Made by a program: the position numbers and the translations under genes
Notes under the pieces: generated by a model
Database searches by the model: none
The model's input: only the letters and a program-made list of their open reading frames with translations
Told to the model about the DNA's origin: nothing
In this document: positions 1 to 50,758 of the stretch, one piece after another
Numbering within the stretch: position 1 is the stretch's first letter
Layout: every line of letters starts with the position of its first letter
Assembly: GCA_034717495.1 (NCBI GenBank)
Contig: JAYELL010000103.1
Coordinates: 14,019 to 64,776, forward strand
DNA length: 50,758 nucleotides
DNA from: Chloroflexota bacterium
GTDB lineage: Bacteria > Chloroflexota > Anaerolineae > JAAEKA01
Reading direction: 5' to 3'

Positions 1-53
1 GTTAAATCAAATTGGCGCGGCACGGGAATCAGTGGCAAATTCGAAGTATCCAT
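1..53 (-). CDS. Probable GH20 beta-N-acetylhexosaminidase, first 17 codons only
   Basis: Only the beginning of this leftward gene is in the window. From the ATG at 53 it reads MDTSNLPLIPVPRQFDL and is still open at the edge. The NLPLIPxPR opening resembles the start of the N-terminal 20b domain of beta-N-acetylhexosaminidases. An AAGGAGC lies about 13 bases upstream, a little far for a Shine-Dalgarno site. The neighbouring GlcNAc-kinase-like gene fits a chitin-fragment or GlcNAc pathway. With so few residues the family call is tentative; it could be another protein that happens to share this opening. Confidence 0.4.
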   Translation of the reverse strand, partial: MDTSNLPLIPVPRQFDL

Positions 54-74
54 TTCGATTGGTTTAGCTCCTTG

Positions 75-116
75 CTAACTATCAATTGTAAGTGGTCAAC
101 GATCAGTTGTTAACAC
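75..116. repeat. Heptamer-phased short tandem repeat
   Basis: Six degenerate 7-bp units lie in register: CTAACTA, TCAATTG, TAAGTGG, TCAACGA, TCAGTTG, TTAACAC. The same period and word family (TTGTCAA/TTGACAA-like) recur at 25321-25362 and 41230-41340. They resemble the short tandemly repeated repetitive sequences described from cyanobacteria. No coding function is seen. Confidence 0.6.
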
Positions 117-140
117 CTGCGCCGGAAGATTCTTTTCCGA

Positions 141-411
141 TTCCTGACCTGGACATGCCAGAGGAACGCTGATTGCGCAGACCTCCGGCGCAGAGATCGC
201 TGATCTTTTCTGATATCTGATCAGCGTTTACCCTTCGGCTGCGCTCAGGACAGGTCGGCGGTTATCTGCGGTTATGATTTTTCTCTGATTCCTCCGCAGA
301 TTCTCTCTGATCTTGTTTGGATTGATCTGCGTCCACCCTTCGGCTACGCTCAGGACACGTTTGCGTTTATCAGCGTCATACTTCGGCTACGCTCAGCACA
401 GGTCTGCGGTT
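141..411. repeat. Dispersed intergenic repeat, copy R1
   Basis: This fills most of the gap between the GH20 start and the kinase stop. It is near-identical over long stretches to 46928-47226 and shares blocks with 30200-30358 and 38418-38552. It contains the palindromic word CCTTCGGCTGCGCTCAGGAC (about 232-252) and variants at 337-359 and 381-402. It also has an inverted repeat CGCTGATC (198-205) / GATCAGCG (219-226). The words look REP-like and a RAYT transposase is encoded in the window. No gene was seen within it. Confidence 0.8.
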
Positions 412-414
412 CAT

Positions 415-1428
415 TCAGGTCTGCGATACATCCTTCTTGTTAGATTGGCGGTCACGATCGAGCAAAACCCCGGTGGAGTCGATGAGTCGGCGACGAACTG
501 TTTGGGCGTCCAGACCGCCCTGTTCCATGCCAAGCAACGTAGCGCCCACCACCGGCGGCACACGGAGTCTCACCAAGCGGGCCAGAGGCGCCACCGCATG
601 GATCGTTTCGCGCATGACGTCGATCAGGCGGGGGCTTCCTTTGTAAAAGCTGCCCGCCAGCACCACTTCAAACGCAGAATTCTCAAAATTCAGTTGGCGG
701 ATGACGCCGTTGGCCAGGTCGCCCAGCCCCCGGCCGGACCAGGTGATGAGGTCCTGCGCCACCTGGTCACCTGATGCCGCCACGTCAAAGACGATGGGAG
801 CATGAGCCGGGCCCAGGTAGTAGCGATCACGCGCGAGTCCGGCCAACAGATCAACCGTGTCTCTGGCGCCCGTTGCTTCCAGAAAGGCGCCGCCAAGCAC
901 TGTGGATGGCCCTCGTTGCGTCCAGGCTGCGGCTACAGCTTGCACCGCTTTGCCCACCAATTCAAGGGCGCCGGCATGCTCACCAAACAGAGCACTCGAT
1001 CCGGTGACACGCCCAACTCTGCCTTGCTGGTCCCTGCCCCGACAGTTGACGCTGGTCCCGGCGGATACAGCCACTCCCCAGCCGGTCCTGGAGCCTGCCA
1101 AAAGGCCGGACATGGCATCGTTGACCATAGCGTACGGTGCGCCGAGGTCGAGAGAATCGATCATCCGGCGGTGTGGTTCGACATCTTCGGGCCAATCATA
1201 GCCGGCGAGACCGAATCCCGCGCCGGTGAGGACTCCCATGTCCAGCCCGGCCGAGGTCAGAGTGCGATGGATGAGGTCACCCAGCACCTCGCGAGCGCCC
1301 TGCCAGCCGATGGCTTCCCAGCTGCCGGGACCGGTTTCGCTAAAACCGATGGCCTGGCCTTGTTCATCTGCGATCAGGGCGTGGCTTTTGGTGTTGCCGA
1401 CGTCGACGCCGAGGTAGTATTTTGTCAT
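415..1428 (-). CDS. BadF/BadG-type sugar kinase, N-acetylglucosamine-kinase-like
   Basis: This 337-aa protein belongs to the BadF/BadG/BcrA/BcrD ATPase family of the actin/hexokinase fold. The phosphate-1 loop is GVDVGNTKS at about residues 7-15, a phosphate-2-type stretch AVSAGTSVNCRG lies near residue 120, and the adenosine segment VLAGSFYKGS near residue 258. The length matches family GlcNAc kinases, which make GlcNAc-6-phosphate in the cytoplasm. The ATG at 1428 lacks a strong Shine-Dalgarno. It follows the GH4 gene after about 180 bp of tandem repeats and is probably a late gene of the LacI-controlled operon. Substrate is inferred from family and neighbours; a related amino-sugar or glucosamine kinase is possible. 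Confidence 0.8.
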   Translation of the reverse strand: MTKYYLGVDVGNTKSHALIADEQGQAIGFSETGPGSWEAIGWQGAREVLGDLIHRTLTSAGLDMGVLTGAGFGLAGYDWPEDVEPHRRMIDSLDLGAPYAMVNDAMSGLLAGSRTGWGVAVSAGTSVNCRGRDQQGRVGRVTGSSALFGEHAGALELVGKAVQAVAAAWTQRGPSTVLGGAFLEATGARDTVDLLAGLARDRYYLGPAHAPIVFDVAASGDQVAQDLITWSGRGLGDLANGVIRQLNFENSAFEVVLAGSFYKGSPRLIDVMRETIHAVAPLARLVRLRVPPVVGATLLGMEQGGLDAQTVRRRLIDSTGVLLDRDRQSNKKDVSQT

Positions 1429-1514
1429 GATTCTTGATGTCAGAATGTCAAGATGCGGATCGTGACATGATGATATTATTCACTGGGGTTACGCAGGTGA
1501 GTATTTTCAGAAGC

Positions 1515-1585
1515 CGGCGACACGGGGACGCGGCGACACGGGGACGCGGCGACCCTGAGACCCTGAGACTCTGAGACTCTGAGAC
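1515..1585. repeat. Short tandem repeats, 16-bp and 8-bp units
   Basis: Two copies of CGGCGACACGGGGACG (1515-1530, 1531-1546) and a partial third are followed by four 8-bp units: CCTGAGAC twice, then TCTGAGAC twice (1554-1585), decaying at the right end. Nearby 1436-1455 has GATGTCA GAATGTCA, the reverse complement of octamers at 4580-4603. The array lies between the GH4 stop and kinase start. It is non-coding as far as can be seen. Confidence 0.75.
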
Positions 1586-1611
1586 TCTCTGAAACTCCGA
1601 AGTGCGTAACA

Positions 1612-2910
1612 TCAGTTATCAAACTGCGGCAGGTACGCTTGGTTCGTGGCGATGAGATCGTTCAGGACTGCTTCAACCTGGTCGGCTGAAGGCCCCAGAG
1701 GATGGGCGAGCAGCGCCTGGTAGGCGGCGTCGCGGTCACCATGCACGGCGGCTTCAACTGTGAGCAATTCGTAGCTCTTTACATGCGCCAGCAGGCCGGA
1801 ACAGACCGGCGGCAGGGGTTCAGTTGCGATAGGTTCGATGCCCGAGCGACCGACACGGCAGGGCATCTCCAGCACCCAGTCTTTGGGCCAACCAGGTACA
1901 GCACCGCCATGTGGAACATTGACCACATGTGTTTCGCCCAGATCGTTGTAATGGGCGTTGAGAAGTTGCGTAGCCACGGTCGAGTAATAGGCCCCGCCTC
2001 GTTTCATGAGGTCGTCCGGCGGCTCGGTCAGGGAGGGGTCGGCGTACTGCGCCAGCAAGTCTCGCTCGATCTCCATCACTTCCTCCGCGCGGGAGCCTGT
2101 CTCGTCCCATTTACCCTGTTGATCCAGCTTCTTTTCAGTGAAGTAGAAATACTGCAGATAATAATTGGGCAGCATCTTCAGCGATTCGATCAGTTCCGGC
2201 GGCCATTCAGGTTCCTCGCTGGCCCGAAGGTCGGCCAGGGCCCCGGCGATGACCTGCTGCCAGACATCTTCCTGCCCAATCGAAAATCCTCTGTGCCAGG
2301 AGAGATGGTTCAGGCCCAGGGTATCGAGTTGTGCCTGAGCGGGATCGATGCTCATGCCACTGCGCTTTTCAAGCTGCTCGATGATGTGCATCTTGGCGGT
2401 GATCGGCGCATTGCACACGCCAGCCGCTGGCACAGCCGGCGCGTGGCGAGCCAGGGCCTCGGTGACCAGCCCCGCCGGATTGGTGAAATTGACCAACAGG
2501 GCGCCGGCGGCCGATTCCTGCATGTCGTTGGCAATGCTGAGGATGGCGGGGATAGTGCGCAGCGCTTTGGCCATCCCACCCACACCGGTCGTCTCCTGTC
2601 CAATCAGACCGTGGCGCCGGCCCAGGTACTCATCCTCCCGACGGGCCTGCATACCACCCACCCGAAGCTGGGTGGTCACGTAGCTGGCTCCAGCCACGCC
2701 TTGACGCTGGTCGGTGGTGAGATGCACCTGAAAGGGGGAGCCTTTGGCCTGCACCATACGCCGCGCGAAACCTCCGACGATGTCCAGACGCTGCTGGTCA
2801 ATATCCACAAGCCAAAGTTCGGACATGGGGAAACTATCGATTCGCTGTAAAAAGCCGTTGATGAGTTCGGGCGTGTAGCTGGAGCCACCGCCGATGACTG
2901 CTACTTTCAT
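1612..2910 (-). CDS. Glycoside hydrolase family 4, 6-phospho-beta-glucosidase type
   Basis: This 432-aa protein has the NAD-binding start MKVAVIGGGSSYTPEL typical of GH4, enzymes that cleave by an NAD+ and metal-dependent redox-elimination route. The metal-binding cysteine motif reads CNAP near residue 173, the form seen in 6-phospho-beta-glucosidases such as LicH/CelF, and GLNHLSW near residue 205 also fits. Expected cytoplasmic substrates are phosphorylated beta-linked disaccharides such as cellobiose- or chitobiose-6-phosphate. No PTS is seen nearby, so phosphorylation may come from a kinase, or the enzyme may act on unphosphorylated sugar. The start is supported by AAAGGA 8 bases upstream of the ATG at 2910. 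It lies downstream of the secreted glycosidase in the same operon. Confidence 0.88.
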   Translation of the reverse strand: MKVAVIGGGSSYTPELINGFLQRIDSFPMSELWLVDIDQQRLDIVGGFARRMVQAKGSPFQVHLTTDQRQGVAGASYVTTQLRVGGMQARREDEYLGRRHGLIGQETTGVGGMAKALRTIPAILSIANDMQESAAGALLVNFTNPAGLVTEALARHAPAVPAAGVCNAPITAKMHIIEQLEKRSGMSIDPAQAQLDTLGLNHLSWHRGFSIGQEDVWQQVIAGALADLRASEEPEWPPELIESLKMLPNYYLQYFYFTEKKLDQQGKWDETGSRAEEVMEIERDLLAQYADPSLTEPPDDLMKRGGAYYSTVATQLLNAHYNDLGETHVVNVPHGGAVPGWPKDWVLEMPCRVGRSGIEPIATEPLPPVCSGLLAHVKSYELLTVEAAVHGDRDAAYQALLAHPLGPSADQVEAVLNDLIATNQAYLPQFDN

Positions 2911-2984
2911 GTCCAGAGTCCTTTCATGTCATTTCGACGCGATTGCTTTTTTTTGTGTTAGTGTCGGCGAATCTGCACGGAGGG

Positions 2985-4448
2985 CTATTTCGGTTTGCCC
3001 GCGCAGCAGGCGGGCGTCATCACCATCAGGGTGACAGATTGCGGTGGCAGAACGATAGCCTGGCCGTTTTCCAGCGCCAGCGGTTCCAGTTCTTCGGCCA
3101 TGTGTTCTCTATCCAACCGCCACACCTGTACGTCGTTATCGAGCGAGAAATTCTGCAGCCACAACGGCATACTCTTGGTTTCATCCGCCAGATTGACGAA
3201 CATGATGGTGAGAACGCCATCCGGGCGTTTGGCCGCATACACGCCTACATCGGGGTCGTCGGTGTTGGCGTAGACCTGTTGCTCGCCGAAGCGTTTATAG
3301 AGTTGATAGGTGTAGTAGGTCGGTCGGGCATCGTAAGCATCCAGAAGCCCATAGCCTCCCTGCCCGCCGCGGGTGACGAGAATGAAGTAGCCGACCATGT
3401 CCACCTTGTTTTTGATCAAACGGCCCAGCACGTCGGCCCACCAAATGGCGTTGTAGAAGGAGTCGGGGGTGGCCTGGCCACCGACGGCGTGGGTGTAGTG
3501 CGAATTGATCTCAGTGACGGCGATGGGAATATCCCGGCCTGTGGTCTCGCGGATCACGCTTCGCAAGCTGGGGATGATGTGATCCCATTCGCGGGAATTG
3601 GTCCGCATTTCGTCGACGGTGGCGGGGATGCCTGGATCGCCGCTGGGGAAGGGATAACGATGAATGGTAACGATGTCCACCATGTCGCCGTTGGCTTTCA
3701 GGAACCCGGTCATCCAGTTCCGGCCAAAATCATCGACGGGATCGATCGAGGGCGTTCCTGCGTATTGGTGCGGTTCCGGCCCCATCAGCAGGATTTCGGG
3801 ATCGATGGCTACCATGGCTTCACCGTACTGTCGCCATTGCTCGTTGTAGTAGTCGATGTTGCCCCATTGTTCCCAGCCAGGCATGCCGGAGTAGAGGGTA
3901 GGTTCGTTGCCGATGGCCCAGTAGCGAATATTGAAGCCTTTTTCGATGTTGGCGTAGCGCACCAGATCGGCGGCCACTTGGGAAGAGCTGTCGGGCAGGC
4001 GCACATTGATCATCGGCTCAACGTTCAGTTGCCGAGCCAGGGCGATGAATTGGTCAAGCTGGTAGGGCTGGATGTCGTTCTTGTCGCCCCATTCGCCGCC
4101 GGGATAGCGCAACAGGGTCACGCCAGATTGCTCGGCCAGGGGGATCGTCTCCGGTCGAAGGGAGACCCATGGCCCGTAGTTGGAGCCAAAGACCAGCGGA
4201 TTGATGGTCCCCAACTCCCTGGAGGGATCGACGAAAAGTGTGCCAGGCACCGCCGTTGGCACCGGTGTGAAGGTGGGCAGGGCTTGTAGTTCCTGCGTGA
4301 CAGCCGGCGGTTCGGATGAGGGCGTCTTCGCCGGCGCTTCAGCCGATGGCGGTGTCACCACAGGGGATTCGATGCCAACACAGCCCGCCAATAGAAACAC
4401 CAGGGCCAGCAACAGCGCCCAACCAGCCAACCGCCTGGAAACACCCAT
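2985..4448 (-). CDS. Secreted lipoprotein glycoside hydrolase (clan A-like)
   Basis: The 487-aa product starts with a lipoprotein signal peptide; the lipobox LLAGC puts the lipidated cysteine at residue 23. A Ser/Pro/Thr-rich spacer of about 50 residues follows. The catalytic part contains YWAIGNEPTLY, where Glu of NEP would be the acid/base, and AVTEINSHY, where Glu would be the nucleophile. This is the clan A TIM-barrel pattern of GH39/GH51/GH79-like enzymes; I cannot assign a family. I chose the ATG at 4448 because AAGGAAAGG precedes it, although the frame is open to 4478. It is the only evidently exported glycosidase here and probably acts on surface glycans before import by the adjacent ABC system. 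Confidence 0.75.
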   Translation of the reverse strand: MGVSRRLAGWALLLALVFLLAGCVGIESPVVTPPSAEAPAKTPSSEPPAVTQELQALPTFTPVPTAVPGTLFVDPSRELGTINPLVFGSNYGPWVSLRPETIPLAEQSGVTLLRYPGGEWGDKNDIQPYQLDQFIALARQLNVEPMINVRLPDSSSQVAADLVRYANIEKGFNIRYWAIGNEPTLYSGMPGWEQWGNIDYYNEQWRQYGEAMVAIDPEILLMGPEPHQYAGTPSIDPVDDFGRNWMTGFLKANGDMVDIVTIHRYPFPSGDPGIPATVDEMRTNSREWDHIIPSLRSVIRETTGRDIPIAVTEINSHYTHAVGGQATPDSFYNAIWWADVLGRLIKNKVDMVGYFILVTRGGQGGYGLLDAYDARPTYYTYQLYKRFGEQQVYANTDDPDVGVYAAKRPDGVLTIMFVNLADETKSMPLWLQNFSLDNDVQVWRLDREHMAEELEPLALENGQAIVLPPQSVTLMVMTPACCAGKPK

Positions 4449-4579
4449 CACACACCTTTCCTTACTCTTCAGGATCATCCATACTGCAAGGAACCTGGAG
4501 ATGCTTCGGCACGCTCTGCGTCAGCATGACATAACCGAAGTTCCTTAGCAGACTTGCTCCGTGTCGAGAGGCGGAATCA

Positions 4580-4603
4580 TGACATTCTGACATTCCGACA
4601 TCC
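4580..4603. repeat. Octamer tandem repeat in operon gap
   Basis: TGACATTC (4580-4587), TGACATTC (4588-4595) and CGACATCC (4596-4603) lie just beyond the permease stop. Nearby, 4494-4532 contains GGAGATGCTTCGGCACGCTC, a fragment resembling widespread bacterial intergenic repeats and the element at 35445-35549. No gene is seen in 4449-4609. Confidence 0.5.
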
Positions 4604-4609
4604 CAACCC

Positions 4610-5695
4610 CTACTTCTCCACGCCGGTAATGACCACACCCTGAATAAACCAGCGTTGGGCCAGGAAGAAGATGATTACCGGTAAGATCAGAGCCATCAGG
4701 GCCGCGGCCTGGATCAACGGGGGCCTGGAGCCGTAGATGCCGTTGAAGAAGGCAAGACCCACCGCAATGGGCTGGAGTTCGGGTTTGGTGGAGAGATAGA
4801 TCAGCGGCGCGAAGTAATCGTTCCAGGCGAATACCAGGTGGAACAGGGTTACTGCGACGATCACTGGCCATGACAGTGGCAATATGATCGATAAAAGAAT
4901 GCGGAATGAGCCTGCTCCATCGATTCGTGCCGCATCGTCCAGATCATGAGGAATCGTCATGAAGTACTGGCGCAACAGAAAGGTATTGTAGGCATTGGCG
5001 AAAAAATGAGGTACGAGCAGGGGCAACCAGGTACCGACCCAGCCGATCTTCACGAAGAAAGTGTAGGTCGGAACGACCGTTACAGCCGCAGGCAGGAAGA
5101 TGGTCGAAATGAGGATAATGAACAGGATATCCCGTCCTGGAAAACGAAAGCGGGAAAAACCATAGGCAACCAGAGTGCAGGAGATGACCGTGCCGATAAT
5201 TCCGATGACGGCGATAGCAAGGGTATTGAAAAAAAGCCGCGGGAAGTTGATCAGATTCCATGCCTCAAAAAAGTTCTCCGTGGTCGGTGCAAAGGTCCAG
5301 GGTCGGTCCAGGCTTCGCCAGGAGCCTTGCCAGAGGATCTCTTCCTCGGGATTGGCCGGGTCGACAAAGATACTCTCCTTGCGTCCCTTCTTGACGATGG
5401 CCAGTTCGTGTTGCGTTCCATCCTCGAAGGGCACTACGTAAACATCCAGGACCTCGCCACCATACTCGAAGACTGCCGCCTCCGCCGGCCATTCCGGTGC
5501 GCCCAACTCAGTAATCTGGTCGGTGGTGCTGAAGGCGATGAAGAGCATCTGCAGGAATGGCGCGAGAAAAGCCGCCAATAGCAGTAATACAAGCAGGGTA
5601 ATGGCGATTGTCTTCCAGAGATTTCCCCAGTTCCTGCGCTTTTTTGTCCCGGTCGCTATCGTTGAGGCCTGCAGGGTCTCGCCTGTGTTTGTCAT
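4610..5695 (-). CDS. Carbohydrate ABC transporter permease, MalG type
   Basis: A 361-aa inner-membrane protein with about six hydrophobic segments and the cytoplasmic EAA-type loop DAARIDGAG near residue 255, which contacts the ATPase. Between the first and second membrane segments is an unusually long hydrophilic insert (about residues 55-130), also seen in some sugar permeases of Gram-positive and Chloroflexi-type systems. It is the second permease of the pair, starting 13 bases after the preceding gene with GAGGAGC 8 bases before the ATG. With the upstream permease and binding protein it forms a CUT1 importer. No ATPase gene is nearby, as is usual where a shared MsmK/UgpC-type ATPase serves several importers. 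Confidence 0.9.
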   Translation of the reverse strand: MTNTGETLQASTIATGTKKRRNWGNLWKTIAITLLVLLLLAAFLAPFLQMLFIAFSTTDQITELGAPEWPAEAAVFEYGGEVLDVYVVPFEDGTQHELAIVKKGRKESIFVDPANPEEEILWQGSWRSLDRPWTFAPTTENFFEAWNLINFPRLFFNTLAIAVIGIIGTVISCTLVAYGFSRFRFPGRDILFIILISTIFLPAAVTVVPTYTFFVKIGWVGTWLPLLVPHFFANAYNTFLLRQYFMTIPHDLDDAARIDGAGSFRILLSIILPLSWPVIVAVTLFHLVFAWNDYFAPLIYLSTKPELQPIAVGLAFFNGIYGSRPPLIQAAALMALILPVIIFFLAQRWFIQGVVITGVEK

Positions 5696-5708
5696 GGTCA
5701 GCGCTCCT

Positions 5709-6674
5709 CTAACTCGAATCGCCGGCGTAGTAAACCCAGTATTTAGCGCTCCAGAACATGAAAATGGTAACCACCAGGATCACCAGGAAGAGCAGCCAGC
5801 CCATGGTCGCGCCGTAGGCCATGTTCTGGTAGGTAAAAAAAGTTTTGTAGAGGTAAAGGTTGTAGAACATGGTGGCGCCGCCCGGGGCGCCCGTGCCTGA
5901 GTTGAGGACCAGCGGCACCAGAAAATACTGGAACAGGCCGACGACGGTCAGCAGCAGGTTGTAGAAGATCACCGGCGAGATCAAGGGCAGGGTCACGTTG
6001 AACAGCGTGCGCCAGAAGCCAGCGCCATCGACCTTGGCCGCATCGTAGAGCTCGGTGGGCACTCCCTGCAACGCGGCCATGTTGATCAGCATGGCGTTGC
6101 CGATTCCCCACAACCCCAGGATCACCAGGGCGGGATAGACCCACGTGGGATCGTTGAGCCAGTTCGGTGGATTCTTTACCCCCAGCCCCTCCAGTGCCAT
6201 ATTGAGCCAGCCTGTCTCGGGGTTGATGATGGCGCCCCAGATGAAGATCGCGGCCACGAAGGGAATGATGTAGGGAAAATAGAACAGCACACGCATGAAG
6301 TATTTGCCGTACAAATAGGCACTGTTCATCAACAACGCCAGAATGATCGGCAGGATCATGCCCACGGGCAGGGCGATCAGGCCAAATTTGATCGTAATCA
6401 GCAGCGATTCCCAGACCTGGGTGTCCCGGAAAAGGGTTCTGTAGTTCTCCAACCCCACAAAGTTCACCGCTTCACCGCTTCCCAGCCGGATGTTGGTGAA
6501 CGTGAACACGACGGAGGCGATTACGGGGATCAGCGTAAAGATCAGGAAACCGATCAACCAGGGTGAGATATAGAGGTATCCCGTGAGGGCTTCCCGTCGG
6601 GCCATTCTGGACATGCCGCGCCAGCCCGCGCCCTTCTTTTCTGGACGGGATTGAAATTCAGTGATGGCTTCCAT
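5709..6674 (-). CDS. Carbohydrate ABC transporter permease, MalF type
   Basis: A 321-aa polytopic protein with six predicted membrane segments; the first begins near residue 33 after a basic cytoplasmic tail. The EAA-type loop DAAKVDGAG lies near residue 210. This is the partner of the next permease in a CUT1 oligosaccharide importer. The ATG at 6674 is preceded by a purine-rich CAGGGAG. The position between binding protein and MalG-type permease matches the common E-F-G order. The imported sugar is not readable from the sequence; the hydrolases downstream suggest a beta-linked or GlcNAc-containing oligosaccharide. Confidence 0.9.
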   Translation of the reverse strand: MEAITEFQSRPEKKGAGWRGMSRMARREALTGYLYISPWLIGFLIFTLIPVIASVVFTFTNIRLGSGEAVNFVGLENYRTLFRDTQVWESLLITIKFGLIALPVGMILPIILALLMNSAYLYGKYFMRVLFYFPYIIPFVAAIFIWGAIINPETGWLNMALEGLGVKNPPNWLNDPTWVYPALVILGLWGIGNAMLINMAALQGVPTELYDAAKVDGAGFWRTLFNVTLPLISPVIFYNLLLTVVGLFQYFLVPLVLNSGTGAPGGATMFYNLYLYKTFFTYQNMAYGATMGWLLFLVILVVTIFMFWSAKYWVYYAGDSS

Positions 6675-6801
6675 ACCCTGCGCTCCCTGATTGCTTACGA
6701 TGTTTCAGCGTGTCATCCCGGGGCAGGCCAGCTTCGGCCGGCTTGCCCCGGATTTTGTTGCAGAAGCCCAAGCCGCCTGGGTTTCTGCCTGTTTCAGTGG
6801 C

Positions 6802-8286
6802 CTACTCAGCCTTGTCGAAGATGACCTGAAGATCGGTCAACAGGGCGGCGATCTCGGCATCTATGTCGAGGCCAGCGTCATTGGACATAAGGCTGTTGAA
6901 GGTGTCTACACGGTCCCAGGCCTCGTTCCAACCAGGCGTGTAGCCCTCGGCGCTGGGAATGTCGGGATAAGCCAGACCGGCCTCCATGACAGCCCAGTTC
7001 TCCACGTTGGGATACTCTTCGCCCTTGGCGGCAAAGAAGTCCGCCATTTGCTCGGCGCGGGCGGGCATGCCGCCGTAGGTGGGAAGCAAGGTGGGGGCGG
7101 CCTCACCGATGAGGTAGGCCATGACCTCGAAGGCCTCGTCGGGATGTTCGGTTCCCTTCCAGAGACGATAGGTGTCGGCATCGACGCGGCCATGCACTTC
7201 TCCTTCGTAAGCGGGCAGTGCGGCCAGGTCCCAGCCGTCACCGGCGTCGCCGAGGCAGCAGGTGTACCACATGTGAGTGATGGCCATGGCGACCTTGCCG
7301 GAGTTGAAGGGATTGCCAGCGCCATATTCGGGGCTTTCAGAGACAGCGCCATTGGGGCTGAAGGGTTGTTCGCCCCACATGCTGTCGTAGTTCCAATTCC
7401 AGGCAGCGGCCCAGGCATCGGGGATTTGGGCGGTTTTGCCATCATCGGCAACGAGCGAGCCAGCGTCGAATAACGCGCCCATATGGTTGGGGTGCTGCCA
7501 CTGCGGGAAGTAGCCGAACTGGACGATGTTGTCGGTGTCGAATTCAGCCATGGAAGCATCGTTGCCGTCGGCGTCCACGGTCAGGATTTTGGCGATTTCA
7601 GCCAGGGTGTCGAAATTCCACTCGACTTCAGAGCCATCGGGCATGATGTACTTGTCGCCATAGCTGGCGGGCGGGTAGTTGAGTCCGGCCTCGTCGAACA
7701 TCTCTTTCTGATAGAAGACAGCGGCGGGGAAGACGGCGAAGGGCAGACCTACCTGACCCTCATCGGTGATGTAGAACTTGACCAGCTCCTCGTTGAATTG
7801 GGTGGTGTCGTAGTTGCTTTTCTCAACGAGGGAGCTGATGTCCAGCCACTGGCCGTGGAAGGCATTGGAGCCACCCCAACCCACGGGGCCGATGACATCA
7901 GGGCCGGCGCCGGCCGCGATCTGCGTCGCCAGCGTATCGCGGGCTGCATCGTAGGGCACGACTTCAAGGATCAACTCGATGTTATCGTGGCTGGCGTTGA
8001 AGTCCTCCACGACCTGAGCTTGCACTTCCTGCTGTTCCGGGTCTGTCCCGGTGCCAAGGCCAACGAACCAGCGGACCTGGACCTTGTCGCCAGCCATCTC
8101 CTCGACCTTCTCGGCAACTTCTTCGACCTTCTCGGCAACTTCCGGGGCTGCCTCTTCGACCTTTTCGGCCACTTCTTCGACCTTCTCCTGAACCTGCTCG
8201 GGCTGCACAGCGCCGCCACAGGCCACTGCCATCATGCTCACAATCAGAAGCATGGCCAGTAGTCCCATCAACCTGGAATTACGCAT
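6802..8286 (-). CDS. Sugar ABC transporter substrate-binding lipoprotein
   Basis: A 494-aa extracellular solute-binding protein of the MalE-like (family 1) type. The signal peptide ends at the lipobox VACGG with Cys23. Residues about 30-66 are a run of KVEEVAEKVEE-type repeats, strongly charged and heptad-like, likely a coiled-coil or extended stalk holding the sugar-binding domain off the membrane. The mature domain begins near VQVRWFVGLG. AGGAGGA stands 8 bases before the ATG at 8286. It follows the LacI gene after about 180 bp, with a possible weak hairpin at 8326-8350. High expression relative to the permeases would be usual. The ligand is inferred only from neighbours. Confidence 0.92.
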   Translation of the reverse strand: MRNSRLMGLLAMLLIVSMMAVACGGAVQPEQVQEKVEEVAEKVEEAAPEVAEKVEEVAEKVEEMAGDKVQVRWFVGLGTGTDPEQQEVQAQVVEDFNASHDNIELILEVVPYDAARDTLATQIAAGAGPDVIGPVGWGGSNAFHGQWLDISSLVEKSNYDTTQFNEELVKFYITDEGQVGLPFAVFPAAVFYQKEMFDEAGLNYPPASYGDKYIMPDGSEVEWNFDTLAEIAKILTVDADGNDASMAEFDTDNIVQFGYFPQWQHPNHMGALFDAGSLVADDGKTAQIPDAWAAAWNWNYDSMWGEQPFSPNGAVSESPEYGAGNPFNSGKVAMAITHMWYTCCLGDAGDGWDLAALPAYEGEVHGRVDADTYRLWKGTEHPDEAFEVMAYLIGEAAPTLLPTYGGMPARAEQMADFFAAKGEEYPNVENWAVMEAGLAYPDIPSAEGYTPGWNEAWDRVDTFNSLMSNDAGLDIDAEIAALLTDLQVIFDKAE

Positions 8287-8463
8287 AACAAATCTCCTCC
8301 TGTAAGGAATGTAGAAAGGTGAAAACCAGACACCTCAGCTGGTGATCTGGCATCTGAATATCGGGGAGTTGGTGCCCATCCATCCGCCGTAAATCAGCTT
8401 CGTGATGGTTCACATCTCGCAGATACCCAGGTGCCAGCGCGCCAGAAAACCGCTCGTACCATG

Positions 8464-9486
8464 CTAACAACCACATGACTTGCGAACGACCAGTTCAGTG
8501 GGCAACAAGGTCAGGGGCTCACCCATCCCGGTACGCACCACGGAGATCAACTGCCTGGCCGCCGCGCTGCCCGCCTCTTCGATCGGTGCCCGAACGGTGG
8601 TCAACGGTGGCGACAGCAGGTCCACAAAAGGCACGTCGTCGAATCCAATGATCGCGACATCCTCCGGCACCCGTTTGCCGGCCCCTCGCATGGCAAACAT
8701 GGCACCGGTGGCCATCTCGTCGTCGCCGGCGAAGATAGCGTCGATCTCGATGCCCTGCATCAACCATTCTTCGACCACCTGCCGGGCTTGAAGACCTTCG
8801 AAGTCACCAATGCCCGCCAATGCTGGATCGAAAGGCAGGCCATGGGCGTTCAGTGCTTCCCGATAGCCCATCTCCCGCCAGTAGGAATCCTCGTTTCCGG
8901 CAGGACCGGCGATGAAGGCGATGCGCCGGCAACCATGTACCTCGATAAGGTGCTCGACGGCCCGCCGGCTGCCCGCCTTGTTCTCGAAGGTTACACAGGG
9001 TATCGACAGTCCCGCCGGTGGCGTGCGATGCAACAGCACCAATGGAAAGTCACGCCGGTAGAGCCTGGCGAGGTCAGCATCACTCAAACGGTTGGTGAAT
9101 ACCATCAAACCGTCCGTATTATGCTGGCCCAACGGCATGGAACTGTACTCAAGATGAGCGGGAGTCTGAGAGGAGGCATGGATCAGGAGATCGAAACCGC
9201 TCTCGCGGGCTGCCAGCTCGATTCCCTGAATCAGAGGATAAAAAAAGGCCCCTGCGATCTGCGGAAGGAGCAGGCCAATGGTGGCAATTCGCCGACCGGC
9301 CAACGTCCTGGCCGCCGCATGAGGCGTATAATCCAGCAATCGCATCGCCTGACGAACCTGAACCATGGTATCGCCGGCAACGGGTGCTGTATCGTTGAGA
9401 ACCCTGCTGACCGTGGAAATGGAGACACCGGCCAGTCTGGCTACATCTGAAATCGTGGCGCGTCGTCGCGAATTAGCTATCGTCAC
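8464..9486 (-). CDS. LacI-family transcriptional regulator
   Basis: The 340-aa protein starts with a LacI-type helix-turn-helix, TISDVARLAGVSISTVSRVL (about residues 10-29), whose second helix reads the operator. A periplasmic-binding-protein-like effector domain follows and the protein ends in CGC. The start is a GTG at 9486; no ATG lies nearby. Two GAAAGCGCTTTC palindromes lie upstream, one overlapping its own -10 box, so it very likely represses itself together with the downstream importer and hydrolases until a sugar from the pathway binds. It is the first gene of the leftward operon. Confidence 0.95.
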   Translation of the reverse strand: MTIANSRRRATISDVARLAGVSISTVSRVLNDTAPVAGDTMVQVRQAMRLLDYTPHAAARTLAGRRIATIGLLLPQIAGAFFYPLIQGIELAARESGFDLLIHASSQTPAHLEYSSMPLGQHNTDGLMVFTNRLSDADLARLYRRDFPLVLLHRTPPAGLSIPCVTFENKAGSRRAVEHLIEVHGCRRIAFIAGPAGNEDSYWREMGYREALNAHGLPFDPALAGIGDFEGLQARQVVEEWLMQGIEIDAIFAGDDEMATGAMFAMRGAGKRVPEDVAIIGFDDVPFVDLLSPPLTTVRAPIEEAGSAAARQLISVVRTGMGEPLTLLPTELVVRKSCGC

Positions 9487-9527
9487 AGAATCGCTATGTC
9501 CACCAAATTGAACCGAAAGGGTTCTTA

Positions 9528-9539
9528 GAAAGCGCTTTC
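9528..9539. promoter_or_regulatory. LacI-type operator O2 (leader)
   Basis: The perfect palindrome GAAAGCGCTTTC has the central CG of LacI/PurR/CcpA-class operators. It lies in the leader between the promoter and the regulator start, 65 bp centre to centre from the upstream operator. A pair of such sites would allow looping or roadblock repression. Confidence 0.8.
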
Positions 9540-9590
9540 AGTGTCGCCAAAAAAAAGCCATCTGTCAGACCACCATGGTCCAACAACCCA

Positions 9591-9606
9591 CTGAAAGCGC
9601 TTTCAG
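9591..9606. promoter_or_regulatory. LacI-type operator O1 (overlaps -10)
   Basis: CTGAAAGCGCTTTCAG is a perfect 16-bp palindrome sharing its core with the site at 9528-9539. It overlaps the -10 box of the leftward promoter by two bases, so a bound repressor would block RNA polymerase. Autoregulation is inferred from position. Confidence 0.85.
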
Positions 9607-9633
9607 TATAACAGACGATTTGGCTTTTGTCAA
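9605..9633 (-). promoter_or_regulatory. Sigma70-type promoter of the LacI/ABC operon
   Basis: On the minus strand, TTGACA (9628-9633) is followed by a 17-bp spacer and TATACT (9605-9610). The -35 hexamer is perfect and the -10 differs from consensus at one base. Transcription would run left through operator O1 into the regulator. Confidence 0.85.
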
Positions 9634-9732
9634 GAGAAGATTAAGATGGATTTGAAGCGATTTCGTGGAGTTCACGTGTGCGCTCAGGAATGAGAATCTA
9701 TCAACTTGAAAATCGACCAGGCACTTCACGCC

Positions 9733-10767
9733 TCATGGCATTGGCTCCATCCAGGCTTCGAAGACAGCGGCAATATTCCTGGCGGGCACGTCGTTTCCCC
9801 ATTCGCACTGGGCGATGACGCCCCCCGTGCCCTTGTCCAGCACCCGGCGCACCCGGCGCACCGCCTCCTTGACCTGCTCCGGCGTGCCAAAAGGCAGCAC
9901 CTGCTGGCGGTCGATCTCTCCCCAAAAGGTGATTTGCCCCTGGTACCTGTGGCCAAGCAGTTCGATATCCATGCAAAAGAGCTGTGAATTGAGCACATCC
10001 ACGCCAATCTCGATCAGGTCAGCGTAGATTGCCTCGATGTTGCCATCGGAGTGCATGAAGGCGAATTTCCCGGCGTCGTGAATCAGCCGACAGTAGTCGG
10101 CATAGAGAGGTTTGAAGATCTCCCGCCACATGGGGAGTGAGATCAGCAAGCTTCGTTGCATCCCCCAATCGTCCATAAAACTGATGGCGTCCACGTCGGT
10201 TTCCGCCCACATCTCGATTTCCCGCAAAAAGAACTCATGAACCAGATCGCGCAGTTGCAGTACTTCCGCCTCACCATAGGCCAGGTCAATAAACAACTGT
10301 TCACTGCCGCGCAGGAATTGCATACGCTCGAAGGGTCGGACCGTGGTGTCGGCCACGATGAAGGGCTCGCTTTCAGCGCAGAGCTTGTGCGCGGAGCTCA
10401 GGTCTGCGCCCTTCAGTATCTCCCAGGGAGGCTGGAGATGATCCAGCGACCTCCATTGGGCCAGTGGTGGCTTCTTGACTTCACCGATCACTCCAGGCTC
10501 GGCCACCGACCAGCCACAGCCCCACTCGTCTACGTAGTCGCCCACCCTGCCCGGCGATCCCCTGGCTTTTTCGGCCCGGCCATAACAGGCGGCCATCTGC
10601 GGATGGTCGATGTCCAGAGGATAACGCTCCAACATCGCCCTCAACTCACCCTGGTTGAACATCTTGACGCCCGGCAGGGTCCAGAGATCGCGGGGCGCTC
10701 GATCCGGCTTCTGGAAGCGAAGGGTTCGCCGCATGCGTTCCTTACTGGTCATGGTCTCGCTGCTCAT
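9733..10767 (-). CDS. URO-D superfamily protein, putative methyltransferase (paralogue 3)
   Basis: A 344-aa member of the uroporphyrinogen decarboxylase (URO-D) superfamily, which also includes the corrinoid-linked methyltransferases MtaA, MtbA and CmuA. The typical RMRRTLRFQKPDRAPRDLW start is present, the presumed metal site FMHSDGN lies near residue 230, and the C-terminal part has a Cys in IAQCEWGND near residue 325. In MtaA-like enzymes zinc is held by HxC and a later Cys; here the motif is HxD. I chose the ATG at 10767 since the upstream 33 codons look non-coding. It follows the Dpp-type binding protein. It is more distant from the two paralogues at 37308 and 45821. Haem synthesis seems unlikely because no other haem genes are present. 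Confidence 0.8.
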   Translation of the reverse strand: MSSETMTSKERMRRTLRFQKPDRAPRDLWTLPGVKMFNQGELRAMLERYPLDIDHPQMAACYGRAEKARGSPGRVGDYVDEWGCGWSVAEPGVIGEVKKPPLAQWRSLDHLQPPWEILKGADLSSAHKLCAESEPFIVADTTVRPFERMQFLRGSEQLFIDLAYGEAEVLQLRDLVHEFFLREIEMWAETDVDAISFMDDWGMQRSLLISLPMWREIFKPLYADYCRLIHDAGKFAFMHSDGNIEAIYADLIEIGVDVLNSQLFCMDIELLGHRYQGQITFWGEIDRQQVLPFGTPEQVKEAVRRVRRVLDKGTGGVIAQCEWGNDVPARNIAAVFEAWMEPMP

Positions 10768-10854
10768 ACGATGCTCCCTGAGGAGAGGTCGGGGACAAAC
10801 ATTCCCTGCCGCAACAGCCTGGTGGACGACCGCTGGGAATCCAACCGCACATCC

Positions 10855-10866
10855 TTGTCGCGACAA
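10855..10866. promoter_or_regulatory. Perfect 12-bp palindrome, possible operator
   Basis: TTGTCGCGACAA is a perfect palindrome 89 bp upstream of the URO-D start, followed by a GGGAC...GTCCC inverted repeat near 10869-10886. It could be a regulator site or part of a small dispersed repeat. No second copy was noticed. Confidence 0.3.
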
Positions 10867-10908
10867 AGGGGACGCGAGATGGTCCCGCGCCCCCTCCAGT
10901 TTGACAGT

Positions 10909-10980
10909 GTGATCAGTTATCAGTCCTTTGCCACCGGTGAGGGTAACCGTTTACTGATAACTGATCACTGATTACTGGCA
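10909..10980. repeat. Long inverted repeat built of heptamers, possible terminator
   Basis: A perfect 16-bp inverted repeat (GTGATCAGTTATCAGT at 10909-10924, its complement at 10953-10968) encloses a 28-bp loop. The right side continues in 7-bp phase: ACTGATA, ACTGATC, ACTGATT, ACTGGCA. It lies between the Dpp-type binding protein stop and the URO-D gene. In RNA it would form a strong hairpin, but no T-run follows, so it may attenuate or stabilise a 3' end rather than terminate. Confidence 0.75.
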
Positions 10981-10988
10981 GGCAGCAG

Positions 10989-12848
10989 TTACTCCTGCCC
11001 ACGCGGGTAGTCCGCCACATCCTCGGTGACATAGACGGAATATTTGGTGGTGCTGATGCTTTCGAAGCAGGGCCAGTGGCAGGCCTGAACGCCGAATTTA
11101 TCTGGCTCCAACTGGTCGCCCCTGATGTAGGGTTTCCACATGTCAGCCGGGGTGCCATGCCAGAGGAAAATGCCGCCGACATCCTCAGCCAGGATGCGTT
11201 GAGCCTCCTCGAACATGGCGCTGCGTGTATCCAGATCGCCCATTAGAGCCGCCGCTTCCGTTACCAACTGGTCGAACTCCTCGTTCTCCCAGGCATGGCG
11301 GCCACCTGATTTCCAGATCCCCAACAGGTTGGAGGCGTCGAAGTAATCCATACCATAGGAAACCTCGCCGATGGTGATTTCATAGGCATTCATCGCATCC
11401 ATGAATGTCTTTGAATCAGTGTTCGTTATCTCAACATCGATGCCCAGGTTTTCATTGAGCATGGCGCCGATACCGTTGCCAACCGCCACTTCCAACTCCT
11501 TTGCCTGACGAAGATTGAGTACCAGAGGTGGGAAGCCCTCTCCTCCCGGATACCCGGCCTCGGCTAACAGGCTTTGGGCCAGTTCCGGATCATAGGCCTG
11601 GTATTGTTCCAGCTCCGAAGGGGGCAAGGCATCGGGGAAACCGGGCATGAGCATGCCGTAGGCAACCTGGCCAGAGAATTTGACGATGTTGTCCACCAGC
11701 CCCTGGCGGTCGATGGCATGGGCAAACGCCTTGCGCACATTGAGATCATCAAAGGGAGGATTGAAGGTATCGAAGAAAACGTAGTAGGTGCGGAAGTCGC
11801 CGAAACCAGGATTATACTGCGCGCTCAGCTCCGGATCGGCTGCGATGAACTCCAGGTCTGCAGGAGAGAACCATTCGTGTGACAGGTCCAACTCATCGGC
11901 CAGGTAGGCATTAAACTCTTGATTCTTGTCTCCGTAAATGAAGGTGAATCGTTCCAGGTAAGGCGTTTCCTTGCCGGTGTAGTTAAGGTTGGGCGCCATC
12001 ACGATCTGCTTGCCCTTGGTCCATTCCTCCAGGATCCAGGGCTCGGAGGAAAGCGAGGTCTCGGGATCGTTGTTATAGAATTCGCCGAATTTCTCCACCT
12101 GGTGCTTGGCCATGGGCCGGGAGAAGATCATGGTGGCAGGCGTGTAGGGAGCCGGCAGCTCGGTGACGACCTGCAGGGTGAAGTCGTCGATGGCCTTGAC
12201 CCCCAATTCCTCCAGGGGCAACTCACCACTGACCACCTTATCCCAGTTCTTGGGATTGGAGGAGTAGCCCCAGTACCAGGCGAAGTCGTAGGCGTGCTCA
12301 GGATCGGCCATGTACTGGAAGCTCCACTCGTAATCGTGGGCCGTTACCGGAACGCCGTCGCTCCAGGTCAGCTCAGGGTCCAGGTGAAAGGTCCAGGTGA
12401 GGCCGTCGTCGGCCACTTCCCATGATTCCGCTGCCGCCGGCTGTAGCTCGAAGTTCTTGTCGAGCCGGATCAATGGGGTGCTCAAGGTTTGCCAGGGCGG
12501 ATCAGGACGGTTGTACACCGCTACCGGGAAGTCGATCGTGCCATAGGTCGGGCCGATCATAACGCGCAGATACTGTTGATCGGGCGGAGCAGCATCGGCG
12601 GGCAAGGTCACGCCGAAGGCGTTTACATATTCACCGGCAGGTGCCTCGGCGGGCGCCTCCTCGGCTTCCGGTGCCGTCTCGGCCGCTTCCTTGGTTGGTA
12701 CTGGCGTCGCCGGCTGGGGCAGCGGTGTGGGGCTGGCCGCCGGTGCCGCTGGTGCTGCTGGCGCCGGCTGGCAGGCCGAGACGATCAGGCTCAGCAGCAC
12801 GAGCAATGCGAGCAGGGAGAAGAAACGTTTTTTGTTCAGGCCGGTCAT
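10989..12848 (-). CDS. ABC transporter substrate-binding protein, family 5 (Dpp/Opp type)
   Basis: A 619-aa lipoprotein: signal peptide with Cys26 in VSACQPAP, then an Ala/Pro/Thr/Glu-rich linker of about 65 residues, then a family-5 binding domain (WTFHLDPELTWSDGVPVTA is the family hallmark). Members bind peptides, but several bacterial and thermophile members bind oligosaccharides. The neighbours (fucosidase and a glycosidase operon) favour a glycan ligand here; this is inference. AGGAGG precedes two adjacent ATGs at 12851 and 12848; the latter has better spacing. It is third in the leftward unit after the two permeases. Confidence 0.9.
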   Translation of the reverse strand: MTGLNKKRFFSLLALLVLLSLIVSACQPAPAAPAAPAASPTPLPQPATPVPTKEAAETAPEAEEAPAEAPAGEYVNAFGVTLPADAAPPDQQYLRVMIGPTYGTIDFPVAVYNRPDPPWQTLSTPLIRLDKNFELQPAAAESWEVADDGLTWTFHLDPELTWSDGVPVTAHDYEWSFQYMADPEHAYDFAWYWGYSSNPKNWDKVVSGELPLEELGVKAIDDFTLQVVTELPAPYTPATMIFSRPMAKHQVEKFGEFYNNDPETSLSSEPWILEEWTKGKQIVMAPNLNYTGKETPYLERFTFIYGDKNQEFNAYLADELDLSHEWFSPADLEFIAADPELSAQYNPGFGDFRTYYVFFDTFNPPFDDLNVRKAFAHAIDRQGLVDNIVKFSGQVAYGMLMPGFPDALPPSELEQYQAYDPELAQSLLAEAGYPGGEGFPPLVLNLRQAKELEVAVGNGIGAMLNENLGIDVEITNTDSKTFMDAMNAYEITIGEVSYGMDYFDASNLLGIWKSGGRHAWENEEFDQLVTEAAALMGDLDTRSAMFEEAQRILAEDVGGIFLWHGTPADMWKPYIRGDQLEPDKFGVQACHWPCFESISTTKYSVYVTEDVADYPRGQE

Positions 12849-12995
12849 CATGTCCTCCTGGGTAGGTGATGGCGTAAAGGAATCGCTCATCGGGTCTGTA
12901 AGGCGTTCCGATTCGTTGATCCGATCAAGCTGGTGTTGGTCTCAGGTTTCTCCTTTCTAGGTGTGGCATAGAAATCGCCGGTAGCAACCGGCAGG

Positions 12996-13898
12996 TCAAT
13001 TCAACATCTTCGGGTCCAGGGCATCGCGCAGGCCGTCGCCCACAAAGGTGAAACCGAGTGTGGTGATGGCGATCATCAGCGTGGGAAATAGCGCCAGATG
13101 CCAGTAGACCCGAATATAGGCGGAACTGGTGCCCACCATCTTGCCCCAACTGGGAAGGGGGTCGTTGATGCCCAGGCCCAGAAAGCTCAATCCGGCTTCA
13201 GCAAAGATGATGACTGGAATCCCCAAGGTAACCATGATGATCAGGGCCGGCATCGCATTTGGCAGCAAGTGGCGACGGATGATGTAGAGGTTGCCCGCCC
13301 CTGCGGACCGGGAAGCGAGGACATAATCCTTCTCCCGCAGCGCAAACAACTGGGCCCGGGTCAGGCGGGTCAGGCCGATCCAACTGACGATGGCGAGGGC
13401 CATGATGACATTGACGAGACCGGCGCCGAAGATGCTCAGAATAAGCAAGGCAAAAAGCAGGCTTGGAAAAGCAGTCATAATTTCGATCATTCGCGTAACC
13501 ACAAAATCGACTCTGCCGCCCAATAGCCCTGCCGCGGCTCCCAGGGAGACGCCAATCAGGACGGCGAAGATTGACACGGAGAAGGCAACGACAAGCGATG
13601 TACGCGCCCCGTAGATGATGCGGCTCAACTGATCACGTCCCACCGCGTCGGTGCCCAGCCAGTGTTGGGCGGAGGGAAACTGTAGTGCCTCCGAAAGCAC
13701 AGCCTTGTCATAGCGAGTCGGCGCCAGAAAATCGGCAAAGATGGCGACGAAGATCAACGACAGAACGATTATGAGCCCTGCCATAGCCAGTCTGTTGCGC
13801 GAGAAACGCCGGGCCGCGTCTTTGAGCAGGCTGCGTTGTTCTGTGATCTTCAGGTTTGCAGAGGGAACAACTGCGTCGCCAGATGATTCCGTTGTCAC
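12996..13898 (-). CDS. ABC transporter permease, DppC/OppC type
   Basis: A 300-aa inner-membrane protein with an N-terminal cytoplasmic tail and about six membrane segments. It carries the OppC-type signature [20 protein letters not shown] near residue 78 and an EAA-type loop ASRSAGAGN near residue 198. The start is a GTG at 13898 with GAAGGAT 7 bases upstream, only 4 bases after the stop of the preceding permease, so the two are translationally close. A small stem-loop (GCCGGT/ACCGGC, 12977-12992) lies between it and the binding protein gene. Confidence 0.92.
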
Positions 13899-13902
13899 GG
13901 AT

Positions 13903-14826
13903 TTAATCCTTCAACCGTACCCGTGGGTCCACTATGGTCAGCAGGACATCACTGATCAGATAGGTTACTCCCCACAGCACTGCAATCAGAAGAATAAGGG
14001 CCATGATCATGGGGTAATCCCGCTCAAAGGTGCTTGTGACGAAGAACCGTCCTAATCCGGGAATCCTGAACACCGACTCTATGAAGATAGAGCCGGTCAT
14101 CAGGTCGGGAATGAACACGATCAACACGGTAATCAGGGGAATCGCGGCATTCTTGAAAACGTGGCCCAGAACGACCGAGCGCTCTTTCATCCCTTTGCTA
14201 CGGGCGGTGCGCACATAATCGGCGTGCAAGACCTCCAGCATGCTGACCCGGGTGTAGCGGGCCACCATTGCCATCGGCAACAGCGCGTAGGCGAGTACCG
14301 GCATGATGTAGTGCTTTGGCTCACCCCACCCTCCGGTGGGCAGCCAGCGCAGCCGCACGGCGAAGATAAGTATCAGCCAGGTAGCGATCACAAAGCTCGG
14401 TACCGTCATACCTGAAGTGGCGAAGAGGGATACGGAATAATCCAGCCATGAATTCTGGCGCAGTGCCGCGACGATTCCCAGGGTCAAGCCCAGCGAATAA
14501 GACAGAAGAACCGTCATCAAGCCCAGCTGCAATGTAGGAATCCACACTCGCCCGATCAGTTCGGTCACTGTCTCCGTGGGGCTCTGAAAGGGAATACCAA
14601 AATCCCCTTGGAAAGCGTTCCACATATAGCGCGCGTATTGCTCCAGTACTGGCTTGTCAAGACCATATTTGCGCATGATATTGGCCTTGGCCTCTGCCGG
14701 CAGTGGCATTTTTGTCTCGTCAAAAGGTCCGCCTGGGACCGAGTGCATCAAGAGGAAAGTGATGAGGGAGGCAGCGAAGATTGCGAAGATGAGCCCAGCT
14801 ATCCTGCCCAGCAAATATCGCGTCAT
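13903..14826 (-). CDS. ABC transporter permease, DppB/OppB type
   Basis: A 307-aa permease starting [20 protein letters not shown], the typical first membrane helix of DppB. It has the GGPFDE region near residue 34 and a [12 protein letters not shown] coupling loop near residue 205. The first gene of the leftward unit DppB-DppC-binding protein-URO-D. A TTG six bases upstream (14832) is in frame, but the ATG at 14826 gives the standard N-terminus; no strong Shine-Dalgarno is seen for either. The two ATPase genes (DppD/DppF) that usually follow are absent. Confidence 0.92.
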
Positions 14827-14933
14827 GTTCAATCTTTAGCCATGGTGCTAGTGCAGTTTCGACGGTAGGGTAGCCATTGTGGGTATTCGAGCAGCTTTAA
14901 GGATACCATAGCAGGGCTTGAACTACAAACGCC

Positions 14934-14962
14934 TTGACAGCGCCTCCCTTTCCAGTTAAGCT
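14934..14962 (+). promoter_or_regulatory. Weak candidate promoter for the GH29 gene
   Basis: TTGACA (14934-14939), a 17-bp spacer and TAAGCT (14957-14962) point toward the fucosidase. The -35 is perfect but the -10 matches consensus at only three of six positions. The site lies in the divergent gap between the permease and fucosidase genes. Confidence 0.35.
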
Positions 14963-15018
14963 TGGTTCGATTGGCGCAGGAACAACTGGCCACACAGCGA
15001 ATGAGGACGCAATTTTCG

Positions 15019-16404
15019 ATGATTCAAACACAACATCACGAAGCGACGTGGGACTCATTGGACAGCAGGCCGATTCCCCCATGGTTCAACCAGGCCAAAT
15101 TCGGAATCTTTGTCCATTGGGGAGTCTATTCCGTTCCCGCCTGGCGGCCTGTGGGGAAGACGCTCTATGCGTCGTACGCTGAATGGTATTACGCCAGCGT
15201 AATCGATGACCTGGATAACGGAGGGCGCGAGTTTCACAAAAAGAACTACGGCCAGGACTTCGAGTATAGAGATTTTGCTCCATTGTTCAGGGCCGAACTG
15301 TTCGATCCCGCCTCCTGGGCCGAGCTGTTTCGCCGGTCAGGTGCCAGGTACGTCGTACTGACCGCCAAACACCACGACGGATTCTGCCTCTGGCCCACAA
15401 AAAGCCCGTACAAGGAGAACTGGAACAGCCTGGCCACCGGTCCCAGGAGAGATCTGGTCGGTGACCTGGCAGATGCTGTGAGAAGAGAGGGCCTGAGAAT
15501 GGGACTCTACTACTCCATCATAGAATGGGAAAGCAATCCTACCCACCGAACTGAGTCAGGATACTTTCTCAGGAGAGAAACCATCGAAAAATATGGTATC
15601 CCTGAAGATGAATATGTGGATGGTCACCTGCTGCCCCAACTGAAGGAGCTGGTGACGGCCTACCAGCCAAGCTTGATCTACGCTGACGGCGGCGAGTGGG
15701 ACGGTAGCGAAGACCACTGGAAAACCAGGGAATTCCTGGCCTGGCTCTACAACCAGGCTGCTAACAGAGAGGAAGTGGTCGTCAATGACCGCTGGGCCAA
15801 AGATATGCCGGGAAAACACGGGGACTATTATTCCAGCGAGTATGGTGACACCGCTTTGGTCGGGCCCGGGCATCCCTGGGAGGAAAGCCGTGGCATAGGT
15901 GGCTCCTACGGGTTTAACCGGGCCGAAAACATCGAGGATTACAGCACCGCCAGACAGCTCATCCACGAGCTCGTCCATGTTGTCAGCAGAGGGGGGAACT
16001 TCCTGCTCAATGTGGGGCCGACGGCAGATGGTCGGATACCGTTGATCATGCAGCAGCGCCTGCTGGAAGTCGGTGATTGGCTAAGGGTGAACGGCGAGGC
16101 TATTTACGGCACAAAGGCCTGGCGCAGGCAGAAAACCAGCGTTGACAGCAACCTTGCTTCAGTCCTGTTCACGGTCAAGGGAGAGGACTTGTATGCCATA
16201 TGCACAGAATGGCCGCAGGGCGATCTGATAATCACTGGTCTGAAGGGCAACGACCAACTTTCCGTGAGTCTGTTGGGAGTGAGCAAAGAGCTTAGTTGGG
16301 AAACCGTGGATGATCGTATCGTAATCGCCCCTCCCCCGGTCTTGCCTGCCGAAACGCTTTGCCAACACGCCTACGTTTTCAAAGCAGGCGGGGTTCTCGG
16401 GTGA
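15019..16404 (+). CDS. Alpha-L-fucosidase, GH29
   Basis: The 461-aa protein is a GH29 retaining alpha-L-fucosidase, releasing L-fucose from glycans. Family marks are WFNQAKFGIFVHWGVYSVPA near residue 20, ARYVVLTAKHHDGFCLW near residue 110, and PSLIYADGGEWD near residue 220, whose Asp is the likely nucleophile. A C-terminal beta-sandwich of about 100 residues follows. No signal peptide is seen, so it should act in the cytoplasm on imported oligosaccharides. I chose the ATG at 15019 (GAGGA 11 bases upstream); in-frame ATGs at 15001 and 14962 are less likely. It is alone on the plus strand and divergent from the Dpp-type importer. Confidence 0.92.
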   Translation: MIQTQHHEATWDSLDSRPIPPWFNQAKFGIFVHWGVYSVPAWRPVGKTLYASYAEWYYASVIDDLDNGGREFHKKNYGQDFEYRDFAPLFRAELFDPASWAELFRRSGARYVVLTAKHHDGFCLWPTKSPYKENWNSLATGPRRDLVGDLADAVRREGLRMGLYYSIIEWESNPTHRTESGYFLRRETIEKYGIPEDEYVDGHLLPQLKELVTAYQPSLIYADGGEWDGSEDHWKTREFLAWLYNQAANREEVVVNDRWAKDMPGKHGDYYSSEYGDTALVGPGHPWEESRGIGGSYGFNRAENIEDYSTARQLIHELVHVVSRGGNFLLNVGPTADGRIPLIMQQRLLEVGDWLRVNGEAIYGTKAWRRQKTSVDSNLASVLFTVKGEDLYAICTEWPQGDLIITGLKGNDQLSVSLLGVSKELSWETVDDRIVIAPPPVLPAETLCQHAYVFKAGGVLG

Positions 16405-16470
16405 AAGATAACAAGGGCGACCCGCCGCCACGCCGATGCGAATGCACGCTTTCCAGCGGGCTCGGTCAGT

Positions 16471-16486
16471 CCTTCGGCAAGCTGAG
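16471..16486. repeat. REP-like palindromic word upstream of RAYT
   Basis: CCTTCGGCAAGCTGAG lies a few bases before the RAYT start. It is related to the CCTTCGGCTACGCTCAGG words in the dispersed repeats at 141-411, 30200-30358 and 46928-47226. RAYT enzymes are usually flanked by the REP sequences they recognise. Confidence 0.5.
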
Positions 16487-16492
16487 AATGCA

Positions 16493-17044
16493 ATGATACC
16501 TCCTTATACCGGCAAAAAACGCCCAAATTCCATGCGTCATCCCACCCATGATTACACCGCGACTGGCGCGTATTTCGTTACCATTTGCGTCCATGACCGG
16601 CAACCACTGTTCGGCTGTGTAGCTGATGGAGACATGCATCTGAGCGCCCTCGGCATGATCGCGGGTCACTGCTGGCACGATGTTATGGCCAATCATTCTC
16701 ATGTCGAACTGGACGTTTATGTCATCATGCCCAACCATGTACACGCGCTCTTGCAGATCCTGGTCGAGCCTAGAGATCAACCCGCGGCGGCGCAGCGCCA
16801 ATTTGCGAGACCCATCGCCGGATCAATCTCGACCCTGGTCGGCAGGTACAAGGCCGAAGTGAGCCGGAGGGCAAAGCGGGCCGATCTTGCCCCAGCAGGA
16901 AAACTCTGGCAACGGAATTTCCGGGACCGCATCGTACGCGGGCAACGCGAACTGGAAAATGTGCGTGCCTACATCGCTACGGACCCTCAACGCTGGGGCA
17001 CAGACCGTCTGTGCCCCGGTGGACGGCCGAAATGGCATGAATGA
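16493..17044 (+). CDS. REP-associated tyrosine transposase (RAYT, IS200/Y1 family)
   Basis: The 183-aa protein has the Y1 HUH nuclease fold. GAYFVTICVHDRQPLFG lies at about residues 24-40, the metal-binding HUH motif is in VIMPNHVHALL near residue 80, and the probable catalytic tyrosine is in VRAYIATDPQRW near residue 163. RAYTs are single-copy, immobile-looking relatives of IS200 transposases that nick single-stranded REP palindromes. The start at 16493 removes a 19-codon extension running through the REP-like word; the ATG at 16529 is an alternative. Its 3' end carries a perfect hairpin (16995-17017). It stands between convergent glycosidase genes and is intact. Confidence 0.88.
   Translation: MIPPYTGKKRPNSMRHPTHDYTATGAYFVTICVHDRQPLFGCVADGDMHLSALGMIAGHCWHDVMANHSHVELDVYVIMPNHVHALLQILVEPRDQPAAAQRQFARPIAGSISTLVGRYKAEVSRRAKRADLAPAGKLWQRNFRDRIVRGQRELENVRAYIATDPQRWGTDRLCPGGRPKWHE
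16995..17017. repeat. Near-perfect palindrome inside the RAYT 3' end
   Basis: GGGGCACAGAC and its complement GTCTGTGCCCC flank a single C. The hairpin encodes the residues just after the catalytic tyrosine region. It could be a RAYT recognition hairpin or a transcript-stabilising structure; function is unknown. Confidence 0.7.
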
Positions 17045-17100
17045 CGCTGCGACGACAGGGTTTGACTGAGAGATGGATCCAGCCGCCATTCATGCCCCTG

Positions 17101-18219
17101 CTAACGCGACCAACGCTCGTGAACGGGCAGCAGCTCGGGGAACACCGCATGGGGTTCGCTCTGGTACCAGTAGGCGGCCGAGGCGATGTCATCGGTGAGG
17201 GGCTCGAACTTCTCGCCGGGCCACCAACCAAGTGCCTGGACGGTCACTCTTAGATCGCGTTGGAAGCGAACGGGATCCAGTATGTGCCAGCGGTAGAGAC
17301 CGTGCCGCGGGACCTCGCCCGGCTCCTTGTGAAAGAGGGGATAGCCCAGGAAGGGCGTCGAATAGGTCTCATCGCCGAAACACCACGCTCCGCCAAAATA
17401 GTCCTCCGTGCCGGTACCACAGATCGTGGGATAATCCTCGTCACCATCCATGTAGAACTTGACCTCGCCCTCGCCCCACCAACCGTTGGAGAATTGCGTC
17501 CAGGCCAGAAAGGTTCCCACGTAGTGGCCCTGTCCCTGTACATTTTCCAGGATGATGTGTTGCGGTTCTCCCCGTGTTGTCATTGAGCGCCGCCACTGGG
17601 CATGGAAGTAAGCAGCGCTTTGGGGAACATCGGTCAGCGCGTAGGTAATCTGGTAGAAGAATTCCCCAAGTGGTTCCCGATGCTGACTCTCGATGCTAAC
17701 TCTGGCCCGCTTGCGGAAGGGCATCGGCCAGTAGCAGTTGAAACCGCCTGAGGGGTTAACCGCCACAGCCAGCGAGTTGACGTTGTAGCGTAGCCCGTGC
17801 CCGTTGCAGAAGAAGTCGCCCAACGGCACCTCGACCGAGGGATGCTCTTCCTCATCCCAATGGAATCGAAGGATCGTGTCCCGGTAGGCCCTGGGATGTG
17901 CGGTGATCCAGATGTGCTGGATGATACCTGGTCCCTCGATGTCAGCCAGCGTGGTGACGCCCGGTTTCAGCGACATGATGCATGGCTCCACCTTCCAGCC
18001 GCTGCCCAGCATGGAGGCCGGATGTTCCCTGAAGTGTGGAGGCAGCCCGGTGGGCGTGCCCTCCGTGCGGGCAGCGATCGCCTGCTGGTCGGGCACAGTC
18101 GCCCTGGCGCCACCACCCTTTTCTCCCGTTGGGTTCTCCGCGGAGATCGAGCGGGTCTCGGCGTTGGAAAGCAGCGGAAGGCTTCCTAATCCCAGGTTGA
18201 AAAGATTGAGCTCATTCAT
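17101..18219 (-). CDS. Glycoside hydrolase family 172 (DUF2961)
   Basis: The 372-aa protein is a DUF2961/GH172 member, a jelly-roll family with alpha-D-arabinofuranosidase, fructofuranosidase and related activities. Hallmarks are the GWKVEPCIM and HIWITA segments in the first third, VEVPLGDFFCNGHG near residue 135 and CGTGTEDYFGGAWCF near residue 270, with conserved acidic residues. No signal peptide, so probably cytoplasmic. AAGGAG stands 8 bases before the ATG at 18219. It is the last gene of the four-gene leftward glycosidase operon. Together with GH127 it suggests furanose sugars in the target glycan. Confidence 0.85.
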   Translation of the reverse strand: MNELNLFNLGLGSLPLLSNAETRSISAENPTGEKGGGARATVPDQQAIAARTEGTPTGLPPHFREHPASMLGSGWKVEPCIMSLKPGVTTLADIEGPGIIQHIWITAHPRAYRDTILRFHWDEEEHPSVEVPLGDFFCNGHGLRYNVNSLAVAVNPSGGFNCYWPMPFRKRARVSIESQHREPLGEFFYQITYALTDVPQSAAYFHAQWRRSMTTRGEPQHIILENVQGQGHYVGTFLAWTQFSNGWWGEGEVKFYMDGDEDYPTICGTGTEDYFGGAWCFGDETYSTPFLGYPLFHKEPGEVPRHGLYRWHILDPVRFQRDLRVTVQALGWWPGEKFEPLTDDIASAAYWYQSEPHAVFPELLPVHERWSR

Positions 18220-18265
18220 CGGTTTGGCTCCTTGAACGATTCTGTGAAGATAAGTCTCACCAATT

Positions 18266-20179
18266 TCATGGGGTCTTCCCTTGGACCACGGGAAATTCGG
18301 CGATGCGAAGATTCGTGCACCCGTAGGGGATCAACTGCAATTCCTCTATCGGCTCTTCCGTTGCGACCGGGCTGTCCGGTACTTGCTGTGCAGAGCCCTC
18401 TTCTACCTGCCAGTGGGGAACTCGCCGGCCCTTCACGTGCATGCGGACAGGAGCACCCTCCGGGGAAAATGGGCAGTTCCCCAGGGGATGTTCAATCACT
18501 TCCGCGTCTTCTGGAAGCGTCTCCTCATTCACATCGAGGGCGTAGTTCCAGGTCGTTGTCGGATAAACCTCCCAATCGGCGTGGGGCAATTCCCGGTAGG
18601 GCAGGTCTTCATGAATTCGTTGCCAATCCTCACCGATTCCAAGGGCGTAGAGCAACGGCCCCCGTTCGATGGCGATGGCATTATTCGGGCGATGCCTCAA
18701 GGTGGGAGACATTGGCAATGTTAAAACGACTGTGGTTGTGCCGGTCCACTGGCGCTCGATAGGGTGAAATGTTCCTGGCTCCGGGCGCATCGTCTCATGC
18801 CCGATCCGGATGCGCGCCCCTTCTGCCCACGAGGGCACTCGAAGGTGCAGTGGGAAGCGCAGCTCCCGGCCGCTGGTCACCGTGAAGGTCAGGGTATCCC
18901 GGAATGGATAGTCGGTGTCCAGCTTAACGCAGATCGCGGTCCCATGGATCTCCAGGCTGACCTGGCTGGGTGCATAAGCGACTGCCGCAATGCCGCCATC
19001 TGCCGTCTGCATCCAGAGATGCGAGGCGAATTTGGGCCAGCCCTGGCTGAGATTTGCAGTACAGCAGCCGTAGTTTGGATCCACACCGAAAATGTTCGCC
19101 TCGGGCCCGTTGGTGGTCCAGATGCGGCCCTCTTTCACGCTGCACTCCACCTGGTTGACCTGCTGATCATACTGGTGCGACCACATGTCGGGCGAAAAGG
19201 TCGCCGGCAGGGCGTTGAAAGCGATCTTCTCCAGACGGTCGCCGAAGCGAGGGTCGCCCATGATTGAAAGCAGCACCTCCAGCGAAAACATCTGCTCCAC
19301 GACCGCGCAAAGCTCGGTGCCCTGGGAAGGGTTCTTTCCAGCCAGACACTCATCTCCCGAAAACAGGCCCGTTGCCATGCCGTGATGGCGGTCCAGTTTT
19401 TCCATCATGTCATAAACGGCCTGCCGGTCACGATCATCACCGCTCATCTGCCACCATAGTCCATGGGATTTGATCGCCATGGCGTTGTTGACGACGTGCC
19501 CCATGAAATTCCAGCGGCCCTTTGGCGTAGGTCCGGACAGAGGCCAGCGATCGAAGAAGCAGCCCCAGTCGAATCCCTGGGCTTGCAGCTTGACGGCCAG
19601 GTCCAGCAGCCATGGCTGGCCGTTCCTCTCATAGAGCCAATAGATGGCAATCAGCGCCTCAAACCAGCGAAACTGTCCCCAGTTGAACAGCGGTGCGAGA
19701 TCGATGTGCTCGTCAACCTTGCGCAGCGCTCTTTCGAGTGCTGTGATGGCGCGTTCGTCTCCCGTGGCGTCGTAATACTGCACAAGCACCTTGGTGGCCA
19801 GGAACTGGCCCCAGAGGTCATAGCGTTGGTCTTCCTCCTTCCCGCCAGCGATCACCATAGCCCGCGGACCGAGCCAGCCGTCCTCGTGCTGGCGGCCGAT
19901 GATGGTGTTCATGTAGCGGGTGACCTTGCCCTTGAGCGCGTCATCATCCAACAGGAACGCCAGCGGGATCAGGCCGTCCAGCCAGTAGGGCGCCCGCTCC
20001 CAGCCCTCCGTGTGTCCGCCGAACCAGCGGCTGTCCCTGACATCGGGCCAGAACTCATCCAGCTTTCCACTCAGCCCGTTGGCCTGAATCAGAAGCTGTT
20101 GCCTCAGCCAGCCGTCGGGACGGATGCTACCCAGCGGCAATGGCCGGAAGAAGGGTGCCTTGATTTTTGTCTCGCTCAC
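18266..20179 (-). CDS. Glycoside hydrolase family 127-like (DUF1680), beta-L-arabinofuranosidase type
   Basis: The 637-aa protein has an (alpha/alpha)6-barrel DUF1680 domain plus beta-sandwich segments. In characterised GH127 enzymes a zinc-bound cysteine is the nucleophile. The matching residues are visible here as GTELCAV near residue 285 (Glu and Cys) and YGCCTANLSQGW near residue 365 (the Cys pair). The N-terminal GLSGKLDEFWPDV is typical. The start is a GTG at 20179, one base after the stop of the GH38 gene, so translation is probably coupled. No signal peptide. The exact sugar may differ from L-arabinofuranose since several related families share this fold. Confidence 0.85.
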   Translation of the reverse strand: MSETKIKAPFFRPLPLGSIRPDGWLRQQLLIQANGLSGKLDEFWPDVRDSRWFGGHTEGWERAPYWLDGLIPLAFLLDDDALKGKVTRYMNTIIGRQHEDGWLGPRAMVIAGGKEEDQRYDLWGQFLATKVLVQYYDATGDERAITALERALRKVDEHIDLAPLFNWGQFRWFEALIAIYWLYERNGQPWLLDLAVKLQAQGFDWGCFFDRWPLSGPTPKGRWNFMGHVVNNAMAIKSHGLWWQMSGDDRDRQAVYDMMEKLDRHHGMATGLFSGDECLAGKNPSQGTELCAVVEQMFSLEVLLSIMGDPRFGDRLEKIAFNALPATFSPDMWSHQYDQQVNQVECSVKEGRIWTTNGPEANIFGVDPNYGCCTANLSQGWPKFASHLWMQTADGGIAAVAYAPSQVSLEIHGTAICVKLDTDYPFRDTLTFTVTSGRELRFPLHLRVPSWAEGARIRIGHETMRPEPGTFHPIERQWTGTTTVVLTLPMSPTLRHRPNNAIAIERGPLLYALGIGEDWQRIHEDLPYRELPHADWEVYPTTTWNYALDVNEETLPEDAEVIEHPLGNCPFSPEGAPVRMHVKGRRVPHWQVEEGSAQQVPDSPVATEEPIEELQLIPYGCTNLRIAEFPVVQGKTP

Positions 20180-20180
20180 G

Positions 20181-22634
20181 TCAGAGTGGCTTCTCGATCA
20201 TATCACATAGGTTGGCCTGCCAGCGGCCTCTGCCCGACGACAGGCGCAGGGTAATCACCTCCCTGGGTGCGACGGTCAGCGGGAAGCTCAGATCCTGCCA
20301 GCTCAGTTTCCCGGCGCCACCCCGGCCGTGACGGTCGGCAATGCGAACGATAAAGCCGTCACCGTCCTCGGCTGGTTTCAGGGCTGTCAGCTCCAGCTCT
20401 GGTGAGGAAAGAGTTGCCAGGGAGGCGATGGCAGGACGCGGGCCCGGGTGGCAATGCATGGTGATTGGCACGACGGGCAGGTTGATCTCGCGGGCCCGCC
20501 GGACCACTTGCGCATCGCGCCAATCTCCCGCGTGGGGCGACAGCACCAGGGTGAATTGCTGCAAGCCCTGGTCGATCCAGTCGTAATGTTTCTTGGATCC
20601 CGGGAGGTGGGGTTGATGGTAGGCATAGGGAGGGGACCGCAGGATGGTCAGTCGCAGCATGCTGCCGGCCACATCGCAACCGTACTTGCCGTCGTCTATC
20701 AACGCCAATCCCACCCGCTGCTCCGGGTGCCCGCGGGCAGGGCCGCTGACGTCCATCCACATCTGGGTGGGTACCTCAGCGCCATCGCAGGGACGGTTAC
20801 ACCAGCCAAAAGGCACGTCGTGGGTCGCCTGGGGAAGATCGGTAGGGAGATCGAAGGCCAGCTTGATCATTCGCCAACGGCCTTGCCAATGGAGCCAGTT
20901 GCGAATGAGAATCTCTGCCCGGCCCTGGCGCAGGATGATCTGCTGGAGCCAGGTGCTGCCTTCGTAGCTGCGTCCGACCAACAGCGACGCCTGCAGGGGC
21001 CCGTCATCGCAGACGGAGATACGAGCATTGCCAAAATGGCCGACGACCTTGCCGAAGCGGCGAACGTCGTGGGACCAGGTATCGCTGGTATCCTCCAGTA
21101 CCTGGGCCACGTTCCAGCCCCTGGAGGATACCAACTCCAGGCCGCTGGCTTTGTCCACACACGAAACAATGACACCGGTGCTCGGGTCCAGGCGCACGGA
21201 CAGTCGTTCGTTCTGCAGCGTGGTGGGGGTGGCGTGGGCGACGGGAGCGGCGTTGGCATGCTGCAGGCCCGGTGCGAAGCGGTAGACCCGGTAGCCCAGC
21301 GGCGGCAATTTGGCCTGGAAGAGGATGCGGTCGAGGCCGTGATCGGATCTGCTGAGAGCCTCATGAGTCTCGATCAATTGATGGACAACAGCCTGCCCCT
21401 TTTCATCGAGCAGGCCCCAGTGGCCATCCTGCCAACGCTGCCATTCGGTCCAGGGCTCATATTCCACATAGCGGGTTGATGGGTAGGGGAAGGGATTGAA
21501 AAGGACCAGGGTGCCGCCTGGCCCCTCCGTGTCGATGCCGGCGGCAATGGCACGGCCGGCGCTGTTGGCGATCTCGTCGGCGCCTAAAATGACCCGGCCC
21601 AGCGCCATGATGGTATCGTCCTCTGCTTCCTTGATAGAGCAGCCACCCAGTGTATCGTGGAACTGGTTGAAGCACAGGTCCTGCCACAGAGTCCGCAGGC
21701 TCTGCATCGGCGCAGATCGCCCGGCCCACAGTTGGGCCATGACTGCCATGCGCTCGGCGACGAGCAGGTGGCATTCAGCCTGGCGGTGAGCGCGCTTGAG
21801 CGCGCTGTTGGCGGAGTAGCAACCCACGGCATGGAACTGGAGCTCCTCCGCCACTACCGGCAAGATATCGGCTTGCGGCCGTATGGAGGAAAAGTAGGCC
21901 TGCGGGGAGCTGAAGCGAATATCCAGATCGGAGTGGGTGCCAGCGATGGCCTGCACGTTTTCGATCTGCTGCCTGGTGGGGCCGCCGCCATGATTGCCCA
22001 GGCCAAAGAAGCACATGGTGTGGCTGAGCCCGGTGGGTTTGGCATCCACCGCCTGCTGGATATGCTTTGCCTGGTCACCGGTGCGCGAGGTGTAGGAGGC
22101 TGTGATGCGAAAGGCCAGAACGCGGCTGCCGTCGGGTGCCTGCCACCAGAAGGCCTGCGCCGGCAGCTCTTTCTCGTGTGGGCCGGGCCGCATGAAGACA
22201 TAGGCGTCGAAACCACACTTCTTCAAAATCTGCGGCAGTGTGCCGGCATGGCCAAAACTATCCACACAATAGGCAATGCGTGGCTCGGTCCCGAGGCGTT
22301 CGCGCATGACGGCCTTGCCCAGAAGAACGTGGCGCACAAAGGACTCGCCTTGCGGCAGGTTCATGTCGGGCTGAACGATCATGCCGTTCACAACGTGCCA
22401 GCGACCCTGGCGGATGAATTCTACAATCTGGTCGAGGAGATGAGGATTCTCCTGCTCGATCCATCGATAGATCTGGGCCTCGCCGCGCACGAATTGGAAA
22501 TCGGGATACTCGTGCAGCCGATCGACGGCTGACTGGCTGGTAGCCAGGGCCTCGGCCCGCCCTTCGGTCCAACGCCAGAGCCATACAGGGTCCAGGTGGG
22601 CCTGACCGATCATGTGAACTGTCGTTCTGGGCAT
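20181..22634 (-). CDS. Alpha-mannosidase-type enzyme, GH38
   Basis: An 817-aa GH38 retaining hydrolase. The zinc site starts with HLDPVWLWRWTEG (about residues 12-24), and CVDSFGHAGTLPQIL near residue 125 holds the nucleophile Asp and third ligand region. A central helical domain and long beta-rich C-terminal half follow, as in bacterial alpha-mannosidases. Cytoplasmic, with no signal peptide. I chose the ATG at 22634; a TTG at 22655 is in frame but lacks support. It begins 23 bases after the GH116 stop. Expected role is trimming alpha-mannosidic or related linkages after import; some bacterial GH38 proteins act on other sugars. Confidence 0.88.
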   Translation of the reverse strand: MPRTTVHMIGQAHLDPVWLWRWTEGRAEALATSQSAVDRLHEYPDFQFVRGEAQIYRWIEQENPHLLDQIVEFIRQGRWHVVNGMIVQPDMNLPQGESFVRHVLLGKAVMRERLGTEPRIAYCVDSFGHAGTLPQILKKCGFDAYVFMRPGPHEKELPAQAFWWQAPDGSRVLAFRITASYTSRTGDQAKHIQQAVDAKPTGLSHTMCFFGLGNHGGGPTRQQIENVQAIAGTHSDLDIRFSSPQAYFSSIRPQADILPVVAEELQFHAVGCYSANSALKRAHRQAECHLLVAERMAVMAQLWAGRSAPMQSLRTLWQDLCFNQFHDTLGGCSIKEAEDDTIMALGRVILGADEIANSAGRAIAAGIDTEGPGGTLVLFNPFPYPSTRYVEYEPWTEWQRWQDGHWGLLDEKGQAVVHQLIETHEALSRSDHGLDRILFQAKLPPLGYRVYRFAPGLQHANAAPVAHATPTTLQNERLSVRLDPSTGVIVSCVDKASGLELVSSRGWNVAQVLEDTSDTWSHDVRRFGKVVGHFGNARISVCDDGPLQASLLVGRSYEGSTWLQQIILRQGRAEILIRNWLHWQGRWRMIKLAFDLPTDLPQATHDVPFGWCNRPCDGAEVPTQMWMDVSGPARGHPEQRVGLALIDDGKYGCDVAGSMLRLTILRSPPYAYHQPHLPGSKKHYDWIDQGLQQFTLVLSPHAGDWRDAQVVRRAREINLPVVPITMHCHPGPRPAIASLATLSSPELELTALKPAEDGDGFIVRIADRHGRGGAGKLSWQDLSFPLTVAPREVITLRLSSGRGRWQANLCDMIEKPL

Positions 22635-22657
22635 AAGGGGCAACTCCGGGCGCAATC

Positions 22658-25276
22658 TCAGGCGAAGGTCACTGTCAGCGCTTCCCCCGCGGCAACGGTG
22701 AGCGGCTCGGCAAAACGCAGTCGCATGAGGCCGTCGATTCGCTCGATATCAGTAGCGACGGCCTGCTCACCCAGGTGGACTGCGGCATCGGCGCGGCCGG
22801 TCTTCAGGCATAACTCTTTCAGCCTGAGGCTGCCGTGGTCCAGGCCAAGCCGGGCGCAATCGCCGGACTGGCTGAAAACGCCCCAGCCGCTGCCGGTGAC
22901 GAAGAAACTGCGCAAGCTGTCCGGGCCAAGTCGGGGCGCGAAGGCCAGGCTCCCGCGCGTGGCGTCATAGCGATAGCCTGTTGCCGCCTCCAGCAGCACC
23001 CAACTGGCCATCGGGCGCACGTAATGATCGCCGCACTCCACCTCGTTCCAGGGACTGCGGCGGCTACCGTCGTGGCGCTGGCGGATGTCGGCCAGCATGG
23101 TCAGGGCCGGCTCGATAAACCCTTCGTAGAGCAACAGGCAGGCCAGCGGGTATTCCAGGCCGCTCCAGACCTCGTCGCTGTACTGGGTGGGGATCTCGGG
23201 CTTGCCGCCGTGGGGCCAGGTGCAGATGTAGAGGCCTTTGTCCCGCTCATCCATGTAGATGCGTGGCTTTTGATCAGCCTTTTTGAAACCCTGGCGCCGG
23301 TTGAAGTTGAAGATATTCAGGACAGCTGTCTTGACATGTTTTTCTGGCAGGAGATAGCCCAGATCAAGTACATGGGCCCACCACTGGCCCAGCAACTGGT
23401 CGATATGGCAGCCGCTGCCGTACTGTTGCTCCGCGTGCTGCTCCAAGTCGACAACCTGGATGTAGTACTCGCCATTCCAGCACAATCGATCGTAGTTCTT
23501 GCTGCCCAACTCAAAACGCCCGCGATAGCAGCGGGCCAGATCCTCTTCGCCCTGAAGTCTGGCCATCTCCTCGGCAGCGCGCAGGGCAGCCAGGTAGAGG
23601 CTGCCGATGAAGGTGTTGGGACCATAGATCGAGATGTCGTAGGTGTTGGGTTGCTCACCGCGAATGACGCCGTCCCCTTCCGTGTCGTAGTCGTCCATCA
23701 TGTGCTGCATCAGCTTCCTGATCCGCGGCCACATCTTATCGAACCAGGATCGCTCAGCACCGTGGCGCACTTCCCGGTAGGTCTTGAGCACCGTGCCCAG
23801 TTCGCCGTCCATGGCCGGGTTGCGCGGTCCGCCAATGAATTCACTCCAGGGCCGGGACAGGTAGAGAGGCAGGGGAGTTCGGTGAGGAATGGCGCCCTGG
23901 GGACTCATCTGCTCCACCAGGTCAGTGTGGCGCATGCTGCGTTCCAGGTCGGGGAAGAGCCTGGCCAGGGCCATTTCGTAGTTCCAGACATGGGTGCAGT
24001 TCAAGGGGCAACACCCTTCCATTTCCCCATGAACGGTGCTTGCGCCATGGCAGCCCTCGAAGCCGTGGAACCGGCCGTCCTCGTTCCAGAGACAAGTGGG
24101 TGTGCGAATGGTGGAGATCGGCCCAGCCACAGATTCCAGCAACTGCCATGGCAAGGTGCTGTCGAAAAAGCGGTCACGATACAGGCGGGTTTCCGCCACC
24201 AGGCGCTCGTAGTGGTCCCGCATGTATTCAACCACAGCCAGGGCGCTGTCAAACCGGTTGTTGTACTGATTGCCCAGCCAAAAACGGCTCTTGCGATCGG
24301 CAATGCCCATGTTGCGCTGGTCCCACGTCAGGTAGCGGTTGGGAAAATACCAGGCCAGCACCAGCGGCACCGTCCGGCTCGCCCCCGGCGCCAGCTCGAA
24401 ATGCACCGCCAGCGCCCCGTTCCAGGTTTGCCCGGCCGGGCTGGCGCCACTGCCGCCTCGATCAGGCAAACGACCGCGGTGTTTGCTGAACTGATCCCAT
24501 AGCTGCCGCGGTGAGTGCCATTGAAGCAGGGTACTGATCTCGTCCCCCGGCTGCCTGAGCGCAGCCAGCGCCAGGCGTCCGTTGGCCGGATGCCCTTGCT
24601 CCAGCCGGGTGTTGCCCATGTCCAACACCTCCAGCTCCCGCAGATGCACCATGCCGTTGATGTTGCCGCCGTAGCCGGGATCGCACACCCCGTCGATGCG
24701 GGTCCTGCCGTCCCAGCCCACCAGGTTCTGCTGGGCTGCCAGCAGGGAGACCTCAGCGGACTGCTCCCCAGGATTGTTTACTGTGAAGTTGAAGAGAACG
24801 GCAGGCAGCCCGGAATCGTGGCTGTTGAGGGGCAAAAAGGGGCTGAAAGCCTCCATCTGCACCGCAACCGGCAGGGCATTGCTTTGATAGGCCACCTCCA
24901 CGATGGGGTATTGGGCCCTGATCTGCAGGCCATCCACCCCGGGCAGGTGACTCAGGAGTCGCCGCGAGCCCTCGGGAACCAGGTGATCGCTGACGCTGGG
25001 CGCAGGCTGGAAGGCGCCATCCTTGTACAGCGAGTCGCTCTGCAGCACCACGGCGCCCTGCTCTCCCTCCCCACAACCGGCCCAAATGGCGAAAAAGCTG
25101 TCCGGAACGTGGGCATCATGATTGACGTTGTTTCCGATCTGCCATTGGCGCAGGCCGCCGTCGCCGGCCAGTGCCACGCTGCCGGTCCCGATGCCACCCA
25201 AGGGCAGGGCCACGGCGCGCAACGCCTCGCCTCGATAGGTCAATGCTTCGCTGGCTGTGAGGTGTTGAGGAGACAT
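22658..25276 (-). CDS. GH116 beta-glucosidase / GBA2-like (DUF608)
   Basis: The 872-aa protein matches non-lysosomal glucosylceramidase-like GH116 enzymes. An N-terminal beta-sandwich starts at VALPLGGIGTGSVALAGDGG and is followed by an (alpha/alpha)6 catalytic barrel. Visible active-site regions are CTHVWNYEMALA near residue 430, where the Glu would be the nucleophile, and NTYDISIYGPNTF near residue 550, where the Asp would be the acid/base. Bacterial and archaeal members cleave beta-glucosides or beta-xylosides rather than ceramides. A strong AGGAGG lies 5 bases before the ATG at 25276. First gene of the GH116-GH38-GH127-GH172 operon, behind a clear promoter at 25419-25446. Confidence 0.88.
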   Translation of the reverse strand: MSPQHLTASEALTYRGEALRAVALPLGGIGTGSVALAGDGGLRQWQIGNNVNHDAHVPDSFFAIWAGCGEGEQGAVVLQSDSLYKDGAFQPAPSVSDHLVPEGSRRLLSHLPGVDGLQIRAQYPIVEVAYQSNALPVAVQMEAFSPFLPLNSHDSGLPAVLFNFTVNNPGEQSAEVSLLAAQQNLVGWDGRTRIDGVCDPGYGGNINGMVHLRELEVLDMGNTRLEQGHPANGRLALAALRQPGDEISTLLQWHSPRQLWDQFSKHRGRLPDRGGSGASPAGQTWNGALAVHFELAPGASRTVPLVLAWYFPNRYLTWDQRNMGIADRKSRFWLGNQYNNRFDSALAVVEYMRDHYERLVAETRLYRDRFFDSTLPWQLLESVAGPISTIRTPTCLWNEDGRFHGFEGCHGASTVHGEMEGCCPLNCTHVWNYEMALARLFPDLERSMRHTDLVEQMSPQGAIPHRTPLPLYLSRPWSEFIGGPRNPAMDGELGTVLKTYREVRHGAERSWFDKMWPRIRKLMQHMMDDYDTEGDGVIRGEQPNTYDISIYGPNTFIGSLYLAALRAAEEMARLQGEEDLARCYRGRFELGSKNYDRLCWNGEYYIQVVDLEQHAEQQYGSGCHIDQLLGQWWAHVLDLGYLLPEKHVKTAVLNIFNFNRRQGFKKADQKPRIYMDERDKGLYICTWPHGGKPEIPTQYSDEVWSGLEYPLACLLLYEGFIEPALTMLADIRQRHDGSRRSPWNEVECGDHYVRPMASWVLLEAATGYRYDATRGSLAFAPRLGPDSLRSFFVTGSGWGVFSQSGDCARLGLDHGSLRLKELCLKTGRADAAVHLGEQAVATDIERIDGLMRLRFAEPLTVAAGEALTVTFA

Positions 25277-25320
25277 ATGATCCTCCTGGCATTTCCGGGG
25301 ACGATTGGACGACTAGCTAA

Positions 25321-25362
25321 TGGCCAATTGCCAATTGTGAATGGTCGATTGTCAATGGCAGA
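25321..25362. repeat. Heptamer-phased short tandem repeat
   Basis: Six 7-bp units in register: TGGCCAA, TTGCCAA, TTGTGAA, TGGTCGA, TTGTCAA, TGGCAGA, approximating TTGNCAA. It lies in the leader of the GH116 operon, between promoter and start codon, and would be transcribed. Confidence 0.65.
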
Positions 25363-25418
25363 GGGGAATTGCCAACATTTGCACCTGTCGATCTTGATTG
25401 CGTAAGCGCCTACTATCG

Positions 25419-25446
25419 AGTATAACCAGGATGGCCAGGCTGTCAA
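25419..25446 (-). promoter_or_regulatory. Promoter of the GH116 operon
   Basis: On the minus strand TTGACA (25441-25446), a 16-bp spacer and TATACT (25419-25424). The leader to the GH116 ATG is about 135 bases and includes the heptamer array. It faces away from a second promoter 27 bp to the right. Confidence 0.75.
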
Positions 25447-25472
25447 CGTGCGTGCCCTCCTTTTGCCATCGC

Positions 25473-25501
25473 TTGACAGATGCCACACCCCCGGCTATAG
25501 T
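25473..25501 (+). promoter_or_regulatory. Promoter of the aldo/keto reductase operon
   Basis: TTGACA (25473-25478), a 17-bp spacer and TATAGT (25496-25501), about 60 bp before the ATG at 25562. With the leftward promoter at 25419-25446 it makes a compact divergent pair, so one regulator could control both units. Confidence 0.8.
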
Positions 25502-25561
25502 TGGCGTGACTTTTCGCAACCAATCTCTCTTCCCGACCACGCGGAGCAAGGACACAGACTC

Positions 25562-26677
25562 ATGGAAAAACGCACCCTGGGCCGCACCGGCCTCGACGTA
25601 TCAATTCTCGGTTTCGGCGGGTTCCACCTCCTGGAGATCAGCGCCAGCGATGTCGATCTTCTTCTCAACAAGTATCTGGATGCAGGTGGCAACTATGTGG
25701 AGACCGCCGCCGAATATGGCGATGGCGAGTCTGAACGCAAGGTCGGTCCGATCATGGCCGCCCGGAGAGAGGATTGCATCCTGGCCACCAAATGCCATGC
25801 GCGAGACGCGGCCGGCGCCACCCCGATCATCGAAAGCAGCCTCGCCAATCTGCAAACAGACCACGTAGACATCCTGTTTATGCACCATGTGCAGGATTTC
25901 TCCGGGCTGGACGCAATTCTCGCGCCCGATGGTGCCATCAGAGCAGCCGAGGAGGCTCGGGACGCTGGCAAGGTCCGTTTCATCGGGATATCCAACCATG
26001 GATATCCCGAACTCATGATCGAAGCCCTGAAACGCTATCCCTTCGACGTGATCATGACCGGCTTCAACTATTACGATCGTTTCAATTTCCCGTTGATCGA
26101 GGAAACTCTGCTGCCGCTGGCCCTGGAAAAGGGGGTCGGGGTGGTTGGCATGAAGGCGGTCGGGGATGGGTATCTGTGGCGATCGGCGGAGATGGCATTT
26201 CGCTACGCCTGGAGCCTGCCCATCCATGTCATGGTGGCCGGCATGAACACCCTGGAGTATCTCGATATGGATCTGGGGTACGCCGCGACCTATTCGCCGT
26301 TGAGCGATGAGGAACGGGATCAATGGGTTTTCGATGCCCCTGAGTTGGGCAACTATGTCTGCCGGCTGTGCGACAAATGCCTGCCCTGCCCGGAAAACAT
26401 CAACATCCCCCTGGTCTTCGAAATGGAAGGGCGTTTCGACCGCCAGATGTGGGATGGCGTGGTGCGTAATCCTGGCGACTACTGGCTTCGCAATTCCCTG
26501 CGTTTCTGGTTTGGCAACCAGGACCGGGCTGTCGCCGGCTATGATGCCTTGCCAGTCAGGGCCGATGCCTGCAGCGATTGTGGCGACTGTGAACCCCGCT
26601 GCCCCTACAACCTGCCCATTGTCGACAAGCTGCGCCACGTGCACTACAAGATGACCAACGCCGAGGTGTTGTATTAG
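25562..26677 (+). CDS. Aldo/keto reductase with C-terminal 4Fe-4S ferredoxin motifs
   Basis: The 371-aa protein begins MEKRTLGRTGLDVSILGFGG, the standard AKR barrel start. ETAAEYGDGESE near residue 48 holds the catalytic Asp/Tyr region, and KVRFIGISNHG lies near residue 140. The C-terminal 100 residues carry two cysteine clusters, CRLCDKCLPCP near residue 265 and CSDCGDCEPRCPYNLP near residue 340, typical of AKRs that bind iron-sulfur clusters. It likely reduces or oxidises a sugar or sugar-derived aldehyde with electron transfer through the clusters; the substrate is unknown. The frame is open to 25448 but the promoter and GGAGCAAGGA favour the ATG at 25562. The next gene follows after 21 bases. 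Confidence 0.88.
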   Translation: MEKRTLGRTGLDVSILGFGGFHLLEISASDVDLLLNKYLDAGGNYVETAAEYGDGESERKVGPIMAARREDCILATKCHARDAAGATPIIESSLANLQTDHVDILFMHHVQDFSGLDAILAPDGAIRAAEEARDAGKVRFIGISNHGYPELMIEALKRYPFDVIMTGFNYYDRFNFPLIEETLLPLALEKGVGVVGMKAVGDGYLWRSAEMAFRYAWSLPIHVMVAGMNTLEYLDMDLGYAATYSPLSDEERDQWVFDAPELGNYVCRLCDKCLPCPENINIPLVFEMEGRFDRQMWDGVVRNPGDYWLRNSLRFWFGNQDRAVAGYDALPVRADACSDCGDCEPRCPYNLPIVDKLRHVHYKMTNAEVLY

Positions 26678-26698
26678 CCGCGCACGGAAGAGAGTACA

Positions 26699-27799
26699 AT
26701 GAACTACGACGCGCACGAGCCGCTACCCAAAACCATGCCGGCCATTATCTGCCACGGCCCAGGCGATTACCGCCTGGATGAATGGCCTGTCCCCGCGCCT
26801 GGGCCTGAGGAGGTTGTGATCCGGGTCAAGGCGGTGGGCATCTGCGCCAGCGACCTGAAATGTTACCTGGGCGCCCCACTTTTCTGGGGAGATGAGCATC
26901 GGGAGGGGTACTGCCAGCCACCGGTGATTCCAGGTCACGAGTTCGCTGGCGAGGTGGTGGCCCTCGGTGCGGACGCCGGCCAGAAATATGGCCTGACCCT
27001 GGGCGACCTGGCGGTTTCCGAGCAGATCGTGCCCTGCTGGCAGTGCCGCTTCTGCAAACGTGGCCAATACTGGATGTGCCAGGACAAACACGACATTTAC
27101 GGTTTCCGTCAGCGGGCCTTTGGCGCCATGGCCCAGTTCATGCGCTTCCCGGCCGACGCTATTAACTACAAGGTGCCCACCGCACTTCCCGTCCAGTACG
27201 CCGCCTTCATTGAGCCTCTGGCCTGCTCGATCCACGCCGTGCAGCGGGGGGAGATCGAGTTGGGCGATGTAGTAGTGGTCGCCGGAGCCGGTCCCTTGGG
27301 ACTGGGCATGGTAGCTGCGGCCCGGCTGAAGAACCCCGGCCTGCTCGTTGCTGTCGACCTGCGGGAGGAGCGCCTGGCTGTGGCCAAAGCCTGCGGCGCC
27401 GACCTGACCCTAAACCCCGGCACGACGGACGTAGTGGACGAGGTACGCCAACTGACCGATGGCTACGGTTGCGACGTTTACATCGAGGCCTCCGGGCATC
27501 CGGCGGCGGTTGAGCAGGGCCTGCATATGATCCGCAAGCTGGGTACCTTTGTCGAGTTTAGCGTCATGCGCGAGCCGGTGACAGTAGACTGGACCATCAT
27601 CGGTGACAGCAAGGAGCTGAATATTCACGGCTCCCATCTCAGCCCCTACTGCTATCCCATCGCCATCGACATGCTGCAGAAGGGCCGCCTGCCGATGGAT
27701 CTTATTGTTACCCACCAACTTCCTCTGGCCTCGTTCCAGGAGGGCATCAACCTGGTGTCGACCGGGGAGCAGTCCATCAAGGTGATACTGATGCCGTAA
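26699..27799 (+). CDS. Zinc-dependent alcohol/polyol dehydrogenase (MDR family)
   Basis: A 366-aa medium-chain dehydrogenase. The GroES-like part shows the catalytic zinc Cys in VGICASDLKC near residue 50 and PGHEF near residue 80. The structural zinc cysteines are PCWQCRFCKRGQYWMC near residues 104-119. The Rossmann fold has the GAGPLGLG loop near residue 198. The N-terminal CHGPGDYRLDEWPVP pattern is like polyol dehydrogenases of the erythritol/threitol group; the substrate remains unproven. It is the second and last gene of the rightward operon, ending just before the terminator at 27805. Confidence 0.88.
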   Translation: MNYDAHEPLPKTMPAIICHGPGDYRLDEWPVPAPGPEEVVIRVKAVGICASDLKCYLGAPLFWGDEHREGYCQPPVIPGHEFAGEVVALGADAGQKYGLTLGDLAVSEQIVPCWQCRFCKRGQYWMCQDKHDIYGFRQRAFGAMAQFMRFPADAINYKVPTALPVQYAAFIEPLACSIHAVQRGEIELGDVVVVAGAGPLGLGMVAAARLKNPGLLVAVDLREERLAVAKACGADLTLNPGTTDVVDEVRQLTDGYGCDVYIEASGHPAAVEQGLHMIRKLGTFVEFSVMREPVTVDWTIIGDSKELNIHGSHLSPYCYPIAIDMLQKGRLPMDLIVTHQLPLASFQEGINLVSTGEQSIKVILMP

Positions 27800-27804
27800 C
27801 CAAA

Positions 27805-27838
27805 AGATTGGTCCAGTATTTCGAAACTGGACCAATCT
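27805..27838. terminator. Bidirectional hairpin terminator between convergent operons
   Basis: A perfect 13-bp stem (AGATTGGTCCAGT at 27805-27817, its complement at 27826-27838) encloses an 8-base loop. On the minus strand the stem is followed by a short T-run (CTTTTGG), so it best terminates the leftward rhamnose operon after rhaB; it also sits 6 bases past the stop of the rightward dehydrogenase. Confidence 0.88.
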
Positions 27839-27904
27839 GAGTTCTTGGAAGTACCGACGGTCCTTACATCATAATATGCAACCTTGCCAGGGCGAAGCCA
27901 TTTC

Positions 27905-29389
27905 TCACACAGCCAGGCTGTTCAGTCGCTCGAAGCCTTCCTTCCAGCGGCTATCCGGCAGCGGTTCATACCTGTCCCGCCCGGTGGATTCGGCAACGGC
28001 CTGACGCCCAGCGGCGATACTATCGAGATGGCCCGTGGCAATGGCCTGGATCATGATGTTGCCCAGGGCTGTCGCTTCGACGGGGCCCGCCACGACCTGG
28101 CGCCCCGAGGCATCGGCGATGAACTGGTTGAGCAGCCGGTTCTGCGTTCCGCCGCCAACAATGCGAATGGTGTCTACCCGGCTGCCAGTCAGAGCCTGGA
28201 CCGCATCGACCAAGCCGATCGACTTCAAAGCCAGGCTTTCGAGACAACAGCGCACCATGGCGCCAACGCTCTCCGGGACTGCTTGCCCGGTGCGTTGGCA
28301 GTAGGATCGAATGGCGGCAGGCATGTCACCCGGAGCCGCGAAATCGGCAGCATCGGGATCAATGAGGCTCTGAAGCGGTTCCGCCTCGCGAGCCTGGTCG
28401 ATCAGTTGTCCCCAGTCCAGGTCCTGTCGCCCCTCTCGCTGCCACTGGCGGCGACTTTCCTGCAATAGCCAGAGTCCTGTCAGGTTCTTCAGCAGTCGAA
28501 AAGTATCACCAACGCCTCCCTCGTTGGTGAAGTCCAGCGCCAGAGCCTGTTCATTGATCACCGGTTCGGGCCACTCCATGCCAACCAGACTCCAGGTGCC
28601 ACTGCTGATATAGGCGCTCTTGCTATCCAGGCCGGGCACGGCTGCGACCGCACTGGCCGTATCGTGGCTACCGGTGGCAATTACCGGCACGTCCGGGCTC
28701 AAGCCAAGCTCCGCTGCCACAGCGGGAAGCAGCCGCCCAACCACGCTGCCTGGTTCCACCAACGGTGCCAGGATATCCATGGGAAGCTCCAGTTGTTTGA
28801 GCAGCCCCGTTGCCCATTGCCGGGTTCGGGCATCCAACATCTGACTTGTGGAAGCTACGGTGTATTCCACCACGGTCTCGCCGGTCAACCAGTAGGCAAA
28901 CAGGTCGGGAGTCATCAACAAGGTCTTTGCCAGGTCCAATTGGGGATCTTCAGACAGTTTCCGGCTGAGCAGCTGAAACAGGGTATTGAATTGAATGAAC
29001 TGGAGGCCGGTGACCTGGTAGATCTGATCCCGGGGCACCCGCTTGAACGCCTCCTCCAGTATTCCATTGGTGCCGGGGTCCCGATAGTGAAAGGGATTTC
29101 CCAGCAGGGCTCCGTTCCTGTCCAGCAGGGCATAATCGACACCCCAGGTATCGACGCCGATTCCCGCCGCCGGCTCGTCGTAGCGAGCGGCATAGCGACT
29201 GAGTCCCTGCTTGATTTCAGTCCATAGGCGCAAGTGATCCCAGTGCAGCCGTCCAAGCAGGTTGACTGGACCGTTGGGGAAGCGGTGCAGTTCCTCCAGG
29301 GCAAAACGGGCGCCATCCCAGCGACCGAGCATGACCCGACCACCTGAGGCTCCCAGGTCTACGGCGAGAAAATTGGCTGTTGCCGGCAT
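27905..29389 (-). CDS. rhaB: Rhamnulokinase
   Basis: This 494-aa FGGY-family kinase phosphorylates L-rhamnulose (and possibly related 6-deoxyketoses) at C1 in the cytoplasm. It begins with NFLAVDLGASGGRVMLGRWD, the RhaB-type phosphate loop, and has GIGVDTWGVDYALLDRNG near residue 78, IATGSHDTASAVAAVPG near residue 240 and IRIVGGGTQNRLLNQFIAD near residue 415. The length fits RhaB. GAGGGAGA precedes the ATG at 29389 and the upstream SDR stop is 12 bases away. It is the last gene of the long leftward locus, just ahead of the terminator. A second RhaB-like kinase enters at the right window edge. Confidence 0.93.
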   Translation of the reverse strand: MPATANFLAVDLGASGGRVMLGRWDGARFALEELHRFPNGPVNLLGRLHWDHLRLWTEIKQGLSRYAARYDEPAAGIGVDTWGVDYALLDRNGALLGNPFHYRDPGTNGILEEAFKRVPRDQIYQVTGLQFIQFNTLFQLLSRKLSEDPQLDLAKTLLMTPDLFAYWLTGETVVEYTVASTSQMLDARTRQWATGLLKQLELPMDILAPLVEPGSVVGRLLPAVAAELGLSPDVPVIATGSHDTASAVAAVPGLDSKSAYISSGTWSLVGMEWPEPVINEQALALDFTNEGGVGDTFRLLKNLTGLWLLQESRRQWQREGRQDLDWGQLIDQAREAEPLQSLIDPDAADFAAPGDMPAAIRSYCQRTGQAVPESVGAMVRCCLESLALKSIGLVDAVQALTGSRVDTIRIVGGGTQNRLLNQFIADASGRQVVAGPVEATALGNIMIQAIATGHLDSIAAGRQAVAESTGRDRYEPLPDSRWKEGFERLNSLAV

Positions 29390-29401
29390 TGCTATTCTCC
29401 C

Positions 29402-30193
29402 TCAGCGCATCTCCTGACCACCGGTGACGTTGATGGCCTGTCCCGTCATGTAACTCGATTGCTCGGAAGCCAGAAACACCAGAACGTTGCCCACATCCTC
29501 GTAGGTGCAACCTCGCTTCATGGGCACCTGGTCGATGTATTTCTGGCGCACCTCTTCCTCGCTGATGCCCCAGTTGCGGGCATATTGGCTGTAGAGGGAA
29601 TCAACCCAAAGGGGTGAATCAAGCAGGTTGCCGGGACAGATGGCATTGGCGCGCACACCATGCTCGGCAAGTTCCAGGCCCAGGCTCTGTGTCAGGCCGA
29701 TCCCGCCGAACTTGGTCGCGGCGTACGCGGAGTTTTTATAGCTGCCCTTTTTGCCAGATTTGGAGTTAATCTGGATGATCACCCCACTTTTACGAGGGAT
29801 CATCACCCGGGCTGCGTGCTTCGAGCAGAGGAAGTAACCGAACAGATTGACGTTCATAACAAAACGCCATTTTTCGGCCGGAAACTTTTCGATTGCCTCG
29901 GCGATCAACACCCCAGCGTTGGAGACCATGATGTCCAGTCGCCCAAAGGTCTCAACCGTTCGGTCAACCATGGCGGCTACGGCTTCTTCATCGGTCACGT
30001 CAACCTTGACGGCCATGGTGCGCCGACCGGTCCCGGCAGCGATAGCCCCGGCGGTTGCTTCTGCGCCTTCGTGGTTCAGATCGGCCACGACCACATGCGC
30101 TCCCTCGGTCGCCAGGCGCTGGGCAAGGGAGGCACCCAGGCCCTGGGCGCTGCCTGTGACGATGGCGATCTTGTCCTCAAGTGTACGATTCAT
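29402..30193 (-). CDS. SDR oxidoreductase, sorbitol-6-phosphate dehydrogenase-like
   Basis: A 263-aa classical short-chain dehydrogenase: TGSAQGLG cofactor loop at residues 14-21, VSNAG near residue 89, a catalytic Ser region INSKSGKKGS near residue 142, and YAATK near residue 157 with the catalytic Tyr and Lys. The overall pattern is that of SrlD-type sorbitol-6-phosphate 2-dehydrogenases. In this locus it may interconvert a ketose phosphate and polyol phosphate, or oxidise a deoxysugar. AGGAGG lies 7 bases before the ATG at 30193, and that site is the edge of the dispersed repeat at 30200-30358. Confidence 0.88.
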   Translation of the reverse strand: MNRTLEDKIAIVTGSAQGLGASLAQRLATEGAHVVVADLNHEGAEATAGAIAAGTGRRTMAVKVDVTDEEAVAAMVDRTVETFGRLDIMVSNAGVLIAEAIEKFPAEKWRFVMNVNLFGYFLCSKHAARVMIPRKSGVIIQINSKSGKKGSYKNSAYAATKFGGIGLTQSLGLELAEHGVRANAICPGNLLDSPLWVDSLYSQYARNWGISEEEVRQKYIDQVPMKRGCTYEDVGNVLVFLASEQSSYMTGQAINVTGGQEMR

Positions 30194-30199
30194 TTAGAT

Positions 30200-30358
30200 T
30201 CCTCCTGACCTGGTGTGCAGAGGACCGCTGATTTACGCAGGCCTCCGGCGCAGATTTTCGCTGATCTTTTCTTGGATTGATCTGCGGCCACCCTTCGGCT
30301 ACGCTCAGGACACGTCTGCGTTCATCTTGCGGTTATGTTTTTTTCTTTTCACCGCTGA
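30200..30358. repeat. Dispersed leader repeat, copy R2
   Basis: It begins TCCTCCTGACCTGG at the Shine-Dalgarno of the SDR gene and extends back to the stop of the preceding dehydrogenase. It shares with the 141 and 46928 copies the GCCTCCGGCGCAGA block, GGATTGATCTGCGGCCACCC and the palindromic word CCCTTCGGCTACGCTCAGGA (30291-30310). It is shorter than those copies. Confidence 0.8.
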
Positions 30359-32074
30359 TCATGGCAGCATCTGGCGCAGGAATTCTTCCTCAGCTTCCAC
30401 CGTCCAGATCCGGCCATCCTTCAACGCCGCGTACACGGAGGGCAGTTTGTCTTTCAACTCAGGCACTGGCGTCAGCGGGAATTCCTTGATCTGCGGGTAG
30501 ATGACCACCTTGCCGGGGAAGACCTGATCCTTGACCGCCTGCAGGCCATCCTTGGCAGCGCTGAGTGAACCGATGGCGGCTACCGAACGATTGGGAGACA
30601 ACACACCCGACTCGGCCTGATCCAGCATCAGACGCAGGTCGTCGATGGAGGATGCCGAATGGCCGATGATGCGAACATCCCGCATGAAGATATCGCTCAA
30701 CTCAAGCGATGCTTCTGTGCCACGAGCCACGCCCGCAAAGATGTTCATGACGCCCTCATCCGCCAGGTAGTTGGCGGCATCGGAAATTACAAAGGGAACC
30801 GGGGCCATCACGACGATATCATCGAAACCCTGTTCCTTGAAGGGGGCAATGCCCTCTGCATAGGCTTCCTTTTCCATTGGATTGAGACAGATGAACTCGA
30901 TGCCCATTTCCTCGGCCTCGCCGCGGAAGCTCTCCTCCAGATCGGCGAGCCGCACGTCGCTGACATCGGTGCAGAGGATGACGCCGGGTCCACCATCAAC
31001 CTGAATGGCCCGCTGCACGTGCATGCGTCCCATGGGACCACCGGCGCCGACGAACCATGCCCGTCCTCCTGGCCGCAGCGACGATCTCACTGGCATATCG
31101 CTGTAGGCAGAGGCGATGTCGGGGTCTTTGCCGCCCACGTAGAGCCAGCGGTTGTAGTGAACCCGCCCGATGTCCACATTCACCGGACGATCCAGGGCCC
31201 GGTCCATCACCAATGCGACGGTCCCGAAGTCAGCCAGATGGGGACTGACCGTTTCGATCAGTTCGGCATCACCGCCAAGCAAGATGATGTCATCCACCTG
31301 AGCGACCGGTGGATCGCTGAGATCGCTCACTTCTGTCACTGTAACGTCCAGCTCTTCCGCCCGGGCCTTGACCCACTCAGCCAGGTAGTCGGGCACGTTG
31401 GTCAGCAACACCCGGGTCGGATGGGACCACTGCTCGAAGCCGGCGCTCAACGAATAGGTGTGCTGCGGATTGGCATGGGACCCGATGATCCAGAGCACGC
31501 CATCCGGTTTGATGCTGGTGCGATAGGTCAATCCGTAGGCGGCAGTCACGCAAGCCCATGGCTCTGTAAGGGCACTTTCAGCATAGCCGGTGGTGTCCTT
31601 GACGGGAAGCAGATAGTTGCCTTCGTCGCCGTTGAGAATGCGCTGGTCGATCACCGTGTATTCCGACAGGCCACCCTGGATCTCGTAGCCATAGGCGTAA
31701 CCCACGCCATCCACGAAGATATCAGCCTGGATGGTGAAGCGGTCACCTATCTCGTACTCATCTGCCAGGTTCTCGCCCACGCCGACCACGGTCATGGCGA
31801 TCTCATGGCCCAACACCACCGGATCAGACGCCATATCCCGGTAGATGCGAGGATGTTCCTCGCCCAGGCGGATCACCTTGATGTCGGAAAAACAAAGCCC
31901 GGTAGCATCGTGGCGGACCAACAACTCGTCCGGCCCATGCCGGGGCATGGGGACTTCGATAACCTGGTCGTGATCGCCCAGGTTTTCCAGGCCAGCGCCA
32001 TACAAGGGCCACACCTGGTTTTTTTGGGCCAACGGTGTCTCGGCAGTCTTAAATTCATTCAGTTTGTCAGTCAT
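30359..32074 (-). CDS. Large zinc-binding dehydrogenase (MDR family, about 571 aa)
   Basis: The protein resembles MDR sugar-phosphate dehydrogenases of the sorbose-1-phosphate reductase type but is about 150-200 residues longer. The catalytic zinc Cys lies in GLCFSDIKVI near residue 60 and GHE near residue 90; the four-cysteine structural zinc lobe is missing. There are two nucleotide-fold-like stretches: GVLWIIGSHANPQHTYSLSA near residue 200 and GGRAWFVGAGGPMGRMHVQ near residue 350, the latter the real NAD loop. I chose the ATG at 32074 (AAGGA upstream), which overlaps the end of a 47-codon gene. It may act on the product of the aldolase or kinase branch; the substrate is unknown. Confidence 0.82.
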   Translation of the reverse strand: MTDKLNEFKTAETPLAQKNQVWPLYGAGLENLGDHDQVIEVPMPRHGPDELLVRHDATGLCFSDIKVIRLGEEHPRIYRDMASDPVVLGHEIAMTVVGVGENLADEYEIGDRFTIQADIFVDGVGYAYGYEIQGGLSEYTVIDQRILNGDEGNYLLPVKDTTGYAESALTEPWACVTAAYGLTYRTSIKPDGVLWIIGSHANPQHTYSLSAGFEQWSHPTRVLLTNVPDYLAEWVKARAEELDVTVTEVSDLSDPPVAQVDDIILLGGDAELIETVSPHLADFGTVALVMDRALDRPVNVDIGRVHYNRWLYVGGKDPDIASAYSDMPVRSSLRPGGRAWFVGAGGPMGRMHVQRAIQVDGGPGVILCTDVSDVRLADLEESFRGEAEEMGIEFICLNPMEKEAYAEGIAPFKEQGFDDIVVMAPVPFVISDAANYLADEGVMNIFAGVARGTEASLELSDIFMRDVRIIGHSASSIDDLRLMLDQAESGVLSPNRSVAAIGSLSAAKDGLQAVKDQVFPGKVVIYPQIKEFPLTPVPELKDKLPSVYAALKDGRIWTVEAEEEFLRQMLP

Positions 32075-32210
32075 ATGGTTGTATTCCTTCTTTTCGATAG
32101 GCGATTCCCAGGGGTTCCTGTTCCTTCGCCTCTTGTGCATGGCGGATGAAGACATCGGCAATGTCCACCCAGTATCGTCCGACCTCGGTGTGATCCATCC
32201 AGTCTCTCAT
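32067..32210 (-). CDS. Small 47-residue protein, translationally coupled, unknown function
   Basis: A short gene reading MRDWMDHTEVGRYWVDIADV at its start and ending GIQPYD. Its ATG (32210-32208) overlaps the TGA of the PHP-domain gene as ATGA, and its own TGA (32069-32067) lies 8 bases into the downstream dehydrogenase gene. Both overlaps are typical of real genes in a compact operon. The peptide is acidic/basic mixed and amphipathic, with no membrane segment or signal. I do not recognise it. It could be a small subunit or stabilising partner of the dehydrogenase or of the PHP protein. Confidence 0.65.
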   Translation of the reverse strand: MRDWMDHTEVGRYWVDIADVFIRHAQEAKEQEPLGIAYRKEGIQPYD

Positions 32211-33544
32211 GGGCCGGCCAGTTGAGCCAGCACTTCTGCCGGCGTCATGTCGACCGTCACGCCAGCCTCTATGACCTGTCGTCCCGTCTCGCCCGGTGGC
32301 ACGGCGTAACCGACCTGGGTATAAAATCCGTTGCGCCCGCGCCTGGCGGGCAGATGTTCCTTTGCCCAGGCGCTTTGATAGCCCAGGCCCGCCACCCGCT
32401 GCATCACCGTATGGCCATAGATGAAATAGGCGCCATCGATGAAGGCCTGGCGCACCGGCGCCAGTTCTGGCGCGTCGAAGTCGTCGATCAACTTGTTGCC
32501 GTAGCTGTTCATCTCGGTACCCGCGTTGATGGGAAGATCACGGGCTTGAGCCAATTCGACGACTCTGTACAGGTTCTCAACTTTGGTTTTTTTGAGAAGG
32601 GGATCGCTGATGTTCCAGTTCCGGTCAGGAACGATATTGAGGGCCACTGCCCCCTTCTCGATCAAAAGATCCAGGTATTCTTCGATAGCCTGTTCACCGG
32701 CCGAGGCGCCATCCAACCAGGCTGCGCAGGGCAGCGCCCCACAGGCCTCGATGAACCGGTGAAACTGCTCGATGGTCGGGAAAGCCTCCGGTCCAGGCGG
32801 GACGTAGCCCACGCCACCTTGTTTCATCAGTTTCTTGCGAATCGCATTCTGCAAGTCGGGTGCATCGCCATTTTCACCGGCAAGAGCTATGACTTTTTCG
32901 CGGCTCAGGTCCAGCTTTTCGGCCCAGAATGCGGCGGGATCGGCAACCGATGCCTGTGCCGCACGAATGTAGGCCACCACCATGTGGCGTTCGGTGGCAT
33001 TGCCGCCGGGTGTCAGGGGCAGCACATCCTGCTCATAGTCGATGGTTACCGGGTCCAGGTAGGCATTGATGCGTGCTGCCACGCCAAGATTGCGCTGGCG
33101 GGCCCGCTGGCGAAAACCGGCTGCGATCGGGGCCGCTTCGGCCGGAATGGCACTCGACACGAATCCGATGCCCATGTGGTAGGCAACGCCCGGCTCACCG
33201 GGCGAGTTGATCTCCCGCGTCGCAAACTCTGGCATATAGGCCCGAGTCTCGATCCCGGCGCTGCCTCGCACGCCGATCAGTTCACAGGCGTCCAGAAACT
33301 CATCGACACCATCGAGGACATCGAAATCGACGATGCCCATGAGCCCGTAGCCTTCCTGTCTGGCCAGCCAGGCCAGCGCCGAAGGAGAATAGCCGTAGGC
33401 ATTGTAGGAAAAAAAGGTGTGGCAGTGCATGTTCGCCACGTCACCGGCCGGCGGCACCGGCAGGGTGCCTGCTTCGACCATGCCGGCCAATGCCGCAAGC
33501 GCTTGCTGCCGCTTGCCGGGATCAAAGTCGTTCAACTGCTCCAT
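32207..33544 (-). CDS. PHP-domain (polymerase and histidinol phosphatase-like) protein
   Basis: The 445-aa protein starts its conserved part with NMHCHTFFSYNAYGYSP near residue 38, the first metal motif (HxH) of PHP phosphoesterases. LMGIVDFDVLDGVDEFL follows near residue 68 and a Glu in GSAGIETRAY near residue 100; a late MNSYGNKLIDDF stretch lies near residue 350. PHP proteins are metal-dependent phosphatases or hydrolases. Its place between a class II aldolase and a dehydrogenase in a deoxysugar operon suggests a sugar-phosphate phosphatase or an unrecognised isomerase-like role; this is inference. The frame is open to 33655 and overlaps the aldolase gene; the ATG at 33544 avoids this. No clear Shine-Dalgarno; an alternative GTG lies near 33565. 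Confidence 0.75.
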   Translation of the reverse strand: MEQLNDFDPGKRQQALAALAGMVEAGTLPVPPAGDVANMHCHTFFSYNAYGYSPSALAWLARQEGYGLMGIVDFDVLDGVDEFLDACELIGVRGSAGIETRAYMPEFATREINSPGEPGVAYHMGIGFVSSAIPAEAAPIAAGFRQRARQRNLGVAARINAYLDPVTIDYEQDVLPLTPGGNATERHMVVAYIRAAQASVADPAAFWAEKLDLSREKVIALAGENGDAPDLQNAIRKKLMKQGGVGYVPPGPEAFPTIEQFHRFIEACGALPCAAWLDGASAGEQAIEEYLDLLIEKGAVALNIVPDRNWNISDPLLKKTKVENLYRVVELAQARDLPINAGTEMNSYGNKLIDDFDAPELAPVRQAFIDGAYFIYGHTVMQRVAGLGYQSAWAKEHLPARRGRNGFYTQVGYAVPPGETGRQVIEAGVTVDMTPAEVLAQLAGP

Positions 33545-33572
33545 CGGTGAGAGAGATTCGGTTTGCACGATT

Positions 33573-34358
33573 TCATGCCCCACTGTCGCCGATGACTGCC
33601 TGGCCGATGACGGCCTGACGGAAGTGCTCATCAGGCCGGGTATGAATCCGGGCAACGGCCTCTGGTGTCATGAAATTGGGACCACCCAGGGCGTAAGTAC
33701 CGACCAGAATCCGGGCCGTCTTGACTGCCATCGCTGCGATGTTCAGGACATTCTGGGCGGTGTCGCCCAACACAAAGGTGCCATGGTTCTGAATGTGAAT
33801 CAGCTTGGGCCGCTCGCCATAGTCGTCTATGTAGGCGTAGATGCGCCGCTGCACCTCCCGGGCCAAAGGAAGACCGGGATCGGTATAGGGAACCAACACC
33901 GGAGCCACACCGCAAAGCACGATTTCATCAGGAAAGAGTCGCCCCTGGAAGGCCTGCTCAAAGGCTGTTGAGCAGGTGATCATGTTGATGGCGGAGGCGT
34001 GGAAATGTCCCACGAATTCCACACCTGGCAACTCCAGACAGATGGCGTGCAGCCCTGTTTCCGTCGACGGGTGACCAGGTGCTTCAGGATCGACCTTGGC
34101 ATCGGTCAGGGCAGCCTTAACCTCAGCATCGGTCAGGTCCGGGCCGTCCAGCATCCCCATGGTCTTTTCAAAATCGATCTGGATGAATCCATCCTCATCG
34201 ATGGTACGCATTTCCCGGCCACTGCCCTTGATCCAAAAGCTCTGGTCGTCGGCACGCGCGGAGGTATTGCCCTCACCCAGAATGGCATAGTCGTTGACAG
34301 GGTTACCAATTTCTCGAGTCATTGCCACTAATTGCGACAGGATTTCATTGTTTGACAT
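33573..34358 (-). CDS. Class II aldolase/adducin family protein, probable sugar-phosphate aldolase
   Basis: A 261-aa zinc-type aldolase related to L-rhamnulose-1-phosphate and L-fuculose-1-phosphate aldolases. The N-terminal GEGNTSAR near residue 28 is the phosphate-binding region. The metal ligands are in EFVGHFHASAIN near residue 115 (two His) and HIQNHGTFVLG near residue 190. In this locus it probably splits the RhaB product to dihydroxyacetone phosphate and L-lactaldehyde, standing in for the aldolase half missing from the RhaE-type gene at 47286. It is next to the methyl-transfer cassette. GAGGGG precedes the ATG at 34358. Confidence 0.85.
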   Translation of the reverse strand: MSNNEILSQLVAMTREIGNPVNDYAILGEGNTSARADDQSFWIKGSGREMRTIDEDGFIQIDFEKTMGMLDGPDLTDAEVKAALTDAKVDPEAPGHPSTETGLHAICLELPGVEFVGHFHASAINMITCSTAFEQAFQGRLFPDEIVLCGVAPVLVPYTDPGLPLAREVQRRIYAYIDDYGERPKLIHIQNHGTFVLGDTAQNVLNIAAMAVKTARILVGTYALGGPNFMTPEAVARIHTRPDEHFRQAVIGQAVIGDSGA

Positions 34359-34406
34359 GTTGGTTGTTTCCCCTCACTTAAGGAAACTTTCGTTGCAGAT
34401 CCAGGA

Positions 34407-34425
34407 GGGCGGGGAGACCCCGCCC
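34407..34425. repeat. GC-rich hairpin, dispersed GGGGCGGGG-type repeat
   Basis: GGGCGGGG-AGA-CCCCGCCC is an 8-bp stem with a 3-base loop, followed by CTAAC. A relative lies at 38917-38942 (GGGGC-AA-GCCCC followed by CGCCCCTACC). No T-run follows on either strand. It is likely a dispersed intergenic element that may also slow transcription between the aldolase and the upstream methyltransferase gene. Confidence 0.65.
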
Positions 34426-34469
34426 CTAACTCCCAGTTTGTACCTCGGCTTGCCAGGTTTTCATCTCGG

Positions 34470-35393
34470 TTACCCGCTTCGGGTTCGTCTGCGCCGTCGC
34501 GATGAGCCACTGCCCGCGGCGGCCGCGGGATCAGCGGCAGCCAGGGTTCGTTGTTTGCTGATCCAGGCCATGCAGTTTTCGTCGTGGCCCATGAGAACGT
34601 CAGCTGCAAGGATGGCTTGAAGAATCTCGCTTTCCAGCGGATTGGTGATCGCGCAGGTCATGCCCGAGCTGATCGCCATGGCGACGAAACTGGCATTAAG
34701 GGCCTTGCGGTTCGGCATGCCAAAGGAGATATTGGAGGCGCCGCAGGTTGTATTGCACCCCAGATCCTCTCGAATCCAGCGAACGATCTCAAACAGTTGC
34801 TTGCCAGCGCCAGGGACTGCACCCGCTGGCATGGCAAGGGGATCGACGATGACGTCCTCCCGGGGGATTCCGTAGGACTCTGCCCGCTCCACTATTCTCT
34901 TTGCGACGGCAAAGCGTTCCTTCGGGTCGTACGAAATGCCGCTCTCATCGTTGGAAACCGCGATCACGGCCGCGCCATGTTCGGCCACCAGGGGCAGCAC
35001 CTGCTCCATGCGCTGCTCCTCGCCGGTCACCGAGTTGACGATAGGCTTACCCCAGGCAGCCTCGAGGCCCGCCTTCAAGGCCGACACGACCGATGAGTCG
35101 ATGCAGATGGGTACATCCACCACTTCCTGCACTACCCGGATAGCCTCAGCCATCACTGCCGGCTCTACCTCATCGGGATTGGCAACACCGATGCCGGCAT
35201 TGACATCCAAAATATGGGCGCCAGCTTCTACCTGGGCAATCGCGTCCTTTCTTACCCGGCTATAGTCACCGGCTTGCATCTCGGCAGCCAGCCGCTTGCG
35301 ACCGGTAGGATTGATACGCTCCCCGATGATCACAAAGGGCCGACCAGGACCGATGACAACTGTCTTTTTCGGTGACTTTACAATGGTCTCCAT
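34470..35393 (-). CDS. Methyltetrahydrofolate:corrinoid methyltransferase-like (AcsE type)
   Basis: A 307-aa pterin-binding TIM-barrel protein. Marks are IIGERINPTGRKRL near residue 20, GAHILDVNAGIG near residue 55, PICIDSS near residue 87 and GASNISFGMPNR near residue 207, matching the folate-site Asp/Asn residues of AcsE and the folate domain of MetH. Such enzymes move a methyl group between methyl-THF and a cob(I)alamin protein. The C-terminus ends in an Arg-rich tail. I chose the ATG at 35393; the open frame beyond it runs into an inverted-repeat element. With MetF and MetV upstream it makes a complete methyl-THF module, yet no corrinoid protein is encoded in the window. Confidence 0.85.
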   Translation of the reverse strand: METIVKSPKKTVVIGPGRPFVIIGERINPTGRKRLAAEMQAGDYSRVRKDAIAQVEAGAHILDVNAGIGVANPDEVEPAVMAEAIRVVQEVVDVPICIDSSVVSALKAGLEAAWGKPIVNSVTGEEQRMEQVLPLVAEHGAAVIAVSNDESGISYDPKERFAVAKRIVERAESYGIPREDVIVDPLAMPAGAVPGAGKQLFEIVRWIREDLGCNTTCGASNISFGMPNRKALNASFVAMAISSGMTCAITNPLESEILQAILAADVLMGHDENCMAWISKQRTLAAADPAAAAGSGSSRRRRRTRSG

Positions 35394-35444
35394 AGTCTCA
35401 TAGCTCCTTGAATGGATACTGCTGATTGAATGTGACTGTACAGG

Positions 35445-35549
35445 TGTCATTGCAAGGAGTGTTTTCCTGCGACGAAGCAATTCTCAAGCTGGCAGAATGC
35501 GTTCAAGAAACCTGGAGATTGCTTCACCACAAAGCGGTTCGCAATGACA
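35445..35549. repeat. MITE-like imperfect inverted repeat (about 105 bp)
   Basis: The left end TGTCATTGCAAGGAG..ACGAAGCAATTCTC pairs imperfectly with the right end GAGATTGCTTC..GGTTCGCAATGACA. This ATTGC..GAAGCAATCTC pattern is a widespread non-autonomous intergenic repeat in bacteria. Beyond it, 35597-35655 holds another repeat-like stretch starting CCCTTCGATACGGC. Together they fill the 314-bp gap between the AcsE-like and MetF genes; no gene is seen. Confidence 0.75.
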
Positions 35550-35707
35550 GATCCAATAACCAACTTTTCGAGTAACCGCTCAGGCATAAGGTGCACCCTT
35601 CGATACGGCTTGGGCTCCTCCGTCGCCAAGGTCTACTCAGGATGCGCCACTCCTGGTGGCATTTCCTTCGCAACCCATCCGTCGAAAATCACCCTGAGTA
35701 GCTACCT

Positions 35708-36724
35708 TTACGTAATCCTGCCACGGTGGCGCCGTCTTGGGCGAGGCACCTCATATTCCAGGGTGCCGTCCCGCCGTCTTGGCCTGGGCAACAGGCCCGA
35801 TTCCTCGATGATCTCAGCCACCAGTTCTTCCTGGCGATAGGCCATCACGTGTACGCCCGAAACGCCCTCGATTTCCTTAATCTGCTCGATAATCTCTACA
35901 CAGATCCTTTTGCCCTCCTGCTTCTTCTTCTTTTTCGGAGTCTTGCGCAAGCGCTCCACGATAGCATCAGGGATCACGATACCAGGCACCTTGGTACGCA
36001 TGAATTCAGCCGCTCGCTCAGAGCGTAGCGGTCCCACGCCCACCAGGATATACGCCTGTTCGTGCAGGCCCAAACCACGGACCTGCTCCATGAAACGGCA
36101 GAAACGGGGAACGTCGAAGCAGTATTGGGTCTGGATGAACTGGGCGCCCGCTTCGATCTTCTTGGCAAGCCGCAAGGCGCGCCAATCGTAAGGGGGCACG
36201 AAGGGGTTGGTCGCAGCGCCGATGAAAACAGGCGGAGGGGTCGTCAACTTACGACCGCTCAGAAACCGGCCATTGTCCCGCATGATCTTGGCGGTGCGCA
36301 GCAATTGAATCGAGTCGAGATCAAATACCCGTTTGGCTTGCGGCTGGTCACCTGCCGTGACGTCGTCGCCTGTCAGACAGAGCAGATTTCGTACGCCCAT
36401 CGCTGCCGCACCGAGCAGATCTCCCTGAATAGCAATGCGGTTGCGGTCGCGGCAGGACATCTGGTAGACCGGCTCGTAGCCGGCCCGTGTCAGCAGCGCA
36501 CAGATAGCCACACTGGACATATGACAGTTGGCGCCGGAGGCATCGGTGGCATTGATGGCGTCACACACCTCCGAGAGAATCATGGCAGCCGCATAGACCT
36601 CCTCCGGATCGGCGCTGTCAGGTGGATTAAGTTCTGCGGTCACAGCAAAGCGGCCTGTCCGAAGCACCCGTTCAAGGCGGCCGCCCGATTCAAGGCCTGT
36701 GCTGGCATGTTGGTAGGATGTCAT
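35708..36724 (-). CDS. metF: Methylenetetrahydrofolate reductase
   Basis: The 338-aa protein has the FAD-binding barrel of MetF: TAELNPPDSADPEEV near residue 32 with the catalytic Glu, DASGANCHMSSVA near residue 65, YQMSCRDRNR near residue 92, NLLCLTGDD near residue 118 and FIQTQYCFD near residue 205. It interconverts methylene- and methyl-THF in the cytoplasm. The C-terminus carries Lys/Arg runs (KKKKK, RPRRR). The ATG at 36724 starts 4 bases beyond the metV stop, so the two are tightly coupled. In the reverse direction it would oxidise methyl groups delivered by the AcsE-like protein. Confidence 0.92.
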   Translation of the reverse strand: MTSYQHASTGLESGGRLERVLRTGRFAVTAELNPPDSADPEEVYAAAMILSEVCDAINATDASGANCHMSSVAICALLTRAGYEPVYQMSCRDRNRIAIQGDLLGAAAMGVRNLLCLTGDDVTAGDQPQAKRVFDLDSIQLLRTAKIMRDNGRFLSGRKLTTPPPVFIGAATNPFVPPYDWRALRLAKKIEAGAQFIQTQYCFDVPRFCRFMEQVRGLGLHEQAYILVGVGPLRSERAAEFMRTKVPGIVIPDAIVERLRKTPKKKKKQEGKRICVEIIEQIKEIEGVSGVHVMAYRQEELVAEIIEESGLLPRPRRRDGTLEYEVPRPRRRHRGRIT

Positions 36725-36728
36725 GGTT

Positions 36729-37283
36729 TCACGAACCTTCTGGCGGGCAATCTGAGGGAAGATCGACAACACCGGTCAGCTTGCCCGCTGATCGAATCTC
36801 AGGCTCAAGCGTCGTTCCGTGCCATCCCTCAGGCACCTGGCGGTCGACACCGGTGAGCATGTTGACCCAGGCCGAAGTCCCCTCGAGCCGGCGGTTCACC
36901 GGCGGCTCGATCCACAACAATTCCTCGCCGTAAATAGACATGCGCAGCGAGCGTTCATAGGCATCGTTCCAGACACAGGCCATCTCCGGCTTGACCTCAC
37001 AGTGTCCATCGGTGCGCACCCCGCCGCAGGGTCCATTGCGCAGGTTTTTCGGACAGGACATGGGACAGGTCATTCCCGTCGAGTGCAGAATGCACTGGCC
37101 GCACATCTGGCAGTCAAAGACCAGGCGTTTCCCCAGTTCCTCCGGCCAACGAAACCAGCGATTGGCACGCTCATAACCCAGTCTTCGGATGAGAGGGTCC
37201 AGGCTCCAGAACAACTTTTCCGTCCCCTTGTAGACATGCTCAAGGAAACGGGGCCGATCACGAAGAAATGCACCAAGTGCCAT
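36729..37283 (-). CDS. metV: MetV-like zinc/cysteine-rich partner of MetF (MTHFR C-terminal domain)
   Basis: The 184-aa protein carries the cysteine-rich signature CQMCGQCILHSTGMTCPMSCP near residue 58, then NLRNGPCGGV and CEVKPEMACVW, typical of the MTHFR_C domain that forms a complex with MetF in acetogens and other anaerobes. It lies directly upstream of metF. The pairing indicates a ferredoxin- or NADH-linked methylene-THF reductase complex rather than the aerobic single-subunit form. GAGAGG lies upstream of the ATG at 37283. Confidence 0.9.
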   Translation of the reverse strand: MALGAFLRDRPRFLEHVYKGTEKLFWSLDPLIRRLGYERANRWFRWPEELGKRLVFDCQMCGQCILHSTGMTCPMSCPKNLRNGPCGGVRTDGHCEVKPEMACVWNDAYERSLRMSIYGEELLWIEPPVNRRLEGTSAWVNMLTGVDRQVPEGWHGTTLEPEIRSAGKLTGVVDLPSDCPPEGS

Positions 37284-37307
37284 TAGGAAACCATCACCTC
37301 TCGAGTT

Positions 37308-38414
37308 TCAGCTGTAACTTCCGTGTTTCATCACTGCCGCAATAAACGCTTCAACATTCTCCGGCGAAACATCGGACTGCACAATATGAGCCGGTGCGCA
37401 CATGTAGCCGCCACCATCGCCCAAGACCCTGATCTTTTCAGCCACGTCGGCCTCGATCTCCGCCGCCGTGCCGTTGGGCAATAAATGTTGTTGATCGATG
37501 GCGCCCCAGAAAGAGAGCCGGTCGCCCAGTCCTGACTTCAGATCGTGTGCTTCGTGCCCGGGCACGTTTGGCTGCACCGGATTAAACACCTCCAGGCCGA
37601 TTTCGACAAGATCGTCGAGGATCGGAGCCACCGCGCCATCGGTGTGATACATGATCAACAGATCGGGGTTGCGGGCCTTGAACTCCTGGAAGAGCTCCGC
37701 GTAACGAGGCTTGAAAACACGGCGCCACATTCTCGGCGATATCAACATGCCATTCTGGGCGCCGAAATCATCGCCAAACCAGATGCCATCCACACCCAGG
37801 TCCACCAGGCTTTTTCCGATACCGATGCTGAATTCCTTAACCCGATCGATCAGCGCCTCGATATAGGGTTCACCCAATGCCATGTCCATCATAAACTTCT
37901 CCAGGCCCACCATGTGCCATGACATCTCGAACATGGTCAGCTCCAGGTCGCCGATGATGAAGTAATCATCCCGGTATTTTTCGGTGTAGAGCCTGGCATC
38001 GTCGAAGCGCCCATCGGCCAGTGGGTCGGGGAAGGGAAAGCTCTCTACCTCGGCGACCGAAGAGACATCCTTCAGCGGCGCCTCGATTGTCTCCATGTAG
38101 AGGGGACCCTGTCGCATCACCATGCCGAATTCGTTGATGATACAACCGTCATCGGTCGTCGGGTGGCTGTAGCCGCGGGGCAGGCTTCCGCCGACCACCA
38201 CGCAGTCACTGCCCATGGCTGTACGCAGTTCGTTGGCCGAAATGCGGTAGGTTAGATCCTCGAAATAGGAGGTGGTATAGTGGATCGGAATCCCGTAGGT
38301 CTCACCGAAACTGTCGGTCAACTGCCGGCACAGATCGAACTGCAAAGGGACGCGGTCCGGGATGCCGGTGCGTTTCAAGGCCGTCAAGACGCGATCACGC
38401 GGTTTCATACTCAT
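37308..38414 (-). CDS. URO-D superfamily protein, putative corrinoid methyltransferase (paralogue 1)
   Basis: A 368-aa URO-D superfamily member. By eye most positions match the 367-aa protein at 45821-46924; the copy at 9733 is more distant. It starts MSMKPRDRVLTALKRTGIPD; a GDDFGAQNGMLISPRMWR segment lies near residue 217, the presumed metal site YHTDGAV near residue 257 and YMCAPAHI near residue 338. MtaA/MtbA/CmuA-type methyltransferases use HxC and a later Cys for zinc; here HxD replaces HxC. Its position between metV and rhaM suggests methyl transfer from a methylated substrate. GGAGA lies 6 bases before the ATG. Confidence 0.82.
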   Translation of the reverse strand: MSMKPRDRVLTALKRTGIPDRVPLQFDLCRQLTDSFGETYGIPIHYTTSYFEDLTYRISANELRTAMGSDCVVVGGSLPRGYSHPTTDDGCIINEFGMVMRQGPLYMETIEAPLKDVSSVAEVESFPFPDPLADGRFDDARLYTEKYRDDYFIIGDLELTMFEMSWHMVGLEKFMMDMALGEPYIEALIDRVKEFSIGIGKSLVDLGVDGIWFGDDFGAQNGMLISPRMWRRVFKPRYAELFQEFKARNPDLLIMYHTDGAVAPILDDLVEIGLEVFNPVQPNVPGHEAHDLKSGLGDRLSFWGAIDQQHLLPNGTAAEIEADVAEKIRVLGDGGGYMCAPAHIVQSDVSPENVEAFIAAVMKHGSYS

Positions 38415-38417
38415 TGA

Positions 38418-38552
38418 TTTTCTCCAGACCCGGGCAGGCCAGAACTCAAATTAGGGCTTCGTCCCTCGACACGCTTGGGACACGGCTGCGGTTGTGATTT
38501 TTTCCTTTCACCGCAGATTTACGCAGACCTGCGGCGCAGAAGGTGTTAAGGA
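38418..38552. repeat. Dispersed leader repeat, copy R3 (diverged)
   Basis: Beginning at the URO-D Shine-Dalgarno, TTTCTCCAGACCCGGGCAGG parallels the TTCTCCTGACCTGGACAAGC start of the 46928 copy. It continues through a CCCTCGACACGCTTGGGACACG block and CCGCAGATTTACGCAGACCT, ending at the rhaM stop. It is more degenerate than the other copies. Confidence 0.6.
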
Positions 38553-38553
38553 C

Positions 38554-38877
38554 TCAGTCGAGATGAAAAACCTCGGTCAGTTCCAGCATGTTCTCATCGG
38601 CATGAGAGCCGCCAAATCCCTCAAAATAGGGTGCCATGAAATCCTGCCACCTGGCGTTAATTTCCTCCCTCGCCATGCCATCGAGAGCGGCCTGAAGGCC
38701 TTCGGGCGTCTCACAATACCCGAATAGCAGACCATCATCGCGCAAGAACAAGGAGTAGTTGTGCCAACCCGTTCGCTGCAAGGCGTCCCGCATCTCCGGC
38801 CAGACCGCCTCATGGTGTTCCTTGTACTGCTCGATCATATCCTCCTTGACCTTCAGCACAAAACCGACGCGTTTCAT
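38554..38877 (-). CDS. rhaM: L-rhamnose mutarotase
   Basis: A 107-aa YiiL/RhaM-family protein that interconverts the anomers of L-rhamnose, presenting the form used by the isomerase. It has MKRVGFVLKVKEDMIEQYKE at the start, the HHEAVWPEM motif near residue 22, NYSLFLRDDGLLFGY near residue 42 and RWQDFM near residue 78, all at family positions. GAGGAG lies about 9 bases before the ATG at 38877; an in-frame extension upstream is unlikely. It follows the rhaS-like gene and precedes the URO-D gene, matching the rha gene sets of other bacteria where the mutarotase accompanies the RhaSTPQ importer. Confidence 0.92.
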   Translation of the reverse strand: MKRVGFVLKVKEDMIEQYKEHHEAVWPEMRDALQRTGWHNYSLFLRDDGLLFGYCETPEGLQAALDGMAREEINARWQDFMAPYFEGFGGSHADENMLELTEVFHLD

Positions 38878-38916
38878 TATGATAAGCTCCTCATGATTTT
38901 TGTTTGGAAGGCAGGT

Positions 38917-38942
38917 GGACGGGGGCAAGCCCCGCCCCTACC
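38917..38942. repeat. GC-rich hairpin, dispersed repeat
   Basis: GGGGC (38922-38926), AA, GCCCC (38929-38933), followed by GCCCCTACC. Related to the hairpin at 34407-34425. It lies between the rhaS and rhaM genes; the remainder of 38943-39046 shows nothing recognisable. Confidence 0.5.
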
Positions 38943-39046
38943 GTTAACGGGCCGCGGCCTTGGAAAATCGACCGCGACCCGTGACTTGACAGTTGCATCT
39001 TTCTGCTTTTCAGAACACTGGTACTTCGGTTCCGAAAACCGACGTG

Positions 39047-41188
39047 TTACTTGGCTTCGGCCTCGACATTGTCGGCCGTGTAGACGGAGAAGGGTCCCAT
39101 CAGCACCCGCAGACCGGCGTCCCGGGTCGGGTCCTTCTCGATGGTGTAGGTGCCCATGCGGCCAGCTTCGAAGCGCTCACCCACCTTGCCCTCGATGGCA
39201 CCTGTCGCCAGAAGATAGCTGGTGTAGTAGGTCAGGTATCCCAGATCGATGAAGCTCCAGAGTGCAAACTCCGGTGCACAGCCGTTCAGGGTATAGCTCA
39301 CCATCTCGGCCGGCAAGCCCAGTCCGCTCACCTTGACATCGTCGCACAGCCCCTCATCCTGCATTGCCTTGGCGGCGGAAGCGATGCCCACCGTCGTCGG
39401 CGCCATGATCAGGCCCATGTCGGGATATTTGTCCACCAGCGCCAACGCCTGGTTGTAGCTGTCTTCCGACTGGTCGTTGCCGTAGACAATGTCCACCAAC
39501 TCCAGGCTGGCATAGGTGTCGTCGGTGGCCAGCACATCCTCCAAAGCGGCGATCCAGGCGTTCTGGTTGGCGGCATCGGGGGAAGCGGAGAGCACAGCGA
39601 ACTTGCCGCCGTCATCGCCCAGGATGCTCAGGGCCATGTCGGCCATCACCTTGCCGGTCTCGTCGAAGTCCACCTGGGCGATGAACACCTGCTCACCCTC
39701 GGCCGACGGGATCGGCGAGTCCCAGGTCACCACCGTGGTGCCTGCTTCCAGCGCTGCCTGGGCCGCCGGGGCGATCTGGTCGCCTGCGTTGTTGGAGAGC
39801 ATGATTGCATCCTGCCCCTGAGTGGTGGCAGTGGTCACGATCTCGATCTGGCCGGCGACGCTGTTCTCAGGTGTCGGTCCCAGGAACTGAAGCTCGCCTG
39901 TATTGCCCAACTCCTTGTGAGCTTCCTGGGCGCCATTGTTGGCCTGGTCGAAGACCAGAATACCCAGGAATTTGGGCAGTAGCACCATGTTGACTTCCTG
40001 CCCAGGCGTGGCCATCACGGGTCCGCTGGCGCCGACCTCCTGAGGACCAGCCTCGGCCTCGACATTGTCGGCCGTGTAGACGGAGAAGGGTCCCATCAGC
40101 ACCCGAAGACCGGCGTCCCGGGTCGGGTCCTTCTCGATGGTGTAGGTGCCCATACGACCGGCGCTGAAGGTTTCCCCTTCCGCACCCTCGATGGCACCTG
40201 TCGCCAGAAGATAGCTGGTGTAGTAGGTCAGGTATCCCAGATCGATGAAGCTCCAGAGTGCAAACTCCGGTGCACAGCCGTTCAGGGTGTAGCTCACCAT
40301 CTCGGCCGGCAAGCCCAGTCCGCTCACCTTGACATCGTCGCACAGCCCCTCATCCTGCATTGCCTTGGCGGCGGAAGCGATGCCCACCGTCGTCGGCGCC
40401 ATGATCAGGCCCATGTCGGGATATTTGTCCACCAGCGCCAACGCCTGGTTGTAGCTGTCTTCCGACTGGTCGTTGCCGTAGACAATGTCCACCAACTCCA
40501 GGCTGGCATAGGTGTCGTCGGTGGCCAGCACATCCTCCAAAGCGGCGATCCAGGCGTTCTGGTTGGCGGCATCGGGGGAAGCGGAGAGCACAGCGAACTT
40601 GCCGCCGTCATCGCCCAGGATGCTCAGGGCCATGTCGGCCATCACCTTGCCGGTCTCGTCGAAGTCCACCTGGGCGATGAACACCTGCTCACCCTCGGCC
40701 GACGGGATCGGCGAGTCCCAGGTCACCACCGTGGTGCCTGCTTCCAGCGCTGCCTGGGCCGCCGGAGCGATCTGGTCGCCTGCGTTGTTGGAGAGCATGA
40801 TTGCATCCTGCCCCTGAGTGGTGGCAGTAGTCACGATCTCGATCTGGCCGGCGACACTGTTCTCAGGCGTCGGTCCCAGGAACTGGAGCTCGCCTGTATT
40901 GCCCAACTCCTTGTGAGCTTCCTGGGCGCCATCATTGGCCTGGTCGAAGACCAGAATACCCAGGAATTTGGGCAGTAGCACCATGTTGACCGTCTCACCA
41001 GGAGTGGCTTCGACGACCCCTTCGGATACCGCGGGTTTCGTTTCGGGCTCGGCCGGTGTCTCCGGCTGGGTTTCGGCAGGAGCGACTGGCTCCGGTTCCG
41101 GGACTGGTGCGACCTGCCCTCCACAAGCGGCAAGCAACATGCTCAAAATAATCAGTAGCGCAACCATGCGCCAGGCATACGTCTTCAT
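39047..41188 (-). CDS. rhaS: Rhamnose-type ABC binding protein, internally duplicated (two RhaS domains)
   Basis: A 713-aa lipoprotein: signal peptide with Cys22 in LAACGGQ, then a Pro/Glu-rich linker to about residue 70. Two almost identical periplasmic-binding domains of roughly 315 residues follow, joined by a short linker ([16 protein letters not shown]). Each contains [58 protein letters not shown] and [11 protein letters not shown], the pattern of RhaS L-rhamnose-binding proteins. Single-domain RhaS is about 330-350 aa. The DNA period is 996 bp, in frame. I chose the ATG at 41188, 9 bases after AAGGAGG, rather than the one at 41197 touching it. Followed by rhaM. Confidence 0.9.
39057..39994 (-). 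repeat. Tandem gene duplication, downstream copy (996-bp period)
   Basis: It matches 40053-40990 at a constant 996-bp offset (checked at three points), with only scattered differences. The exception is about 39159-39195, where the sequence encoding [12 protein letters not shown] differs at nearly half of its positions from the other copy ([12 protein letters not shown]). Confidence 0.9.
40053..40990 (-). repeat. Tandem gene duplication, upstream copy (996-bp period)
   Basis: Partner of 39057-39994. It encodes the N-terminal RhaS domain, preceded by the signal peptide and linker. Near-identity outside one patch implies recent duplication or continuing gene conversion. Confidence 0.9.
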
Positions 41189-41229
41189 ACTTGACATCCT
41201 CCTTATTGGAATGTACGAACTGCTTTGAA

Positions 41230-41340
41230 TTGTCCACTATCAATTGTCGCATGTCAATGGTCAACAGCTGATGCAATGATGGTAACATCTTCTGCTGTCA
41301 TTGACAATTGGCGATTGACAATCAACCATTAGCCATTGCG
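41230..41340. repeat. Heptamer arrays in inverted arrangement
   Basis: Left: TTGTCCA, CTATCAA, TTGTCGC, ATGTCAA, TGGTCAA (41230-41264). Right: TTGACAA, TTGGCGA, TTGACAA, TCAACCA, TTAGCCA (41301-41335). TTGTCAA and TTGACAA are reverse complements, so the halves could pair around a 36-base centre. It fills the gap between the second permease and the binding protein gene, where many importer operons carry a stabilising stem-loop. Confidence 0.65.
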
Positions 41341-42339
41341 CTACGCCTGCCGGGCGAAGCGGCGTCGATCGCGGTATTCGCGTACTGCTCCAACGGTGTT
41401 GGGTATCAGAACAGACAGGATCAACAGAATACCGATAACACCGGTCTGAATATGACCGGTCATGTTGGCAAGGGACATGCCATTGCGCAAACTCAACACG
41501 ATGAGAATCGACAGCAGGACGCCCCACAGAGTGCCCGAGCCGCCGAAGATACTGACACCACCCAGCAATACCATGGTGATGATATCCAACTCGAAGCCGG
41601 TCGCCAGGTCGCCCCGCACGGCACCAAGGCGGGCCGCGTATAGCAGCCCGGCCAAGGCAGCGACGGCGCCCGCGGCTGCAAACAGGATCATCTTGACCCG
41701 ATCGACCTTTACGCCGGAATAGCGGGCCACATCTTTGCTGTTTCCAATTACATAGACGTAGCGACCGAAGCCTGAGTAATGCAACAAAATGATCGAAATC
41801 ACCAACAGAACGAAGAATATGATCAGCGACAGAGGGAGGTTTCCGATCAAGGGCTGCTGACCCAGCCTGTCAAACCAGGCCGGGAAGTCCCCGATGGAAC
41901 GGTCTTCAAGCAAAATGCGGGCCCCACCGCGAAACATGATCAGCGTTGCCAGCGTGACCACCAGCGAAGGCAGGCCCACTTTTGCGATCCAAAAACCGTT
42001 GAAGGCTCCACCTATGGCACCGATCAGGATGCCTGCCAGAAAGGCCAGGGAAATGGGAACACCCTGATGATAGAGCCAGGCCATCACACAGGCTGCCAGC
42101 CCCATCATCGAGGCTACTGATAGATCGATTTCGGCGTTGATAATGATAAAAGTCATTGCCAAAGCGACGATGATCTTTTCAATCGAGAGAAAAAAGAGGT
42201 TGATCAAGTTGTTGGAAGTGAGAAAAACAGGGGAGAGTGTGCTGTTGATGGCGATGATCACCAGAAGCACCAGCAGCAAAAACCCCTCCCAGCTCTTCAG
42301 ACGGTTCCAGATGCGATGGAGAAGGCTGTTATTATGCAT
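41341..42339 (-). CDS. rhaQ: Rhamnose-type ABC permease (second)
   Basis: A 332-aa branched-chain/ribose-type permease (BPD_transp_2) with 8-10 hydrophobic segments. Family features are [16 protein letters not shown] near residue 60 and [19 protein letters not shown] near residue 260. Pairs with the upstream permease in a CUT2 importer. The ATG at 42339 with AGGAGGG before it overlaps the preceding permease stop by 8 bases; the open frame to 42366 is not used. It ends in a basic tail. Confidence 0.88.
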
Positions 42340-43390
42340 AGCTGCCCTCCTGTCCCTCGGAGCCATCTCCGTCCGAGCCGAGTTCCAACTCGCTCTGGGA
42401 CCAGAAGCTCTGAATTCGATTCATGATGACGGCATCGGTTGCCACTGCCAGCAGGATCAAGAGACCCAACAGGAAATCCCGCCAGAACTCACTGATCTCC
42501 AGCCAACGAATGAGGCTGTTTTCCAGGAGATCGATCAGGATCGCACCAAACATTGCCCCGATCATGGACCCGGCCCCGCCGAAGATGTTGACGCCACCGA
42601 CGACCGCAGCAGCTACCGATTGCAGCTCAATGCCCAGTCCTGCCACGACTGTGATATTGCCAAATCGGGCCAGATACATGAACCCCGCCAGACCGGAGAG
42701 GGCGCCGCACAGCACAAAGGCGATAAAGACGATGCGTTTGGAAGGGAAGCCAGCCATCCTGGCTGCCTCAGGATTGGAGCCAATGGCATAGAGCCGGCGC
42801 CCGTAGGGCAGAAACATGAGAACGAACTGGAAAATGATCACCACCAGAAGGGCCATCCCAAACATCAACCGGATGTCCAGGTCGCCGAAACTGACGATAT
42901 TTGCACGCGGAAGATCGAGGATCCACTGGGGAAGGTCCGCTGTCAGCACGGTTTGCGCATCGGAGAATTCAACCAGCATTGTCCGATAGATGGCAAGAGT
43001 GCCCAGCGTGACAATGATGGCCGGCACCCCGCCATAGGCCACCAGCACGCCATTTACAGCTCCCATCAGGCCTCCTACCCCGACTGCCATCAGCACCGCC
43101 ACAATGGGTGAGATGTCGTTGTTACCGGCAAGCTGTTGCCCGACAAAATAAGCTGTGAAGCCAACGATCGATCCGACGGACAGATCGATATTGCGGGTGA
43201 GAATCACCAGGACCTGGCCGACAGTCACGACGGTGATGATTGCCACGCTGGTGGAGATGCGATTGAAGAAACGAGGACTGATATAATTCTCAATCTGGGT
43301 GCTGAAAAAGAGAAGAACCATCAAAATCAGGAACAGCAAAACCAGGATCCGAAGCTGTTCGGGACGGAGAGTGCGTCTGATTGCGTTCAT
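42332..43390 (-). CDS. rhaP: Rhamnose-type ABC permease (first)
   Basis: A 352-aa CUT2 permease. [17 protein letters not shown] near residue 65 and [19 protein letters not shown] near residue 265 are the family's conserved loops; there are about ten hydrophobic stretches. The ATG overlaps the ATPase stop as ATGA (43387-43390), and its 3' end overlaps the next permease, so rhaT-rhaP-rhaQ are translationally coupled. A Ser/Gly/Asp-rich C-terminal tail is present. Confidence 0.88.
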
Positions 43391-44913
43391 TGGGCGAGCT
43401 CCATAGCCAGGTCGTGTTGCCCCATGGCTGCCGTCATCACTGCTTCCTGAGTTGCCTCCGCGCGGGGGAAAACGGCCATCTGCCTGCCCTCGCGCATGAC
43501 CAGCACACGATCGCTCATCGCCAGCACCTCGGGTAGATCGGATGAAATGAGAATGATCCCTAATCCTTCGGCTGCAAGATCGTTGATGATATGATGGACT
43601 TCAACCTTGGCGCCCACGTCGATGCCCCGGGTGGGCTCATCCAGGATCAACAGTTTCGGGTGGGCGTTTAGCCACTTGCTGAGCATTACCTTTTGTTGAT
43701 TGCCACCGGAAAGCTTTTCAACCTCGGCCATAACCGATGGGGAGCGAATTGTCAGGCGGTCCCGGTATTCCTCCGCCGTTTCCTGTTCCTGCCCTTGTTT
43801 GATCAGCCCAAACTTACCCAGATACCGTTTGAGCATCGGCAGGGAGATGTTCGAGGTGATCGTCATGGGCATGATCAGCCCCAATTGCCGGCGGTCCTCC
43901 GTCATGTAGGCAATGCCGATGTCCAGGGCTTGCTCCGGCGACTCGATCTCAACCGCTTGCTCTTCAAAGGTGATCGTTCCCGAATCGGCCGGTTCGATGC
44001 CGAAGAGCGCCAGGGCCACGTCGGTACGCCGGGATCCGACCAGTCCGGAAAAGCCCAACACCTCGCCCTGGAATATATCGAAGTTGATATCGCGGAATAC
44101 CCCCTCCTTGCCCAGATTCCTGACCGACATCAGGAGATCACCCTGTTCGGTCTCGCTCTTGGCGAAAAAGCCCTCGACCTCCCGGCCTACCATATCCTTG
44201 ATAACCTGATCTGTGGTCACCTCATCGCGCGGGTAGGATGAGACCAGTTTCCCGTCTCGAAGAACGGTCACCCGATCCGCGATGGTGAAGACCTCATGCA
44301 AGCGATGGCCGATGAAGAGGATGGCAACCCCCTGTCTACGCAGCGAGTTAACCAGCTCGAACAGTTGGTCTACCTCGTGGGCAGAAAGGGAGGCCGTAGG
44401 CTCGTCCATGATCAGGATCCGCACATCCAGGGAGATGGCCTTTGCGATCTCTACCGCTTGTTGAGCCGCCAGCGTCAGACCACGAGCAGGCATGCGCACA
44501 TCCAGCTTTACATCCAACTCAGCCAGGATGGCTTCGGCATCGTCGTACATCTTTCCCCAGCGCACGACAGGACCACGATCCTGGTGGCTGATAAAGATGT
44601 TTTCGGCCACGTTCAGATCAGGATAGACCATTGGTTCCTGATAGATAGCTGCGATGCCATGGGCCTGCGCCTGCTGCGAGTTATGGATATGCACCGGTTG
44701 GTCGTCCAAAAGGATTTCACCCTGATCAGGCCGGTAAATGCCGGTCATGACCTTGATCAAGGTCGACTTACCCGCGCCATTCTCGCCAATGAGAGCGTGC
44801 ACTTCGCCCGGATAGACCAGAAGCGAAACATCATCCAGCGCTTGAGTAGCGTCAAAGCGCTTGGAGATGTGCTGCATCTCCAAGATAGGAATCTTATCTG
44901 GGGATCCAGGCAT
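43387..44913 (-). CDS. rhaT: Sugar ABC transporter ATPase, RhaT type (two ATPase domains)
   Basis: The 508-aa protein has two ABC domains. The first has Walker [10 protein letters not shown] near residue 42, Q-loop [10 protein letters not shown], Walker [12 protein letters not shown] near residue 165. The second has the degenerate Walker [10 protein letters not shown] near residue 290 that is normal for CUT2 ATPases, signature [15 protein letters not shown] near residue 405 and [10 protein letters not shown]. It powers the RhaPQ-RhaS importer. AGGAGG lies 6 bases before the ATG at 44913, and the DeoR stop is 20 bases upstream. AI-2 importers (LsrA) are close relatives, but the binding protein and RhaM favour rhamnose. 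Confidence 0.93.
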
Positions 44914-44933
44914 TTGTCACCTCCTGCTTTCCT

Positions 44934-45704
44934 TTATACCTGCACGACATCCACGCCGTGCAAACGTAATTGCTGCACAATCTGCTTGGGGGCACCGACA
45001 TCGGTGATCACCCTATCAATCCTGTCGAGATCAGCAAAGGTGGAGGCCGCCACCTGGCCCCACTTGCGAGAATCGACCACAGCCACCACTTGCTGGCAAC
45101 ACTCGATCAGCCTTCTCTTGGTCCTGACTTCCTCCAGATTGACGTCGGTCAGGCCCTCGTCGATCGTGATGCCACGGGCGCCGAAGAAGCCGATCCGAAC
45201 GTGAATATCCTCAAGCAGATCGCATTGGGACCGTCCGACCAGGGAAATTGAATCACGGCGCAAGTGTCCACCAGGAACGATGACATGAATGTGAGGCGTC
45301 CGCAGCAGCCACAGAGCTGCCTTCAAACTATTGGTGACCACCGTCAACTCGCTGAGTTGTTCGATGTGGGGAATGATGGCCAGTGCCGTGGTGCTGGCAT
45401 CGAGGGCGATGGTGTCACCATCCCGGACCAGCTGAGCGGCCGTCCGGGCAATTCGGGCCTTGTTCTCGGCGTTTTGCTGTTGCCTGATATCAAAAGAGAG
45501 CTCGGGAAGAACGTGGGTAGCCAGAGCGCCGCCGCGGGTTCGCAACAATAAACCCTGTGCGTTCAACGCCGCGAGATCGGTCCGAATGGTGACTTCTGAT
45601 ACGTCAAATCGAAGGCTCAACTCGGCCACGGAAAGTTGCCCGGCTTGCGCCAGCGCAGCGAGGATGCTTTGCCTTCGTTCGGCCAGTCGGTGCTCTTTGC
45701 CCAA
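44934..45704 (-). CDS. DeoR-family regulator of the rhamnose importer
   Basis: A 256-aa DeoR/GlpR-type repressor. The winged helix is LSVAELSLRFDVSEVTIRTD near residues 23-42, followed by LLLRTRGGA. The C-terminal effector domain has ALDASTTALAI near residue 98, ITIDEGLTDVNLEEVRTKR near residue 175 and VVDSRKWGQVA near residue 208, a sugar-phosphate-sensing fold. The start is a TTG at 45704 with AAAGGGA upstream; the only nearby ATG is out of frame. It equates in role and position with RhaR of rhizobial rha operons. It has its own promoter and probably represses it and the importer until rhamnulose-phosphate or similar binds. Confidence 0.92.
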   Translation of the reverse strand: MGKEHRLAERRQSILAALAQAGQLSVAELSLRFDVSEVTIRTDLAALNAQGLLLRTRGGALATHVLPELSFDIRQQQNAENKARIARTAAQLVRDGDTIALDASTTALAIIPHIEQLSELTVVTNSLKAALWLLRTPHIHVIVPGGHLRRDSISLVGRSQCDLLEDIHVRIGFFGARGITIDEGLTDVNLEEVRTKRRLIECCQQVVAVVDSRKWGQVAASTFADLDRIDRVITDVGAPKQIVQQLRLHGVDVVQV

Positions 45705-45722
45705 GAGACATCCCTTTGTAGC

Positions 45723-45766
45723 TTTCGGAATCAGTTAAAAATTACATATTTCGGAAGAAATCGAAA
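45723..45766. promoter_or_regulatory. Candidate DeoR operator repeats
   Basis: The AT-rich leader contains repeated TTTCGGAA (45723-45730, 45750-45757) and GAAATCGAAA (45757-45766). DeoR/GlpR regulators commonly bind repeated TTTCG/CGAAA words, and these lie just downstream of the -10 box. Assignment is by motif and position only. Confidence 0.45.
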
Positions 45767-45768
45767 GT

Positions 45769-45797
45769 ATTATATAGTAAAGAATTTCGCTTGTCAA
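45769..45797 (-). promoter_or_regulatory. Consensus sigma70 promoter of DeoR/rhaTPQS
   Basis: On the minus strand TTGACA (45792-45797), a 17-bp spacer and TATAAT (45769-45774): perfect match in both hexamers and spacing. It begins just after the stop of the second URO-D gene and drives the DeoR gene with a leader near 60 bases. A promoter this strong needs a repressor, consistent with DeoR. Confidence 0.92.
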
Positions 45798-45820
45798 AGT
45801 GCAGATTTCGCGACCCGAGG

Positions 45821-46924
45821 CTACTGATACACACCGTGCTTTTTTACGGCGGCGATGAAAGCCTCGACGTTCTCCATCGAGGTGTCGGCCTGCACAATGT
45901 GAGCCGGTGCGCACATATAGCCGCCACCCTTTCCCAGAACCCTTATCTTCTCGGCCACATCGGTTTCGATATCTTCGGGGACGCCGTTTGGCAGCAAATG
46001 TTGCTGGTCAATCGCGCCCCAGAAAGAGAGACTATCACCGTACTTGCCCTTAAGATCCTCCGGTTCGTGGCCCGGCACATTGGGCTGAACCGGGTTGAAG
46101 ACTTCCAGGCCAACTTCAATCCAATCTCCCAGGATGGGGGCAACTGCACCATCGCAATGCTGCATAATAACCACGTCCGGGTTGATTGCCCTCAGTTCGG
46201 CGTAGATTTCGCGATAGGATTCTTTGAAGTATTTCCGCCACATTTTGGGTGAGATCAGCATCCCGCTTTGCCCGCCGAAATCGTCGCCGGCCCAAACTCC
46301 ATCCACCCCCATCGAGACCAGTTTATTGCCGATAGCCAGCGAGAAATCCTTGGTCTTTTGGATCAGTGGCTCTATGTAAGGTTTCTCCAGCGCCATATCG
46401 ATCAACAATTTCTCCATGCCGACTGACAGATGCATCATGTCGAACGTGGTCAATTCCATATCACCGATGATGAAGTACTCGTCCTTGTACTTCTCGATGT
46501 ACATTTTTGCGTCGTCGAACCGGCCTTCTGCCAGCGGATCAGGAAACTCGAATTCCTCCACGTCCGCTGGGGTCTCAAAATGGGACATAGGGGGAGGGGA
46601 AACGACTTCCACATAGATGGGCCCCTGGCGCAACTTCATGTTGAACTCATTGATGAGATAGCCATCTTCATCCACAGGATGCTCGTAACCCCGGGGCAGG
46701 CTGGCGCCGACCATCACACAGTCGCTGCCCATCGCCACGCGAAGTTCGTTGGCCGATAAGCGATATGTCACGTCTTCGTAGTAGGCGGCGGTATAGTGAA
46801 CGGGGATATCATATTTCTCACCGAATTTCTCCAGCAATGAGCGGCACAGGTCGAATTGGAGCGGCACCCGATCGGAGGTCCCGGTTCGGCGCAGGGCTGT
46901 CAGTACGCGTTCTCTTGAGTTCAT
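45821..46924 (-). CDS. URO-D superfamily protein, putative corrinoid methyltransferase (paralogue 2)
   Basis: A 367-aa near-twin of 37308-38414. It starts MNSRERVLTALRRTGTSDRV and aligns without evident gaps over its length. The metal-site motif is MQHCDGAVAPIL near residue 255 (His-Cys-Asp), where paralogue 1 has His-Thr-Asp, and YMCAPAHIVQ is kept near residue 338. The AGGAG 8 bases before the ATG at 46924 is the edge of the dispersed repeat 46928-47226. Located between the RhaE-type fragment and the DeoR promoter. The extra Cys could mean a different metal geometry or substrate. Confidence 0.82.
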   Translation of the reverse strand: MNSRERVLTALRRTGTSDRVPLQFDLCRSLLEKFGEKYDIPVHYTAAYYEDVTYRLSANELRVAMGSDCVMVGASLPRGYEHPVDEDGYLINEFNMKLRQGPIYVEVVSPPPMSHFETPADVEEFEFPDPLAEGRFDDAKMYIEKYKDEYFIIGDMELTTFDMMHLSVGMEKLLIDMALEKPYIEPLIQKTKDFSLAIGNKLVSMGVDGVWAGDDFGGQSGMLISPKMWRKYFKESYREIYAELRAINPDVVIMQHCDGAVAPILGDWIEVGLEVFNPVQPNVPGHEPEDLKGKYGDSLSFWGAIDQQHLLPNGVPEDIETDVAEKIRVLGKGGGYMCAPAHIVQADTSMENVEAFIAAVKKHGVYQ

Positions 46925-46927
46925 TGC

Positions 46928-47226
46928 TAATTCTCCTGACCTGGACAAGCCAGAGGAACGCTGATTACGCAGACCTCCGGCGCAGATCATCGCTGATCTT
47001 TTCTGATATCTGATCAGCGTTTATCTGCGTTGATCCTTCGGCTGCGCTCAGGACAGGTCTGCGGTTATGATTTTTCTCTGATTTCTCCGCAGATTCTCTC
47101 TGATCTTGTTTGGATTGATCTGCGTCCACCCTTCGGCTACGCTCAGGACACGTCTGCGTCATCTGCGGTTATGTTATGTTCTTTTCACCGCTGATTTACG
47201 CAGACCTTCGGCGCAGAGGTCGCTGA
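46928..47226. repeat. Dispersed leader repeat, copy R4
   Basis: A long copy, near-identical in blocks to 141-411. It carries CGCTGATC (46991-46998)/GATCAGCG (47012-47019), TCTGCGG (47058-47064)/CCGCAGA (47087-47093) and two CCTTCGGC..GCTCAGGAC words (47035-47054, 47130-47149). It starts at the Shine-Dalgarno of the second URO-D gene and fills most of the 361-bp gap; nothing else is seen in it. Confidence 0.85.
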
Positions 47227-47285
47227 TCATTTATTAAATCAGTGAACTTGAAAGAGTAATCTTCCAGCTTGATTATCTTGTTCAA

Positions 47286-48479
47286 TCAGCGCGGCGTTGC
47301 ATCAGGCAAACCGCCGTCAACCGGGATCGTAGCGCCGGTTGTTGGCGTCTGATGCGTTACGAAAAACAGCACCGCATTGGCAACGTGCCTGGCCGTGACT
47401 TTCGCTTTGAGCAGGTTGCGACTGTGGTAATATTCTTCCAGTCCCTTTTCGTCCAGCCCTCTGGCTTTCATCCGGTCGGGACCCACTTCGGCCCATAAGC
47501 CTGATTTGTACTGCCCATCGGAAAAGATGGCATCCGGTGCAACCATGTTGACCCGGATTGCGAATGGGGCCAGTTCGAGGCTGGCGATTCGAGCCAACTG
47601 GTGGCTGGCAGCCTTGGTGGCGCTGTAGGCGCCAAAATTGGCACCCGGTGCAAAAACGTTCTTGGTGGAGATAAGAACAATATCGCCGCCTGTCCCTTGA
47701 AGCGTCAAAAGCCGGCCCGCCTCAGAAATCGTGAGCAAGGTTCCCTCCACATTCACCCGTTCGACTCTCTGAAAAGCGGCCAGGTCCATTTCCACCAACG
47801 GTGAAACCAGGGCAATGCCGGCATTGACGATGACAATGTCAACGCCGCCCCACGCCTCGATGACGCGCTGGAAACCCCGGGCGACAGAGTCCTGATCGGT
47901 GACATCGAGCGGAACGCCCAGAATGCGATCCTGCACTCTTTCGGCGAATTCCTGCACAAGGTTGTCGAGCCGCTCGCCAGGCAGGTCGGTTGCGGCGACA
48001 TAACAGCCCTGGTCCAATAGCCCGCGGCAGATTCCGTGACCTATCGCGCCCGCAGCGCCCGTTACCAGTGCTACTTTGTTGCGCAGTGGGCCGCCAGCTT
48101 CAGTCGGCTCTTCACTAACATAAAGCAGGCCCAGGTCCCGCAGACAGATTACCTGCGGTTTTGCGCCTTGTTGGGCGACATACTGTTCGAAGGCGGTGTC
48201 CAACTCTTCCCGGAGCGTTGTCGCTGATTCAATGTTTCCAGGTATGTCCAGATAGAGCGGCGGGGTATCCAGTCCTTCAATTTCGGGGGGAGGTCGTTGC
48301 CCGGCCCTATCGGGAGAGGAGGCAAAAACAACGGCCTCCTTGCCTGCCAGCCCTTTCAAAATGACAGGGTCGTAGGGCATGTCGGCATTGCCAGTCGGAT
48401 TGGCCAACAGTCCTCGAATCGCGGGAGCTACCCAGGCCAGTTCAGCTATGGACGAATCAGCTGTTTCTTGCATTTCCAT
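47286..48479 (-). CDS. C-terminal part of a RhaE-type aldolase/dehydrogenase as a separate gene
   Basis: A 397-aa protein. Residues about 135-397 are an SDR domain (TGAAGAIGHG near 140, VNAGIA, a YSATKAASHQ active site) ending in GATIPVDGGLPDATPR, exactly the tail of the bifunctional rhamnulose-1-phosphate aldolase/lactaldehyde dehydrogenase. Full-length bifunctional proteins are near 690 aa; here only the last ~110 residues of the aldolase half (WVAPAIRGLL region) remain. It has its own start with GAGAGG upstream and directly follows the epimerase gene, so it is a stable shortened gene rather than a frameshift. Expected job is oxidation of L-lactaldehyde to L-lactate. The aldolase step probably uses 33573-34358. 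Confidence 0.82.
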   Translation of the reverse strand: MEMQETADSSIAELAWVAPAIRGLLANPTGNADMPYDPVILKGLAGKEAVVFASSPDRAGQRPPPEIEGLDTPPLYLDIPGNIESATTLREELDTAFEQYVAQQGAKPQVICLRDLGLLYVSEEPTEAGGPLRNKVALVTGAAGAIGHGICRGLLDQGCYVAATDLPGERLDNLVQEFAERVQDRILGVPLDVTDQDSVARGFQRVIEAWGGVDIVIVNAGIALVSPLVEMDLAAFQRVERVNVEGTLLTISEAGRLLTLQGTGGDIVLISTKNVFAPGANFGAYSATKAASHQLARIASLELAPFAIRVNMVAPDAIFSDGQYKSGLWAEVGPDRMKARGLDEKGLEEYYHSRNLLKAKVTARHVANAVLFFVTHQTPTTGATIPVDGGLPDATPR

Positions 48480-48482
48480 TGA

Positions 48483-49202
48483 CTAGTTTCCTCTCACCGA
48501 ATCGAGCATGAAAAGCGCGTTTTCGGCCGGCGCTTTTCCATCGAATACTGCGCTGCCCGAGACCACAATATCGGGCCCCATACGGGACACCTGGGCCACG
48601 TTGTCACGGGTAATGCCCCCATCGACGGCGATCAGGATATCTTTGCCGGCGTTGCGGGTCATTTGCCTGGCATTTGCTATCTTTCCTTCGGTAGAGGGGA
48701 TGAACTTTTGCCCGCTCCACCCCGGGTTGACCGCCAGGAGCATGATCAGCTCGATCTCGTCCATAAGAGGGTCGAGAGCTTCCAGAGGCGTGCCGGGGTT
48801 CAGCGCAACACCCCGCACAATTCTGCCGCCGGGTTCTCTGACGCTGGTCATTTTGCCCAGGGCTTGCAAAACGCGATGGGGGTGAATGGTTGATTCTACC
48901 TGGATAGTAACGATGTCGGCTCCCGCCTTGACATAACTTTCGAGACTATCAAGGGGATTTTGGATCATCAGATGCGCATCCAGCAGCATAGATGATCTAT
49001 TCATGGCTTTGATGAGCGGCGGCCCCACGGTCAGGCCCGGGCAAAAATTCCCGTCCATTACGTCTACGTGGAGCAGTCCAACACCAGCCTGTTCAATAGC
49101 AGCCAGTTCGCTGCCAAGGTTGAGCAAGTCCGCCGTGAGCATCCCCACACTAACGGTGGGGATGAGCTCACGCAGCCGATCCATGGTGTTTCGTTCAGGC
49201 AT
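48483..49202 (-). CDS. Ribulose-phosphate 3-epimerase family protein (LsrE/AlsE-like context)
   Basis: A 239-aa TIM-barrel epimerase: [18 protein letters not shown] near residue 44, [10 protein letters not shown] near residue 73, [12 protein letters not shown] near residue 158 and [10 protein letters not shown] near residue 193 hold the metal His/Asp and phosphate-binding residues. It equilibrates ketose phosphates at C3. Its ATG overlaps the lsrF-like stop by 8 bases (ATGCCTGA), so both are co-translated. Salmonella pairs the same two families (LsrF, LsrE) in the AI-2 operon; here they are upstream of rhamnose genes. The exact substrate is unknown. Confidence 0.85.
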
Positions 49203-50085
49203 CGTTTTCTTCGCTTCTCAGGGTCTCATACAGTTCCAGAGCCTCGGCCGGTTTCATGTTTTCGTGGACGACTTTCCCAACAGCCGTAAGCATAGCTTTG
49301 GGGGTATCGCTCTGGAAGATATTTCGTCCCATATCCACGCCGGCGGCCCCTTGTTGAATGGCGTTATAGGCCATTGTCAGGGCATCCAACTCCGGAATTT
49401 TCTTGCCGCCGGCCATCACAATCGGCACAGGGCAGGAGGCCGTAATCGTCTCAAAGCCCTCTTCGACAAAATAGGTCTTGACGAAATGAGCGCCCAGTTC
49501 GGCACAGATGCGACAGGCCAGCCGGAAATATTGGGCGTCCCGGACCATATCCCTGCCCACGGCCGTCACCGCCATTACAGGGATACCGTAACGCAGCCCC
49601 ATGTCCACCAGTCGGGTCATGTTGTAGACAGAACGGGTTTCAAATTCGCCACCGATAAAGACCTGAATGGCCACAGCCGAGACATTCATTCGAATAGCGT
49701 CTTCCATATCGACGGCGATTTCTTCGTTGGACAGTTCTTTTAGAATACTCGGTCCGCCGCTGGCCCGCATGACAATCGGCTTGGAAATGGAGGCCGGAAT
49801 TGTCGTGCGCAAGATGCCGCGCGTCAGCATCAATGCATCGGCATAGGGCGCCAACGGGACGATATTCAGGTCTATCCGTTCAAGCCCCGTGGTAGGACCC
49901 TGAAAGTAGCCATGATCAATCGCCAACATCACAGTTCGGCCTGTATCCGGGTTGAATATTCGGGCAAGCCGGTTCTGCATCCCCCAACCGAGCGCTGCGC
50001 TTCCCTTCAGGAAGAAGCCGGGCGTTTCCATCGGGACATCTTCGTAGAATTTCTTTTCCTTCTTTGATACATCTTGCTCTGGCAT
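49195..50085 (-). CDS. lsrF: LsrF-like class I aldolase/thiolase
   Basis: The 296-aa protein closely follows LsrF through its length: [17 protein letters not shown] near residue 28, [19 protein letters not shown] near residue 53, [10 protein letters not shown] near residue 84, [13 protein letters not shown] near residue 197 (Schiff-base Lys) and [15 protein letters not shown] near residue 244. LsrF acts on phosphorylated AI-2 breakdown intermediates; the wider family includes DhnA-type aldolases. In this deoxysugar locus it may cleave another ketose phosphate. AAGGAG lies 7 bases before the ATG at 50085. No LsrB-type binding protein or LsrG is seen here. Confidence 0.85.
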
Positions 50086-50164
50086 GGTTTTTCTCCTTGG
50101 TTGAGATATGGGAGTTGGTTACACGAGATTTCATCGGATTTGAGTAATTCATACCATACAGTGG

Positions 50165-50317
50165 AGAAGTAGACAAGTACACAAGTAGACAAGTAGGAAG
50201 TAGACAAGTAGGAAGTAGACAAGTAGACAAGTACACAAGTAGGAAGTAGACAAGTAAATAAGTAGACAAGTAGACAAGTACACAAGTAGGAAGTAGACAA
50301 GTAGGAAGTAGACAAGT
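50165..50317. repeat. Mixed 7/8-bp tandem array (GTAGACAA / GTACACAA / GTAGGAA)
   Basis: About nineteen units in a row: GTAGACAA (most frequent), GTACACAA, GTAGGAA and one GTAAATAA, ending at GTTAGCCG. It lies between the kinase stop and the lsrF-like start. The end of the kinase gene has ACAAGTAGACAG on the minus strand, complementary to the minus-strand array units (CTTGTCTAC), so hairpins between them are possible. It is transcribed but has no plausible protein. Confidence 0.9.
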
Positions 50318-50358
50318 TAGCCGATGCGCCACGGCCTGGCTCTTCCTTGGTTCCTCGT

Positions 50359-50758
50359 TTACCTGTCTACTTGTTTCCCCATCAGCCTGAGCAAACAACT
50401 GTAAGCCTGGTCCCACTCAGCTTGATTGGCCGGTGCAAAGGTGAGCAGGTCAAAAGAGCGCTGCACCAGTTGCCGCCCTTCGGCCACCGAAGCAATATGG
50501 CCCAAGGCCATCATTTGCATCAAAAGATTGCCGGCAGCGGTGGCCTCGATGGGGCCGGTGATGACCGGGCGATCGGTAGCATTAGCCGTGAACTGGGACA
50601 ACAGTTGGTTTTGCGTGCCGCCGCCCACAATGTGCAGAATCTCCAGGCGACGCTCGATAACTTCTTCAATTCGTTCCAGCACCCAGCGATATTTCAGGGC
50701 AATGCCTTCCAGGGCGCAGCGAACGATTTCCCCCTTGCTTTCCGGGACAGATTGGCCG
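50359..50758 (-). CDS. RhaB-like FGGY kinase, C-terminal part (cut by window edge)
   Basis: The last ~132 residues of an FGGY kinase, open to the right edge. In frame from the edge it reads GQSVPESKGEIVRCALEGIA, then ILHIVGGGTQNQLLSQFTAN and PIEATAAGNLLMQ, ending GKQVDR. The same segments occur in the complete RhaB at 27905 (GQAVPESVGAMVRCCLESLA; IRIVGGGTQNRLLNQFIAD), so this is a second, diverged rhamnulokinase-type gene. It may phosphorylate rhamnulose, fuculose or another ketose and supply the epimerase and LsrF-like enzymes downstream. Confidence 0.85.
   Translation of the reverse strand, partial: GQSVPESKGEIVRCALEGIALKYRWVLERIEEVIERRLEILHIVGGGTQNQLLSQFTANATDRPVITGPIEATAAGNLLMQMMALGHIASVAEGRQLVQRSFDLLTFAPANQAEWDQAYSCLLRLMGKQVDR

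Follow-up and report, generated by a model that had tools for sequence, protein, structure and literature searches.

Repeat copies and genes in the window

The window is the whole stretch of 50,758 nucleotides analyzed here (G000:C103:14019-64776), and it belongs to a 5.0-Mb Anaerolineae (Chloroflexota) assembly, G000, which is divided into 120 contigs and is 95.6% complete. It carries four copies of a dispersed repeat, three of which lie next to the starts of leftward genes. The copies were scored with R1, a 57-nt sequence-only model of the repeat edge, and the features that concern us are as follows.

142..411, minus strand: copy with an intact core edge, away from any start codon (R1 66.2 bits at 142-195)
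29402..30193, minus strand: SDR gene (PF00106, Pfam), start 9-10 nt from the element edge
30204..30358, minus strand: copy between an alcohol dehydrogenase-like ORF (30359-32161) and the SDR gene (R1 48.1 bits at 30204-30257; core loop altered)
37308..38414, minus strand: URO-D 1 gene (PF01208, Pfam)
38424..38552, minus strand: eroded copy between a gene ending near 38558 and URO-D 1 (R1: body 27.5 bits, edge 8.1 bits with E=0.12; Shine-Dalgarno GGAG at the edge)
45821..46924, minus strand: URO-D 2 gene (PF01208, Pfam), start corrected in agreement with the L165 orthologue
46933..46937, minus strand: URO-D 2 Shine-Dalgarno AGGAG, common to the element end and the native sequence (from the sequence; L165 homology starts at AGGAGAAT)
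46934..47226, minus strand: copy of the probable non-autonomous element upstream of URO-D 2 (R1 72.5 bits at 46934-46988)

The copies are confirmed as genuine and stand far above chance expectation. The 21-mer CCTTCGGCTRCGCTCAGGACA has six matches in the window and none in 100 shuffles, the copy at 46928-47226 gives 58 BLAST matches within its own genome, and R1 matches the whole genome 146 times, about 65 of these matches being full edges. The outward edge consensus is CYGG-CTTGT-CCRG-GTYAGGA with a sharp boundary: conservation runs up to ..CCAGGTYAGGA and is absent in the flank beyond, and in the minus-strand reading of the copies it ends with the terminus AATCAGCGTTCCTCTGGCTTGTCCAGGTYAGG(A/G). 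A subset of short copies keeps just the final ~20 nt, preceded by unrelated sequence. In the 46.9-kb copy, the core end GGCTTGTCCAGGTCAGGA at 46934-46951 points outward (leftward) into the URO-D 2 gene. This copy is 87% identical over query positions 7-138 to a complete element in the same genome (C2:49590-49792), and the copy at 142..411 is 89% identical to it across 225 nt. The URO-D 1 copy combines a body match with a degenerate edge; thus, it is regarded as an eroded member of the family.

The edge, Shine-Dalgarno (SD) sequence and start codon are arranged as GGTCAGGAG-GAATCTAA-ATG for SDR, GGTCTGGAG-AAAATCA-ATG for URO-D 1 and GGTCAGGAG-AATTAGCA-ATG for URO-D 2. A sequence-only reading of the window had held that the edge supplies or abuts the SD of these three genes, and this overlap is seen in each layout, the URO-D 1 copy being the degenerate one; its remark that a fourth copy (141-411) does not lie at a start is also borne out. 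A longer URO-D 2 ORF starting at 46990, inside the repeat, was rejected in favor of the start at 46924, as in the L165 orthologue. Regarding other repeats, positions 50160-50325 are occupied by 7-8 nt units in tandem (AAGTAGACAAGTAGGA...), and a 300-nt direct repeat, 94% identical between 39054-39353 and 40050-40349, lies within the Peripla_BP_4 ORF at 39047-41197; its counterpart in L165 is a pair of tandem stretches within a single gene region.

Comparison with a repeat-free orthologue

Among named sequences, the closest to the URO-D 2 protein come almost entirely from Anaerolineae MAGs, and that of CSMAG_674 (L165) is 85% identical. L165 is colinear with positions 46.9 to 39.4 kb of the window, and its URO-D 2 orthologue lacks the repeat. 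We compared the sequences upstream of the two genes, CTATCAAGGAGAATCAAATG in L165 and CCAGGTCAGGAGAATTAGCAATG in the window, which are alignable only from AGGAGAAT on. Since this point is the native SD, the element must abut or share it. At C2:49792, elsewhere in the window's genome, an SD-like CAGGAAAG lies beyond the far end of the element, and the SD adjoining the ATG is TTAGGA, which belongs to the element itself.

In L165 (3109-4580), the homologue of the gene at window positions 38558-38877 immediately precedes the URO-D 2 orthologue, but in the window this gene is found upstream of URO-D 1. Repeats are present at both of these sites (38558-38877 and 45821-46937), so they may mark a rearrangement or duplication.

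Two ends of the element

The core GGTTCYGGCTTGTCCRGGTYAGG is present, with a patchy distribution, in 68 of the 396 genomes of the class, and the reversed control pattern gives no match; a slightly looser pattern finds up to 102 copies per genome (G148). The two variable positions of the core stem are paired as T-A in 85 cases, C-G in 45, T-G in 10 and otherwise in 8. This covariation indicates that the CYGG/CCRG hairpin, or a dyad symmetry of the DNA, is maintained. Many cores have a second, likewise conserved end upstream, (A)GTACCTTAnCAGTnAAATTCTTGC-loop-GCAAGAAAATT, and the sequence between the two ends is replaceable and often palindromic. In the window's genome the second end reads (AG)TACCTT..GAGTCAGATTCTTGC-loop-GCAAGA, and in most copies AG or TAG precedes it. 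In the sampled part of this genome, some two dozen copies keep both ends, which match those of the G277 element described below (for example C2:49590-49792, C25:10274 and C57:24712). The window copies retain the core end only, and the second-end motif is absent near the copy at 46934..47226; thus, they are assigned by their common core end and by the body that they share with complete copies. The ends are not inverted repeats of each other, a CCTAACC/GGTTAGG pairing being confined to the shortest G148 copies. No target duplication is seen among the copies, whose ends and targets are located approximately, short of single-base precision.

Further observations concern the surroundings of the ends. 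At three of the 26 second ends (C38:93315, C57:24712 and C51:44506 in G000), the reading frame upstream terminates no more than one base from the end, twice with TAG and once with TAA, so the second end may supply a stop codon and complement the SD at the other end. G148 (L241, L249 and L257) contains complete elements of ~83 nt, GGGCCTAACC...GGTTAGG, some of them in head-to-tail tandem, whose internal hairpin covaries (CAC/GTG, CAG/CTG, CCC/GGG). A second shared repeat, TAAGGCGGCTTGTCAGCTGTNTTTGCGCAAGAT..AACCCGGCTAACCC, follows eight G000 copies (C1:239932, C45:11468, C20:32700, C99:8565, C13:89284, C31:10826, C6:20668 and C60:53115). A search for empty sites via this repeat (TAAGGCGGCTTGTCAG...) found none, since its strong matches all lie behind a core end.

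A coding form of the element

In G277, seven copies are identical over ~1675 nt (~1.67 kb) up to the core, and their flanks are unrelated. The G277 element is bounded by TAGTGCCTAAACAATGAGATTCTTGCACACAAAACAAGAATATT as its second end and by CCTATTTGGTTCCGGCTTGTCCGGGTTAGG as its core end, from which its only ORF, of 510 aa, is directed inward; on their core side, the flanks of the seven copies have no SD-like sequence in common. The layout of both ends plus ORF recurs in G248 and in G011, whose protein is 70% identical to that of G277. This layout is also seen on the Paraburkholderia phytofirmans plasmid pOLGA1, whose homologue is 49% identical to the G011 protein, with CCGG-CTCGT-CCGG-CTTAGG at the corresponding place, and more distant homologues are found on Rhodococcus, Caballeronia and Mycobacterium plasmids. 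In public annotation, the homologues on plasmids are entered as 'hypothetical protein' or 'ArsR family transcriptional regulator'. Core and ORF tend to occur together: the core is present in 15 of the 21 ORF-bearing genomes versus 53 of the 375 others (P=2e-8). A search of the 95.6% complete G000 assembly with a 506-aa query at E 1e-10 gave no coding copy, and both the protein and the core are absent from viral contigs.

The C-terminus of the protein resembles a winged helix, the only part matched in PDB profile searches, and the first ~420 residues have no match in Pfam, NCBIfam, PHROGs or PDB. The invariant residues of the family include KxYxK...LRxET. A kinship with Rep_trans/HUH proteins, prompted by the KxYxK...RxE motif, was rejected, as hhalign gave a probability of 0.3% against Rep_trans members with small alignments. 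From its position between the ends of identical multi-copy elements, the protein is presumably a transposase. The repeats, which share these ends, can thus be understood as non-autonomous derivatives of an insertion sequence, in keeping with the earlier suggestion that they are mobile. This insertion sequence is apparently undescribed so far; our literature search found no description of it.

Placement relative to start codons

The positions of the copies were analyzed in 1.33 Mb of G000, in stretches that were picked for holding copies and thus are not a random genome sample, with the null taken from the same stretches. Genes were called with a home-made codon-context model in which the choice of start ignores the SD sequence. 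In 20 of 84 intergenic copies the edge lies 0-20 nt upstream of a same-strand start, compared with 4.0 expected from a random intergenic position and strand (P=2e-9), a preference of about fivefold. Considering just the copies that face a same-strand gene, 20 of 58 are within 0-20 nt of its start versus 8.2% expected (P=1.6e-8). The distances from edge to start are mostly 7-13 nt, i.e. the usual SD spacing. In other genomes, an ATG-initiated ORF begins 3-18 nt past the core in 26 of 123 distinct copies, compared with 5 and 7 in more distant windows of equal size. The start-codon preference is therefore real and limited to about a quarter of the copies, the other three-quarters lying away from any start. 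The sequence-only reading had placed the repeat at ribosome-binding sites and had named a lack of preference for starts as the mark of neutral REP clusters; the start-adjacent peak, since it also appears in other genomes, is at odds with such neutrality.

Regarding the terminus itself, AGGA is found in 13 of the 20 start-adjacent copies and in 18 of the 64 others (P=0.007). The second end lies near a start in three of 26 copies, each time beside an SD-like flank, and does not differ significantly from the core end in this respect (P=0.27). Thus, a tolerance conferred by the SD and a choice of target are inseparable here.

Discussion

We consider it likely that the repeats derive from an insertion sequence as its non-autonomous, MITE-like copies, and that their SD-like core end makes insertions next to start codons tolerable. 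The autonomous form would be ~1.67 kb long, with two hairpin-bearing ends and one putative transposase of ~510 aa, which may move the short copies in trans. A non-autonomous copy would insert near an SD, and the AGG(A) of its core end, working as an SD, would replace or regenerate the one at the site. Since the core end finishes in this SD-like sequence, a start-adjacent copy could restore the SD, translation would survive and the copy would be kept under selection. Translation of the gene behind a start-adjacent copy is apparently not blocked; we infer both the transposition and the translational effects of the repeat from sequence.

The start proximity could instead reflect the landing site, if insertion prefers a purine-rich, SD-like (AG-type) target and the native SD simply stays beside the element. 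We give this explanation slightly less than an even chance. It agrees with the AG or TAG before most second ends, with the L165 homology that starts exactly at the native SD and with the three second ends that also lie near starts beside SD-like flanks. However, just about a quarter of the copies are at starts, the excess of AGGA in start-adjacent copies suggests that the end itself is under selection, and the seven identical, presumably recent G277 copies share no SD-like flank on their core side. An improbable explanation is that the repeat has been recruited as a structured 5' UTR or riboswitch-like leader, controlling downstream translation through its terminal hairpin and stem-loops. That hairpin covaries and is followed immediately on its 3' side by the SD, but it is the sole conserved structure of the edge and may be needed by a transposon end anyway. 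The CGCTGATC/GATCAGCG stem pointed out earlier is present, although in the variable body, and the body folds better than shuffles in one of the three leaders, that of URO-D 2 (z=-2.8), with z=-0.8 and -0.1 for the other two. The downstream genes are diverse and unrelated, the sequence between the ends is replaceable, most copies lie away from starts and Rfam has no match for the repeat. The earlier proposal of a structured 5' UTR coordinating these genes is therefore not upheld.

Small intergenic hairpins in high copy number, in a genome with three Y1_Tnp genes, also recall REP sequences of the ordinary kind, which a Y1 (RAYT-type) transposase would spread into neutral positions. We regard this origin as very improbable, because none of 28 Y1 loci in ten core-bearing genomes has both ends (L222 has one weak core-like match and lacks the second end), G248 has 47 copies yet no Y1 match, the ends flank an unrelated 510-aa ORF and the positions are non-random. 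The GTTAGG end and the CCTAAC...GGTTAGG pairing further resemble the boxes of integron-type attC sites, and the shortest G148 copies (GCCTAACC...GGTTAGG) have an internal hairpin and are partly in tandem. Nevertheless, an attC identity is hardly credible, as the copies are single and dispersed, with ordinary metabolic genes as neighbors, and do not form cassette arrays, the same ends bound a coding mobile element without an integrase match, and the longer copies and those of the window's genome are unpaired at their ends.

Non-autonomous derivatives of an insertion sequence thus remain our preferred reading, and the repeats can be placed among known systems. Like bacterial MITEs, they are short, non-coding and multi-copy, with a replaceable body and the ends of a coding element. 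Unlike classical MITEs, they have no terminal inverted repeats: their ends bear hairpins, are not mutual inverted repeats and show no target duplication, and one of them coincides with an SD. The coding partner that a MITE would have in the same genome was not found in the G000 assembly but occurs in other genomes. The IS200/IS605 and REP/RAYT (Y1) elements (for TnpAREP and REP, see PMC8266576) have subterminal hairpins, neither terminal inverted repeats nor target duplication, and abundant short derivatives. The present element resembles them in all of these features as far as seen; it differs in that its ~510-aa protein has a winged helix at the C-terminus and gives no Y1 match, and in that no Y1 gene lies between its ends. 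In IStrons, a self-splicing intron renders the mobile element harmless to the host gene (PMC4227781); here the element would likewise carry something that spares the host gene, but in the form of an SD at its end and not by splicing. The pneumococcal BOX, RUP and SPRITE are also small interspersed repeats and can join transcripts and reading frames, and in the study concerned the ORFs made by BOX lacked good SD candidates (PMC3049150), unlike the present repeat, whose end coincides with an SD.

More tentatively, and with doubt prevailing, the element may represent an undescribed transposon family with a putative transposase that, apart from its winged helix, matches no PDB entry, in which the TAG end closes the upstream frame and the SD end opens the downstream one, allowing a silent entry into operons. 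The natural start-adjacent copies permit a direct test of selection versus targeting. If our interpretation is right, abundant intergenic repeats of environmental bacteria would be tied to a mobile element that has no Pfam or NCBIfam family. The family of its putative transposase, which is scattered among Anaerolineae and has plasmid-borne homologues in Paraburkholderia, Caballeronia, Rhodococcus and Mycobacterium, would then offer a new enzyme for characterization. Mobile DNA that brings a ribosome-binding site at its end would then have a simple route into compact operons without silencing them.
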